Shown: positions 1 through 49,628 of the stretch, in pieces | Layout of the letters: each line of letters starts with the position of its first letter | Position numbering within the stretch: position 1 is the stretch's first letter | Origin: Spirochaetota bacterium | Lineage (GTDB): Bacteria; Spirochaetota; Brachyspiria; Brachyspirales; JACRPF01 | DNA length: 49,628 nt | Assembly (NCBI GenBank): GCA_038043445.1 | Contig: JBBTBY010000027.1 | Span: 120,153-169,780, forward strand | Direction: 5' to 3' | Notes under the pieces: model-generated | What the model saw: the letters and a program-made list of their open reading frames with translations, nothing else | Told to the model about the DNA's origin: nothing | Database searches by the model: none | Program-made: the position numbers and the translations under genes

Positions 1-359
1 ATATCCGGTATCTCATCAAAATGATCCCGGCGGAAATTCCTGGTGAGTTCCTGCATGATCAGCATCTCCTTCGGTGTTATATCCGTAATGGTGAATCCCA
101 TGCTGTAGTATTTGCCGCCGCCGTCCTTCCGGCACCATTTGCTCTGGGTGCCAAAAACGATCATTCTGCTGTTCATCGCGTTCTCCGGCAGCGACATGCG
201 CATGGTCATGGTCAATCCGATATCGACCGGGGTGTCGCTGATAAGCATGAGCCCCTCTGGTGTAATGTCAACGAGCTGGCCGACCGGTGCGCCGCCCGAT
301 GCGTTGAACACCCTGAGGTAGTGGGTAAGGTGTACGCGCTTTTTTTTTCTGATCTTCAT
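1..359 (-). CDS. PilZ-domain protein (3' end outside the window)
   Basis: Reading from an ATG at 359 gives MKIRKKKRVHLTHYLRVF, then a PilZ-like beta-barrel with a 'DITPEGLMLISD' core strand and a later 'YYSMGFTITDITPKE' strand. PilZ domains usually bind cyclic di-GMP, with an N-terminal RxxxR arm and a D/NxSxxG motif. Here the DITPEG segment stands in place of D/NxSxxG and the arm is only loosely matched, so c-di-GMP binding is probable, not proven. A GGAGG lies 11 bases before the start. The gene follows the SpoIIE phosphatase by 33 bases in the same operon. About 119 codons are visible and the stop lies beyond base 1. A GGDEF/EAL protein in the same operon supports a c-di-GMP role. Confidence 0.72.
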   Translation of the reverse strand, partial: MKIRKKKRVHLTHYLRVFNASGGAPVGQLVDITPEGLMLISDTPVDIGLTMTMRMSLPENAMNSRMIVFGTQSKWCRKDGGGKYYSMGFTITDITPKEMLIMQELTRNFRRDHFDEIPD

Positions 360-392
360 ACTTTTCCATTCCTCCGTTCCTGTTCGTTCATA

Positions 393-1799
393 TCACTGCG
401 GTGATCTTTGTATCAGTACGAGCGATATATCGTCTTCCTGTTCGGTCTGGAACGCCTGTACCTCGGAGAGGATGCGCTCCAGTACCAACTGCGGAGAATT
501 GTTGGCGTGACGCTCGAACGCCGACTTAAGCCGCTCCTGGCCGAACATCTCCCCCGTGCTGTTCGTCCCTTCCGTGACACCGTCGGTGAACAGCAGTATC
601 ATATCGTTTACCGCAAGATCGATCGTGGTCATCTGGAGATGTTCATCGATATTATCCGCGATACCGAGCCATGTGCCGCTCGTGGGTATGGCGGAAATGC
701 TGTGGTCGGCGAAGCGGGATGTCATGATGTCCTGATGATGTCCCGCGAATGTGACATGGTCGTCATCGAGCTCCATGATCGTGAGCGTCATGTAATGGTT
801 CGAACTGAGTCTCGCGATATTCTCCCTGAGCACGACATTCGCCGCCCGAAGGACATCCGCGGGGCGGCATGACTGGCAGCTTTTTATCTCGGTCATGATG
901 CTTGTCTGCGCCATCATCATTATCAGCCCCGAGTCCACACCGTGTCCGGACACATCACCGATGGTTATCCATCGTTCTCCCGTCGTTGTTTCGATGATAT
1001 CGAAGTAGTCTCCGCCGACTTCCCTGGCGGGGAGCATGACCGTCGCCACCTTATAGCCGCGTATGGACCGTGCTTTGGGTAAGAGCGCGGTCTGGATGCG
1101 TTTAGCGAGCTCCATTTCGCTCCACAGCGCATCGCGTGTTTTTTTCACCTGAAGGAGCAGTACGAACTCGTTCTTGATAAGCCTGAAACGAACGTAGCTT
1201 ATGCAGGTAACGACTATCGATGTGGCGGTAAGAAAGAACAGGTTGTTGAGGAATATCGCAGGCTGGAATGTGCGCCCGGCGATGAGATTGCACGCCGCAT
1301 ACAGCACGATTGTTACCGCAGCGTTCACCCCTGAATGCACCGACCGCCACGGCATGAGAAGATTGACACCGATAATGACAAGATTAAGACCGGCGTAATA
1401 GCTTGAATTGAAGCCCCCGAGGTCAATGGTCATGAGCGTGATGATAAGACCGATCTGCGTTGACATGAGATATGCATGCAGGAACATGCGGCGCCCCGGC
1501 TTCTGGTGGCGGATCATGACGAGTTGCACGAGCACGAGGGCCATCGAAATGGCGCGGTAGACGGCGAAACGCGGCAAGAGTGAGCGCGGCATCATGAACA
1601 CATCGAGCATGAAGAACAAGGGCACCATCGCTGCGGCAAGCAGGCACAACGTGCGCAGCCAGTCATGCAGAATCACGAAGCGGTAGTGGTCGAAATCGCC
1701 GGTGTCTATCGCCTTCGCTATATCGGTTTCGGGTAGAGCCCTGGCGTGGGCATGGGATCCGATATTTGTGTTGCGGTGTGCCATACCGTCATCCGGCAT
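393..1799 (-). CDS. Membrane-anchored SpoIIE/RsbU-type PP2C serine phosphatase
   Basis: A 468-residue protein. Residues about 45-210 form roughly six hydrophobic segments of a membrane sensor. A short helix with 'EMELAKRIQTALLP' (about 228-241) then leads into a PP2C phosphatase domain. The metal-binding acidic residues are all visible: D264 in VGGDYFD, D282 in GDVSGHG, D406 in TDGVTEG and D456/D457 in EDDISL. The family dephosphorylates STAS anti-anti-sigma-like proteins, and a STAS gene lies two genes upstream. The start overlaps the methyltransferase stop by 11 bases, indicating translational coupling; a second ATG at 1784 is possible, and neither has a strong ribosome binding site. The likely job is membrane signal-dependent reactivation of the STAS partner (inference). 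Confidence 0.85.
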   Translation of the reverse strand: MPDDGMAHRNTNIGSHAHARALPETDIAKAIDTGDFDHYRFVILHDWLRTLCLLAAAMVPLFFMLDVFMMPRSLLPRFAVYRAISMALVLVQLVMIRHQKPGRRMFLHAYLMSTQIGLIITLMTIDLGGFNSSYYAGLNLVIIGVNLLMPWRSVHSGVNAAVTIVLYAACNLIAGRTFQPAIFLNNLFFLTATSIVVTCISYVRFRLIKNEFVLLLQVKKTRDALWSEMELAKRIQTALLPKARSIRGYKVATVMLPAREVGGDYFDIIETTTGERWITIGDVSGHGVDSGLIMMMAQTSIMTEIKSCQSCRPADVLRAANVVLRENIARLSSNHYMTLTIMELDDDHVTFAGHHQDIMTSRFADHSISAIPTSGTWLGIADNIDEHLQMTTIDLAVNDMILLFTDGVTEGTNSTGEMFGQERLKSAFERHANNSPQLVLERILSEVQAFQTEQEDDISLVLIQRSPQ

Positions 1800-3183
1800 C
1801 GGCGGGCTTTTTTATATGAAGGAACAGCTGAATATTGGTGTCATCACAGTGGGCTGACACTTCTGCCCCGGGGATGCCGGCGGCGAGCTGCATCAATTCA
1901 TCCTCGGATCGGAGTATTATTTTCCAGTCGAGCCAATACTCCATGAAATAACGGCTGGGATTATCAACTCGGAAGTTACCGATGACCGCTTTTCCGCCCG
2001 GTTTCAGCAGATGATAGAGCTTTTTCAGAACCGCGGCAGCGGTGGGGGCGGTGAGATAGTCGAAGAGGCCCATCGAGTAGATGAAATGGAAACTGCCCCA
2101 CTGCTGCATGAGCTTATCGCTTGAGAGCATGGTGCGCACCGACTCTCGGATGAAATCCGCCGCAACGGGGACGCCGATCGTTTTTTCTATCGTCCTCACC
2201 ATGCAGTCCGCTTCTACGAGGGCCTGCTGGTCCTGATCGAGCAGCGAGAAATGTATCCGCGCGGCATCATCCGGTGTTCTCAGGATATCTCCGATCTCAT
2301 AGGCCGGCCCGCATGCAACGGAAAGCACGCGTATCGTCCCCGTGCCTTGATGGGCGGGAGCGTTCACATGTGCATGGAACGTGTTCGCGAGGCTTGCCCG
2401 CCTGTTGCGTACCGCCTGTGCCGCAGGCTGGGCCATGGCATGTTTGTGGAGGATACGGCCGAACATCGAATCTCCCTCATACCCGTTCTGATAGATCATG
2501 CGCATCATCTCAGCGTCGCCGGCGTACCCCCGCGGCTTCAGATTGGTGCGCGCCATGATCGGCACATTGAGAAGTACGTTCCAGAGCTGCCGCCGGAAAT
2601 AGAATCCGTGGTGCTCATGCTCGATGGCATTGAAATTACGCGTGATGTTCTTGAGATCATCCAAGCGGGTGTCAAGATACGTCATGAGTTTCGCGCCCAT
2701 GCCGTTAAGGATGTGGTTCTCGACGACCTCGCGCACGTTCGCCGGCTCGTTCTCGTTCTCCGCATCGAGCCTGTCAAGGCGATTCTTATAGGTATTGATA
2801 TCGTAGGTGATGTCGGTGACGTAGTTCTTGAACGATGGGTCGATATCGTCCTTGTAGCGCAGCATGAGCGTAAGCCCGAGCGATTCCGCCGTGATCGACT
2901 CGACATGCGCCCGGAAAAAAAGCGAACGGAAATCGAACATAGTGCAGGCAGGGATCGCGCGGCGCAGGGGGTCGGAAAGCAACGGTTCACGGATAAGCCG
3001 GCAGGGTCCGAGATCGATGGTCTTGCCGTCCATACGCAGCGATAGCCCCTCGATATCCTCGCCGATCCCGTCCTCGACCTCCACCAGGATGGAGTGTGCG
3101 GAGGCGAAGCGCGCCTTCACATCGATATGTCGTGTCCCCGAGGTGAGCACGGCATCGAGTACCGGCGGTGTCTGCTGCATCAT
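1789..3183 (-). CDS. Class I SAM-dependent methyltransferase with long N-terminal region, signalling-operon associated
   Basis: About 464 residues from the ATG at 3183, which overlaps the STAS stop as ATGA and has AGGGG upstream. A longer reading frame starts at 3261 but lacks this coupling. The C-terminal half has the SAM-binding glycine loop 'VLSVACGPAYEIGD' (about 286-299), an acidic loop 'LLDQDQ' and a later 'LLKPGGKAVIGNF' strand. Ahead of it is a conserved block with 'KPRGYAGDAEMMRMIY' and 'GYEGDSMFGR'. From memory, this block resembles methyltransferases of the PhcB type (3-hydroxypalmitate methyl ester synthesis in Ralstonia) and relatives linked to partner-switching genes. The N-terminal 90 residues look beta-rich and could be a degenerate PilZ-like barrel. 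The substrate is unknown; a diffusible fatty-acid ester signal or a protein are both possible. Confidence 0.72.
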   Translation of the reverse strand: MMQQTPPVLDAVLTSGTRHIDVKARFASAHSILVEVEDGIGEDIEGLSLRMDGKTIDLGPCRLIREPLLSDPLRRAIPACTMFDFRSLFFRAHVESITAESLGLTLMLRYKDDIDPSFKNYVTDITYDINTYKNRLDRLDAENENEPANVREVVENHILNGMGAKLMTYLDTRLDDLKNITRNFNAIEHEHHGFYFRRQLWNVLLNVPIMARTNLKPRGYAGDAEMMRMIYQNGYEGDSMFGRILHKHAMAQPAAQAVRNRRASLANTFHAHVNAPAHQGTGTIRVLSVACGPAYEIGDILRTPDDAARIHFSLLDQDQQALVEADCMVRTIEKTIGVPVAADFIRESVRTMLSSDKLMQQWGSFHFIYSMGLFDYLTAPTAAAVLKKLYHLLKPGGKAVIGNFRVDNPSRYFMEYWLDWKIILRSEDELMQLAAGIPGAEVSAHCDDTNIQLFLHIKKPADAG

Positions 3184-3554
3184 GGGTCTACCCCTTCGAT
3201 CTGTATTCGATGGTCCTGCGTCTGGAAAATGGAAAGGGCGGAGAACGATATGTCCTGCCATTTGAGCGATTTCTTGTATCGTATGGTCACTTCGCCGTCG
3301 CCGATACGGGCCTGTTCAAGCACCTTGATCACTGGCGTGAGGGTGGATGAATTCATATAGAGCAGATCGCAGAAATTCAGCACGAGCCGTTTTCCCTGGC
3401 CCTTCGCTTTCACAAGCGTGTTGAACACGATCGGCATGAGGAACTCCGCGGGGTTGCGCAATATGCTTTTCCCCTGAAAATGCACCGTCACCGTTGCATC
3501 GTCCTGCGTGAGCTCGATATGCAGCATGTCATTGTCGAAACGTTCACTGACCAC
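3180..3554 (-). CDS. STAS-like regulator (anti-anti-sigma type)
   Basis: A 124-residue protein read from a GTG at 3554 (an internal ATG at 3527 is possible). The central 'KRLVLNFCDLLYMNSSTLTPVIKVLEQA' has the STAS layout: a hydrophobic strand, then a turn carrying the phosphorylatable serine (NSS), then a helix. From memory it resembles the slr1659-type regulator family, usually encoded beside an slr1658-type ATPase, as here. It lies 13 bases after the ATPase gene, and its stop overlaps the methyltransferase start by 4 bases. Expected role: bind the neighbouring ATPase when unphosphorylated and be reset by the SpoIIE phosphatase. That switch is inferred from family and gene order. Confidence 0.74.
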   Translation of the reverse strand: MVSERFDNDMLHIELTQDDATVTVHFQGKSILRNPAEFLMPIVFNTLVKAKGQGKRLVLNFCDLLYMNSSTLTPVIKVLEQARIGDGEVTIRYKKSLKWQDISFSALSIFQTQDHRIQIEGVDP

Positions 3555-3567
3555 AGGCTACCCCCGT

Positions 3568-4056
3568 TTACTCGATGATCGCAACTGCCGATACATTGAG
3601 CGTATTGTTGTCGTTGACAAAGAAATCAAGCGATGCCCTGCCCTCGTACGCTATCCGTGCTATGCCGAGCCCGCTTTTATTCGCTTCCGGCGCTTCGTGG
3701 GATATTGCTTTCATCCGCGCCAGGTATGCTTCGAACGGGTCCTGAAATCCGCGCACCCACTGGAGCGTATGGTCAAGTTCATGGAGGAACGGCAGCGAAC
3801 TCGCATTGAACGGGTTGCTCACCTCTACCGTGAAGTTATTCTCTGTTATCCTGATCTGCACCTGCACGGTAGCGCCGTTCAATTCGCGGCTGCCGTACTT
3901 GATGCCGTTTTCGACAAGTTCGCAGATGACCATGGTAAAGCGGTTCACGCACTCATCGGTCAGATGCTGCTTTCGCAGGAACTCAAAAGCGGTACTGTTG
4001 ACACGCTCAAGCTCCTTCCAATCGGGGGAGACTGTCATTACTAATTCAGCTGACAT
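3568..4056 (-). CDS. HATPase_c anti-sigma-like serine kinase
   Basis: About 162 residues. The ATP-binding N box is 'ELVENGIKYGS' and the glycine box is 'KSGLGIARIAYEG', matching GHKL ATPases of the RsbW/SpoIIAB kind and, from memory, the slr1658 family. There is no HisKA domain, so it is probably a serine kinase or binding partner for the adjacent STAS protein and not a histidine kinase. The ATG at 4056 has GAGAAG 8 bases upstream. It overlaps the GGDEF/EAL stop by 11 bases. A GTG at 4065 is an alternative start. No sigma factor is encoded nearby, so the output partner is unknown. Confidence 0.78.
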   Translation of the reverse strand: MSAELVMTVSPDWKELERVNSTAFEFLRKQHLTDECVNRFTMVICELVENGIKYGSRELNGATVQVQIRITENNFTVEVSNPFNASSLPFLHELDHTLQWVRGFQDPFEAYLARMKAISHEAPEANKSGLGIARIAYEGRASLDFFVNDNNTLNVSAVAIIE

Positions 4057-6181
4057 AGGCATCACTTCTCACACCGTTATCTTGTTTACAGCCGCCGTTC
4101 ATGAGCATCGGATACAGCTCCGACGGTGATACCGCTGCGCTGCAGTAGAAACCCTGGATGAGTTCGCACCCATGCTCGCGAAGCATTATCGCCTGTGCTT
4201 CCGTTTCCACGCCCTCGGCGATCACCCCAAGGTTAAGGCTCCGCCCCATGGCCACGATCGCTGCCGCTATCGCCAGGTCGCTCACGGACATGGGGTCGTG
4301 GATGAACGAACGGTCTATTTTCAGGCGGTCGATGGGCAGCTTCGTCAGACAGGAGAGGGATGAATATTTCGTGCCGAAATCATCGACGGCAATGGTCGAC
4401 TTCATGGCCTTAAGCCGCGCGATCTTCCGCAGTGTTTCCGGTGCGGCCTCGATGAGCACTCTCTCAGTGAGCTCGAACTCCAGATGCTCGGCCGAAAACC
4501 CGGTCTCAGCGAGTATCGTCTCTATACGTTCAACGAAATCGGTTTGTTTCAGCTGTGTCGCGGATATATTGACGGCGATACGCAGGGGCGGAATTCCCGC
4601 GTTGATCCAGCTTGTGCCCTGCCGGCAGACCTCCCGGAGCACCAGATCCCCGATCTCCTGGATGAGCCCGGTCTCCTCGGCAATATCGATGAATTTCTCC
4701 GCGCTTATGATTATGCCGTCCGGGTTCTGCCACCGGGCAAGCGCTTCCAAACCGACGAGTCGTCCGTCCGCGGAATGTATCTGCGGCTGATAGTATACCA
4801 GGAATTCATTCGCCGTGAGCGCGTGACGCAATTGCGTCTGCAGCGTAAGACGTTCCATGGCCTTCGTGTTCATCTCAAGCGAGAAGAATTGGTGGCTGTT
4901 CTTGCCGAGCTCTTTCGACCGATAGAGGGCGGTATCCGCATTTTGCAGGAGCGATCCCGCCTCCTTCGCATCGTCGGGATAGATGGCGATGCCGATGCTG
5001 GCCGTGACCGTGATCTCACGGCGCTCGACCGTCATCGGTGCGGCAATGGACCCCAGAATCTTCTGCGCGATGGAGAGGGCGTTCCTCGAATTGTCGATCG
5101 TCGGCAGTATCGCGGTGAATTCATCACCGCCCATGCGGGCGACCGTATCGGCCTCGCGGACGCTTTGGCGCAGGCGTACCGCGGCCTCGCGGAGAAGCGC
5201 ATCGCCGGCGGCATGGCCGAGGTGATCGTTGATGAACTTGAAATCATCGAGGTCCATGAACATAACGGCCACCGTCTCGCCGCTCCGCGCAGCATGCTCG
5301 AGCGTAAGTTCAAGTCGGTCAAGGAAATTCCTTCTGTTGGGCAGCCCCGTCAGACTGTCGTAGTGCGCCATATTGTAGAGCTGTTCCTGTGTCTGCTTGA
5401 GCGTTGAAATATCGGAAAAAAGGCAGACATACCGCGATGAGCGACCGTTGACCCCTGCCACTGCGCTGATGGACATCCATTTCGGGTATATCTCCCCGTT
5501 CTTCCGGCGGTCCCAAAGCTCGCCCTGCCAGTTGCCGTTACGTATCACGGCATTCCACATCGATCGATAAAAACCGTCATCATGACGGCCGGACCTGAGT
5601 ATGTTCACGTTCTCCCCGAGAATATCCTCGCGTGTATAGTAGGTGATGGCGCTGAAGGCATTGTTGACATCGAGTATACGCCCGTCCGCATCGGTGATCA
5701 TCACCGCCTCTACGACGTTGTCGAACACCTGCGAGCCGAGGATGAGCTTCTGCTCCGCCGTTTTGCGTTCGGTGATATCGATGCAGAAGAGATAGACGGT
5801 GCCGAGATCGGTGGAAGGGACAAGTACGATCTGTATGGTCTTTATCCCTATCTGTTCTTCGATCTCTATCGTCTCGGAATGTATGAACACATTGTTCACA
5901 TGGGCTGTCCATTCGAACGGCACGGACTTCCCCGCTTCGCATTTCCAGTGCGAGAGCAGGAGCCAGCTCCCGCGGTTCGCGTAGAGTATCGTCCCGTCGC
6001 GGGAGACACAGAGTGTCGCGAACGGGGTGCGTCCGGCAAGGTCCGCAAAAGCAAGATGCTTCCGCACCTCATCGGCCCAGATATTATTGGACCGTACGTT
6101 GATGAACGGCATCGGCGCGGCAGTCGCATGCGGCATATGGTCATCTGTGGTATTCATCGACAACCGGCCGGTCTTTTCCAT
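4046..6181 (-). CDS. PAS-PAS-GGDEF-EAL cyclic-di-GMP cyclase/phosphodiesterase
   Basis: About 711 residues from the ATG at 6181; the reading frame is open to 6304, but that stretch overlaps the preceding small gene. Two PAS domains occupy about 40-140 and 150-265. The GGDEF domain has an intact MGGDEF (about 350-355) and an upstream READ inhibitory site (RxxD, five residues before GGDEF). The EAL domain has 'LEALARW' (about 478-484), 'VDDFGTKYSSL' and 'GVIAEGVET'. Both catalytic signatures look functional, so the protein could make and degrade c-di-GMP, with balance set by the PAS sensors. No membrane segments are seen; it is probably cytoplasmic. It is second in the partner-switching operon that ends in a PilZ receptor. 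Confidence 0.92.
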   Translation of the reverse strand: MEKTGRLSMNTTDDHMPHATAAPMPFINVRSNNIWADEVRKHLAFADLAGRTPFATLCVSRDGTILYANRGSWLLLSHWKCEAGKSVPFEWTAHVNNVFIHSETIEIEEQIGIKTIQIVLVPSTDLGTVYLFCIDITERKTAEQKLILGSQVFDNVVEAVMITDADGRILDVNNAFSAITYYTREDILGENVNILRSGRHDDGFYRSMWNAVIRNGNWQGELWDRRKNGEIYPKWMSISAVAGVNGRSSRYVCLFSDISTLKQTQEQLYNMAHYDSLTGLPNRRNFLDRLELTLEHAARSGETVAVMFMDLDDFKFINDHLGHAAGDALLREAAVRLRQSVREADTVARMGGDEFTAILPTIDNSRNALSIAQKILGSIAAPMTVERREITVTASIGIAIYPDDAKEAGSLLQNADTALYRSKELGKNSHQFFSLEMNTKAMERLTLQTQLRHALTANEFLVYYQPQIHSADGRLVGLEALARWQNPDGIIISAEKFIDIAEETGLIQEIGDLVLREVCRQGTSWINAGIPPLRIAVNISATQLKQTDFVERIETILAETGFSAEHLEFELTERVLIEAAPETLRKIARLKAMKSTIAVDDFGTKYSSLSCLTKLPIDRLKIDRSFIHDPMSVSDLAIAAAIVAMGRSLNLGVIAEGVETEAQAIMLREHGCELIQGFYCSAAVSPSELYPMLMNGGCKQDNGVRSDAYVS

Positions 6182-6200
6182 GAATAATGACACGTTGACC

Positions 6201-6449
6201 TCATTCTGACGATTTCTCATGCGACCCCGATGCTGTGTGGAAAATCCTATTCCCATAGGTATTCTTTGCACAATCCCTGCAGACCGTTTTCGTGATGATG
6301 TCACCGGGGCTTCCTTCCTCTTTTGAGATGACGAACATTATACGCAGGAGACAGCTGCCGCATACGAACACACAATCGTCGCTGTAGCGGCTGGCGTCGA
6401 AGAGGCGTGAATTCATCCTGCCGCAGCATTCACATTGTTGCTCATCCAT
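6201..6449 (-). CDS. Small Cys-rich (zinc-ribbon-like) protein, unknown function
   Basis: Reading from the ATG at 6449 gives 82 residues. GGAG lies 7 bases upstream, a much better site than that of the longer frame opening at 6500. Cysteines are clustered as CECCGR near the N terminus, CVFVCGSC in the middle and CRDC later, giving seven Cys in pairs suited to one or two metal sites. No DNA-binding or enzyme signature is recognised. It ends 19 bases before the GGDEF/EAL start and is the first gene after the promoter at 6589-6617, so it leads the c-di-GMP/partner-switching operon. It may be a metal- or redox-responsive accessory protein, but nothing in the sequence decides this. Confidence 0.6.
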   Translation of the reverse strand: MDEQQCECCGRMNSRLFDASRYSDDCVFVCGSCLLRIMFVISKEEGSPGDIITKTVCRDCAKNTYGNRIFHTASGSHEKSSE

Positions 6450-6588
6450 ACGCCGACTCCATTCGAATGTGACATCTTCATATGTATATGCAACAAGCAT
6501 ACCACGAAGGAGCGGTGGTGCGGGATCGTCATTGTATGCCGGTAATCCGGGGGTATTCGCTGTGTTTTAGCTGCCCGCTCAGTGCAGT

Positions 6589-6617
6589 ATGATAACAGCT
6601 TCAGCAACCCATGTTAA
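6589..6617 (-). promoter_or_regulatory. sigma70-like promoter of the c-di-GMP/partner-switching operon
   Basis: On the minus strand, TTAACA (6617-6612, 5/6 match), a 17-base spacer and TATCAT (6594-6589, 5/6). Transcription would begin near 6582, about 130 bases before the small Cys-rich gene. It lies in the 180-base gap between the NtrC-type gene and this operon, so the two are probably separate units. Confidence 0.55.
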
Positions 6618-6680
6618 GTAAGCGAGCAATCCGGGGAACAGATGCATGTCAGCACGGAAATAGTTGTTTGCGGAGAACGG

Positions 6681-8099
6681 TTATTTCCCTTTCCGTGCGT
6701 TGAGGGCTTTCAGCTTGATATTCAATGTTGTCCTCGTTATCCCGAGCAGTTTCGCGGCGACACCCTGATTGTGCGATGACCGCTCCATCGATTTGGCGAT
6801 CATCACCTCTTCCACTTCGCGCAGCGACGGGAAGTGTTCGCCGCAGAGGTCTATGGAGGTGGCTGCCTGCATGAGCGGGAGGTCGTTCTCCGACACGTCG
6901 GGCATGATGCGCTCCTTGAAATAACCGAGCGAGAGCACATGCGACTCGTGGCGGCTTACCGCGTCGTGTATCATCATCTCAAGTTCCCGTACGTTGCCCG
7001 GGAATTTGTGTACCTTAAGGAGCGGTATCAGTTCGGGCGGGTACGACGGCTTCTTTTTTCCGAGCTCGTCCGCCGCCTTCTGCATGAAATGGTCGACAAG
7101 CGCCGGTATATCTTCATGCCGTTCCCTGAGCGGCGGCACATGGATGCGATGCGCTGCGAAGCGGTAATAGAGGTCCTTCCTGAACTCGCCCGATTCCTGC
7201 GCCTTGGCTATGTCCTTATTGGTGACGGCGATGATGCGCGCGTCCGATCGAAGCGGCATATCGGAGCCCAATGGATAATATTCGCGCTCCTGAAGGAGAC
7301 GCAGCAATTTTACCTGCGACTGCTGTGTTATATCGCCTATCTCATCGAGGAAGAGCGTTCCCCCCGCGGCTTCTTTTATAAGACCGGTGCGAACCGTATC
7401 CGCGCCGGTGAAGGCCCCCTTACGGTGTCCGAATAGCGTGTCGGAGAACATCATATCATCGAGGCCCGCCACGTTCACCGCTATGAGCTGCCCGGCACGC
7501 CCGCTTGCCTTGTGCACTGCGCGTGCAACGAGCTCCTTGCCCGCCCCTGTTTCCCCGGTAATGATCACCGGTTGTCCGGAGGGGCCTATCAATTCGATAT
7601 ATTTGAACAGCGCACGCATATGCTCGCTTTCGGTGATGATACCGCTGAAATATTCCGGTCGACGCGGACCGGCGCCGACGCTTTCCACGAGCAGGCGGTT
7701 CTCGCGTTCGAGTTCGTTCATCCGCATTGTGCTCTTTACAGTGGCGATAAGGAGGCTTTTTTCGACGGGCTTCAGAAGATAATCTGCGGCACCCGCTTTC
7801 ATACAGCGGACAACGACACCGAGCTCGCTCGTACCGGTGACGATGATGACCGGCACCTGCGGGAAGTCTTTTACCGTGGCTTCAAGCACTTCCTCGCCGC
7901 CGATACGCGGCATGGTAAGGTCAAGTATCATGAGTTCCACGGGACGGGAAGCCAGTATCCCCGCCACATCATGCGAATCGGAACAGATGATCGTATTTGT
8001 TATCCCGGACGCCGCGAGCGCGAGTGAAATACTTTCGACTACATACGTCTCATCGTCGACGATGAGTATGGGGTCCTGCGGGAAAAGTATCGTGTCCAT
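6681..8099 (-). CDS. NtrC-family sigma54 activator response regulator
   Basis: About 472 residues. Receiver domain 1-125 has the phosphoacceptor Asp in 'LMILDLTMPR' (D60) and a conserved 'YLLKP' lysine. The AAA+ domain follows with Walker A 'GETGAGKE', the sigma54-contact loop 'GAFTGAD' (intact), Walker B 'GGTLFLDEIGD' and 'GNVRELEMM'. A Fis-type helix-turn-helix 'GVAAKLLGITRTTLNIKLK' ends the protein. The ATG at 8099 has GGAG 6 bases upstream; an earlier ATG at 8111 is badly placed. It is the last gene of a four-gene phosphorelay, 24 bases after the REC-PAS-GAF kinase, which is its likely partner. Its sigma54 targets are not evident; I found no convincing -24/-12 site in the window. Confidence 0.93.
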   Translation of the reverse strand: MDTILFPQDPILIVDDETYVVESISLALAASGITNTIICSDSHDVAGILASRPVELMILDLTMPRIGGEEVLEATVKDFPQVPVIIVTGTSELGVVVRCMKAGAADYLLKPVEKSLLIATVKSTMRMNELERENRLLVESVGAGPRRPEYFSGIITESEHMRALFKYIELIGPSGQPVIITGETGAGKELVARAVHKASGRAGQLIAVNVAGLDDMMFSDTLFGHRKGAFTGADTVRTGLIKEAAGGTLFLDEIGDITQQSQVKLLRLLQEREYYPLGSDMPLRSDARIIAVTNKDIAKAQESGEFRKDLYYRFAAHRIHVPPLRERHEDIPALVDHFMQKAADELGKKKPSYPPELIPLLKVHKFPGNVRELEMMIHDAVSRHESHVLSLGYFKERIMPDVSENDLPLMQAATSIDLCGEHFPSLREVEEVMIAKSMERSSHNQGVAAKLLGITRTTLNIKLKALNARKGK

Positions 8100-8123
8100 G
8101 GCGTACTCCATCCTTCAGAAAAT

Positions 8124-11100
8124 TTATCGAGCTGCCGGCAGGGATATCTGCACCATCGTGCCTTTCCCTGCCTCTGATGAGAAAGCGATAGTGCCTCTAT
8201 GCTCCTTGACGATCGCGGAACTGATGAACAGGCCCAATCCCATGCCGCCGCTCTCCCGTTTCGTGGTGAAGAACGGTGTCATGACATTGCCGAGCTCCTC
8301 GTCGGTAAAACCCCTGCCCTCGTCGCGCACTATGATCTGGACATTACCCGCATTGTCGAGCTTCGTCGTCAGATAGATATGCTGATCGGGGTGTATGAGC
8401 GCCTGATACGCGTTGGTGATGATATTGACCATCACCTGCTCGATCTGCAGACGATTGCCGCGAACCGCTGGCAGCCGTCCGTCGCGGTCCATGATGATGC
8501 CGGCAGTGGTCTTTTTAAGCGAGCCTTCGATGAGCGAAAGGGCGTTGTCGATAACGAGGTTCACATCGACCGCTTCAGCGAGGAGCGACGGTTCTTTCCT
8601 CGAATATCCTTTCAGGCTTTCGACGATCGATTTTATCTTCCAGCTGCTTTGCACGGTTTTTTCGAACATCTCGCGTATCGTGGCGGCGCGTTCGCCGAAC
8701 GAAAGCCCGGCAATAAGGAAATCGCCGTTGTTCCGATAGTATTCGATCAATATCGGTTCTATGCTCGCCCAGGCGTCATTAAGCAGTGAAAGACTTGTGA
8801 TGATATACTGATTGGGGTTATTGATCTCATGCGCGATGCCCGCGACCAGTATACCCAGGGATTTCATCTTTTCCGCATGCTGGAGGTTTATCTCAAGCAG
8901 TCTCGCTTTTTCCTCGGCTATCTTTCGATCGTTCAGTTCGCACACGAGGCGCTCGTTGACGACCTCGAGTTCCGCCGTGCGCTCAAAAACGCGCGATTCC
9001 AGTTCGTCTTTTGCCCGGCGCAGATCATCCTCATCTTTCAGGCGAAGCATGGCCACTGCGGCCTGATCGGTGATGGCTTTCATGAGCGAAAGCTCATCCT
9101 CGGTGAACGTCTCGCGATTCCTTGCGCCGAACGCCAGCGTGCCGATCGATTTGCCCCCGGTGCCGAACATCGGGTGAGAGGCGTATGCCATCAGCCCGAA
9201 CGACCGCACGAGATCGGTGCGTTCATCGGGTATTGTCGGGATATGTTCACTCACGATGCGGCAGCCGTCGCGGGCCACGCATCCGCAGACGGAGACACCG
9301 AGATCGAGCCATTCGATGCGTTTTGCATCCTCATCGCTGAGGCCGGCGTACGCGTTCAGACGAAGTCTGTTCGTATTCTCATCGACGAGGAAATTGATGA
9401 AGACCTGGCAGTCCAGTTTCTGCATCACCTCCCGGCAGAGCGATTCGACGGCGTCCCGGGAGTTCTGCGCATGAAGAAGTTCGCCCGCGGTTTTCGCCAG
9501 AAGCTCAAAATGACTCACACTCTGTCTGAGCGCGCGTTCTGCCTGCTTGTGCAGTATCGTCTGCATGATGGTCGGCGCGAGGGCTTCAAGATTCTCCTTA
9601 TCCTCGGCGCAGTAGCCGCCGTCGCGGTTCGCCACGGCTATCATTCCGTAGACGCGGTCTTCATGTTTGAGCGGCACGCCGAGAAACGCGCTCAAAGGCG
9701 GGTGCCCCTCCGGTATGCCGGTGCGGTCCGGATGCGACGAAGGACTATTGAAGAACAATCCGATACCTTCGGTAAGTACGCGTCCGTACAGCCCGCGTAT
9801 GATCAAATTTGCCGGCGGTTTTCGATGTCCCGTGCCGTCGATCATGCCGCAGTCCATCTCCGTTCCGATAATGGCCATGTCATGAAACAGGCCGTCCGTG
9901 CCGACTCTGCCGATGAAACCGATCTTGCTGTCGGTGACGAACAATGCGGTGGCAAGGCAAGCGGCGCCTAATTCCTCCTCCGTATCGACCCACATGACCT
10001 CCCTGAAAATCCGATTGATGCCCTTCTGTACGCGGCCCTGGCGTGCAATGATCTCCTGGGCGGCCTTTATCCCCGTGATATCCTGCACCATGCCTGCCGA
10101 TCGGATGATGCGTCCCGATTCGTCGCGAATATGCCGGCACTTTTCCAGCACCGTGCTGATCTCACCGCTTTTCTGCAGAATGCGGTGCTCTACCTGATAG
10201 GAATCGCGTCCCTCGCGTATCGAGCCGGAATACGCGGCGTCCACCCGTACGCGATCGTCCGGGTGAACCATATCGAGGAATATCTCGTAGGTGACGGTCA
10301 TTTCCTGAGGGGCTTTCCCGAATATCCGGTACACTTCGTCCGACCAGTGTATACGGTTGGTTATGAGATCGAGCTCCCAGCTGCCGAGGCGCGCTATTTC
10401 CTGCGCGCGATTGAGCCGCTCCTCGCTCTCGCGTAATTTTGCATTGACGGTTTCCAGTTCCTGCCCTGCCGCTATGGCATTGTTCATCAGCGCAACAGCG
10501 GCGGATCGAGATTCGGTAAGCGATGCATTCGCGAGCGAGACCTCATCATAGAGCAGCTGCAGCCGTTTTTCGCTTTCCCGGAGGTCCTTCGACCGTTCCT
10601 CGACGAGCGTTTCAAGCTGATCGCGGTGCATGCGCAGCTCTTCTTCCGCTTTTTTTCGGATGATTATTTCCGTGTCAAGTGCCTGGTTGATATCGAGAAG
10701 TTTCGCCGTGCGCTTCTGAACGAGATCGTCCAGTTCGGCATGCGAGCGTTTGAGCTTTTCTTCCATTTGTTTGCGTTCGATGGCGTAGCGTATCACACGC
10801 GCTATGGTCATTCCGTCAGCCGTGCCTTTGACGAGATAATCCTGAACGCCGCAGCGTATGGCCTCCATGCCGATAGCCTCATCGGATAATCCCGTGAACA
10901 CGACGATGGGCAGATACGGCGCCGCTTTCTGGATGCGCACATACGTTTCGGCGCCGGAGCTGTCGGGGAGCGTGAGGTCGAGGAGTCCGACGTCGAATGT
11001 GCCGTCGCGGAGCCTCGATACGGCGTCGCTCACGCATTCCACCAATGTGACTTCAAAGGAGGCGCCCCGTACCTCGGCAATACTGTGCCGGATGAATGCC

Positions 11101-11165
11101 GCGTCGGAGGGGCTGTCCTCGAGAAGGAGTATACGTACGACCGCATCGCTCATGTGTGCATCCAT
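8124..11165 (-). CDS. Hybrid sensor histidine kinase (REC-PAS-GAF-GAF-HisKA-HATPase)
   Basis: A 1013-residue soluble kinase. An N-terminal receiver (about 8-125) carries the Asp in 'VGLLDLTLPDS'. Next come a coiled coil (about 130-250), a PAS domain with 'ARLGSWELDLITNRIHWSDE' (about 260-375), two GAF domains (about 390-545 and 560-715), another coiled coil, and the phosphoacceptor histidine in 'GIAHEINNPNQYI'. The ATPase has 'NIITNAYQAL', 'DEGRGF' and 'GGMGLGLFI'. The N-terminal receiver suggests it takes phosphate from an upstream kinase or is tuned by one. It starts 4 bases after the Rcp1-like regulator gene and is followed by the NtrC-type regulator, its likely output. A second ATG at 11153 is possible. 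Confidence 0.92.
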   Translation of the reverse strand: MDAHMSDAVVRILLLEDSPSDAAFIRHSIAEVRGASFEVTLVECVSDAVSRLRDGTFDVGLLDLTLPDSSGAETYVRIQKAAPYLPIVVFTGLSDEAIGMEAIRCGVQDYLVKGTADGMTIARVIRYAIERKQMEEKLKRSHAELDDLVQKRTAKLLDINQALDTEIIIRKKAEEELRMHRDQLETLVEERSKDLRESEKRLQLLYDEVSLANASLTESRSAAVALMNNAIAAGQELETVNAKLRESEERLNRAQEIARLGSWELDLITNRIHWSDEVYRIFGKAPQEMTVTYEIFLDMVHPDDRVRVDAAYSGSIREGRDSYQVEHRILQKSGEISTVLEKCRHIRDESGRIIRSAGMVQDITGIKAAQEIIARQGRVQKGINRIFREVMWVDTEEELGAACLATALFVTDSKIGFIGRVGTDGLFHDMAIIGTEMDCGMIDGTGHRKPPANLIIRGLYGRVLTEGIGLFFNSPSSHPDRTGIPEGHPPLSAFLGVPLKHEDRVYGMIAVANRDGGYCAEDKENLEALAPTIMQTILHKQAERALRQSVSHFELLAKTAGELLHAQNSRDAVESLCREVMQKLDCQVFINFLVDENTNRLRLNAYAGLSDEDAKRIEWLDLGVSVCGCVARDGCRIVSEHIPTIPDERTDLVRSFGLMAYASHPMFGTGGKSIGTLAFGARNRETFTEDELSLMKAITDQAAVAMLRLKDEDDLRRAKDELESRVFERTAELEVVNERLVCELNDRKIAEEKARLLEINLQHAEKMKSLGILVAGIAHEINNPNQYIITSLSLLNDAWASIEPILIEYYRNNGDFLIAGLSFGERAATIREMFEKTVQSSWKIKSIVESLKGYSRKEPSLLAEAVDVNLVIDNALSLIEGSLKKTTAGIIMDRDGRLPAVRGNRLQIEQVMVNIITNAYQALIHPDQHIYLTTKLDNAGNVQIIVRDEGRGFTDEELGNVMTPFFTTKRESGGMGLGLFISSAIVKEHRGTIAFSSEAGKGTMVQISLPAAR

Positions 11166-11169
11166 TGCC

Positions 11170-11616
11170 TCACTCGTTCACCGGGAACACAACGACTGAG
11201 AACCAGAAATGTCTGATCGACTGAACGACATTGATGAAATCCTCGAACTTCACCGGCTTGGTGACGTAGCAGTTCGCGTGAAGCTGATACGATCGGAGTA
11301 CATCCTGTTCCGCGCCGGAAGACGTGAGCACTACGACCGGTATGGTGCTGAGGGCAGGGTCGTTCTTCACCTCGGCAAGCACTTCGCGGCCGTCCTTGCG
11401 GGGGAGGTTCAGATCGAGGAGAATAAGGTCCGGGCGGGGTACATCCGCATACTCGCCTTCGCGCCTGAGATACTGCATCGCCTTGACGCCGTCATCGACG
11501 TGGTGCATGCCGTTCGCGACCTTGGCGAGATTGAGCGCCGTCATGGTGAGCTTCGCGTCGGAGGGGCTGTCCTCGACGAGCAGAATCTGTATCGGCCGGG
11601 CCGATCCTGTGTTCAT
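11170..11616 (-). CDS. Single-domain response regulator, Rcp1-like
   Basis: 148 residues, essentially one receiver domain. Acidic pocket 'LLVEDSPSD', phosphoacceptor Asp in '[13 protein letters not shown]', conserved Thr/Ser in 'VVVLTSS' and lysine in '[11 protein letters not shown]'. The '[16 protein letters not shown]' signature and the overall length match regulators of the Rcp1 type, which pair with phytochrome-like kinases. The start codon overlaps the upstream kinase stop by 4 bases (ATGA) and has GGAGG upstream, so the two are coupled. With no output domain it probably shuttles phosphate or binds a target, perhaps passing signal toward the next kinase, which has its own receiver. Confidence 0.92.
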
Positions 11617-14024
11617 GCGCCGCCTCCTCTGTCAGGAATGGAGAAAAAAAATGTCGAGCCTTCCCCGGGCACCGATTCCAGCCATATCGATCCGTTGTGA
11701 TGCTCCACTATCCTCTTGCATACCGCCAACCCTATGCCGGTCCCGGAATATACCGAACGGGAATGCAACCTTTGGAATATAAGAAAAATTCGGTCAAAAT
11801 ACTGCTTCTCTATGCCTATCCCATTATCGTGTACGCTGATCACCCATCCGTCGTCCCTATGGGCGGCATTGATGCATATCTCAGGGGTGCGCGGGCCATG
11901 GAATTTCACGCCATTGCCGATAAGGTTCTCAAGCAGTCTCGTCAGCTGCGTTCTGTCGCCATGCACTTCCGGCAGCTCCCCGCAGGTGATAACGGCATTG
12001 TTTTCCCTGATCGCGAACTGAAGCAATGCCTGTGCTTCATCGACGGCATCCCTGAGCGGCACGGGTGCGAATTCCTTTCCCACAGTGCCTATCCTCGAAT
12101 ACGAAAGAAGGTCGAGTACAAGCCTCTGCATCCGTTCGGCGCCCTGCACCGACACGTCGATATATTCCCGCGCCGCGGCATCGAGCGATTCCCCGTACTG
12201 CTTCTTTAACAGCCCCAGAAATCCCGCAACGGCGCGCAGCGGCTCCTGCAGGTCATGCGATGCGACATATGCGAACTGTTCAAGGTCTTTGTTCGAGCGC
12301 CTAAGATCTTCGGCGATGGTGCGAAGCTCCTCCTCATCGCGTTTGCGCCCGGTAATGTCACGATTGCTTTCCAGCACAAGTACGCCGCCGTCAATGGGCA
12401 TTGCCGTTTTGCTTGATTCAACGATAACGCGGTCCCCGCCGCGTCTCCGATGCGTCAACTCACCCTCCCAATGGCCGACGCGAGCAAGAGTCGCATCATT
12501 GTCCGCCGGTAATCCCTCGGTATGCAAGAGCACATGAATGCGCTGGCCGAGCGCCTCGGCAGCCGTCCAGCCGTAAAGCGATGCGGCACCGCCATTCCAG
12601 AAACGGATCGCGCCGTTCACCTCACGGATGATAAGCGCATCGTGGGACTGGTCCATGAGCTTTGCCTGGTTATGAAGATGTGCCTCGTTCTCCCGGCGCG
12701 ATCTGTCGGCGCGGCTGATGAGATGTGCGCTCCATCCCGCTACGACCGCGAGCGATATTATCATGGCGAGGGCGAGCAGTCCCGTGTCAAGCCGTTCCCC
12801 GTACCATCCGTGCGTGACACCCTGTTCCGCCAGCCAGCCGAGTATCGCCGGTATAAGAATGACCGTCGGTAAAAGCCATCGGGCGAGTTCAGAACCCGGT
12901 CCGCTGCCCGTCACAATGGCGGATATGCCATCATCCCGCGCGAGTATGAGCCCGGCAGCGAGCGCAACGAATGCCGCCGCCGTGGAGAGCGCAATTTCCG
13001 AAGCGCCGACCAATCGGTACAGCTCCTTATCGCCATAGATGTATCCCAGTAACGATATGAATCCGATGATGCCCGCTCCCAGAGCGAGTATCTGTCCGGA
13101 AAGCCGCGCCGGGGCAAATCGCGTCCTGAGAAGGATGATTGAGATGGAAATAAAAAGAAAGCTGCACGCAGTGAAGAGCGCCATACGCCCGGGGAATTCC
13201 GTCAATGTGTTCCCCGGATCGCGGAACATGAGCTGATCGATGCCGACATTTATTCCGGTCATGTACTCGAGAATGGTGATCGCACCGACAGCAAGCGGCA
13301 GTACGGCGAACGCGAAGCGAAAATATCGTTTTTCGCGGAAGACGAGTGCTGCACCGCACGAGACAAAACAAAGCGCCGTATTTACTTTCATCGAGTTCAG
13401 GCCGGGTAGAACGCTCGTTATCATCGTCAGTCCGAACATCCATCCGATGAGAACGAGAATTCCCATGAAAGCAACGGCCACACCGATGATCGAGGGCGCT
13501 CGCTTAAGCCCGATGATGGCAGGAGAGGGAGGTGGATGTACTTCGCCCCGCCTCGCCTTGAGAACGCGCTGCATCTCCTCAAGGATGACCTCGGCGCGAA
13601 CGGGGTCGATGATCTTTATCTGCTGCTTGAGGACTTCATATGCGTCGTCCAATTCCTGTGTGCGGGCGGTGACAAGCACAAACAATGAGTCGCGGATACG
13701 GCGGTAACGTTCGGCGAGCAGGCTGATGAATACGCCCATGGCGATGAAGAGCAGCATACCGACGCCATCGACGAGGCTGCGAATGCCCAATCCCATCGGC
13801 GTCAGAAGCCAGAAATCCGCCGTCAGTGCCGAAACAAGAGTGGCGGCGACGCCGGGCCAGAATCCGCCCATGATAGCAGCAAGCATTACGGCCGGGAAGA
13901 ATGTCACATAGGTGGGGAGTCCCGGTCCGACCCAGAGCGTACAAAAATAGCGCAGCATCGCCCCCGCACCGACAGCCAGCAGCGCTATACCAAAGCGTAT
14001 ATACGGACGGGCGAGGAGTTTCAT
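11613..14024 (-). CDS. Membrane sensor histidine kinase (DUF4118-like TM, PAS, phytochrome-type HisKA)
   Basis: 803 residues. Residues 1-115 have four hydrophobic segments resembling the DUF4118/KdpD membrane domain. A coiled linker leads to a second membrane block (about 190-430) of roughly eight segments. A PAS domain follows (about 445-560, '[20 protein letters not shown]'). The kinase core has phosphoacceptor His in '[14 protein letters not shown]', typical of cyanobacterial phytochrome-like kinases that pair with Rcp1 regulators, and ATPase boxes '[11 protein letters not shown]', 'DNGIGIE' and 'GTGIGLAV'. No bilin-binding GAF domain is present, so light sensing is not implied. GAGGAA lies just before the ATG. 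It is the first gene of the phosphorelay operon. Confidence 0.92.
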
Positions 14025-14432
14025 GTGCGTTCCTCAACGATCCCTCGCGACTTAAAATTTAAACCTGCCGGCAGTCCGTCCTCTTCGCGGGAATGAAACG
14101 GTACTCGGGATGGGCCGTTGCGTTTTTTGTGCTTGTGTACGGAATTGGTTCTGCGACACGCGATCGAGCCAAAAGTGCGATAAGGAATAGTGTCCCACAT
14201 TTGCTTCCACCGTACTGACTGTGCTTTACAGTATACGGCTATACGGGGGGTGCCGTCAAGCCCTTCCCGCCGTGATCAAAACGCATGACCATGCGAACAC
14301 ATTGATCATAGGGAACCCATGTTAATATTTTAAACACATGAAAGTGAGGCGGCAGCTTGAGATCTATTTTTTGCTTGCACAAATCCCTGAATGACTGTAC
14401 TGTTGATGTAAAGAAGGACTTTGCAGGGTGCA
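14025..14432. other. Divergent intergenic region, about 410 bases
   Basis: Lies between the phosphorelay kinase (minus) and the CheB-CheR gene (plus), so it should hold promoters for both. I see a short hairpin around 14212-14236 (ACTGT/ACAGT arms inside a longer imperfect stem), an AT-rich stretch near 14320-14340 and a short open frame described separately. The best plus-strand promoter guess is TTGCAC (14373) with TACTGT 17 bases on, only half-matching consensus. No sigma54 -24/-12 element is visible. Confidence 0.45.
14093..14218 (+). CDS. Possible 41-residue membrane/secreted small protein (doubtful)
   Basis: An ATG at 14093 opens 41 codons beginning MKRYSGWAVAFFVLVYGIGS, which has the charge and hydrophobic core of a signal peptide or membrane anchor, followed by a basic tail ending in 'LLPPY'. 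The only ribosome-binding match, GCGGGA, is too close to the start. It could be a real small protein, the stub of a lost secreted gene, or chance. No homology is recognised. Confidence 0.2.
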   Translation: MKRYSGWAVAFFVLVYGIGSATRDRAKSAIRNSVPHLLPPY

Positions 14433-17400
14433 ATGAAAAAGAAAAAAACATCATTCGGTAAGAAAGCAGCAGCAAAGCCCAAGCTGCATGAAGCACTTGT
14501 GCATAAGCCGGCAGCGCGTTCGGACGGCGGCACAGCACGTCCGGGGTTTCCCATCGTGGGTATCGGCGCGTCGGCGGGCGGTCTCGCGGCGTTCGAGGCT
14601 TTTTTCTCAGCGATGGCGGACACGAAAAGCGGCATGGCATTCGTTCTCGTGCAGCATCTCGCGCCGGACCATAAAAGCATTCTCGGCGAGATAATCCAGC
14701 GATATACACCGATGCGGGTCGTTGAAGTCACTGACGGGATGATCGTTGAGCCGAATTGCGCGTACATCATCCCGCCCAACCGCGATATGGCCTTCCTCGA
14801 CGGGGCGCTTCATCTGCTTGAACCCGCCGAACCGCACGGGCAGCGCCTGCCCATCGATTATTTTTTCCGTTCTCTTGCGCTCGATCAGCGGGAGCGCGCG
14901 GTATGCATAGTCCTTTCCGGCACCGGCAGCGACGGTACGCTCGGTATGCGCGCGGTCAAGGCGGAGGGCGGTCTTGTCATGGTGCAAAGTCCCGGGTCGG
15001 CGGAATATGACGGCATGCCGAAGAGCGCCATCGCGGGCGGCATCGCGGACTATGTACTTCCGCCTGCGGAAATGCCCGAACATCTCCTTGCGTATGCAGG
15101 ACATATGCGGGGAACATCATCCCATTCGGGCGCATCGATAGTGTTCCCTGATGCGGTGCTTAAAAAGGTATTCATACTGCTGCGCGCTCAGACCGGCCAT
15201 GACTTTTCACACTACAAACCGAACACCGTCAATCGGCGCATCGAACGGCGCATGGCCGTGCATCAGATAGAATCGATAAGCAACTATGTCAAATTCCTTC
15301 AGCAGACCCCGGAAGAGGTGGACGCGCTTTTTCGGGACCTCCTCATCGGTGTCACGAATTTCTTTCGCGATCCGGAAGCGTTCAAGGCGCTTGAAAATGA
15401 GATCATCCCCGCGCTCTTTTCCGGCAAGAGATCGGATGCGGTAATACGGGTGTGGTCGCCTGGCTGTTCCACCGGAGAAGAGCCGTATTCCATCGCGATA
15501 CTGCTCGCGGAGCGTATCGAAGCGCTTAAGCGGGATTTCAGGGTACAGATATTCGCGACCGACATCGATGGTCAATCTATACGCACGGCACGCGCCGGCA
15601 TTTATCCGGCGAGCATAGCCGCCGATATCTCACCGGAACGTCTCGCGCGCTTTTTTACCCGCGAGCCTGACGGGAGCGCATATTGTATCCACAAAAGCAT
15701 ACGCGACATGCTGGTTTTTTCCGAACAGGATGTGATCAAGGACCCGCCGTTCTCACGGATCGATCTTATCAGCTGCCGCAATCTGCTCATCTATCTGGGG
15801 CCGGAACTGCAGAAGAAGATCATACCCCTCTTCCACTACGCGCTCAACCCCGGCGGGATATTATTCCTCGGCACATCGGAGACGGTGGGCGAGTTCGGCG
15901 ATCTGTTCGCCGCCGCTGAGCGCAGATCAAAACTTTATAAACGTAAGGACGGTTCGCCCGCCCGCTCCGCGATGAGCTTCGCGCCCATGGTGACGAGCGA
16001 AAAGATCGTCCCCCTCGCTGCCGGTGATGCGGCGGATATCGGACGGCAGACGCTGCGCGAGTTCACCGAACATGCGCTCCTGCAGGTCACGGCGCCCGGC
16101 GTGCTCGTCAACCATTTCGGCGATATTCTCTATCTCCATGGACGCACCGGGCAATACCTGGAACCATCCTCGGGGGCGGCGGGCATCAACAATATCCTGA
16201 AAATGGCGCGCGAAGGTTTGAGGCGCGATCTGACGACGGCTCTCCACAAGGCTGTTGCCGGGAGAACGATTGTGCGGCGCACGGGGCTGCGTGTGAAGAC
16301 CAATGGCGATTACACGCTGGTCGACCTTACGATACGCCCGGTCGCACGCCCTTCGGGGAACGAAGTACCGTTATTCCTGATAGTCCTGGAAGAGCGGCCC
16401 GAACTGCCGGATGCGAGACTGGTGAGCAGGGGAAAGGCGAGGCACAACGGACATCATGGGGTCACCGCCGGGAGCGATTCGAACGTGCGTTCACGTGTCG
16501 AAAAGCTTACCCGGCAGCTCAAGGAGAACGAGGACTACCTTCAGGCGGCCAACGAGGAATTGCAGACATCGAACGAAGAGCTTACGTCCTCGAACGAGGA
16601 GATGCAGTCGGTCAACGAGGAACTGCAGTCCGCGAACGAAGAGCTCGAGACGTCAAAAGAGGAATTGCAGTCGATAAACGAAGAGCTCGCAACGGTCAAT
16701 GCCGAGATGCAGACAAAGGTCGCCGACCTTTCACGGGCGAACAATGATATGAATAATCTCCTTGCGGGGACGAGCATCGGGACGGTGTTCGTCGATCACG
16801 AGCTGCGCATCATGCGGTATACGCCCGCCGCCGTGCAGGTGATCAATCTCATTGCAAGCGATGTGGGCCGTTCGGTTGCCCATGTCGTGCTGAACATTTC
16901 CGGCTATGACCGCATGGTGGCCGACATTACCGCCGTTCTCGAAAGCCTTGTCCCGTATGAGAAGGAAGTACGGACAACTGCGGGCGCATGGTATCTGATG
17001 CGCATACAGCCATACCGCACGATAGAGAATGTGATCGAAGGCGCCGTGATCACATTCGTCAATATCTCCGCGGCGAAGGAAGCGGCGTCGGCGCTCCGGC
17101 TCAACGAAGAACGCATGCGTGTTGCGCTCAACGGCTCACGGATATCGGTTTTCAATCAGGACAACGAACTGCGATATACGTGGGTATACAATCCATTCCC
17201 GCCGTTCAACGCCGTTCTCGGCAAGACCGATGCCGATATGCTTCCGGCAGAGGATGCAGAGATACTGAGCGCGATCAAGCGGCATGTGCTTGAAAGCGGC
17301 ATCGGGACTCGGCAGGAGATCGTTCTTGCCGCCGCCGGTCATCGCTCGTTCGATATGACGGTCGAGCCGCTGCGCGATGAAGGCGGCATCATAGGCATAA

Positions 17401-17459
17401 CCTGCGCGATCATCGACATTCCCGATCGCGGGAATATATCGCCGGATACCGCGGTGTGA
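14433..17459 (+). CDS. CheB-CheR-PAS chemotaxis-like fusion protein
   Basis: About 1008 residues from the ATG at 14433 (AGGG just upstream; a TTG at 14421 is in frame). A CheB methylesterase domain (about 35-220) has catalytic Ser in 'GIGASAGGLAA', His in 'VLVQHLAPDHKS' and Asp in 'LSGTGSDGTLG'. A CheR methyltransferase domain (about 240-505) has 'VNRRIERRM', the SAM site 'WSPGCSTGEEPYSIA' and 'ISCRNLLIYL'. Then comes a long coiled coil of repeated NEEL units (about 690-770) and two PAS domains to the end. There is no receiver domain and no kinase domain. It would add and remove methyl groups on receptors or other partners. The histidine kinase 29 bases downstream is the probable partner. Confidence 0.93.
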   Translation: MKKKKTSFGKKAAAKPKLHEALVHKPAARSDGGTARPGFPIVGIGASAGGLAAFEAFFSAMADTKSGMAFVLVQHLAPDHKSILGEIIQRYTPMRVVEVTDGMIVEPNCAYIIPPNRDMAFLDGALHLLEPAEPHGQRLPIDYFFRSLALDQRERAVCIVLSGTGSDGTLGMRAVKAEGGLVMVQSPGSAEYDGMPKSAIAGGIADYVLPPAEMPEHLLAYAGHMRGTSSHSGASIVFPDAVLKKVFILLRAQTGHDFSHYKPNTVNRRIERRMAVHQIESISNYVKFLQQTPEEVDALFRDLLIGVTNFFRDPEAFKALENEIIPALFSGKRSDAVIRVWSPGCSTGEEPYSIAILLAERIEALKRDFRVQIFATDIDGQSIRTARAGIYPASIAADISPERLARFFTREPDGSAYCIHKSIRDMLVFSEQDVIKDPPFSRIDLISCRNLLIYLGPELQKKIIPLFHYALNPGGILFLGTSETVGEFGDLFAAAERRSKLYKRKDGSPARSAMSFAPMVTSEKIVPLAAGDAADIGRQTLREFTEHALLQVTAPGVLVNHFGDILYLHGRTGQYLEPSSGAAGINNILKMAREGLRRDLTTALHKAVAGRTIVRRTGLRVKTNGDYTLVDLTIRPVARPSGNEVPLFLIVLEERPELPDARLVSRGKARHNGHHGVTAGSDSNVRSRVEKLTRQLKENEDYLQAANEELQTSNEELTSSNEEMQSVNEELQSANEELETSKEELQSINEELATVNAEMQTKVADLSRANNDMNNLLAGTSIGTVFVDHELRIMRYTPAAVQVINLIASDVGRSVAHVVLNISGYDRMVADITAVLESLVPYEKEVRTTAGAWYLMRIQPYRTIENVIEGAVITFVNISAAKEAASALRLNEERMRVALNGSRISVFNQDNELRYTWVYNPFPPFNAVLGKTDADMLPAEDAEILSAIKRHVLESGIGTRQEIVLAAAGHRSFDMTVEPLRDEGGIIGITCAIIDIPDRGNISPDTAV

Positions 17460-17488
17460 GGCATTATCCGTGACAGCAATGGAGTTCA

Positions 17489-18826
17489 ATGGTGGGGAAA
17501 AAAGGGAAGCCGTCCGATAAAATAGTCCGTCATGTCACGGCTTCACAAAAGACCGGTCTATCGCTTCGCCGGCGCGCCGAGATCGCCGTTCGGAAAAACG
17601 ATGAGAATGCACCGGCTCCGACCCGAAAAAGATCAGCCCGTGAGATCGATATGATGCTCCATGAACTTCGGGTGCATCAGGCCGAGCTCGAAATGCAAAA
17701 CGAGGAATTGCGCCGCTCACAGGCAGAGCTGGATGCCGCCCGCGAGCGGTATTTCGACCTGTACGATATGGCCCCGGTCGGCTACTGCACCATCGACGAA
17801 AAGGGGTATTTCCAGGAGACCAATCTTACCGCCATGAATATGCTGGGTATCGCACGGCGGGCTCCGGTAAAACAAGCGCTCGCTCGCGCTATCCATGATG
17901 AAGACAAGGCAAGCTACGATACGCATCGAAGGCGGCTGTTCGAAACAGGAATGCCGCAGGCGTGTGATGTGCGCATGCTGAAAAAAGACCGCTCGGTATT
18001 CTACGCGCATCTCGAGATGAGGTTTGTAAAGGATGGGACGCCGCCGGTGAGCCGCGTCGTGATCAGCGATATCACCGAACGAAAACATGCGGAAGCGACA
18101 TTGGCACAGGCGGATAAAATGAGCACGCTCGGCATACTTGCCGCCGGCATTTCCCATGAAGTGAATCAGCCGCTCATGGCTATCTCCATGGCGCTTGACA
18201 ATCTTTCCATGAAAGCACACGACGCCGGATATGTCATGGCGAAGATCGACGCGATGAGGTCGTATATCCAGCGCATTACAAAGATCATCGACAGTGTTCG
18301 ATCCTTCGCGCGTGAACCGAGGGATGATGCGCCGGGTTCATCGTTCTCACCGAATGAGAGCGTCCGCAATGTTCTCTCAATGGTGGAAGAGCAGTATCGC
18401 GTCAATGCGATAGCGCTCGTGATCTCGCTCAGCGAATCGCTCCCGGCGGTGAACGGTAACATGAACCGTTTTGAGCAGGTGGTACTCAATCTCCTTACCA
18501 ATGCGGCGTATGCGGTACACCAGAAAACCCTGGCCGCCGGACCGGATTATCACGGGGAAATATCGATCGTTACCGAACAGAAAGACACTTCTGTTGTCAT
18601 GCATATCCGCGACAACGGCATCGGCATGTCGGAAGAAGTGAAAGGCCGCCTTTTTACCCCGTTCTTCACCACAAAACCGACGGGGGAGGGCACCGGTATG
18701 GGACTGTCGATCATCTACGGCATCGTGAAGGGAATGCGCGGAACGATTTCGGTTGAAAGCGTGCCCGGAAGTCACACAGAATTCACGGTCGCACTGCCGG
18801 TAACGTCGGGCCAGACTGCCCGGTGA
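17489..18826 (+). CDS. PAS-containing sensor histidine kinase
   Basis: 445 residues, no membrane segments. A basic N terminus and coiled coil (about 45-85, 'DMMLHELRVHQAELEMQNEE') precede a PAS domain (about 90-200). The phosphoacceptor His is in 'GILAAGISHEVNQPLMAIS', the ATPase N box in 'QVVLNLLTNAAYAV', then 'DNGIGM' and 'GTGMGLSIIYGI'. The 'HEVNQPL' box is typical of HisKA kinases of the NtrB/DctB type. It follows the CheB-CheR-PAS gene by 29 bases with GGAG before the ATG, so the two are one transcription unit. No response regulator is adjacent on this strand; the divergent phosphorelay regulators are candidates. Confidence 0.9.
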   Translation: MVGKKGKPSDKIVRHVTASQKTGLSLRRRAEIAVRKNDENAPAPTRKRSAREIDMMLHELRVHQAELEMQNEELRRSQAELDAARERYFDLYDMAPVGYCTIDEKGYFQETNLTAMNMLGIARRAPVKQALARAIHDEDKASYDTHRRRLFETGMPQACDVRMLKKDRSVFYAHLEMRFVKDGTPPVSRVVISDITERKHAEATLAQADKMSTLGILAAGISHEVNQPLMAISMALDNLSMKAHDAGYVMAKIDAMRSYIQRITKIIDSVRSFAREPRDDAPGSSFSPNESVRNVLSMVEEQYRVNAIALVISLSESLPAVNGNMNRFEQVVLNLLTNAAYAVHQKTLAAGPDYHGEISIVTEQKDTSVVMHIRDNGIGMSEEVKGRLFTPFFTTKPTGEGTGMGLSIIYGIVKGMRGTISVESVPGSHTEFTVALPVTSGQTAR

Positions 18827-18850
18827 TCAATTCGCTTGCATTCGTCCGCG

Positions 18851-19705
18851 TCAGCTCGTTTCTCGGTGTATATAGCGTGTATTAACGCTCGTGATCTTCA
18901 CATCATCCGTGCCGGCTATCGCTTGGAGAAGTTTTTCGGCCGCGTCCGCCGCGAACTGTTCCACGTCGAATCCGATGGTGCTCATGCGCGGCGTAAAACA
19001 ACGCGAGAACTCTGTGTCATAAAAACCGATGACGGAGATATCGCCGGGGATCGAGAGCTTTTTATCGGCAATAGCCCTGATGGCGCCTACGGCGGTGTAA
19101 TCCGAACTGCAGATGACCGCGTCCACCGGCTTGTTCTCGGATAATATCTTCTGCATCGCCAGAAAACCGCTGGTGCAGGTGTCTTCAACAAGGAATACCG
19201 GCCGCTCGGCGCTCTGTATGCCGTTTATCCCAAGCGCGAATTCGAACGCATTGCGCCTCTCGGTGCCCTCGTATACGTCTTTGAGCGCCAGTTGGATAAG
19301 GTTCTTTTTCTGATGCCGATGCACTAAGTGGTACACGGCATCGTTTATGCCGCTTCGCACATCGAAAAGAACATGGTCCGCTCCGTGTATCCCGGCATAA
19401 CTTCCGGCGACCACAAGCGGTATCTGTGCGGCAATGATGCGGTTAAGCGCCTGATAATTTCCCGGCATCGGAATGACGATGACACCGCCTGCCCTGCGGG
19501 CGATAAGCGCATCGATGAAAAGTCCTTCTGTCTGCGGATCATTGGCGGCGTGGAAAGCGGCCAATTCGATATTGCGTTTGATGAACTGCGTATGAATGGC
19601 CGAAGCGAGGAGATGCGAGACAAGCGAATTGTCGGAGATCAAGAGGCCGGCGACGCCGTTCGTTCTGCGTTTCCTTCTTGTCGGCGAACGAGGACGGCGC
19701 GGCAT
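18851..19705 (-). CDS. LacI/GalR-type effector-binding domain lacking the DNA-binding domain
   Basis: 284 residues matching the periplasmic-binding-protein-like effector half of LacI/GalR regulators: 'GLLISDNSLVSHLLASAIH' at the start, 'VDAVICSSDYTAVGAIRAI' and 'ISVIGFYDTEF' later. A complete regulator is about 330-350 residues with a 50-60 residue N-terminal helix-turn-helix; here there is only an Arg-rich stub (MPRRPRSPTRRKRRTN) where the hinge should be. The frame has no ribosome binding site and is in the same frame as the superoxide reductase gene upstream, separated from its TGA by three codons. It could be a decayed regulator, a co-regulator without DNA binding, or the tail of a former fusion. 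Function cannot be assigned. Confidence 0.6.
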   Translation of the reverse strand: MPRRPRSPTRRKRRTNGVAGLLISDNSLVSHLLASAIHTQFIKRNIELAAFHAANDPQTEGLFIDALIARRAGGVIVIPMPGNYQALNRIIAAQIPLVVAGSYAGIHGADHVLFDVRSGINDAVYHLVHRHQKKNLIQLALKDVYEGTERRNAFEFALGINGIQSAERPVFLVEDTCTSGFLAMQKILSENKPVDAVICSSDYTAVGAIRAIADKKLSIPGDISVIGFYDTEFSRCFTPRMSTIGFDVEQFAADAAEKLLQAIAGTDDVKITSVNTRYIHRETS

Positions 19706-19714
19706 CGGGGCGGC

Positions 19715-20149
19715 TCAGACCATTACCGAAGACATCCAATGGCCGTGAAGATTGCAGAATTCCACCGCGCTGATCGTTCCCGAAAAATCCTTGAAATGAA
19801 CACCGGCGGCGGCATAGACGCCGTTGGGTGTGAGCAGCGCACGCGTTACGTGCTTGTCATTCTGATAGACATCGATGAATTGAATGTAGTGCTTTTCCTC
19901 CATCGGATGAAGCACCTCGCCGATACGTATATGCGCATCGCCGCAATTCTCGGGGATAAGCCCGCATGTCTTTGACACCTCTATCTGCGGGATATGCTTG
20001 ACCGCCGCTTCCTTGCTCTTCTCGGCAGAATCCGTGAAAACAGAATCGTTCTGCTCGAAGACCGCGTTGGGCGAACGGCATACCGGGCAGCTGTCCGCGG
20101 ACTTTTCGAACTCGATGTGATTGCAGTTCTGACAGACGTACAGTTTCAT
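19715..20149 (-). CDS. dfx: Desulfoferrodoxin-type superoxide reductase
   Basis: 144 residues from the ATG at 20149, which has GGAGG 6 bases upstream; the open frame extends further but without a start signal. An N-terminal rubredoxin-like iron knuckle has CQNC and CPVC pairs. The C-terminal neelaredoxin domain shows the expected ligands of the Fe(His)4Cys centre: His in 'KHIPQIEV', two His in 'HPMEEKHYIQF', and Cys plus His in 'CNLHGHW'. The enzyme reduces superoxide to peroxide without releasing oxygen and is characteristic of anaerobes and microaerophiles. A 13-base palindrome lies 39 bases before the start. The last codon is followed by a TGA and then, in frame, the LacI-like domain. Confidence 0.9.
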   Translation of the reverse strand: MKLYVCQNCNHIEFEKSADSCPVCRSPNAVFEQNDSVFTDSAEKSKEAAVKHIPQIEVSKTCGLIPENCGDAHIRIGEVLHPMEEKHYIQFIDVYQNDKHVTRALLTPNGVYAAAGVHFKDFSGTISAVEFCNLHGHWMSSVMV

Positions 20150-20187
20150 TTGTTCCTCCAGGGCGTGTGGCGTCGCCGACAAATACA

Positions 20188-20200
20188 ATGCAATTTGCAT
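20188..20200. promoter_or_regulatory. 13-bp perfect palindrome upstream of superoxide reductase
   Basis: ATGCAATTTGCAT is a perfect inverted repeat (six-base arms around one base) 39 bases before the dfx start codon. Its size and position suit a repressor operator. It does not match the Fur or PerR consensus I know, and no clear -10/-35 pair is adjacent. Confidence 0.35.
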
Positions 20201-20335
20201 GCCGATGATGGGATAGTTCGGGTGTGCGGTGTATATGAAATTGTAAGGTAAAACGCTGCTCATGTTGAGGTGAAACATGCATGGAATGAGGGGACTTTAA
20301 ACCCCTGTTAACAATACGAGCAGGCGTGACGCTCG

Positions 20336-21199
20336 CTATCGGTTCTTTTTCGCGTATTGCGACGGCGGCATCCCCGTTTTCTTCTTGAACAAGGCGCTGA
20401 AATAATAGATATTATCAAAACCGCACTGTATCGATACTTCCGTTACCCGTACCCCTTTCGCAAGGAGCTCCTTCGCTCGTTCCATTCGTACATCGTTCAC
20501 GTACATGATGGGCGATGTGCCGACGATCTCCTTGAAACGCCTGCTCACATAAGCGGGGGTAAGTCCCGACATGTCGGCGAGCATGCCGAGCGTTATCGGT
20601 GAATCACTGTGGGCATCGATGTATTCGCGCAGCTGATCGATGGGCTCTTCGACAGCGGCCGCTCCGGTGCGGTGACGTGTGATGATGGTGAAAAGCTCCA
20701 TGACATGGTAGTAGATCATCCTGTCGGCGAATTTGTTGGATGAATCGAGTTCGGTATGGATGCGACGGAATACCGGGAGCGATCCCGGTACTCGATGCAG
20801 CACGCTGTAGCTTGCAAGCTTCAACTCCGCGACGATGTCCGCCATATCGGCGTTGACCTGCTCCGACATGCCGTTCGCCGTCGGATCGCCCCCATTGATA
20901 TACGGCTTGGGTGTACCGGCATCGACATGGAATCCGAGCCAATAGTAGGATACCTTGCCTTTCATCACGAATTCATGGTTATAGTTCGGTGCGGTGATAA
21001 GGATGTCGTCGGATTCAATCTCAAGCGCCGGTACATCCTTCGACAGCGTGAGCGTTCCACTCCCGTTGAAAAAGTAGAATATCTCATACCCGCTGTGGCG
21101 ATGGACCGGGACTGTATCGTCCCTGCTGTTCTCGTGCATGCCGAAATGGGTGAGCGAAGTGAAATTCTCACGGGGGAGTATCTTGTAGAAATTCTTCAC
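20336..21199 (-). CDS. AraC-family transcriptional regulator with cupin sensor domain
   Basis: 287 residues. The N-terminal half is a cupin-type beta-barrel with 'VPVHRHSGYEIFYFFNGSGTLTL', typical of sugar-sensing AraC proteins. The C-terminal 100 residues hold two helix-turn-helix motifs: 'ITLGMLADMSGLTPAYVSRRFKEIVG' and 'RVTEVSIQCGFDNIYYFSALFKKKTGMPPSQYAK'. The start is a GTG at 21199 only 7 bases after a strong -10 hexamer, so the mRNA may be leaderless; an ATG at 21139 is the alternative. It lies downstream of, and on the same strand as, the glycoside hydrolase genes and is the best candidate for their regulator (inference from position and family). Confidence 0.9.
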   Translation of the reverse strand: MKNFYKILPRENFTSLTHFGMHENSRDDTVPVHRHSGYEIFYFFNGSGTLTLSKDVPALEIESDDILITAPNYNHEFVMKGKVSYYWLGFHVDAGTPKPYINGGDPTANGMSEQVNADMADIVAELKLASYSVLHRVPGSLPVFRRIHTELDSSNKFADRMIYYHVMELFTIITRHRTGAAAVEEPIDQLREYIDAHSDSPITLGMLADMSGLTPAYVSRRFKEIVGTSPIMYVNDVRMERAKELLAKGVRVTEVSIQCGFDNIYYFSALFKKKTGMPPSQYAKKNR

Positions 21200-21206
21200 A
21201 AAGGCG

Positions 21207-21235
21207 AGTATACAACAGCCCCGGGGAAATGTAAA
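21207..21235 (-). promoter_or_regulatory. Strong sigma70-like promoter of the AraC gene, leaderless geometry
   Basis: Minus strand: TTTACA (21235-21230, 5/6), 17-base spacer, TATACT (21212-21207, 5/6). The predicted transcription start falls at about 21200, adjacent to the GTG start codon. The spacer contains the palindrome CCCCGGGG, which could be an operator. Confidence 0.6.
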
Positions 21236-21362
21236 TTTAAGTGATCATGGCTCGGCGAACCGTGCGGGCATATTCGCGAGCGGCAGACCATGGAGCGAAT
21301 AGGATCGATGAGCGCGTCGACGAAGGGGATTACACTGGCTTAAAACAGCCGCAGCACCGGTA

Positions 21363-23180
21363 TCATTTCGCAAAGATCTTGACATCCCCTTTTGAGAACG
21401 GCCCCGGATGTTCAATGCGATTATCGACAATTCGAACCTCATCGGACTCCCACACGGTGATGCCGTATCCCGATGGAAGACCAAACATTTCGCCGGCGCG
21501 TGCGCTATTCTTCATGTTCGCTTCGCGAATAACATTGCTTTGGACCAGTATGTCCTTCGCACCGTATACATGTACACCGTCGACGCTCGATCCTTCTATC
21601 ACATTTCCGATTATTGCGATCGATGTGTTTTGCCTGGGGAAGGGATTTTCCCATGTACCGGGCGAAGAGGCGGCACAGATCGAAATAGCCCCGGGAATAG
21701 TTCCCAGCGTCGGCGACAGCATCGCCTTGCTCTGGCCGATGCTGCGGATAACATTACCGACTATCGTAACGTCGGATACCCACCCGGATTCGGACCAATA
21801 AGGATAACTATGCCCAAGCCGTATCGCGGCGTATTTCACCCGCTCTATCGTATTCCCCTCCACACGTCCATGCGAAGCCATGAGCCGCAGTCCCATAGCC
21901 CGATGATCGTGAAAGTAATTGCTCCGGATAATATAGCCGGGAGCGTCGATCGAAGGGAAACACACCCCGTCTCCCGGACTGAGCGGACGCGAGATCGGTC
22001 TCTCTACGCCGATCTCACAAACCTGGAATCGACCGCTTTTTGGGAAATTCCACTGCCTTCTGATATCCGACGAAATGGCGGCCCACGTCAGATCGGGGTG
22101 ATTCGTAGCGTATGAAGAGAGCGCGACCTCGTCAGCGATCTCAAAATTCCCGAACTTGAGCAGGCGCACCGTATCTCCGCGCTTAAGCAGCGACATGTTC
22201 CGATGGGAAAATGGGGATATATCCGTTAGCAACAGCCGCGTCGGCGAGGGGTTTGAAATCACCATCATAGCGATACCATGGATGTTGACCGAATCATCTC
22301 CCATGAACGAGAAATCGCAATTTTCAAGTACCGGACCGCGGTTCGCGATGGCGTAGTTGAATCCGTCGGCGCAGGTGGAGAGAAGGCGAGGGTCGACAGC
22401 GCCCGCCGGTGTCGGTCCCGGGTATATCTTGTAGCTGAAATAATTGCTTCCGGTAAGCCAGCGGCAGCAAACGCCAAGGTCAGGTGATGACAGGATATGT
22501 ACATTCACCAGGGAGACAGTATCAGATGTCCGAAAATAGACCGCCATAGCTGGTCGCCGCTTGCTCAGTACAAGATGATCGCCGACCGACAATTCCGCAA
22601 GATCGAGCTCAGCGGGACTTCGGGATATCAATGTGCCGCTGCGAGGACTCGCGATCTCATTTTTCTCGAAATAGGCATCATGCAGTCCTTCTTTCCACCT
22701 GCGCGTCTTGTTATCAAAGAACCATGCTGTCGTCGGCGCGAAATTACTTCCCACCGATGGATAGCCGTCATGTATCTCATAACCGATCCGGTGCTGATCG
22801 TCGCTGATCGAGACGACCGTCGCTTGAGTGAAAGGCAAAGGGTCATAGTCTATCGTGAAATTCCTGAGCGTTACGTTCGACGAGTCGATCACTGCGAAGA
22901 CCGCGTCCGGTGCGGCATTGAGAAGTACCGTATTCGATCCGGCCCCTTCGATCACAAGGTTATTCGCCCGGGAAACAGTCACCCGCGAACCGTCGATGAA
23001 AAAACGGCCTGCCGGCAGAACGACCGTTGCTTTTTTAGCCGCTATTGCCTCGTCGACCATTCGCTGAAGCGGTATCCGCTCCGGCTGTGGCGCTGCAGGG
23101 GACGCGGCAATGCCCAGGAAAATGCATACCGCAACAGGAATCGATCGATAGACTATACTGCTCCTGAAGGAACTTGTCAT
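21363..23180 (-). CDS. Secreted right-handed parallel beta-helix protein
   Basis: 605 residues from the ATG at 23180, preceded by GAGGAG. A Sec signal peptide (about 1-31, basic start, core 'IPVAVCIFLGIAASPA') is followed by short beta-strand rungs: 'NLVIEGAGSNTVLL', 'NVTLRNFTIDY', 'ILVQSNVIREANM', 'VRIVDNRI'. These rungs are typical of pectate-lyase-like beta-helix folds. No catalytic residues can be assigned, so it may be a polysaccharide lyase, an epimerase-like enzyme or a glycan-binding protein. It has its own promoter at 23215-23243. Its position between the AraC regulator and the URO-D pair places it in the hemicellulose locus. Confidence 0.8.
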   Translation of the reverse strand: MTSSFRSSIVYRSIPVAVCIFLGIAASPAAPQPERIPLQRMVDEAIAAKKATVVLPAGRFFIDGSRVTVSRANNLVIEGAGSNTVLLNAAPDAVFAVIDSSNVTLRNFTIDYDPLPFTQATVVSISDDQHRIGYEIHDGYPSVGSNFAPTTAWFFDNKTRRWKEGLHDAYFEKNEIASPRSGTLISRSPAELDLAELSVGDHLVLSKRRPAMAVYFRTSDTVSLVNVHILSSPDLGVCCRWLTGSNYFSYKIYPGPTPAGAVDPRLLSTCADGFNYAIANRGPVLENCDFSFMGDDSVNIHGIAMMVISNPSPTRLLLTDISPFSHRNMSLLKRGDTVRLLKFGNFEIADEVALSSYATNHPDLTWAAISSDIRRQWNFPKSGRFQVCEIGVERPISRPLSPGDGVCFPSIDAPGYIIRSNYFHDHRAMGLRLMASHGRVEGNTIERVKYAAIRLGHSYPYWSESGWVSDVTIVGNVIRSIGQSKAMLSPTLGTIPGAISICAASSPGTWENPFPRQNTSIAIIGNVIEGSSVDGVHVYGAKDILVQSNVIREANMKNSARAGEMFGLPSGYGITVWESDEVRIVDNRIEHPGPFSKGDVKIFAK

Positions 23181-23214
23181 TTGTTTTTTCTCCTCGATCT
23201 TGTCCGTACATTTC

Positions 23215-23243
23215 ACTATAGCCTTGAATAAATTCCGCGTCAA
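23215..23243 (-). promoter_or_regulatory. sigma70-like promoter of the beta-helix gene
   Basis: Minus strand: TTGACG (23243-23238, 5/6), 17-base spacer, TATAGT (23220-23215, 5/6). Transcription would start near 23208, about 28 bases before the start codon. This makes the beta-helix gene separately expressed from the URO-D genes upstream. Confidence 0.65.
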
Positions 23244-23284
23244 GGCGGCTGAACGACAGGCGGCTAAACGAATCGAGCCCTTCC

Positions 23285-24310
23285 CTATCGTAGGGCTTCC
23301 ACCGCTTCGATGAGCGCCTTCACGTTCTGGAACGGCGCATCGTTCTCTATCTCGATATAGAATATCCCGCCGCCGCCCATGCGGTGATAGATGTCCGCAT
23401 AGCGCTTCACCTGCGCACGTATCTCATCCGGAGTCCCGAGCGGCACCAGATGCTGACGGTCCGGATGCAGGTATGCCGTTACTTTGTGCTTGCGGCATTT
23501 TTCCGCGAAGTCGTTCTCGTCATAACGATTCACCTGATGCCACACGCCGTCGACGCCCATGTCGATGAGCTCATCCATGATGGGGCCGAGTGCCCCGCAG
23601 GAATGGAAGAACACACGGCGCTTCGCCTCTTTTATACGGGCGAAAAGCTTTTCATATCGCGGACGGTATACGTCGCGGAATATCTCCGGCGATATGACAG
23701 GCCCGTTCTGAAATCCCCAGTCGTCCCCGAACATGATGACATCCGCACCGACGGCGATCTGATGATCGCAGAATGCGGTCATATAATCAACGAGGCGGTC
23801 GAGGAGAATGAAGAACCGTTCGTCGCGGGTATAGAGGTCGACAAGTACGTCGTCCATCGGGCGCAATGCGCACATGCGTTCAAAGAGCGAAAGCCCTCCG
23901 CGGAAGAGAAGATGCGTCGCCTTGAGCGCATCGTTGCGTTCGCGCTCAAGTCCGGCGTTCTCGGAATTCAGCGATGGCGGCGGAGGGAAGGTATAGCTGT
24001 CAAGCGCCGACCAGTCGGCAAGCGGATACTTTTTTGCATGGCCTTGTATCCCGAAGAGCGAGTATTCCATCGTAGTGCCCCATGCGTCGACACGGGATTC
24101 GAAATATGAGCCGTCAGGGCGTATACTGCCGGGGGGCGGGGCAGGGATGCTTGAGAAAACATCGGGGGAATCGCCGGGATGCGCACGGAAAAGATCGAGG
24201 AGCTTTTCGCCGTGCACGTGCAATCCGGCAGGCGACGGGTGATAGACGAGCGGTATGCGGTCGGGGCTGTCGAATTCGAATGCCCGCAGCATCCGTTCAC
24301 GGGGCGTCAT
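23285..24310 (-). CDS. Uroporphyrinogen-decarboxylase-like (URO-D/MtaA superfamily) protein
   Basis: 341 residues starting at 24310, where the ATG overlaps the preceding URO-D stop by 4 bases; the longer frame to 24337 would overlap more. The TIM-barrel family is recognised from 'RERMLRAFEFDSPDRIPL' at the N terminus, 'GADVIMFGDDWGFQNGPVISPEIFRDVY' in the middle and the metal-binding-like 'FFHSCGALGPIMDELIDMGVDG'. True heme-pathway HemE enzymes have different N-terminal arginine motifs and occur singly; this resembles the corrinoid methyltransferase (MtaA/CmuA) side of the superfamily. Substrate unknown. Such proteins recur beside glycan-degradation genes in several phyla (from memory), so a role in demethylating plant material is possible but unproven. 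Confidence 0.78.
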   Translation of the reverse strand: MTPRERMLRAFEFDSPDRIPLVYHPSPAGLHVHGEKLLDLFRAHPGDSPDVFSSIPAPPPGSIRPDGSYFESRVDAWGTTMEYSLFGIQGHAKKYPLADWSALDSYTFPPPPSLNSENAGLERERNDALKATHLLFRGGLSLFERMCALRPMDDVLVDLYTRDERFFILLDRLVDYMTAFCDHQIAVGADVIMFGDDWGFQNGPVISPEIFRDVYRPRYEKLFARIKEAKRRVFFHSCGALGPIMDELIDMGVDGVWHQVNRYDENDFAEKCRKHKVTAYLHPDRQHLVPLGTPDEIRAQVKRYADIYHRMGGGGIFYIEIENDAPFQNVKALIEAVEALR

Positions 24311-25431
24311 GCGGTCTTCCCCGCGGCGCAGCGGCATTGCGCGGCAGTGAACATTGCGATGATGTTCTCCGCAGGGACATCATCCTGGATATTGTGCGCC
24401 GGCGCGAGCATGTATCCTGAGTCACGCATCGCTCCAAGCACGTCGACAACCCCTCGGCTTACGCTTTCGGGCGTTCCATTGCGGAGCAGATGCTGCGTAT
24501 CGATGCCGCCGTGAAAGACGAGCTTTTCACCGTATGCGGTCTTGAGCTTTGCCGGCTCCATGTCCCGTACGCCCGGCTGTATCGGATTGAGAATGTCCAC
24601 ACCCGCGTCGATAAGATGCGGTATTATCGGGAATATCGAACCGCAGGAGTGATGAAAGTACGCCGCGTCAGTGAATTGTTTCGTGTATCGTATGCGCTCG
24701 GCGAAATACGGCTTGATGAGCGATTCGAACATGTCCGGCGAGATAAGCGGCCCCTGCTGCGTACCGAAATCGTCGCCGCTCGTGGTGAAGTGAATGTATC
24801 TGCCGACGGCACCGTAGTAGATCTCGATGACGCGCTTCTGATAGGCAAGGATGATATCGAAGAAACGCCGCACGAAGGGCTCGTCGATGGCCATCTTGAG
24901 GAGGAAATCATCATAGCCGCACATCCAGCATCCGAGTTCGAGTACACCGTACACAGGATGCTCTCCGCACACGACATACGGTGTTTCCTCGGAGAGCCGC
25001 TTTGCTTCGATGCGGGATCGTTCTATGAGGGCCTTGTCGATATTCTCCGGTTTCGGCCATGGATAGCGTTCAAGATCGTCGATGGATGCTCCCTGAAGCG
25101 GCGGACCGACGATATCAGCGTACAAACCGGTGTATCGTCGGCGTATGCCCCAGCAATCGACCGTTTCGGTATCGGAAACGCGGCGCGTTAGATCGCTCGC
25201 AGGCTGTATGACAGTACCGACGCGGCGTATATCGATATCAAGATGCGTAAGTATGCGTTCATCGAATTTGGTGTACACACCGGGGCTCGCACCCTCGACC
25301 CCCAGCGCCTCGCGAAGACGCGTCTGTACGTGTTCATTCGCCGATGACAGCGATGTGCCGCCAAGATCGAAGGGTACCCGGTCGACGGGGGCATGGTTGA
25401 GCGTGGCGCTGAAACGTTCCCGGTAATTCAT
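24307..25431 (-). CDS. Uroporphyrinogen-decarboxylase-like (URO-D/MtaA superfamily) protein, tandem partner
   Basis: 374 residues. Signatures: N-terminal 'RERFSATLNHAPVDRVPFDLGG', 'TSGDDFGTQQGPLISPDMFESLIKPYF' and the metal-site-like 'FHHSCGSIFPIIPHLIDAGVDILNPIQP', then 'LVFHGGIDTQ'. It is a distant paralogue of the following gene (same motifs in the same order, clearly different elsewhere), with a 4-base stop-start overlap, so the two are co-translated and may form a heteromeric complex. A 7-base inverted repeat lies 34 bases upstream of the start. It is 109 bases downstream of the SGNH esterase gene. Catalytic activity cannot be named from sequence. Confidence 0.78.
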   Translation of the reverse strand: MNYRERFSATLNHAPVDRVPFDLGGTSLSSANEHVQTRLREALGVEGASPGVYTKFDERILTHLDIDIRRVGTVIQPASDLTRRVSDTETVDCWGIRRRYTGLYADIVGPPLQGASIDDLERYPWPKPENIDKALIERSRIEAKRLSEETPYVVCGEHPVYGVLELGCWMCGYDDFLLKMAIDEPFVRRFFDIILAYQKRVIEIYYGAVGRYIHFTTSGDDFGTQQGPLISPDMFESLIKPYFAERIRYTKQFTDAAYFHHSCGSIFPIIPHLIDAGVDILNPIQPGVRDMEPAKLKTAYGEKLVFHGGIDTQHLLRNGTPESVSRGVVDVLGAMRDSGYMLAPAHNIQDDVPAENIIAMFTAAQCRCAAGKTA

Positions 25432-25464
25432 GGATGATCCTTTTGTCTATGAATACAGGGAATG

Positions 25465-25487
25465 TACTTCCTTAACCCCGGGAAGTA
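25465..25487. promoter_or_regulatory. Inverted repeat upstream of the URO-D pair
   Basis: TACTTCC and GGAAGTA form a perfect 7-base inverted repeat separated by 9 bases, 34 bases before the start of the first URO-D gene. It has no trailing T-run on the minus strand, so an operator is more likely than a terminator for the SGNH gene. The evidence is only symmetry and position. Confidence 0.35.
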
Positions 25488-25540
25488 TTTATGGATTTTT
25501 ATCTAGTATTTACCATATCTTACCGCCCGCATGCGGCAGC

Positions 25541-27346
25541 TTATTCGGTCACGATACGCACATTGTCAAACATGACCGTTCCGCTTACCACTTCAAGGCC
25601 GAGGAGGAGCTCCACTTTCACCGCCATTTCATGCACCGTGTATGAGAAGGAGACTTTCTGCTCGAACGTCCCGATGCCGACCGCTGCCTGCGGATAATCC
25701 TTCCTGCTCTCGGCGTCGGTCACGACGAGCATGCATTTGATGCCGTTGTATGATTTCGGCTTCTCGCTCACGCCGACGGCTTTTACCTGCGCCTCGACGC
25801 GTATCTTCTTTCCGCGGAGCTTCTCTACCGGGAGCGAGAGCACAGCGCTTTTCGTCGCCGACGGATCGTCGGACACGATGGAGAGCGCCTTGCCGTTCGC
25901 CGAGGGAACTATCGTATGCGCTCCTATCCATTTCGACGTGTCACCGTCGAAGTTCTCTTCGAGAAGAACGGTCGACACGGTGTTCTCTGCTTTTGCGGCC
26001 GTTCGTGCGTCGGCTTGAGGCGCGGGCATATTCGGGGATTCGGTCATCGCTTTTATTATCGCGTCAGCATAGCCCTGCATACCCTTGTCGCCGGGATGCC
26101 AGTTGACGCCGCCATTGGTGAAGCGCTTTTCAGCACCCGCCGACGCCTCAGGATCTGCGTGTACCTTCGTAATATCGACGAACACGACGCCCTGACGCCT
26201 GCAGACCGTGCGTATCATCTCATCCTTAGCAGCACCGCTTCTCCATGTGCCGGTGCAGTATATGCGCACCGACGACTTCGCTTTCTTTATCGCGCTCACG
26301 AGCGATTCATACGGTCTTTCGAATTTCTCTTCCGTCGCTTCGCGGTCATTCTCCCCGAGCTGAATGATGACGAGGTCCGCTCCGACAGCGGTGATCGAAT
26401 CGATGGCAGAAAGCTTTCCTGCGATCGTTCCGCCGCCGACAGCGCTGATGCTGAGCTCAGGCGATGCCCCCTGCGCTGCTGCTATTGCCGCGTGCACCAG
26501 ATGCACATAGTCTTTTTCTTCCGCGGACGCCGCCATTCCCCAATCGGTGAGCCAGCCGAGTTTTTCAGCGGGACCGTGTTTGGTGATGCTGTCGCCGATG
26601 ACGAGAAGCTTTTTTACCCCGGCGATCTTTCCTGTCGCCGCGGGCACGATGCTCGCGGCCGATATTTTTTTCATGCCGTTCTCGTATGTTTTCATGATCT
26701 CCTCGCCGGTAAGCTCTCTCGCATAGATGCGCACTTCGTCGATGTCGCCGCTAAAAGCATTGCCGCCCGCTGGTGTGAACGCCCCGATGACCAGCTCGGT
26801 GCCTGAAGCGAGTATCGGTCCGCCGCGCTGCATTGTTCCGCTCGACTTTCCGTTGAGGTACACGCGCACCGTTGCCCCGTCATACGTGCCGACGGCATAA
26901 TTCCATGAGCCGCTCTTGATCGGTTCGGAGGCATAGGCGCCGAAGCCCCATGCCTTGGATTCATTGGGGACCTGCCATTGCAGTATCTCGCCGTTGATAT
27001 TGAAGCGATACCCCTGTTTCCCGGAGCCGGACATTTTCACTAACAGTTGTCCGTCCTTCTGCGGCCCCGACGGTTTGAACCAGAGCGATACGCTGATCGA
27101 TGCGGGGGTGAGGAGCGGCGAGTCCTTTATCGTTACCGACGGCTTATCCGCGGCATTGAACGACAGTGCACTCCCGGCTACGCCGCCTACCCATTTCGTA
27201 TTGGCCGTTATACCGGTGAACGTGCCGTTCGCGTCACTCACCTGTGTGCCGCTTCCCTCATCGAAGGTGAGACGAAGCACGGGCGGTTCCGCCGCGCACA
27301 GTATCGTAACGAAAGAAAGTGCCAGAGCAATGATGTGTGGTCTCAT
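25541..27346 (-). CDS. Secreted LamG-SGNH esterase with C-terminal carbohydrate-binding-like module
   Basis: 601 residues from the ATG at 27346 (MRPHIIALALSFVTILCAA signal peptide). Residues about 20-225 are a LamG/concanavalin-like domain ('GDIDEVRIYARELTGEEI'). About 245-435 is an SGNH hydrolase: Ser253 in 'VIGDSITKHG', Asn333 in 'GENDRE' and His417 in 'NWHPGDKG'. About 457-601 is the beta-sandwich module shared with the GH51 and GH5 enzymes here ('KPKSYNGIKCMLVV', 'SGTVMFDNV'). SGNH enzymes in such loci usually remove acetyl or other acyl groups from xylan. It is downstream of the two GH51 genes on the same strand, so likely co-transcribed. Confidence 0.88.
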   Translation of the reverse strand: MRPHIIALALSFVTILCAAEPPVLRLTFDEGSGTQVSDANGTFTGITANTKWVGGVAGSALSFNAADKPSVTIKDSPLLTPASISVSLWFKPSGPQKDGQLLVKMSGSGKQGYRFNINGEILQWQVPNESKAWGFGAYASEPIKSGSWNYAVGTYDGATVRVYLNGKSSGTMQRGGPILASGTELVIGAFTPAGGNAFSGDIDEVRIYARELTGEEIMKTYENGMKKISAASIVPAATGKIAGVKKLLVIGDSITKHGPAEKLGWLTDWGMAASAEEKDYVHLVHAAIAAAQGASPELSISAVGGGTIAGKLSAIDSITAVGADLVIIQLGENDREATEEKFERPYESLVSAIKKAKSSVRIYCTGTWRSGAAKDEMIRTVCRRQGVVFVDITKVHADPEASAGAEKRFTNGGVNWHPGDKGMQGYADAIIKAMTESPNMPAPQADARTAAKAENTVSTVLLEENFDGDTSKWIGAHTIVPSANGKALSIVSDDPSATKSAVLSLPVEKLRGKKIRVEAQVKAVGVSEKPKSYNGIKCMLVVTDAESRKDYPQAAVGIGTFEQKVSFSYTVHEMAVKVELLLGLEVVSGTVMFDNVRIVTE

Positions 27347-27365
27347 GCAATACCCCCGTAGCGGA

Positions 27366-27437
27366 TTATTTATCGACATTCTTCACCGTGTAGAGCGCGA
27401 CGATGCTTTTCGGCAGCAATCCGCCGGTTTTGTTTTT
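27366..27437 (-). pseudogene. Possible C-terminal remnant of a lost glycosidase gene
   Basis: The 123-base gap between the first GH51 gene and the SGNH gene contains, right after an in-frame TGA, 23 codons reading KNKTGGLLPKSIVALYTV and on to a TAA. 'LLPKSIVALYTV' resembles the final strand of bacterial glycoside hydrolases (LPxxSIVTL). No start codon or upstream coding sequence in that frame remains, so this may be the tail of a deleted gene. The fragment is short and could be chance. Confidence 0.3.
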
Positions 27438-27469
27438 TCATCGTTCTCCCCCCTCATGAATTTGCGGGG

Positions 27470-29503
27470 CTACCGCACCGCAAATTCATACGCCGTCATA
27501 GAATGGGCAGGGAACACACCGTCGATCGTGTTCTTCGTCACCGACACGGCGGCGGCGGATATCGTTTCGGCCACTTCGCCTTTCTGATTGACCGACTCAA
27601 GCGGACCGGTCACCTGCCATATTTTTCCCGATGCGATGTTCGCCCCGTTGACCGTGATGCGAGACGGTATATCAAGGATATGGTGTTTATTGAACACCAT
27701 CACATACACGGTCTTTTTATTCGCCGAGAAGCTCGCGGTTGCCGTGAGCGCATCGAACGGAGGCTTTTCGTTCTCATCTGCAACGACCGCGATGTCCTTG
27801 ACCTCGATGGCCGCATTGACCGGTGTCGTATCCTTGCCGATGATGCGCCAGAGCAGGATGAGCTTTGTGCAGTCGGGGAGTACCGTCATGGAGCCGGTGA
27901 AATCCGTCCAGTCGGCCGCCTCATTGAGCTTTTCAACGCCGATGGCGGACTTTGTCGCATCCCATCCCCGGCCGTCCATGAGCCCGATACCGATGCGGTA
28001 CTTCTCCGTCGAACCGATGCAGCGTGCTTTGAAGCTGATCTGGTATGTCGCTGATGGTGAGACCGAAAATGTCGTAACGGTGGGATATCGTTCACCGGTA
28101 TAATCCTTCAGGCTGAGGGTAAGCGTTGTGCCATCCGCCTTCCACGAGGCATTCCCCTCGCTCCCATCGGCGAGCGTTATCTTCGGCTCTTTTATTATCT
28201 CATTCGTTCGTATGCGACGCGGTTTTACGCGCAGTACTCCTTCAAAATCGATCTTTGGCGATCCCACCTCGGTTGCAAGGAGTGTTGTGCCGAAATGCTG
28301 CCCCCAGAGACGGAACAGGTAATAGGCGGGGAGAAATTTCCACTCCGCGGCCTTGCCTTCGGGTATTGTCGACACATCACCGGGTCCGCGCACGAACCCC
28401 CAGTACCCGTTGATGAACTGCCAGTAATTCGCCATGAGTATGTTCTGTTCCGGCTGCAGGAGCGATCGCACATAATCTGCGCAGAAGAGAGCGGTGCCGT
28501 AGGCGTAGCGATAGGGTATGGGCTTGTTCTGAACGAACATGCCGTTGAATTCGGTTATCGCTAACGGTATGTCACGGCCGGCATTCTCCCGAATGATGCG
28601 TCGATATTCGGAGAGCATATCATTGAGATCGTCGACCCCGGCCATGCATGCGCGCATGAGCTTGTCGGACGAGATGACGCCCGTATCGCTGTGATATCCC
28701 ACCTGATACGTGTGCAGTGCGAGGAAATCCGATCTGCTTCCCGCGAGGCGGCATATCTCGGCGTTCCATTTGTCGTACGGACCGGTGCCGGTGCCAAGAT
28801 GCGGCCCCATTTTTATCGACGGATCGACCTTCTTCATAAGGCTCTCGCACGCGAGATAATAGTCGGCATACTGCTGTACGGTAAATTTCTTGAACGGCTT
28901 TACATCGTGATTGCCGTGATCTTCTTCGTTGCCGATCTCAAAGTATCTCACCCGATACGGTTCCTTGTGTCCCCACTGCGCGCGCTTCATGGCCCATGGG
29001 TGATCGGGCGTTGCCGGGGCATTGAGATATTCCACAAGTTCGGCCTTATCCTCCGGTGTGCCGACATACACGGCGACGTTCATGAGCGGCTCGCATCCGA
29101 CGGCGCGGCAGTACGTCATGAATTCGTCGATGCCGAAGGTGTAGTCGGGGCGTTCATCGAGGGGGCCGACCGTTCTTTTCCAGTCGAAATTGTGCACGAG
29201 ACAGCCGCCGGGATAGCGCATGATCTTCATCCCGATCTCCTTTGAGAACCGTACTGCATCGGGTACCGGCACTTTGTTCTTTTTATCCCAGAGCCCGCTC
29301 CCGGTTCGCCCCTGGGAATTCGAATGCGGGCCGAAAACGAATTGGCCTTCAGCGGCTTCCACATTATGACCGAATACGAGCGGATTGACCGCGCCGATGA
29401 CTTTCCCCGCGTCGACGGTTATGACGCCGTGCGGCATATCGTCACCATAGGCCACACACAGTGCGAAGCATGGCACGAGCGCTGCTGAAATGAACCGATT
29501 CAT
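27470..29503 (-). CDS. Secreted GH51 alpha-L-arabinofuranosidase-like enzyme with inserted beta-sandwich
   Basis: 677 residues with a signal peptide (1-20). The GH51 TIM barrel shows 'MRYPGGCLVHNFDWK', the acid/base Glu193 in 'EIGNEEDHG' and the nucleophile Glu318 in 'LAITEFNG'. The usual C-terminal beta domain is interrupted by about 140 residues ('ATYQISFKARCIGS', 'GLMDGRGWDATKSA') that look like a CBM4/9-type sandwich, before the chain resumes with 'TVYVMVFNKHH' and 'PAHSMTAYEFAVR'. GH51 enzymes release arabinose from arabinoxylan or arabinan; some are endoglucanases. It lies 65 bases after a paralogue with GGAG before the ATG. The two probably arose by duplication. Confidence 0.88.
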   Translation of the reverse strand: MNRFISAALVPCFALCVAYGDDMPHGVITVDAGKVIGAVNPLVFGHNVEAAEGQFVFGPHSNSQGRTGSGLWDKKNKVPVPDAVRFSKEIGMKIMRYPGGCLVHNFDWKRTVGPLDERPDYTFGIDEFMTYCRAVGCEPLMNVAVYVGTPEDKAELVEYLNAPATPDHPWAMKRAQWGHKEPYRVRYFEIGNEEDHGNHDVKPFKKFTVQQYADYYLACESLMKKVDPSIKMGPHLGTGTGPYDKWNAEICRLAGSRSDFLALHTYQVGYHSDTGVISSDKLMRACMAGVDDLNDMLSEYRRIIRENAGRDIPLAITEFNGMFVQNKPIPYRYAYGTALFCADYVRSLLQPEQNILMANYWQFINGYWGFVRGPGDVSTIPEGKAAEWKFLPAYYLFRLWGQHFGTTLLATEVGSPKIDFEGVLRVKPRRIRTNEIIKEPKITLADGSEGNASWKADGTTLTLSLKDYTGERYPTVTTFSVSPSATYQISFKARCIGSTEKYRIGIGLMDGRGWDATKSAIGVEKLNEAADWTDFTGSMTVLPDCTKLILLWRIIGKDTTPVNAAIEVKDIAVVADENEKPPFDALTATASFSANKKTVYVMVFNKHHILDIPSRITVNGANIASGKIWQVTGPLESVNQKGEVAETISAAAVSVTKNTIDGVFPAHSMTAYEFAVR

Positions 29504-29568
29504 GATGTCTCCTTCGCTTCTTCATTGATCTCGGGATATATCGTCGTGAGGCATTCTCATTTCGTGCT

Positions 29569-31950
29569 TTACCGGAAATTGAACGCTGTCATCGAATGGG
29601 CGGGAAGCACGACGGTGAACGCCCCGCCTGCAATGCCTTCCACCGGAGCGCCGCTCACGATCTCTTTTGTCGTTTCCTTTTTGGGATCTTTGTTGTCAAG
29701 CGACTCCGCGTTCACCTGCCACATCTTTCCCCGCGAGATCCCCGCACCCTTCACGCTGATACGCGTCGTTATATCGCTTACCATGCTTTTGTTGAATACC
29801 ATGAGGCAGAGCGTCTTCCCGTCCGCGGAACGGCTTGCGCTCGCCGTGAGGAGGCGGTAGGGCTGTTCCCGCTTACGCGCAATGCGCAGGTCCTTGATCT
29901 CGACGTTCGCAGAAACGCCTGTGTCCGACTTTCCGCGTATGCGGCCGGTCAATACAACGCCGGATGCATCCGGCAGCGTATTGTATTCGATGCTGAACGC
30001 ATTCCATTCGCCCGCCGATTCGATGCCTTCAATGGCTTTGGCGGATTTCGTAGCGCCCCATCCCCGGCTGTCCATGATCCCCACGCCGAGTATGAAATCG
30101 CCCGAGCTTCCGACGGTGCGCGCCTTGAACGTGAGCACGTACGTCGAAGCAGGAGAGAGGGCAGCGGAGGCGAATAACGGATAATCATCGCTTTTTGCGT
30201 TCTTTATCTGCATGGTGATCGAGTCTTTTCCGGTGACACGGAATGCGCATGTTTCAGCGGTCTGGTCCGTAAGAACGATATCCGGATCGTCGATGGCATT
30301 CGCGATCGCCGGTGAATAGCGCGGTGATTCAACAGTAAGGCCAAGAAGCTCGGACCCGAAATGTTCGCCCCAGAGCCGGAACGTGTAGTATGCAGGGAGC
30401 GTCGTCCATCCGGAAGCGGACTTGCGGACAAAACCCCAAAAACCGCCGATGAAATGCCAGTATTCGGCCATGAAGATGTTGTTCTTCGGCTCAAGCATGT
30501 ACCGGACATAATCGGCACAGAAGAGGGCGGCTCCGTATGAGAAGCGGAGTTCGTGATTCCCGCCATTGTACTCGGTTATCGCCATCGGTATGTCCTTCCC
30601 CGCGTTCTTCCTGATGACCTCGCGGTATTCGGTGAGCCGTTCAGCGCCGATGTCGGGCGACCGCATGAACATATCCACGGGCGGCAGATAGGTATGTATC
30701 GCAATGAGGTCCGCCTTGTCTTTGACGATGGAGAACACTTTTGCGTTCCACGGATCTGACGGCGGTGTGCCCGTGCCTGCATGCACGCTCATCTTAATGG
30801 AAGGATCGATCGCTTTCATCGATCGGACGCAGCGGAGAAAATAATCGGCATACTTCTCAGCCGTGAATTTCTGGAACGGTTTCACATTATGATTGCCGTG
30901 GTCTTCCTCATTGCCTATCTCAAAGTATTTGATGCCGTACGGTTCCTTATGCCCCCACTGGGCACGCTTCATCGCCCAGGGGTGTTCGGGCGTTGCCGGG
31001 GCATTGCAGTATTCAACGAGCTCTGCCTTGTCCTCGGGCGTCCCGACATAGACGGCTACCGTCATAAGCGGCTCGGCACCGACGGCACGGCAGTATTCCA
31101 CGAGCTCATCGATGCCGAATGCGAAATTCGGGCGTTCATCGTACGGGCCCACGGCTTTTTTCCAGTCAAAATTATGGACAAGACATCCGCCGGGGTAGCG
31201 CATCATCTTCATGCCGATATCTTTCGAGAATTGCACGATCTCGGGGGTCGGTTTTCTTTCCGCAATATTCCAGATGCCGTCCGCGTCCGATTTCGGACTC
31301 GGTTTGGTCGAAAAAATATCCTTGCCGTCAGCCGCTTCAAGATTATGCCCAAAGATGAACGGGTTAACCGAACCGCGTGCCTTGTCGGCCTCTATCACAA
31401 TGCTGCCGGAGAGATCCTCCCGCTTCGGCGTTATCATAAAGCTTTTCTCGGGGGCTTTGCCTTCGACACGTACGGAGAGGTCATCGAACCATACCGTGCC
31501 GGTGACCGATTCGAGCCCCAGCATGAGCGATGCCTTCATCGTCTCATGCGGTACGTTCACGATGAACTGTACGCGCTGCCAGTCAAAGCTCTCGGTACCG
31601 ATAGTCGCCTGCGGCCAGTCCTTTTTGTCCGCGGTCTGCCAATAAAGCAGCACCTTGATGCCGTTATACGATTTCGGCTTTGCGCTCACGTTCTCTGCTT
31701 TGACCTGCGCAGTAATGACGATCTTCCTGCCTTTATACTTTTCCGCATCGAGCGTATAGGTCAGCTTATTATCGCCTGCCTGCGTCATTACGCGCATCAC
31801 TGTGCCGCGGTCGGACTTTTCAAGCGTATACGTTCCGTCCTTCCAGCGCTCTGCAACGGAAGCAGCATTCTCGAAATCCTCGGTAAAAAGCGTTGTCTGT
31901 GCCATACAGAAACCTGCGAGTATTATTGAAATGAAAATACTTCTGAGCAT
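29569..31950 (-). CDS. Secreted GH51 alpha-L-arabinofuranosidase-like enzyme with N-terminal binding-like module
   Basis: 793 residues with a signal peptide (1-17). Residues about 20-165 are the shared beta-sandwich module ('KPKSYNGIKVLLYW', 'LGLESVTGTVWFDDL'). The GH51 barrel follows with 'MRYPGGCLVHNFDWK', acid/base Glu348 in 'EIGNEEDHG' and nucleophile Glu460 in 'MAITEYNG'. Near the C terminus is the same inserted sandwich as in the neighbouring paralogue ('STYVLTFKARTVGS', 'GIMDSRGWGATKSA'), then 'PAHSMTAFNFR'. The two proteins are near-identical around the active site but differ in the N-terminal module, suggesting duplication then domain gain or loss. It follows the GH5 gene by 81 bases containing two small hairpins. 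Confidence 0.88.
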   Translation of the reverse strand: MLRSIFISIILAGFCMAQTTLFTEDFENAASVAERWKDGTYTLEKSDRGTVMRVMTQAGDNKLTYTLDAEKYKGRKIVITAQVKAENVSAKPKSYNGIKVLLYWQTADKKDWPQATIGTESFDWQRVQFIVNVPHETMKASLMLGLESVTGTVWFDDLSVRVEGKAPEKSFMITPKREDLSGSIVIEADKARGSVNPFIFGHNLEAADGKDIFSTKPSPKSDADGIWNIAERKPTPEIVQFSKDIGMKMMRYPGGCLVHNFDWKKAVGPYDERPNFAFGIDELVEYCRAVGAEPLMTVAVYVGTPEDKAELVEYCNAPATPEHPWAMKRAQWGHKEPYGIKYFEIGNEEDHGNHNVKPFQKFTAEKYADYFLRCVRSMKAIDPSIKMSVHAGTGTPPSDPWNAKVFSIVKDKADLIAIHTYLPPVDMFMRSPDIGAERLTEYREVIRKNAGKDIPMAITEYNGGNHELRFSYGAALFCADYVRYMLEPKNNIFMAEYWHFIGGFWGFVRKSASGWTTLPAYYTFRLWGEHFGSELLGLTVESPRYSPAIANAIDDPDIVLTDQTAETCAFRVTGKDSITMQIKNAKSDDYPLFASAALSPASTYVLTFKARTVGSSGDFILGVGIMDSRGWGATKSAKAIEGIESAGEWNAFSIEYNTLPDASGVVLTGRIRGKSDTGVSANVEIKDLRIARKREQPYRLLTASASRSADGKTLCLMVFNKSMVSDITTRISVKGAGISRGKMWQVNAESLDNKDPKKETTKEIVSGAPVEGIAGGAFTVVLPAHSMTAFNFR

Positions 31951-31984
31951 TGTCTTACTCCGCTCCCCTTTCCCTTCTCAGACG

Positions 31985-32016
31985 TGCGCCTTTGGCGCAG
32001 CTGGCGGCATAGCCGC
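31985..32016. other. Two adjacent small hairpins between the GH5 and GH51 genes
   Basis: TGCGCC-TTT-GGCGCA (31985-31999) and GCGGC-ATA-GCCGC (32004-32016) each form a compact GC-rich stem. Neither has a T-run on the minus strand, so they are more likely mRNA-stabilising or attenuating structures than a terminator. Confidence 0.35.
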
Positions 32017-32031
32017 ACGGGGGATAGGGGT

Positions 32032-34149
32032 CTATTCTGTTACCGCGACCTTAACATTATCGAACCACGCTTTACCGCTCACAAGCTCAAGCCCGAGCGT
32101 GAGTTCGAGCTTCGTTGTGTTCTCAGGGACGGCCACCGTGAACGAGACGTCCTTCCACCCGAAACTTCCGCCGGGGAGGTTCTGCTGGAGATAATCCTTC
32201 TTGCCGTCGGACTTGGAAACGACGAGCATGTATTTGATGCCGTTATGGGATTTCGGGGGCTCGCTCACATTCTCCGCCTTGACCTTCGCGGTACAGACGG
32301 TCTTTTTCCCTTTCATCGCATCAACAGGCAGCAGGGCGACGGTGCTTTTGCTTTTTGATGCATCATTGTTGTCGATGGCGAGTGCCATGCCCGACACGCC
32401 CTGTTCAAGCGAATAGATCTTCTGCGCGAACGCTTTCGGGGCGCCGTTATCAAAATCCTCGTCGATGAACACGCCCGCGGGGAGGGTTTTCGGCGCGACG
32501 GTCTTCGGCGGCTCCGCTTTTGTCTCGGTCTTCGCGTCTGCAGGCGGCGGTACGTTCTTCATCCATTTCGCCGCGTCCGGGTACTTCGGCTTCTCGTTCT
32601 TCGCGAACCATGAGAGGAGTGCTTCCTTCCGTGCGGTCGTCGCTGCGGGGTGATGCACATCTTTATTGACCGGCGCATCGGCATGCTCCACGCTCCAGCC
32701 GGGCCACTCGCGGAAGGCGTGATATGTCCAATCCCAGCCGTACCCTTCGAAAATGTCGATAACGTCCGAGAGATACTGCGCGGCCCCCGGCGCCCAGCGC
32801 ACCGCGCTGAATTCGCCCACATAGATGTGCGCATTATAGGCGAGCTGGAAATCGCGCACCGGCTTCAATATTTCCCGGAGCACTTCCTTATCGAACATTT
32901 TTTTGTTTATCATCCCGGGGTAGACGATCCCGGTAGTGGTGTTGTATATGCCCTGATGTGTGAATTCCCCCGGCTCGTACATATGCACCTGATAGACGAT
33001 GTTCGGTACATTGACAGGCATCATTTCGACAAAGCCGCGCGGTGAGTCCCACTCGAGCACCTCGACGATGATGGGCATGTTCGCATCGATGGCCCGTATC
33101 GCTTTTGCCGCGCGCGTCTGTGTTGCGTGATAATCCATGCCGGCGGGGGCCGGTTTCGTTTCCACCGGCTCGTTCACAAGGTCATATCCCCATATCGCGG
33201 GGTGGCCCTTGAAGCGTTTCGCGAAACGCTCCCACACTTTCACGAAATGATCGTTATATCGCTGCTCATAGAACATGCGCATGCTTCTGTCATCCAGTCT
33301 CCCGCCGGGGGGCGAATGGAGATCGACGACGACCTTGAATCCCCAGGTGAGCGCCGCATTGAGCAGACGGTCGAGATCGGTCATTTCTTCCTCTATCCAG
33401 GTGTCATATTCGGCGAGTTCAAGATCGGTGTTCGCCGCGCCCCATTTCCTTGTCATCTGATATCGCACGAGATTCGCCTTCCATTCGCTGCCGAAGACGC
33501 GGAAATCCTCGTCCTTTACGGTGTTCGGCGACATGGCGCCGCGCAGACGCGGGATGTCATGACCCTTGTACATCGGCGGCGGATCGGCCATCGGTGCCGG
33601 GCGGACGGGCGGACGGCCTTTGAGCACGACGATCCTGATATCGTCGAACCACACCGCGCCCGTGCACGATTCCAAGCCGAGATAGACCTCGGCACTTTCA
33701 ATATCTTCATCAATGGCCTGTGTGAACGAAAGCTCTTTCCAGTCGAATGTGCCGAATACATCGCCTTGATTCTGATAGGATTCACGGCCGGGTGTCTTGA
33801 AGTGGAGCATCCATTTTATACCGTTATACGACTGGGGGGGCTTGGTGACATTGTTCGCTTTTGCCTTGCAATAGAGCAATATTTTCAAACCGCGATAGGG
33901 CGTAAGATCGATGGGCATCATGATCTTATGGTGTCCTGGTGCTTCTCCCGCCGGCGTTTCCACCTTGAGGCACATGCTGCCGTCGGGACCTTCCGGCACC
34001 CATGTCGCGAACGATGCTTCGCTCCATTTTGACCGCTCGGCATCGTTATTGAAGCTCATGGAAAGCACACTATCGCCCGATTTCGGCTCCGGGGCAGCGA
34101 TGGCATATATCGCGGCGAATAGAGACACTGACAGGATGATTTTCCTCAT
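32032..34149 (-). CDS. Secreted GH5 endo-glycanase flanked by two copies of a binding-like module
   Basis: 705 residues with a signal peptide (1-19). The catalytic GH5 TIM barrel (about 200-520) shows 'KVVVDLHSPPGG', acid/base Glu327 in 'GYDLVNEPVE', 'YQVHMYEP' and nucleophile Glu446 in 'IYVGEFSAVRW'. It is bracketed by two diverged copies of the shared sandwich module: about 27-178 ('PPQSYNGIKWMLHF', 'GAVWFDDIRIV') and about 553-705 ('PPKSHNGIKYMLVV', 'SGKAWFDNVKV'). A Pro/Lys/Thr-rich linker precedes the second. GH5 enzymes cleave beta-1,4 glucans, mannans or xylans; the subfamily cannot be fixed here. AAGGAG precedes the ATG. It is the first gene of the hydrolase series, downstream of direct repeats and a TTGACA element. 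Confidence 0.9.
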   Translation of the reverse strand: MRKIILSVSLFAAIYAIAAPEPKSGDSVLSMSFNNDAERSKWSEASFATWVPEGPDGSMCLKVETPAGEAPGHHKIMMPIDLTPYRGLKILLYCKAKANNVTKPPQSYNGIKWMLHFKTPGRESYQNQGDVFGTFDWKELSFTQAIDEDIESAEVYLGLESCTGAVWFDDIRIVVLKGRPPVRPAPMADPPPMYKGHDIPRLRGAMSPNTVKDEDFRVFGSEWKANLVRYQMTRKWGAANTDLELAEYDTWIEEEMTDLDRLLNAALTWGFKVVVDLHSPPGGRLDDRSMRMFYEQRYNDHFVKVWERFAKRFKGHPAIWGYDLVNEPVETKPAPAGMDYHATQTRAAKAIRAIDANMPIIVEVLEWDSPRGFVEMMPVNVPNIVYQVHMYEPGEFTHQGIYNTTTGIVYPGMINKKMFDKEVLREILKPVRDFQLAYNAHIYVGEFSAVRWAPGAAQYLSDVIDIFEGYGWDWTYHAFREWPGWSVEHADAPVNKDVHHPAATTARKEALLSWFAKNEKPKYPDAAKWMKNVPPPADAKTETKAEPPKTVAPKTLPAGVFIDEDFDNGAPKAFAQKIYSLEQGVSGMALAIDNNDASKSKSTVALLPVDAMKGKKTVCTAKVKAENVSEPPKSHNGIKYMLVVSKSDGKKDYLQQNLPGGSFGWKDVSFTVAVPENTTKLELTLGLELVSGKAWFDNVKVAVTE

Positions 34150-34175
34150 TAAAACAGCTCCTTGGGTGCAGGGGA

Positions 34176-34205
34176 TACATCGGACCGTTGATAAGGATAT
34201 GTCAA
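34176..34205 (-). promoter_or_regulatory. Candidate promoter of the hydrolase series
   Basis: Minus strand: a perfect TTGACA (34205-34200) followed after 18 bases by GATGTA (34181-34176), a poor -10. A strong -35 with a weak -10 suits activator-dependent transcription, consistent with the direct repeats just upstream. The -10 assignment is uncertain. Confidence 0.35.
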
Positions 34206-34208
34206 AAC

Positions 34209-34256
34209 GGTAAAAATCTCTAGGTAAAAATTAAGAATTATGCGGATAAAATTAAG
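34209..34256. promoter_or_regulatory. Direct repeats upstream of the GH5 gene, possible AraC-type binding sites
   Basis: AAAATTAAG occurs at 34227-34235 and again at 34248-34256, exactly 21 bases apart (two helical turns). GGTAAAAAT also occurs twice, at 34209-34217 and 34223-34231. AraC-family activators typically bind direct half-sites about 21 bases apart just upstream of the -35. An AraC gene lies in this locus; the link is inference. Confidence 0.4.
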
Positions 34257-34285
34257 GGGGATCGTGAACGCATGGGGATGCGGTC

Positions 34286-34882
34286 CTAACCCTTTCTGCG
34301 GCGCTCTGTCTTTCCCTTCTTTCGCACCGAGAACCCGAATTGTCCGATCAATTTTCCCACCTCGTAATACCGCCCATGCGAAAAGCAGATAGGTGCTGTG
34401 TCATGAAAGCGGAACACGCCGGTCTTTGGATTGATGCATGCGCTGTCTACCTGCACGGCGGCCACCTTCGCGATGAACATATGATGCGTTCCGAGCTTCA
34501 TCATATCGGTGACCGTGCATTCGATGTTCACCGGCGATTCTTCGATGATCGGCGCGGTCACGGCGGAGGCTGTGCGCGGCGTCAGTTTCATTTCCTTGAA
34601 TTTATCGACGTCGCGGCCGCTTTTCACCCCGCACCAGTCGGCGGCGAAGGCCAGGGCGCGCGTTGTCAGATTGATGACGAACGCCTTATGCGCACTGATG
34701 ATGCCGTAGGAGTGGCGTTCGGGACGGATGGAGATGGAGCACATCGGCGGGTCAGAACAGATCGTCCCCGCCCATGCAACGGTTATGATATTATACTCTT
34801 CACGCCGCGCGCCGACGCTCACCATGACGGCGGGAAGCGGATAGAGGAGCGTTCCCGGTTTCCAGAGCGCTTTCGATCTCAT
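34286..34882 (-). CDS. Flavin reductase-like FMN-binding protein
   Basis: 198 residues. The N-terminal '[10 protein letters not shown]...[25 protein letters not shown]' and '[16 protein letters not shown]' match the flavin-reductase-like split-barrel family that binds FMN and reduces it with NAD(P)H or acts on another acceptor. The tail is strongly basic ([11 protein letters not shown]). Its ATG overlaps the chemoreceptor stop by 4 bases, so it is translated from the same mRNA. The natural acceptor is unknown; linkage to a chemoreceptor hints at redox or energy sensing, but this could be incidental. Confidence 0.82.
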
Positions 34883-36762
34883 ACGCCCGAGAGCTTTTTC
34901 ACCGGTTCGGCATCGATCGTGTATCGGCGTATCTCGTCCTCAAGCTTCGCTATCGATTCTGTCGTCTTAGAAGTGAGCTTCAGTATCTCCTGAATGGCGG
35001 TGTTGACCTCGACCGCACCCGAGCCCATCTCGTTCATGCTCGTCTGGATCTCCCCGGACAGATGCTTAAGTTCACCCACCGAGTCCGTCGTGGTCTTGGC
35101 GAACGATTCGAAGGAGCCGAACTCGCTCTTCATGGCGGAGAGCGCGCGGGTTATTTCCTCATACGATTTTTTCACCGTACCGGTGATCGAGGAGATCGAT
35201 GCGATGGCAGAGAGCATCTCGGAGGCGCCGGAGGACTGCTCGTCCGCGGCATGTTTGACCTGTGCGACGATGCCCGAGAGGTTCTGCGATTCGGCGGATA
35301 CGATGCTGAAATTCCTGCCGGTCTCCTCAAGGTCGCGTGCGGTCGTCTTTATGTTCTGCTCGATGGCCTTAAGCGATTTCTTCGCCTCATCGGCCTGCTT
35401 GTTCGATATGTCCGAGAGCTTGCGTATCTCTTCTGCGACCACCGCAAAGCCCTTGCCCTGCTCTCCCGCATGCGCCGCTTCTATCGCCGCGTTCATGGCG
35501 AGGAGATTCGTCTGTGCAGCGACATTGGATATCATGCCGACGAATTCGTTTATGATGCCCACCGCGGTGAGTACGCCGCTCATGTTCTGTGTGGTCTTCT
35601 CCATGAGATGTTTGCTGCTCTCGGAGACCGTGGAGAGCTCTGTTGCGGTCACGTTCGCCTTGTCGGCGACATTGTTCACGCTCTCGATGGTGGCGTTCAT
35701 TTCCTCGACGGACGACGCCATCTGCTCCACCGAGGTCGCATTGTTCTGAATGATGCCGGTGAGCTCATCGGTCCGCCCGAGGAGCTGCTGTATGCTCATG
35801 CTGATATTCGCCGCGTTCGACCTGAGCCCCGCGCTTGCCGTTTCCGTGCGCTCAACGAGGGAGAATTGTGCGCTCACCGTACCCTCGATGGACTTGAGGT
35901 TCGCCGTCATTTCATTGATCGCCGCCGCGCTCTGTGTCATGCCGGAAGAGAGGAGCTCGCTTTGCTCGCGCGAACGGTCCACGTTGTCCCGGACCGCGGA
36001 AAGCAGCGAGCGTATCTTTTCCGCGAACGTGTTGAAGCTCGCGGCAAGAACGCCGAACTCGTCGTGCGTTCGTATATCGAGGCGTTTGGTGAGATCGGCT
36101 TCGCCGCTCGCGATATCGCGGAGCATTCTGTTCACATGGTTCATCGGGCGCATGATCGCCGAAAGAAAAAGATACATGACGGCGATGGTCACGACGGTGA
36201 GCATGATCATCACGACCTGTATGAGGATAATGGTGCCGTGGAAAAGCTTGGTCAGTTCGCTTTCCCTGACCGCCTCGACGACTGTCCACTTCCACGGATC
36301 GAAATTGCGGAAGAGCGACCATTTCTTTTCACCCTTATAGGTATAGCGTATTGACCCGGAGCGCTGTTGCAGCATCTGCGCAATGAATGGTTCGTTGGTC
36401 ACATCCGTACTGCCTCGTGGGAGCGACGGGTGCATGACAATAATGCCGCTTTCGTCGATGATGTACGGATAATACGCCGCATTCGTTTTGCCGGCGAAGT
36501 ACAGCTTTGAAAGCTGATCGATAAGCGAACTTTGGAAGGCGCTTTGGTAGTCATCGGCCATGCCGGTCGCAGCAAGATCGTCATGCTTCTGCTTGAGCAT
36601 GTCCATAATGATGTCGATATCGCCGCTGAAATCCTCGTGCTGAAGCGTGAACGCGAGCCGATTCATAGCCGTGTACGATACGATGCCGAGTATCACCATG
36701 ACCGTTGCGTATGATACGATGATGAGGAACAGTATCTTGATCTTTACCGATAATCGATGCAT
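34879..36762 (-). CDS. Methyl-accepting chemotaxis protein with periplasmic Cache sensor
   Basis: 627 residues. TM1 (about 8-30), a periplasmic Cache-type sensor (about 35-185, with '[20 protein letters not shown]' and '[14 protein letters not shown]'), TM2 (about 190-213), a HAMP segment and a long cytoplasmic coiled coil. The signalling tip matches the family hallmark ('[33 protein letters not shown]', split here as two motifs in the protein). It lacks an obvious C-terminal CheR-tethering pentapeptide. It probably senses small organic ligands and feeds CheA/CheW elsewhere. A stand-alone Cache protein gene lies just upstream, separated by a terminator hairpin. Confidence 0.93.
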
Positions 36763-36786
36763 GGAGCCTCCGCGCCCTTAAGACAG

Positions 36787-36822
36787 AAAATCCCGGCGTC
36801 CCCGCATGGGGAACGCCGGGAT
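36787..36822 (-). terminator. Rho-independent terminator after the Cache-protein gene
   Basis: A strong GC-rich inverted repeat (ATCCCGGCG...CGCCGGGAT, nearly 15 pairs with one bulge, loop GCAT) ends in TTTT on the minus strand. It lies 13 bases past the Cache gene stop and before the chemoreceptor gene. Confidence 0.75.
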
Positions 36823-36834
36823 ATGCGAACGTGT

Positions 36835-37308
36835 CTATTTCGCGTCTGCGAGAAAAATACCGCAACCGATGAGCACATCCTTGCCGGGAACCTTCATGAC
36901 GAACGAAGTCTTTGTCTGTATGGCCTTCGTTGTCGGTACGCGGTTCTTGTAGGTCGGCGTCCAGAGCCCGCCGCCTTTGTCCGATTTCGCTGTCTTCACG
37001 ATGTCGAGGATATAGAGCTTCCCGTCGATATCCTTCTGCTCGATCCAGTTCTTGCCCACTTTCTCGTTGAGCATGCCGTGCGCGAGGCATACACCGGTGA
37101 AATTGTACATGAAAACGTAGTAATCGCCGTCGACGAACTGTCCCTTCTTGTCGTGGAACGCAGCCACCGCTTTCGCCTCACCGTTCGCCTGATAGAATGC
37201 GACGGCTTTCTTTACGATAGCCTCCGCTTTCGCCTTGTCCGTTGCCGCCGGAAAAAGCATTCCCGTGACCGCGAGCGCGCACAGCATCGTGATGATCTTT
37301 CGTGCCAT
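36835..37308 (-). CDS. Secreted single-Cache-domain protein
   Basis: 157 residues from the ATG at 37308, with AAGGAGG upstream (the frame opens six codons earlier without such a site). A signal peptide (core 'IITMLCALAVTGMLFPA') leads to a single Cache domain: 'AVAFYQANGEAKAVAAFHDKKGQFVDGDYYVFMYN', 'GVCLAHGMLNEKVGKNW' and 'YILDIV'. This is the sCache_2-like fold that usually forms the sensor part of chemoreceptors and kinases, but here it has no membrane anchor after the signal and no output domain. It may act as a periplasmic ligand-binding partner for the adjacent chemoreceptor (inference). It has its own strong promoter and terminator. Confidence 0.83.
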   Translation of the reverse strand: MARKIITMLCALAVTGMLFPAATDKAKAEAIVKKAVAFYQANGEAKAVAAFHDKKGQFVDGDYYVFMYNFTGVCLAHGMLNEKVGKNWIEQKDIDGKLYILDIVKTAKSDKGGGLWTPTYKNRVPTTKAIQTKTSFVMKVPGKDVLIGCGIFLADAK

Positions 37309-37381
37309 ACGATCCTCCTTATTCAATATTTTTTCTATAACAGACGTTCGCTACGCCGTTATATTCGCTCAAATCGATGTA

Positions 37382-37409
37382 AGTATAGCGCCGTTCCATG
37401 AATTGTCAA
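37382..37409 (-). promoter_or_regulatory. Strong sigma70-like promoter of the Cache-protein gene
   Basis: Minus strand: TTGACA (37409-37404, 6/6), 16-base spacer, TATACT (37387-37382, 5/6). Transcription would start near 37375, leaving a 67-base leader. Confidence 0.7.
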
Positions 37410-37433
37410 GGAAAACGGCACGTTCGTGGCAGA

Positions 37434-37462
37434 ATGTCATTTTCCCGATCATAGGATATACT
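37434..37462 (+). promoter_or_regulatory. Probable promoter of the SDR gene
   Basis: Plus strand: ATGTCA (37434-37439, 4/6), 17-base spacer, TATACT (37457-37462, 5/6). The start point near 37469 gives a leader of about 11 bases, which includes the AGGT before the ATG. Confidence 0.45.
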
Positions 37463-37479
37463 TGTATGCAGGTAAAGAT

Positions 37480-38463
37480 ATGAAAATATTGTTCATCGGC
37501 GGTACGGGAAACATATCGCGGGCATGTACGGCGCATGCCGCAGCCGCGGGATATGACGTTTGGGTCCTCAATAGAGGCACGAGGGATGTCCCGCTTCCGT
37601 CGGCGGCACATTCGATCATCGGCGATATTACCAGGGCGGAGACACATGCCGAGTTGGCCAAGCATTCCTTCGATGTGGTCGTGGACTGGATAGCGTATAC
37701 GCCGGAAGAAATAGAGCGTGATATTCGGCTCTTTCGCGGACGGACGGGGCAGTACGTGTTCATAAGCTCAGCATCATGCTACGAGCGAGCGCCCAGGCAT
37801 TATATCATCACCGAGGATACACCGCTCAGGAACCCTTACTGGACGTATTCGCAGAAGAAGATAGCCTGCGAAGAGCTGCTCATGCGCGCGTACCGGGACG
37901 AACATTTTCCCGTCACGATACTCCGCCCGTCGCTCACCTATGGGGACGGCTGGATACCAGCAGCGCTCGGCGGCACCGATTATACCATCATCGATCGTCT
38001 TCGAACGGGCAGGGACATCATCATTCATGGCGACGGGACATCGCTTTGGGAAATGACGCATAATACCGACTTCGCCTCTGGATTCACGGGGCTGCTCGGC
38101 AATGCGAAGGCCGTCGGCGAGGCGTTCCATATCACCTCCGGCGAGGTGCTCACGTGGAACGATATCTACCGGATGATCGCAGAGGCCGCAGGCACAGCGC
38201 TTTCCGCCGTCCATATCCCTTCCGACTTCATCGCTTCCGTCGACGCTGAATTCGGCGCACGCCTTCACGGTGATAAAGCGGTAAGCATCGTATTCGATAA
38301 TGCGAAGATAAAACGTTTTGTCCCTTCATACAGGGCGCAAGTCAAGTTCTGTGACGGCATACAAAAGGCGGTATCGTGGTTCGATGCGGATGCAACACGG
38401 TGTGTGGTGAATGAGAAGATGAACGCACGTATCGATGCCGTACTCGATGCGTACGGGGCGTGA
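37480..38463 (+). CDS. NAD(P)-dependent epimerase/dehydratase (extended or atypical SDR)
   Basis: About 327 residues from the ATG at 37480; the frame opens at 37426 but the Rossmann strand starts cleanly at MKILFIGGTGNISRACTAHA. The nucleotide loop is GGTGNIS, followed by 'VWVLNRGTRD'. A YxxxK pair appears in 'WTYSQKKIACEE', and 'VTILRPSLTYG' is the usual substrate-side strand. It most resembles atypical SDRs of the NAD-dependent epimerase group; the sugar-nucleotide or other substrate cannot be named. It stands alone between divergent Cache and downstream lipoprotein genes with its own promoter. Confidence 0.83.
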   Translation: MKILFIGGTGNISRACTAHAAAAGYDVWVLNRGTRDVPLPSAAHSIIGDITRAETHAELAKHSFDVVVDWIAYTPEEIERDIRLFRGRTGQYVFISSASCYERAPRHYIITEDTPLRNPYWTYSQKKIACEELLMRAYRDEHFPVTILRPSLTYGDGWIPAALGGTDYTIIDRLRTGRDIIIHGDGTSLWEMTHNTDFASGFTGLLGNAKAVGEAFHITSGEVLTWNDIYRMIAEAAGTALSAVHIPSDFIASVDAEFGARLHGDKAVSIVFDNAKIKRFVPSYRAQVKFCDGIQKAVSWFDADATRCVVNEKMNARIDAVLDAYGA

Positions 38464-38512
38464 CTATAGAAACTCCCGTAAAAAGGACACTTTGCCACGA
38501 ACGGTATACTAC

Positions 38513-38565
38513 TCATACTTCCGTATGATATCGCCTGAATTCAGAAAAATCATACTTTTGTATGA
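38513..38565. promoter_or_regulatory. Paired identical palindromes upstream of the lipoprotein promoter
   Basis: TCATAC-TTCC-GTATGA (38513-38528) and TCATAC-TTTT-GTATGA (38550-38565) have identical six-base arms and four-base spacers; their centres are 37 bases apart. The second ends at the base before the -35 hexamer, placing its centre near -43, a classic activator position. No regulator gene is adjacent. Confidence 0.65.
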
Positions 38566-38594
38566 TGGACAAATCCATTGTTCTCGCGTATACT
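38566..38594 (+). promoter_or_regulatory. sigma70-like promoter of the lipoprotein pair
   Basis: TGGACA (38566-38571, 5/6), a 17-base spacer, TATACT (38589-38594, 5/6). Start near 38601, with an AAGGAG ribosome binding site at 38617 before the ATG at 38630. Confidence 0.65.
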
Positions 38595-38629
38595 GTTGCC
38601 GGTATCGATCAAAGTAAAAGGAGTGTTCA

Positions 38630-39454
38630 ATGAAACGAATCGCTGTTCTCTCATCTCTCAGTGTCGTCCTTCTCATGATCATGAGTTGTGCGGCCCCCAT
38701 GGCGTACAGGGAAGAGGTGAAAAAGGTGAAAAAGGTCGCCGTGATAAGCGTCGGGGCGAACTCCCTCATTTTCCACGCAGAAACAGGCACCTACAATGCT
38801 CCGGAGAAAGAAGATGCACGGGTCGCGGAGCGGAGAAAAGAATCAGGCTTCGGAACGGATTCTACCCCGGACTGCATTAACCAGATACTCGCTGCAGCCT
38901 ATGATACGGTCAGGGAAGAGTTCAAAGCGATACCTCACTGGCAGATCATCCCTGTTGAAGCCATTAAGGACAACGCCGCCTATAAGGCCGCTGTCGGCGA
39001 TCTGACCAATGTACAATACTACATCCCCAGCGCAACACTGCCCGGGACGAAGTTCTTCGATGCGTTCAATGCGGATTCTGAGACGGCACGCCCCTCCTGG
39101 CACCGCATGGCCGATCTTGCAAGGGCGCTCGATGTCGATGCGGTCATGGTCGTGTACACATCACTTGCGTACAAGCCGACCGGCATGGGCTTCGGTCTCA
39201 ATTTCGGGTTCGTAAAGTCGATGGGTCAGCCGGTGGTCGGCATGTCGATCAATGTCATTACCCGCGAGACCAATACCGCCATCTGGGCAAGGACCGGTCT
39301 TAAGTTCAACGGTGAAGAAGTGAAAATGATGCTGAGCGGAAAAGTAAATTTCACCAAGGATGAACCCGCAGTCATGGCCTCGTACAACAAAGCGGTCAAA
39401 GCAAGCGTCAAGAGCATCATGAGCACGGTCGTCGAAGAGATGAACGCGAAGTAA
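38630..39454 (+). CDS. Lipoprotein of unknown function (paralogue 1)
   Basis: 274 residues. A type II signal peptide ends at the Cys in 'VLLMIMSCAAP', so it should be lipid-anchored. The mature protein has a mixed alpha/beta pattern: 'VKKVAVISVGANSLIF', 'VREEFKAIPHWQIIPVEAIKDNAAYKAA', 'LDVDAVMVVYTSLAYKP' and 'VVGMSINVITRETNTAIWARTG', ending 'SVKSIMSTVVEEMNAK'. The layout recalls small lipoproteins whose N-terminal strand/helix pair resembles TolB-N or CsgG-like folds, but I cannot name a family. A paralogue follows 85 bases downstream after a terminator-like hairpin, so the pair is a tandem duplication under one regulated promoter. Confidence 0.75.
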   Translation: MKRIAVLSSLSVVLLMIMSCAAPMAYREEVKKVKKVAVISVGANSLIFHAETGTYNAPEKEDARVAERRKESGFGTDSTPDCINQILAAAYDTVREEFKAIPHWQIIPVEAIKDNAAYKAAVGDLTNVQYYIPSATLPGTKFFDAFNADSETARPSWHRMADLARALDVDAVMVVYTSLAYKPTGMGFGLNFGFVKSMGQPVVGMSINVITRETNTAIWARTGLKFNGEEVKMMLSGKVNFTKDEPAVMASYNKAVKASVKSIMSTVVEEMNAK

Positions 39455-39473
39455 TCGTCTCACACACTGAAAA

Positions 39474-39512
39474 CAACGGCGGCTTGTCTGATGACGGCCG
39501 TCGTTTTTTTTT
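39474..39512 (+). terminator. Terminator-like hairpin between the lipoprotein genes
   Basis: AACGGCGGC pairs with GCCGTCGTT (one G-U pair) and is followed by nine T's. It sits 20 bases after the first stop and only 28 bases before the second ATG, leaving no room for a promoter, so it is probably a partial terminator that lowers expression of the second gene. Confidence 0.65.
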
Positions 39513-39539
39513 CGCCCAACATGCAGCAAGGAGCATGCA

Positions 39540-40358
39540 ATGAGTACCCTGATCGCGCGCGTTCCTATATTCATACTGATGATGTTCATGTCCGTCGGCT
39601 GTGCGACCATTTCGAACAGGGACGATGTGTGCGCGATACGTACGATCGCCATCGTCAGCATGAGCATCAACGCGGAACCGTTCAATGTGAACGGCGCGAT
39701 GCAGAAAGCCGTCGACGGTCGGTCGGCGGCGATGAGCGCTTCCCCGAGCCCGGCAGATACAACACGGTCATCGCTCGGCATCATTCTCGTGAATTTCTCG
39801 GCCATTGTCAAGGAGGAGTTCCAGGCGCTGCCGCACTGGCGGCTCGTGCCCATCGAGCTGGCGAAGGACATGGCAGCGTACAAGGCCGCGCCGGGCGAGC
39901 CTATTGAGGGCCCTGGTCAGGATCCGAGCATGGTCATTCCCGATACCAGGTATTTCGACCCGTTCCGCAAGGATAAGCGATATGCGGCGATATCACGGAG
40001 CAATCTGACCGTTCTCTGCAACGGTCTCGGTATGGATGCGGTCATGGTCATTCGCCAGGAGCTTGCCTATAGACCGGCGGTCCTTCGGCCTGCGGGCGGG
40101 GGCGACCGCACGGGCGTGAAGTCCCTTGGAACGCCGATGGTCGGAACGGCTATTGCGGTCATCACGAAAGAAGGGAGAGCGGCGGTATGGATGCCCGCAA
40201 GCATTGAGGATGCGGCGGAGGATGTGCCGATGCTCGAGTCCGGCAGGGTCAATTTTACCGGCGATGACGCGAAATGCGTCGTTTCATACAACAAGGCGAT
40301 CGCGGCGAGCGTGAAGTCGCTTGTGAAGCGTATCGTTGAAGAGATGAACGCGAAATAG
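39540..40358 (+). CDS. Lipoprotein of unknown function (paralogue 2)
   Basis: 272 residues, with a lipobox Cys in 'MMFMSVGCATIS'. It shares with the preceding protein 'VKEEFQALPHWRLVPIELAKDMAAYKAA', 'GMDAVMVIRQELAYRP', a Gly-rich segment, 'VGTAIAVITKEGRAAVWMPA', 'SGRVNFT' and the near-identical end 'SVKSLVKRIVEEMNAK'. Divergence is much greater in the N-terminal third, consistent with an old tandem duplication. It is read through a leaky terminator from the shared promoter and has AAGGAG 8 bases before the ATG. The function is unknown; conserved Trp and Tyr-Lys/Arg-Pro positions suggest a common fold and ligand surface. Confidence 0.75.
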   Translation: MSTLIARVPIFILMMFMSVGCATISNRDDVCAIRTIAIVSMSINAEPFNVNGAMQKAVDGRSAAMSASPSPADTTRSSLGIILVNFSAIVKEEFQALPHWRLVPIELAKDMAAYKAAPGEPIEGPGQDPSMVIPDTRYFDPFRKDKRYAAISRSNLTVLCNGLGMDAVMVIRQELAYRPAVLRPAGGGDRTGVKSLGTPMVGTAIAVITKEGRAAVWMPASIEDAAEDVPMLESGRVNFTGDDAKCVVSYNKAIAASVKSLVKRIVEEMNAK

Positions 40359-40378
40359 TTTCTCGTTAGGAATAACAG

Positions 40379-40413
40379 CGGCGGCTGGTCTTCTGACCGG
40401 TCGCCGTTTTTTT
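40379..40413 (+). terminator. Rho-independent terminator after the second lipoprotein gene
   Basis: CGGCGGCTGGTC and GACCGGTCGCCG form a 12-base stem with mostly Watson-Crick pairs and a four-base loop, followed by TTTTTTT. It ends the plus-strand unit immediately before the convergent proS stop at 40415. Confidence 0.75.
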
Positions 40414-40414
40414 A

Positions 40415-42139
40415 TTATCCGTTCAATTCCGAGAAGAGCTTGCTGCGTGCTGTAAGCGCATGCTCTACGATGGCGGCAAGCGGCACGTCCGCTTTATCCT
40501 TGTCCCGCCGCAGTTTGAACTCGGCGGTGCCGGCGGCCACTCCGCGTTTGCCTATCGTGATGCGGATGGGTATGCCGATAAGGTCCGCGTCATTGAACTT
40601 GACACCGGGGCGTTCATCGCGGTCATCGAGAAGTACATCCGCTCCGGCTCGGGAAAGTTCATTATACACGCGCTCCGCTTCGTCCATGATCGATCTGTCC
40701 TTGTCGAGCGCGCAGATGATCATTTCATACGGTGCCACCGATATCGGGAATATTATCCCCTTCTCGTCATGATGCTGTTCGATGACGGCGGCAAGCGTGC
40801 GGTTCACGCCGATGCCGTAGCAGCCCATGGTGGGCATGAGCGGCTTGTTCGTCTCATCGAGCACGGTGACATTGAACGCTTCGGTGTATTTTTTTCCGAG
40901 CTTGAAGATATGTCCGAGCTCAAGACCGCGCTTGGAGAGGAGCTTCCCGCCGCACTGAATGCAGTTGTCACCCGCTTTCACGCGGCGAAAGTCGGCAAAT
41001 TCCTTCACGGTAAAATCGCGGCCGTGGTTCACATTGATGATATGCTTGTCATCGGCATTCGCGCCGGTAACGCCATTGATGACGGTCTTGATCGAATGAT
41101 CGGCGATGACCGGGACGTCCATTTTCAGACCGACCGGCCCGGCGAAACCGACGCGCGCACCGGTGACCGTACGCACGAGCGCATCATCGGCAAGGACGAT
41201 CTCTTCACCCCCGAAATAATTCGCCAGTTTTGTTTCGTTCACATCGAGATCGCCGCGTATGAGAACGACGACGGGGCTGCCATCCTCCCGCTTGTAAATG
41301 AGCGTTTTGATGAACTGCGATGCCTCGATCTTGAAGAACGCTTCGAGGTCCTTTATCGTCGCTACGTTCGGCGTATCGACAACGGCCTTCTCCTTCTGTG
41401 CGCAATCGGCGATGTATTCGTTCTTGCATTCGGCCTTCTCGACATTGGCGCGATAATCGCAATCGGTGCAGAATATTATCTCCTCTTCACCGACATCGGA
41501 GAGCACCATGAACTCCTCGCTGCCGCTGCCGCCCATGGCGCCGGAATCCGCCTTTACCGAAACGACATCGATGCCCATGCGCGAGAAGATGCGCTTGTAG
41601 GTGTCGCTCATCTGAGCATAGGTGACATCGAGCGATGCGTCGTCGGTATGGAAGGAGTAGGCGTCCTTCATGACGAATTCGCGCGAGCGAATGACGCCGA
41701 AGCGCGGGCGTATCTCGTCGCGGAATTTCGTGTGTATCTGATAGAGATTGAGCGGGAGCTGGCGGTATGACTGTATCTCGCGTTTGACGATATCGGTGAA
41801 CGCCTCTTCATGCGTCGCGCCGAGCGCCGTATCCACGCCGTGCCTGTCCTTGAGACGGAAAAGCTCCTGGCGGAAAATATCCCAGCGTCCGCTCGGGGTA
41901 AGGAGCTCCCGGGGGAGCAGTATCGGGAAGACGAATTCCTGGGCGCCCGCGCGGTCCATCTCTTCGCGTATGATATTCGTTACTTTACGCAGCGCTTTGA
42001 CGCCGAGGGGAAGATACGTATAGAGGCCGCTTGCGAGCATGCGCATTATCGCCGCGCGGAGCATGAGGGCATGGCTCGGTATCTGCGCCTCGGCAGGGGC
42101 TTCCTTCAATGTGGGGGCGAACAGTCTGCTTACGCGCAT
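40415..42139 (-). CDS. proS: Prolyl-tRNA synthetase (bacterial type with editing insertion)
   Basis: 574 residues, normal for the bacterial-type enzyme that charges tRNA-Pro. Class II motifs are visible: motif 1 region 'REEMDRAGAQEFVFPILLP', motif 2 'RSREFVMKDAYSFHTD' and motif 3 'GCYGIGVNRTLAAVIEQHHDEKGIIFP'. Between motifs 2 and 3 (about 230-390) lies the YbaK-like editing insertion with 'QFIKTLIYKREDG' and 'GARVGFAGPVGLK', which clears mischarged Ala-tRNA-Pro. The C-terminal anticodon-binding domain includes 'VLLDDRDERPGVKFNDADLIGIPIRITIG'. A clean sigma70-like promoter lies 29 bases upstream, and the gene appears to be transcribed alone. Confidence 0.97.
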   Translation of the reverse strand: MRVSRLFAPTLKEAPAEAQIPSHALMLRAAIMRMLASGLYTYLPLGVKALRKVTNIIREEMDRAGAQEFVFPILLPRELLTPSGRWDIFRQELFRLKDRHGVDTALGATHEEAFTDIVKREIQSYRQLPLNLYQIHTKFRDEIRPRFGVIRSREFVMKDAYSFHTDDASLDVTYAQMSDTYKRIFSRMGIDVVSVKADSGAMGGSGSEEFMVLSDVGEEEIIFCTDCDYRANVEKAECKNEYIADCAQKEKAVVDTPNVATIKDLEAFFKIEASQFIKTLIYKREDGSPVVVLIRGDLDVNETKLANYFGGEEIVLADDALVRTVTGARVGFAGPVGLKMDVPVIADHSIKTVINGVTGANADDKHIINVNHGRDFTVKEFADFRRVKAGDNCIQCGGKLLSKRGLELGHIFKLGKKYTEAFNVTVLDETNKPLMPTMGCYGIGVNRTLAAVIEQHHDEKGIIFPISVAPYEMIICALDKDRSIMDEAERVYNELSRAGADVLLDDRDERPGVKFNDADLIGIPIRITIGKRGVAAGTAEFKLRRDKDKADVPLAAIVEHALTARSKLFSELNG

Positions 42140-42167
42140 AACTACCTCGTTTTTCAGAACGGCGACG

Positions 42168-42196
42168 ATTGTATCAGCGGCGGATGAAAATGTAAA
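42168..42196 (-). promoter_or_regulatory. Promoter of proS
   Basis: Minus strand: TTTACA (42196-42191, 5/6), 17-base spacer, TACAAT (42173-42168, 5/6). Transcription would begin near 42161, with GAGGT before the ATG at 42139. The -35 lies immediately after the HD-remnant stop codon. Confidence 0.65.
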
Positions 42197-42199
42197 CCG

Positions 42200-42274
42200 C
42201 TATTTCCCGAACATCTCGTCGATTTCGATAATGAATGCAAGCTGTTTCATGAAACGTTCATTCGCCGGTATCAT
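42200..42274 (-). pseudogene. Truncated HD-domain hydrolase (YfbR-like) remnant
   Basis: An ATG overlapping the NUDIX stop (TGATG) opens 24 codons: MIPANERFMKQLAFIIEIDE, then MFGK and TAG. 'KQLAFIIEID' matches, from memory, the start of HD-domain nucleotidases ('...QLxFIxEIDKLK...') that normally run 180-200 residues with HD metal-binding motifs. None of the metal-binding part remains; the proS promoter begins right after the stop. The start is still translationally coupled to the NUDIX gene, so this looks like a gene lost by deletion. Confidence 0.5.
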
Positions 42275-42720
42275 CAGTTCACATCTCCCCAGTAGATATT
42301 CCTGTCATGCATGCGTATCCGATCCAACAGCACCTTCGGATATACCGCATATTCCGGCGCGGCTATGTCGACCCAGACAATACCGTCCTGGCCGCCGTCA
42401 AGATGCGATGCATTCTCCATGTTCGGGCGTGTAAGAAGCTCGCATTCGAACATGAATTCCACCTGATGCAGATCATCCGCTTCCTTGAACTCGTGGTTAC
42501 GCGCGATGTATTCCCGTATGTAAGTCAGTCCCTGTACGGCGACTTCTGCGCCGATCTCTTCGCGGCATTCGCGCTTGACCGCATCGATGAACGTTTCGTT
42601 CTTTTCCTGACCGCCGCCGGGAAGTATGCAGTAGTGTCCGCCCGCGCCGGTCTTCCGGATACACAGCAGCCTATTGTTCTCAATGATGATAGCCTTCGCT
42701 GAATTGCGTACTGGATACAT
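42274..42720 (-). CDS. NUDIX hydrolase
   Basis: 148 residues from the ATG at 42720, with AAGGAG 5 bases upstream. The complete Nudix box is present in 'GGGQEKNETFIDAVKRECREEIGAEV' (Gx5Ex7REUxEExGU), preceded by 'HYCILPGGG'. The enzyme binds Mg2+ through the REUxEE glutamates and cleaves a nucleoside diphosphate linked to another group; the 'IREYIARNHEFKEADDLHQVEFMFEC' segment is typical of the broad MutT/ADP-ribose-type subgroup. The substrate is unknown. It follows the DUF3795 gene by 35 bases and leads into a broken HD-hydrolase start. Confidence 0.92.
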   Translation of the reverse strand: MYPVRNSAKAIIIENNRLLCIRKTGAGGHYCILPGGGQEKNETFIDAVKRECREEIGAEVAVQGLTYIREYIARNHEFKEADDLHQVEFMFECELLTRPNMENASHLDGGQDGIVWVDIAAPEYAVYPKVLLDRIRMHDRNIYWGDVN

Positions 42721-42755
42721 CGCCACTCCTTCGTCTTACTGCCGGTCGGCGTACG

Positions 42756-43313
42756 TCACTTGCCTGTTCGATATCGTAATACTATATTGTCCTCGAGCGC
42801 ACGTTCTTGAAATAATCTTCGTGCCGCGGCCGCGGCATCTTTTTTGTTCTTTGTCTTTTCCGACTTCACATATGCAGCGCATCCGGCCATGACATTTCGG
42901 AGCGCTTCGAGCGGGAGGAGATTCGCCGCCAGGCAATAGAAGCTTTTCGACCGGCCGTCATCATATCGATGCAGGAGCTCTTCGAGGATACGCATCCGCT
43001 TGCGCAGTTCATGGACATGGCTTTTGACGCCGTTCTTTGCGATCGATTTTAAATTCGTCAGCGTATTCTGATGGGTCACGAATGAGTCGGCCGTATCCCA
43101 GGACGCGAGCTTCTTACAGGGGAGGTCGCTGCAGTCCCCGCAAGTCTCATAGCCGTTGCTCTTTACGCAGCACGTTACGATCGAACATGACGGATGTTTC
43201 AGATGGAAGCTCTTGCCGAAGCAGCCCGGACAGCGCGAGGGACCTTTGGTGTGATATCGGGGGCAGAGACCGCACTGTATCCCGCAGCAGCCGATCGTCG
43301 GATGTTTTTTCAT
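42756..43313 (-). CDS. Cys-rich DUF3795-like protein
   Basis: About 185 residues from the ATG at 43313 (MKKHPTIGCCGIQCGLCPRY). Cysteines are clustered: GCCGIQCGLCPRY, 'CPGCFGK', 'CSIVTCCVKSNGYETCGDCSDLPCKKL', matching the DUF3795 pattern and suited to zinc or iron-sulfur binding. The C-terminal half is helical and basic. Function is unknown. It begins 10 bases after the end of the cassette insertion, and the likely original promoter is now 1.4 kb away on the far side of the cassettes. Base composition is like the host genome, unlike the cassettes. Confidence 0.78.
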   Translation of the reverse strand: MKKHPTIGCCGIQCGLCPRYHTKGPSRCPGCFGKSFHLKHPSCSIVTCCVKSNGYETCGDCSDLPCKKLASWDTADSFVTHQNTLTNLKSIAKNGVKSHVHELRKRMRILEELLHRYDDGRSKSFYCLAANLLPLEALRNVMAGCAAYVKSEKTKNKKDAAAAARRLFQERALEDNIVLRYRTGK

Positions 43314-43322
43314 GCGGCCCCG

Positions 43323-43372
43323 AGGGAACGGTGAATGGCCGATCACTTGTCCGCTCCACCCGCTTGTTGGGC
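43323..43372 (-). repeat. attC recombination site of cassette 2 (terminal site)
   Basis: Minus strand: R'' box GCCCAAC (43372-43366), then AAGCGGGTGGAGCG identical to the other attC, a variable middle, and a right arm ending CACC-GTTCCCT. The last box keeps G-TT but not the RRRY of an attC-derived R' box, as expected when the final cassette is joined to non-attC host DNA. Confidence 0.65.
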
Positions 43373-44005
43373 CGATTTTATTATTACTCCGAAATATATA
43401 TAATCATAAGTATAATCACATACAAAATATAGATCACAAAATATATTCTTAATAAAGGATAAATAATAAATATTAACTTCTGTAAAATATGTAATACTTA
43501 ATATATTATTTCTAAGTTTATCACTAATACTTAATGATAGTCTTTTTATTATTGTATCTTCGGAATTTAATGAATATAATAAGTATTGATATATGTAGTA
43601 AAATGATGAAATTATAGGCAAATCAATCTTTAAATATATATTATTTAATATTGCTGTTGCAGCTATTCCAATCGCATTACCTTCATTGTAGATAGAAATA
43701 CAATTCCGAAAAGGGCTCCAAGTCATCATGTAAGGCAAATATACGCCTCCATAATAACTGATATTATCATTTTCATGCATTTTCCACCAATCATTATAAT
43801 GTTTATACGTTACAATATTGTTACCTATCGCAACTCCATACCCATAGTTGCCAGATGTCATTTTACATATTTTCATGTTATTGTCTAGCATATTATTATA
43901 TTCGGATTTATATTCTATTAAAAATATATTTGATATTTCATCTTTTGGATATGTATTAATTGAGTAAAATACAATGAATATTATTATTGGATATATTTTA
44001 TTCAT
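43343..44005 (-). CDS. Cassette 2: unknown secreted or membrane-anchored protein
   Basis: 220 residues from the ATG at 44005 (MNKIYPIIIFIVFYSINTYP), a signal peptide or anchor. The rest is rich in Ile, Asn and Tyr, with 'GNYGYGVAIGNNIVTYKHYNDWWK' and 'YYGGVYLPYMMTWSPFRNCISIYNEGNAIGIAA'; no family is recognised. Codon use is extremely A/T-biased compared with neighbours. There is no ribosome binding site, but an in-frame ATG in the preceding attC (44077) could extend it. The frame has no stop before its own attC and reads 13 codons past it (ending AQQAGGADK), so the attC encodes the C terminus. Confidence 0.65.
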   Translation of the reverse strand: MNKIYPIIIFIVFYSINTYPKDEISNIFLIEYKSEYNNMLDNNMKICKMTSGNYGYGVAIGNNIVTYKHYNDWWKMHENDNISYYGGVYLPYMMTWSPFRNCISIYNEGNAIGIAATAILNNIYLKIDLPIISSFYYIYQYLLYSLNSEDTIIKRLSLSISDKLRNNILSITYFTEVNIYYLSFIKNIFCDLYFVCDYTYDYIYFGVIIKSAQQAGGADK

Positions 44006-44015
44006 TTTTATATCG

Positions 44016-44075
44016 GCCCAACGGAAGGGTGAGCGATTCGTGTACTCACGAATTCGCTCCACCCGCTTGTTAGGC
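44016..44075 (-). repeat. attC site (59-base element) of cassette 1
   Basis: Exactly 60 bases. Minus strand: R'' GCCTAAC (44075-44069), L'' GGGTGGAGCG, a central hairpin ATTCGTG-AGTA-CACGAAT, L' CGCTCACCC and R' GTTGGGC (44022-44016). L'' carries one extra G relative to L', the extrahelical base that fixes site orientation for integron integrase. All consensus elements (RYYYAAC, GTTRRRY) are present. Confidence 0.9.
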
Positions 44076-44087
44076 ATGCTTTTTAAT

Positions 44088-44717
44088 TTATTTAATGATT
44101 TCATATATTCCATCAGGATCATTAACTATATAATCATATTTTGAATTAATTATTTCTGATTCTGTAGCATAACCCCATTTTACTAATATTGCTCTTATCT
44201 CATTATTATGAGCACTAATAATATCTTCTTCTCTATCACCAATCATTATTGTAATGTTTTTATCTATTTTATAATCGAATAATAATTCCTTTATTATATT
44301 GGACTTTGTATTGTTCAAATCAGCACCATATATATTTATAAAATACTTTTTCATGTTAAACATAATCAATATTTTATCCGCTATTTCTTTTTGCTTATTT
44401 GTTGCTATATATAAACGATGCTTTTGTTTATGCATATATATTATTAACTTATCAACATCTTTATATAGTTTATTTTCCTTATATCCAATTGAAAAATATC
44501 TTTCACGATATAATGTAATAGCATTATTAATCAACGATTCATCATTCGTATTTAATATTTGACTGAATATAACTTTTAGACTTGGACCAATATAACTTCT
44601 ACCTTGATTAAATGAAATACATTTATATTTCATTTTATTTAATGCATAATTTATACTATTAATTATACCGCTACTTGAATCTGATATTGTTCCATCCAAA
44701 TCAAATATTATATTCAT
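44088..44717 (-). CDS. Cassette 1: HAD-superfamily phosphatase
   Basis: 209 residues, AGGG 6 bases before the ATG. HAD motif I is 'MNIIFDLDGTISDSS' (nucleophile and acid Asp pair), motif II 'LYIATNKQ', the lysine in 'TKSNIIKELL' and motif IV 'MIGDREEDIISAHNN'. The cap domain position and length resemble phosphoglycolate/pyrophosphatase-like HADs (Gph/PpaX group); the substrate is not determined. Codons are overwhelmingly A/T-ending, unlike the surrounding host genes. It begins 14 bases after the cassette recombination point and stops 12 bases before its attC, the normal cassette layout. Confidence 0.88.
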   Translation of the reverse strand: MNIIFDLDGTISDSSSGIINSINYALNKMKYKCISFNQGRSYIGPSLKVIFSQILNTNDESLINNAITLYRERYFSIGYKENKLYKDVDKLIIYMHKQKHRLYIATNKQKEIADKILIMFNMKKYFINIYGADLNNTKSNIIKELLFDYKIDKNITIMIGDREEDIISAHNNEIRAILVKWGYATESEIINSKYDYIVNDPDGIYEIIK

Positions 44718-44730
44718 ATATCCCTTGCAT

Positions 44731-44737
44731 GCCTAAC
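44731..44737 (-). other. Entry recombination point (G-TTAGGC) of the cassette array
   Basis: GTTAGGC on the minus strand matches the R box GTTRRRY, but the DNA upstream (44738 onward) shows no RYYYAAC/L'' arm of an attC and no attI features I recognise. It reads as host sequence ending in G joined to a cassette beginning TTAGGC. Confidence 0.65.
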
Positions 44738-44792
44738 AATTAATAAGCAGAAATCCCGATATCCATGATCATCCCGGCCATCCATGGAACGA

Positions 44793-44821
44793 ATAGTAAC
44801 GCGGATCAACGGAAAAGTCAA
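44793..44821 (-). promoter_or_regulatory. Promoter reading into the cassettes
   Basis: Minus strand: TTGACT (44821-44816, 5/6), 17-base spacer, TACTAT (44798-44793, 4/6). Start near 44786, about 50 bases before the first recombination point. It would drive both cassettes; before insertion it was probably the DUF3795-NUDIX promoter. Confidence 0.55.
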
Positions 44822-44937
44822 AAATATATATGCTGGAGTGTACGACTTCCTTTTGTGGTGAATTCCACCGCACGCATCGCCGCGCTATGTACGGTCGGCG
44901 GCATCGCTCACTCGATAAACACCGATAGATAAGGGCA

Positions 44938-45194
44938 ATGCTCAGCGTGTCCTTGGATACGGCCAGCAAGAACTGGACTGAGTTAGACCTGTCCTTGGCT
45001 ATGCTCAACAAGGACAAGGTTAAGTTCAGCTTGTCCAAGGATATGCTCAACAAGGACCAGGATATGCTCAGCTTGTCCGAGGATATGCGCAACAAGGACA
45101 TAGGATAAGTTCAACTTGACCAAGGATATGTCCAGCAAGGACTAGGTTAAGTTCAGCTTGTCCAAGGATATGTCCAACAAGGACAATGCTGAGT
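44938..45194. repeat. Degenerate 42-bp tandem repeat, about five units
   Basis: Units start at about 45001, 45043, 45085, 45128 and 45170, with a weaker one at 44938. The unit is roughly ATGCTCAACAAGGAC, a variable part, AGTTCAGCTTGTCCAAGGAT; each has two related 21-base halves, and GGACAAG/CTTGTCC arms can pair as hairpins. Read on the plus strand the first units encode 'MLNKDKVKFSLSKD'-like peptides, but units three and four carry stops and a one-base insertion. The repeat resembles short dispersed elements encoding 'LSLSKD/G' seen in many environmental genomes (from memory). Confidence 0.7.
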
Positions 45195-45320
45195 TCGCTA
45201 TATACTATTGTATTCTGGTGACAGTACAGGAGAACTTCGATATATACAAATATAAGTCAAATATACTGACATCATCGGTGTATGTGGGGGGTATGCTGTT
45301 GCGGCCGGGTAAGAGTTTCA

Positions 45321-45349
45321 TTGAAATAATCGATCGCGCGGTATATAGT
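45321..45349 (+). promoter_or_regulatory. sigma70-like promoter of the macroglobulin gene
   Basis: TTGAAA (45321-45326, 5/6), a 17-base spacer, TATAGT (45344-45349, 5/6). Start near 45356 and a leader of about 24 bases that includes the AGGGAG ribosome binding site. Confidence 0.65.
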
Positions 45350-45379
45350 CATACCTGTAAGAGACAGAGGGAGTTTACT

Positions 45380-48300
45380 ATGAAGCATATTATCATCATT
45401 GCCATGGCCGCGGCGGCGCTCAATGGCGGCTTTTTCCCCACATTCGGGGCAAAAGGCCCGACCGTTCAGTATACCTATACCCCCGAGCAGACGCGCCCGG
45501 GCTATTACGGCGAGATCACCATCGGTTTTGACAAGGCGGTCATACCGCTCTCCGACATCGACGCGATGACGGCTGCATATCGCAAAAAGCTCCGTATATC
45601 GTTCGCCCCTCCGCTCGCAGGTGAATTGACCGCGCTTGACAACCGGCAGGCGTCGTTCCGCTTCACGGAAGCGCCGCGGCGTTCAACATCGTATACGGTG
45701 ACGGTGAATGCCGCCGAAATGAGATCGGTGAAAGGCGAAAAGATCTCCGCCGCCGTGAACGGGATGGCGCTTCCCGGGAAAGAGTTCTTCTTTGAAACAC
45801 CGCGCATCGCAGTGAACGTGCGTTCTACCGGTGAACATCTTACTGCGCCGATCATCGTTGAGTTCACTATGCCCGTAACGGTGAAAGCGGTCAAGGAGCG
45901 TCTCTCCATTAAAACGCTCTTCGGGCTTTATACCGTGCAGTATGATATCGCGCCGCTCATCGTCACCAATATCGAGATCGTGAACGAGAAAGAAGTGACG
46001 AATATCGTTACGAGCGAAAGCGGATATCTCATTCAGCCGAAAGGGCTTTCCAAGGCGACGAAGTACACGCTTTCCGTGGGGAAGGACATACTCCCGGTGA
46101 ACGGGAATCTCGGGATGAAGAACGACTACAAATACGAGTTCACTACCTATCAGCCGCTCAAGGTCGCGGACGATCACGGCGGATTCTTTGCCGGCCGCAG
46201 AAGCATGGCGCCCGATGACGCACTCGCCATCAGATTCAATAATGATCTGGCACCGCAGGACCTCCGCGCAGCGGTACGCATTGAACCGAATGTGAAGGTC
46301 CTCGATGTTGTGCAGGAGCCCCACGCACTCTCCCTGCGCGCCGAATTCGAAGGTGACAGGAGTTACACGGTAACGCTTCGCGGCCTTAAGGACGTATTCG
46401 GGCAAACGCTTGAGAAATATGAGCTCTCGCTTACGACACACGGCATCGCCCCCTGGCATTCCACACCGCGCGGCGTCATGATCATGGAGCGCTCGCTCCC
46501 GCAGCTCTTGCCGATCAAGGTCTGTAATATGGAAGAACTCGCCATAGACTACACCTTTCTTCCGGGCATTGAGGGTATCCATGCAAATCTCACGAACAAG
46601 GATATTGCATACGAAAAGACAAAGCCCATCGCCGGCGAGTGGAAGCGCGGTCAGCCGTACACATACAATTTCAACATCGCGAGCGTAAGCGGCGGTGCGT
46701 CGGGACTCCTCCTCTACTCGGTGCGCGCCCGCGCACGCGGAACCTCATCATGGACATACAGCACCGGGCGTGTGTTCGTCACCGACATAGCGCTTACGGC
46801 GAAATTCTCGACCGATGAAGTCCTCGTATTCGCACGCAGCCTCAAGGACAATCGTCCTATCACCGGCGCCGCTGTCTTTGTCGGCGGCGTGAACCGCGGA
46901 AGAACCGGCACCGACGGCATCGCCCGCATCCGCGGATCGATCGATGCCGATCCGGTGGTCTCTGTCACCACGGAAAAGGATATAGCCCTCAATTTCGGTC
47001 AGCTGTTCGACGACAGCTACGGCGGTTACTACGATAACGACAGCGAGTACTCGTACGGCAAGGATATGTACGGCCGCGCAAAGGTCGGCGTCGTCAATCA
47101 CGGCGACCGCCGCGCAATATCCGAGATACTCCCTTTCATCTTCACAGAACGCTATCTCTACCGCCCCGGCGATACGGTCGAGGTGAAAGGCATCGTGCGT
47201 CACCGCGTCAATGATGCCTGGCAGACGAGTGCAGCGACGAATGAGGTCGGGTTCACGATATTCAATTCCCGCGATGAAGAGATAACGAATTACCGCCTCC
47301 GCTATGACGACTGGGGTTCGCTCGCGTTCTCGATCCCGATCCCCGCGGACGCGCCGACGGGTTACTACAAGATACAGTACCCCGTCTTCCGTACGTTCTC
47401 CCGGCATGACTGGGATGGCTACAAGATAACGAGCATCTCATTCCGCGTTGAGGATTTCAAACCCGCTACCGCGGAGATGAAGATCATCCCCGGGAAATTC
47501 TCCTATGTCTGGGGGGATACGTTCAGCGCCGACGTGCTCGGCTGGTATCTCTTCGGCGCGCCGATCATCAAGCCGATAAAGTATTCCATCGAGGTCGAGT
47601 CCGAGCCGTACGAAAGTTCACGGTACCCGGAGTATTCCTTCGGCGAGGGCTACTACTATGATGACGACTACGGCGGATACCGCTCACAGCGCGATTATTC
47701 GTTCACGCTCGCTGACGAAACGGTCACGCCGCCCGCAGACGGAAAGATACGTATCAAAAAAGAGATCGTGAAGTCCGATTTCAAAGGCGATGCATCGATA
47801 ACGCTGCGCGCATCGACGACGCTCGAGGACAAGAGCACGGTGTACGGCGCAAAGAGCGGCATACTTGTGCGTAACCCCGTGCATGTGGGGCTGAAGACAT
47901 CTTCCTATTTCATCGACGCAGGGAAGAACGCGGAGATAGGCCTTATCGCGCTCGGCGACGACGAACGCATCGTGCAGGGGCAGAATGTGAACCTGTCCAT
48001 CGACCGGCATGAATGGAAATCGTTCCAGCAGGCGGGCGTGAACGGCCTCTTCGGCTGGCAATGGCGCGAAGTGGTCACCTCCGCATATAAGAAGGATGTG
48101 AAGGTCGGCAATGAAATGCTATCCATTCCCATACGCGAGCCGGGCTTCTACCGCGTACGTGCGCGCTATTCGGTGCGCGGCCATGAACACAGCGCCGCGC
48201 GATGGTTCTATGTTCTCGGCAAGGGCGATTACGGCTGGCGCATCGAGGACGGCTATTCCATCGATCTCGAATCCGATAAAAAAGAATATCAGGTCGGCGA

Positions 48301-49628
48301 TACGGCGCGCATTCTCGTGAAGAACCCGTACAAAGAGGCGCTTGTCCTTACCAGCACGGAACGGGAAAAGATATTCGATGCCCGTGAGTTCACATCGCGC
48401 GACAGCATGATCGTGCTTACGGTGCCGATCACCGCTGAGCATATACCGAACGTCTATGTCTCGGCCATGCTCTTCACCGGACGTACCGGGACCAACATGG
48501 TCAAGGAGGATGGCGTAGACCCCGAAAAGCCGCGCTATCGCATGGGATACATCAATCTCCCGGTGGTGCCGCGCGAGAAGAAGCTCACCGTTACGCTCAC
48601 GCCATCGCGGGAGAATTTCCGCCCGCGCGATGAGGTAAGCGTTGCGATACGCGTAAGCGCAAGGTCGGGGGCCGTACTGTCGGAGATAACCATCGCCGCA
48701 GTGGATAAAGGCGTGCTCAATCTCGTCAATTACCGCATGCCCGATCCGCTCGAACATTTCTATGCATCGCGGCGGCTCGCGGTATCAACGAGTGAAGTGG
48801 CAAAGCTCATTCTCGGGCAGCGCTATCTCGCGGAAAAAGGCGAGGTCATCGGCGGTGACGGCGGCGCGGGCTTCGGCATGATAACCCCGCGCTCTGACTT
48901 CAAGTCGACCGTGTTCTATAAGCACACGATGCGTCTTGAGAAGGGCGAAGGGAGCGTAACGTTCACGCTGCCGGACAATCTCACCACGTTCACCGTCATG
49001 GCGGTGGCGCATACCAAACGCTCCGAGTTCGGCTACGGGGAGGCATCGTTCACCGTGGGGCAGCCGCTCATGATACTTTCATCGCTCCCGCGTTTCGTGC
49101 GGGCAGGCGACCGCATGTCCCTCGGTGCGACCGTGCATAATTACACGGGCAAGGATGCGCCGGTGACCGTTGTCATCGAAGCGGACGAAGCAATGGGCAT
49201 TACGGGACCGAAGACGAAGACGGTGAAAATAGCACAGGGTGCTTCCGCCGAGGTGCTGTTCGATGCATCGGTATCGCAAAGCCGCCGCGAGGAGTTGCCG
49301 GTCACGATCAAGGTCAAGGCAGGCGACAATACGGACGGTCTGCTTGAGAAGATACCGCTCCGCGAGCCGGATATCCCGGAAACGGTGGCCATCTATGAAA
49401 AGACCGGGGACAAGGCAGAGCACACGATAGCGCTTTCCGATAATGTACGCCCGGGATTGAGCCGTCTCTCCGTTGCGCTCTCGCCTTCGGCGTTCAGCGA
49501 ATTGACCGGGAGCGTCGACTATCTCGTGCATTATCCCTACGGATGTCTTGAACAGAAAAGCTCGAGCATACTCCCGCTCATCACCGGCGAGGATGTGATA
49601 CTGAAGCAGGAGATGCTCCGCAGTAAAA
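45380..49628 (+). CDS. Bacterial alpha-2-macroglobulin family protein (3' end outside the window)
   Basis: An open frame of 1416 codons to the window edge, beginning with a Sec signal peptide (MKHIIIIAMAAAALNGGFFP) without a lipobox. The N-terminal half has repeated beta-sandwich macroglobulin domains; 'FTERYLYRPGDTVEVKGIVRH' is the MG-domain signature seen in YfaS/YfhM proteins. Later come 'GFGMITPRSDFKSTVFY', 'LPDNLTTFTVMAVAHTKRSEFG' and the thioester region 'HYPYGCLEQKSSSILPLI' with the thioester Cys at about 1389 and Gln three residues on (CLEQ, intact). Such proteins are periplasmic protease traps; attacking proteases cleave a bait region and are bound covalently. A penicillin-binding protein 1C gene often follows, but lies outside this window. 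Confidence 0.9.
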   Translation, partial: MKHIIIIAMAAAALNGGFFPTFGAKGPTVQYTYTPEQTRPGYYGEITIGFDKAVIPLSDIDAMTAAYRKKLRISFAPPLAGELTALDNRQASFRFTEAPRRSTSYTVTVNAAEMRSVKGEKISAAVNGMALPGKEFFFETPRIAVNVRSTGEHLTAPIIVEFTMPVTVKAVKERLSIKTLFGLYTVQYDIAPLIVTNIEIVNEKEVTNIVTSESGYLIQPKGLSKATKYTLSVGKDILPVNGNLGMKNDYKYEFTTYQPLKVADDHGGFFAGRRSMAPDDALAIRFNNDLAPQDLRAAVRIEPNVKVLDVVQEPHALSLRAEFEGDRSYTVTLRGLKDVFGQTLEKYELSLTTHGIAPWHSTPRGVMIMERSLPQLLPIKVCNMEELAIDYTFLPGIEGIHANLTNKDIAYEKTKPIAGEWKRGQPYTYNFNIASVSGGASGLLLYSVRARARGTSSWTYSTGRVFVTDIALTAKFSTDEVLVFARSLKDNRPITGAAVFVGGVNRGRTGTDGIARIRGSIDADPVVSVTTEKDIALNFGQLFDDSYGGYYDNDSEYSYGKDMYGRAKVGVVNHGDRRAISEILPFIFTERYLYRPGDTVEVKGIVRHRVNDAWQTSAATNEVGFTIFNSRDEEITNYRLRYDDWGSLAFSIPIPADAPTGYYKIQYPVFRTFSRHDWDGYKITSISFRVEDFKPATAEMKIIPGKFSYVWGDTFSADVLGWYLFGAPIIKPIKYSIEVESEPYESSRYPEYSFGEGYYYDDDYGGYRSQRDYSFTLADETVTPPADGKIRIKKEIVKSDFKGDASITLRASTTLEDKSTVYGAKSGILVRNPVHVGLKTSSYFIDAGKNAEIGLIALGDDERIVQGQNVNLSIDRHEWKSFQQAGVNGLFGWQWREVVTSAYKKDVKVGNEMLSIPIREPGFYRVRARYSVRGHEHSAARWFYVLGKGDYGWRIEDGYSIDLESDKKEYQVGDTARILVKNPYKEALVLTSTEREKIFDAREFTSRDSMIVLTVPITAEHIPNVYVSAMLFTGRTGTNMVKEDGVDPEKPRYRMGYINLPVVPREKKLTVTLTPSRENFRPRDEVSVAIRVSARSGAVLSEITIAAVDKGVLNLVNYRMPDPLEHFYASRRLAVSTSEVAKLILGQRYLAEKGEVIGGDGGAGFGMITPRSDFKSTVFYKHTMRLEKGEGSVTFTLPDNLTTFTVMAVAHTKRSEFGYGEASFTVGQPLMILSSLPRFVRAGDRMSLGATVHNYTGKDAPVTVVIEADEAMGITGPKTKTVKIAQGASAEVLFDASVSQSRREELPVTIKVKAGDNTDGLLEKIPLREPDIPETVAIYEKTGDKAEHTIALSDNVRPGLSRLSVALSPSAFSELTGSVDYLVHYPYGCLEQKSSSILPLITGEDVILKQEMLRSK

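Follow-up and report, generated by a model that had tools for sequence, protein, structure and literature searches.

A probable Pc-attI-like platform heads an integrase-less cassette array and recurs before three other arrays in a spirochaete genome

Integrons are usually pictured as one integrase, one attI site, one promoter and one array of cassettes. Clusters of attC sites that lack an integron integrase are termed CALINs (IntegronFinder, PMC9024848). In many Xanthomonas genomes, CALINs are located away from the intI locus, from which an integrase can act on them in trans (PMC12444791). The Shewanella prophage M16-3 provides an example of a CALIN that has an attI of its own (PMC9892861, section 3.3). 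Little has been described of attI sites other than those of class 1, and no search is made for them (PMC9024848).

The window, which is the whole stretch of DNA analysed here, comprises the final 49.6 kb of contig C27 (G000:C27:120153-169780) of the source genome G000. The G000 assembly has 5.13 Mb in 178 contigs and is 97% complete. G001, whose integron lies on its contig 16 (locus L083), was the sole same-family relative compared. The Rfam scan over the window gave no match. Features of the array are listed in Table 1; the arrow in sequence formulas below marks the crossover. To the left of the platform, minisatellite-like repeats around AACAAGGACAAGG / CTTGTCCAAGGATATG were seen at 44940-45200, between the platform and the left gene. 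At 45380-49628 (plus strand), a long open frame runs past the contig end and looks alpha-2-macroglobulin-like by eye.

Table 1. Features of the cassette array, in window coordinates
Feature	Position	Strand	Basis or remark
Pc-attI-like platform, ends at crossover G44737	44737..44826	-	Full-length match to the C117, C150 and C31 blocks
Platform promoter, predicted	-35 TTGACT 44821-44816; 17-bp spacer; -10 TACTAT 44798-44793	-	Consensus match
Cassette 1	44022..44736	-	TTAGGCATGC...CCTTCCG, sequence read directly; boundaries from attC1
Cassette 1 gene, HAD_2-family hydrolase, 209 aa	44088..44717	-	Pfam PF13419, E 1.5e-31
attC1, intact	44016..44075	-	Covariance model R1 and DNA fold, the latter with two extrahelical bases
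Cassette 2	43324..44021	-	TTGGGCCGAT... to the consensus-register end of attC2; covariance-model alignment and register test
Cassette 2 gene, 220 aa, hydrophobic N-terminus	43343..44005	-	ORF
attC2, decayed	43318..43372	-	CTC in place of GTT in R', apical stem reduced in length, 5' half preserved
DUF3795 gene downstream, GC 0.534 (host-like)	42756..43313	-	PF12675, E 1.5e-6

An earlier note on this DNA had described two very AT-rich cassettes in head-to-tail order on the minus strand, and we confirmed this description: their GC contents are 0.229 and 0.263, vs 0.548 for the window. The left crossover G44737↓TT44736 and the inner crossover G44022↓TT44021 were upheld as well. Read along the minus strand, the array is G44737↓TTAGGCATGC-(HAD gene)-GCATGCCTAAC...CCTTCCG44022↓TTGGGCCGAT-(gene 2)-ATCGGCCCAAC.... 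Through direct reading of the sequence, the start of cassette 1 was found to be complementary to its own R'' (GCATGCCTAAC), and the start of cassette 2 to its own R'' (ATCGGCCCAAC). Such complementarity is expected if a cassette was once closed as a circle.

The earlier note had proposed an attC-model search, which was run with the covariance model R1, built from seven attC sites of G000. It gave a strong match for attC1 and a weak one for attC2. attC1 reached 86.7 bits (E 7e-21), a score inflated because attC1 is itself one of the seven sequences in R1. Its bottom strand folds as DNA with -17.6 kcal/mol (z -5.2), and the site possesses the R''-L''-L'-R' hairpin, extrahelical bases and the G↓TT of R'. 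Both cassettes are genuine.

The claim that each cassette carries an attC was right for the first cassette, and the attC of the second is decayed. attC2 scored 23.7 bits (E 0.02) with R1; it agrees with the G000 attC consensus over 26 nt and then diverges. The site folds no better than shuffled sequences (z +0.8), and it has neither an intact hairpin nor the G↓TT of R'. Ungapped comparison of its 3' half with the consensus gave 16 matching bases of 21; only 4 of 99,214 positions in the window attain this score. In this consensus register the crossover would be C43324↓T43323, with CTC where G-TT is expected. We conclude that attC2 is a decayed attC whose crossover G turned into C43324. The right boundary had previously been placed at G43329↓TT43328, about 5 nt off, within the region aligning as the L'-R' spacer. 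The segment 43329-44736 is thus not the natural excision unit. The earlier note had expected its excision to restore a continuous leader, but at the right edge there is a decayed attC in another register. Cassette 2 is probably no longer mobile and fixed by the decayed attC2. Of the two or more clustered attC sites that define a CALIN, the model built from G000 sites gave one strong attC and one decayed attC in the array. The product of the cassette 2 gene matched no Pfam family. The start codon of the DUF3795 gene abuts attC2.

No integrase was found in the window by tblastn with both IntI proteins, in agreement with the earlier note. A genome-wide integrase search, also proposed there, revealed an integron integrase on C109, the only contig of G000 on which the TIGR02249 cut-off was exceeded (335 bits, model positions 59-314), and an N-terminal integrase piece at the end of C70, with one stop within it. 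The ends of C70 and C109 overlap in sequence with several mismatches. These mismatches and the stop are probably assembly error at the contig ends, and two integrase copies on these contigs would be a possible alternative. Judging by product names given from reading translations, the neighbours of intI are ispG and an ABC transporter. Model R1 found no attC on the integrase stretches of C109 and C70.

On its left side the array begins with a block of about 90 bp, from the -35 box to G↓TT, which occurs four times in G000. A model made from the four sequences returned four strong matches in the genome (E < 1e-18, the next being 0.02), and the window copy had 70.9 bits with this model, which contained it. 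All four matches directly precede cassette arrays (window, C117, C150 and C31), and each copy terminates exactly at the crossover G↓TT that joins the first cassette. The distances from the -35 box to the crossover are 85, 85, 81 and 85 bp. A promoter of the form TTGAC(T/A)-17-TACTAT/TATAGT is predicted in four of the four copies, pointing into the array; for the window this is the promoter that the earlier note had named, and it was upheld. The C117 and C150 blocks share 92% identity over 92 bp, the C31 block shows 84% identity over the promoter half, and among the four copies the one in the window has diverged furthest. In a leave-one-out nhmmer search the window block was aligned end to end up to the crossover, but with a weak E of 0.19. 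With references that left out the window copy, the window flank scored 179, whereas none of the 1,127 other G↓TT flanks in the window exceeded 98 (z 7.3). The AT-rich ends of the platforms before G↓TT resemble published attI core ends, AATAAAATG↓TT (PMC12901181, PMC9892861). Beside the intI of G000 the HMM detected no platform block; by pairwise alignment, the C117 and C150 blocks show weak similarity to the sequence upstream of intI (1/300 and 2/300 shuffles, respectively). BLAST of the platform in 60 relatives gave no match beyond G000, and neither platform nor attC patterns were found in viral contigs. A different minisatellite (CACTGTGCGG) was seen upstream of the platforms on C31 and C117.

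Two other identities of the block were considered and rejected. A promoter cassette with its own attC was rejected by the lack of any R1 match in the block, and a MITE was rejected as no target duplication was visible by eye at the flanks.

The earlier note was right that no attC arm lies outside the left boundary. It had taken the flank for unique host sequence, and this flank proved to be a recurring element. It had also proposed a captured host promoter in place of a Pc/attI platform; the same block stands with the same spacing before three other arrays and only there. This recurrence at fixed spacing before arrays follows the pattern of Pc-attI and not that of a promoter captured once. We named the block attI-like, and not a complete integron platform, because no integrase gene adjoins it.

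The layout found in the relative also speaks against promoter capture. G001 contains a complete integron on L083, composed of intI (9151-7808, minus), a divergent promoter and then cassettes. Its promoter, TTGACA-17-TACATT, is located 84 bp before CCCAGTAATTG↓TTAGGAG. The array starts at TAATTG↓TTAGGAG, and six attC sites were detected up to the contig end. The integrases of G000 and G001 share 50.6% identity over the C-terminal 255 aa. Aligned with the four blocks, the attI region of G001 scored 123, while the highest score of 661 flanks from that AT-rich contig was 161; this is no better than chance flanks, and the support from G001 thus consists of layout and spacing, not of sequence. With DUF3795 and NUDIX as synteny anchors, no ortholog was found in G001, and hence no empty site at the gene level. 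At L083 9700-10800, several near-identical cassettes without evident long ORFs were noticed, each with a G001-type attC.

Through exact or near-exact copies of the attC core, we found further arrays in G000 on C150, C31, C117 and C66, three of them behind a platform-like block. The C31 array (L028 1-2720) has four cassettes behind its platform copy, and its last attC looks long and decayed. On C150, a second DUF3795-like gene is located about 0.6 kb past the array (L027 5915-6634), possibly by coincidence. C154, C98 and C75 (L085, L086 and L087) carry weak decayed attC sites of 32-36 bits without a platform block, and these are old scattered cassettes. Over 393 genomes of the phylum, the attC model matched in G000 and G001, with one weak single match elsewhere. 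In wider genome contigs, the attC pattern was found on the contig of G001 and at scattered single sites in other phyla.

The array on C66 is a single cassette (L029 6836-6108, minus), a VapBC-like pair by eye, inside a repeated hairpin. It entered at G↓AT in the hairpin loop, GCCGCATATCATGTG↓ATAGCTTAAGGATATGC. Cassette-free copies of the hairpin are located at C66:124841 and 125099, C72:117738 and 117381, and C47:87502. This is a genuine off-platform insertion for which empty copies can be read within G000 itself, and it shows that cassettes of this lineage do enter non-attI sites. A readable pre-insertion site, as the earlier note had proposed for the window, is thus present at C66 instead.

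From the anatomy of the locus, we consider it likely that the window holds an integrase-less array with a Pc-attI-like platform of its own, of which G000 has four dispersed copies. The earlier reading of a CALIN-like pair that has a predicted promoter directly ahead of it and came in at a single G↓TT is supported to this extent. How the copies were dispersed, by loss of intI from integron copies or by movement of platform plus cassettes, is a choice between two accounts that appear about equally likely.

It is possible, though doubtful, that the platforms are remnants of whole integrons, duplicated or acquired repeatedly, each without its own intI. The block would then survive as a promoter and docking site still in use, and this account concerns the origin of the platforms and not their present function. 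The arrays are short and partly decayed, as seen in attC2 of C27 and the fourth attC of C31, and degradation of integrons has been proposed as the source of CALINs (PMC9024848). However, with both integrases as tblastn queries, no relic was found over the 4.8 kb of the window to the left of its array, nor beside the other arrays as far as their left flanks extend (to the end of L030 for C117, and over a short distance for C31 and C150). Moreover, the similarity between C117 and C150 stops at a G directly ahead of the -35 box.

On the other account of origin, which we regard as somewhat unlikely, Pc-attI and cassettes would have been moved as a compound unit by the integrase and would have entered at G↓ sites, with intI left behind. 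In C117 and C150 (G↓CTATTTTTGAC) and in C31 (G↓TTACTTTTTGAC), the block is preceded on its left by a G, and outside the block the copies have no sequence in common. Such examples number only three or four, however, and two of them show G↓CT, not G↓TT. The right flank of C150 is, by eye, a 5'-truncated frame whose missing start is not evident in the short left flank.

We regard as very improbable the reading in which an integrase placed the cassettes at a secondary site of the attG type, a G↓TT with an ordinary host promoter on one side and DUF3795 on the other, and the cassettes captured that promoter. Insertion of this kind is known to occur (Loot et al. 2024, as cited in PMC11023631 and PMC12444791), no integrase is nearby, the genes on either side are host-like and C66 shows that off-platform insertion occurs in G000, but the reading is largely refuted by the recurrence of promoter and leader at fixed spacing before three other arrays and nowhere else, the left side being a block found only before arrays and not ordinary genomic DNA.

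If the window array stands on its own platform as we propose, the block would be a working attI and Pc on which the integrase acts in trans. Transcription from Pc would pass through the HAD cassette before cassette 2, and possibly continue into DUF3795. IntI from its separate locus, if expressed, could act in trans on the window array; G44737↓TT would be the docking site for new cassettes, and recombination of attI x attC1 could release cassette 1, while cassette 2 would stay, probably locked in place. On a wider scale, we might speculate on a split integron, in which a cassette-less integrase locus serves dispersed platforms in trans, platform and cassettes move together, and expression in the genome is spread over several small sites and not concentrated in a single long array; we hold this rather unlikely as a whole. 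In the open-licence PMC papers searched, we found no case of several promoter-bearing platforms in one chromosome together with an array-less integrase. The observations suggest that some CALINs are not debris but sites of active expression on which an integrase acts in trans. With the window locus, a spirochaete family has a defined candidate for attI, and C66 gives a readable off-platform insertion with its empty copies within one genome.

Compared with known systems, the window array resembles a CALIN in its two attC-bearing cassettes of one orientation without a nearby integrase, which a distant integrase could mobilise in trans (PMC12444791). It differs in being headed by a promoter and attI-like site common to three other arrays, and in the decay of its second attC. 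With attG insertions (Loot et al. 2024, Nat Microbiol, as cited in PMC11023631), it shares entry outside the intI locus; its left site, unlike theirs, is a conserved recurring block and not a one-off, and the C66 cassette fits attG better. The integron of G001 is similar in attC type, AT-rich cassettes, a promoter about 84 bp before TAATTG↓TTAGG and an IntI about 51% identical, whereas intI adjoins the array in G001 and is absent at the window locus. Like the CALIN of Shewanella M16-3, the window array lacks an integrase and starts at an attI-type site, and the M16-3 genome also has a complete integron. In M16-3, one CALIN and one complete integron with a common attI type are found in a prophage; G000, in contrast, has four chromosomal platforms that include a promoter and differ in sequence, and its integrase locus is array-less.
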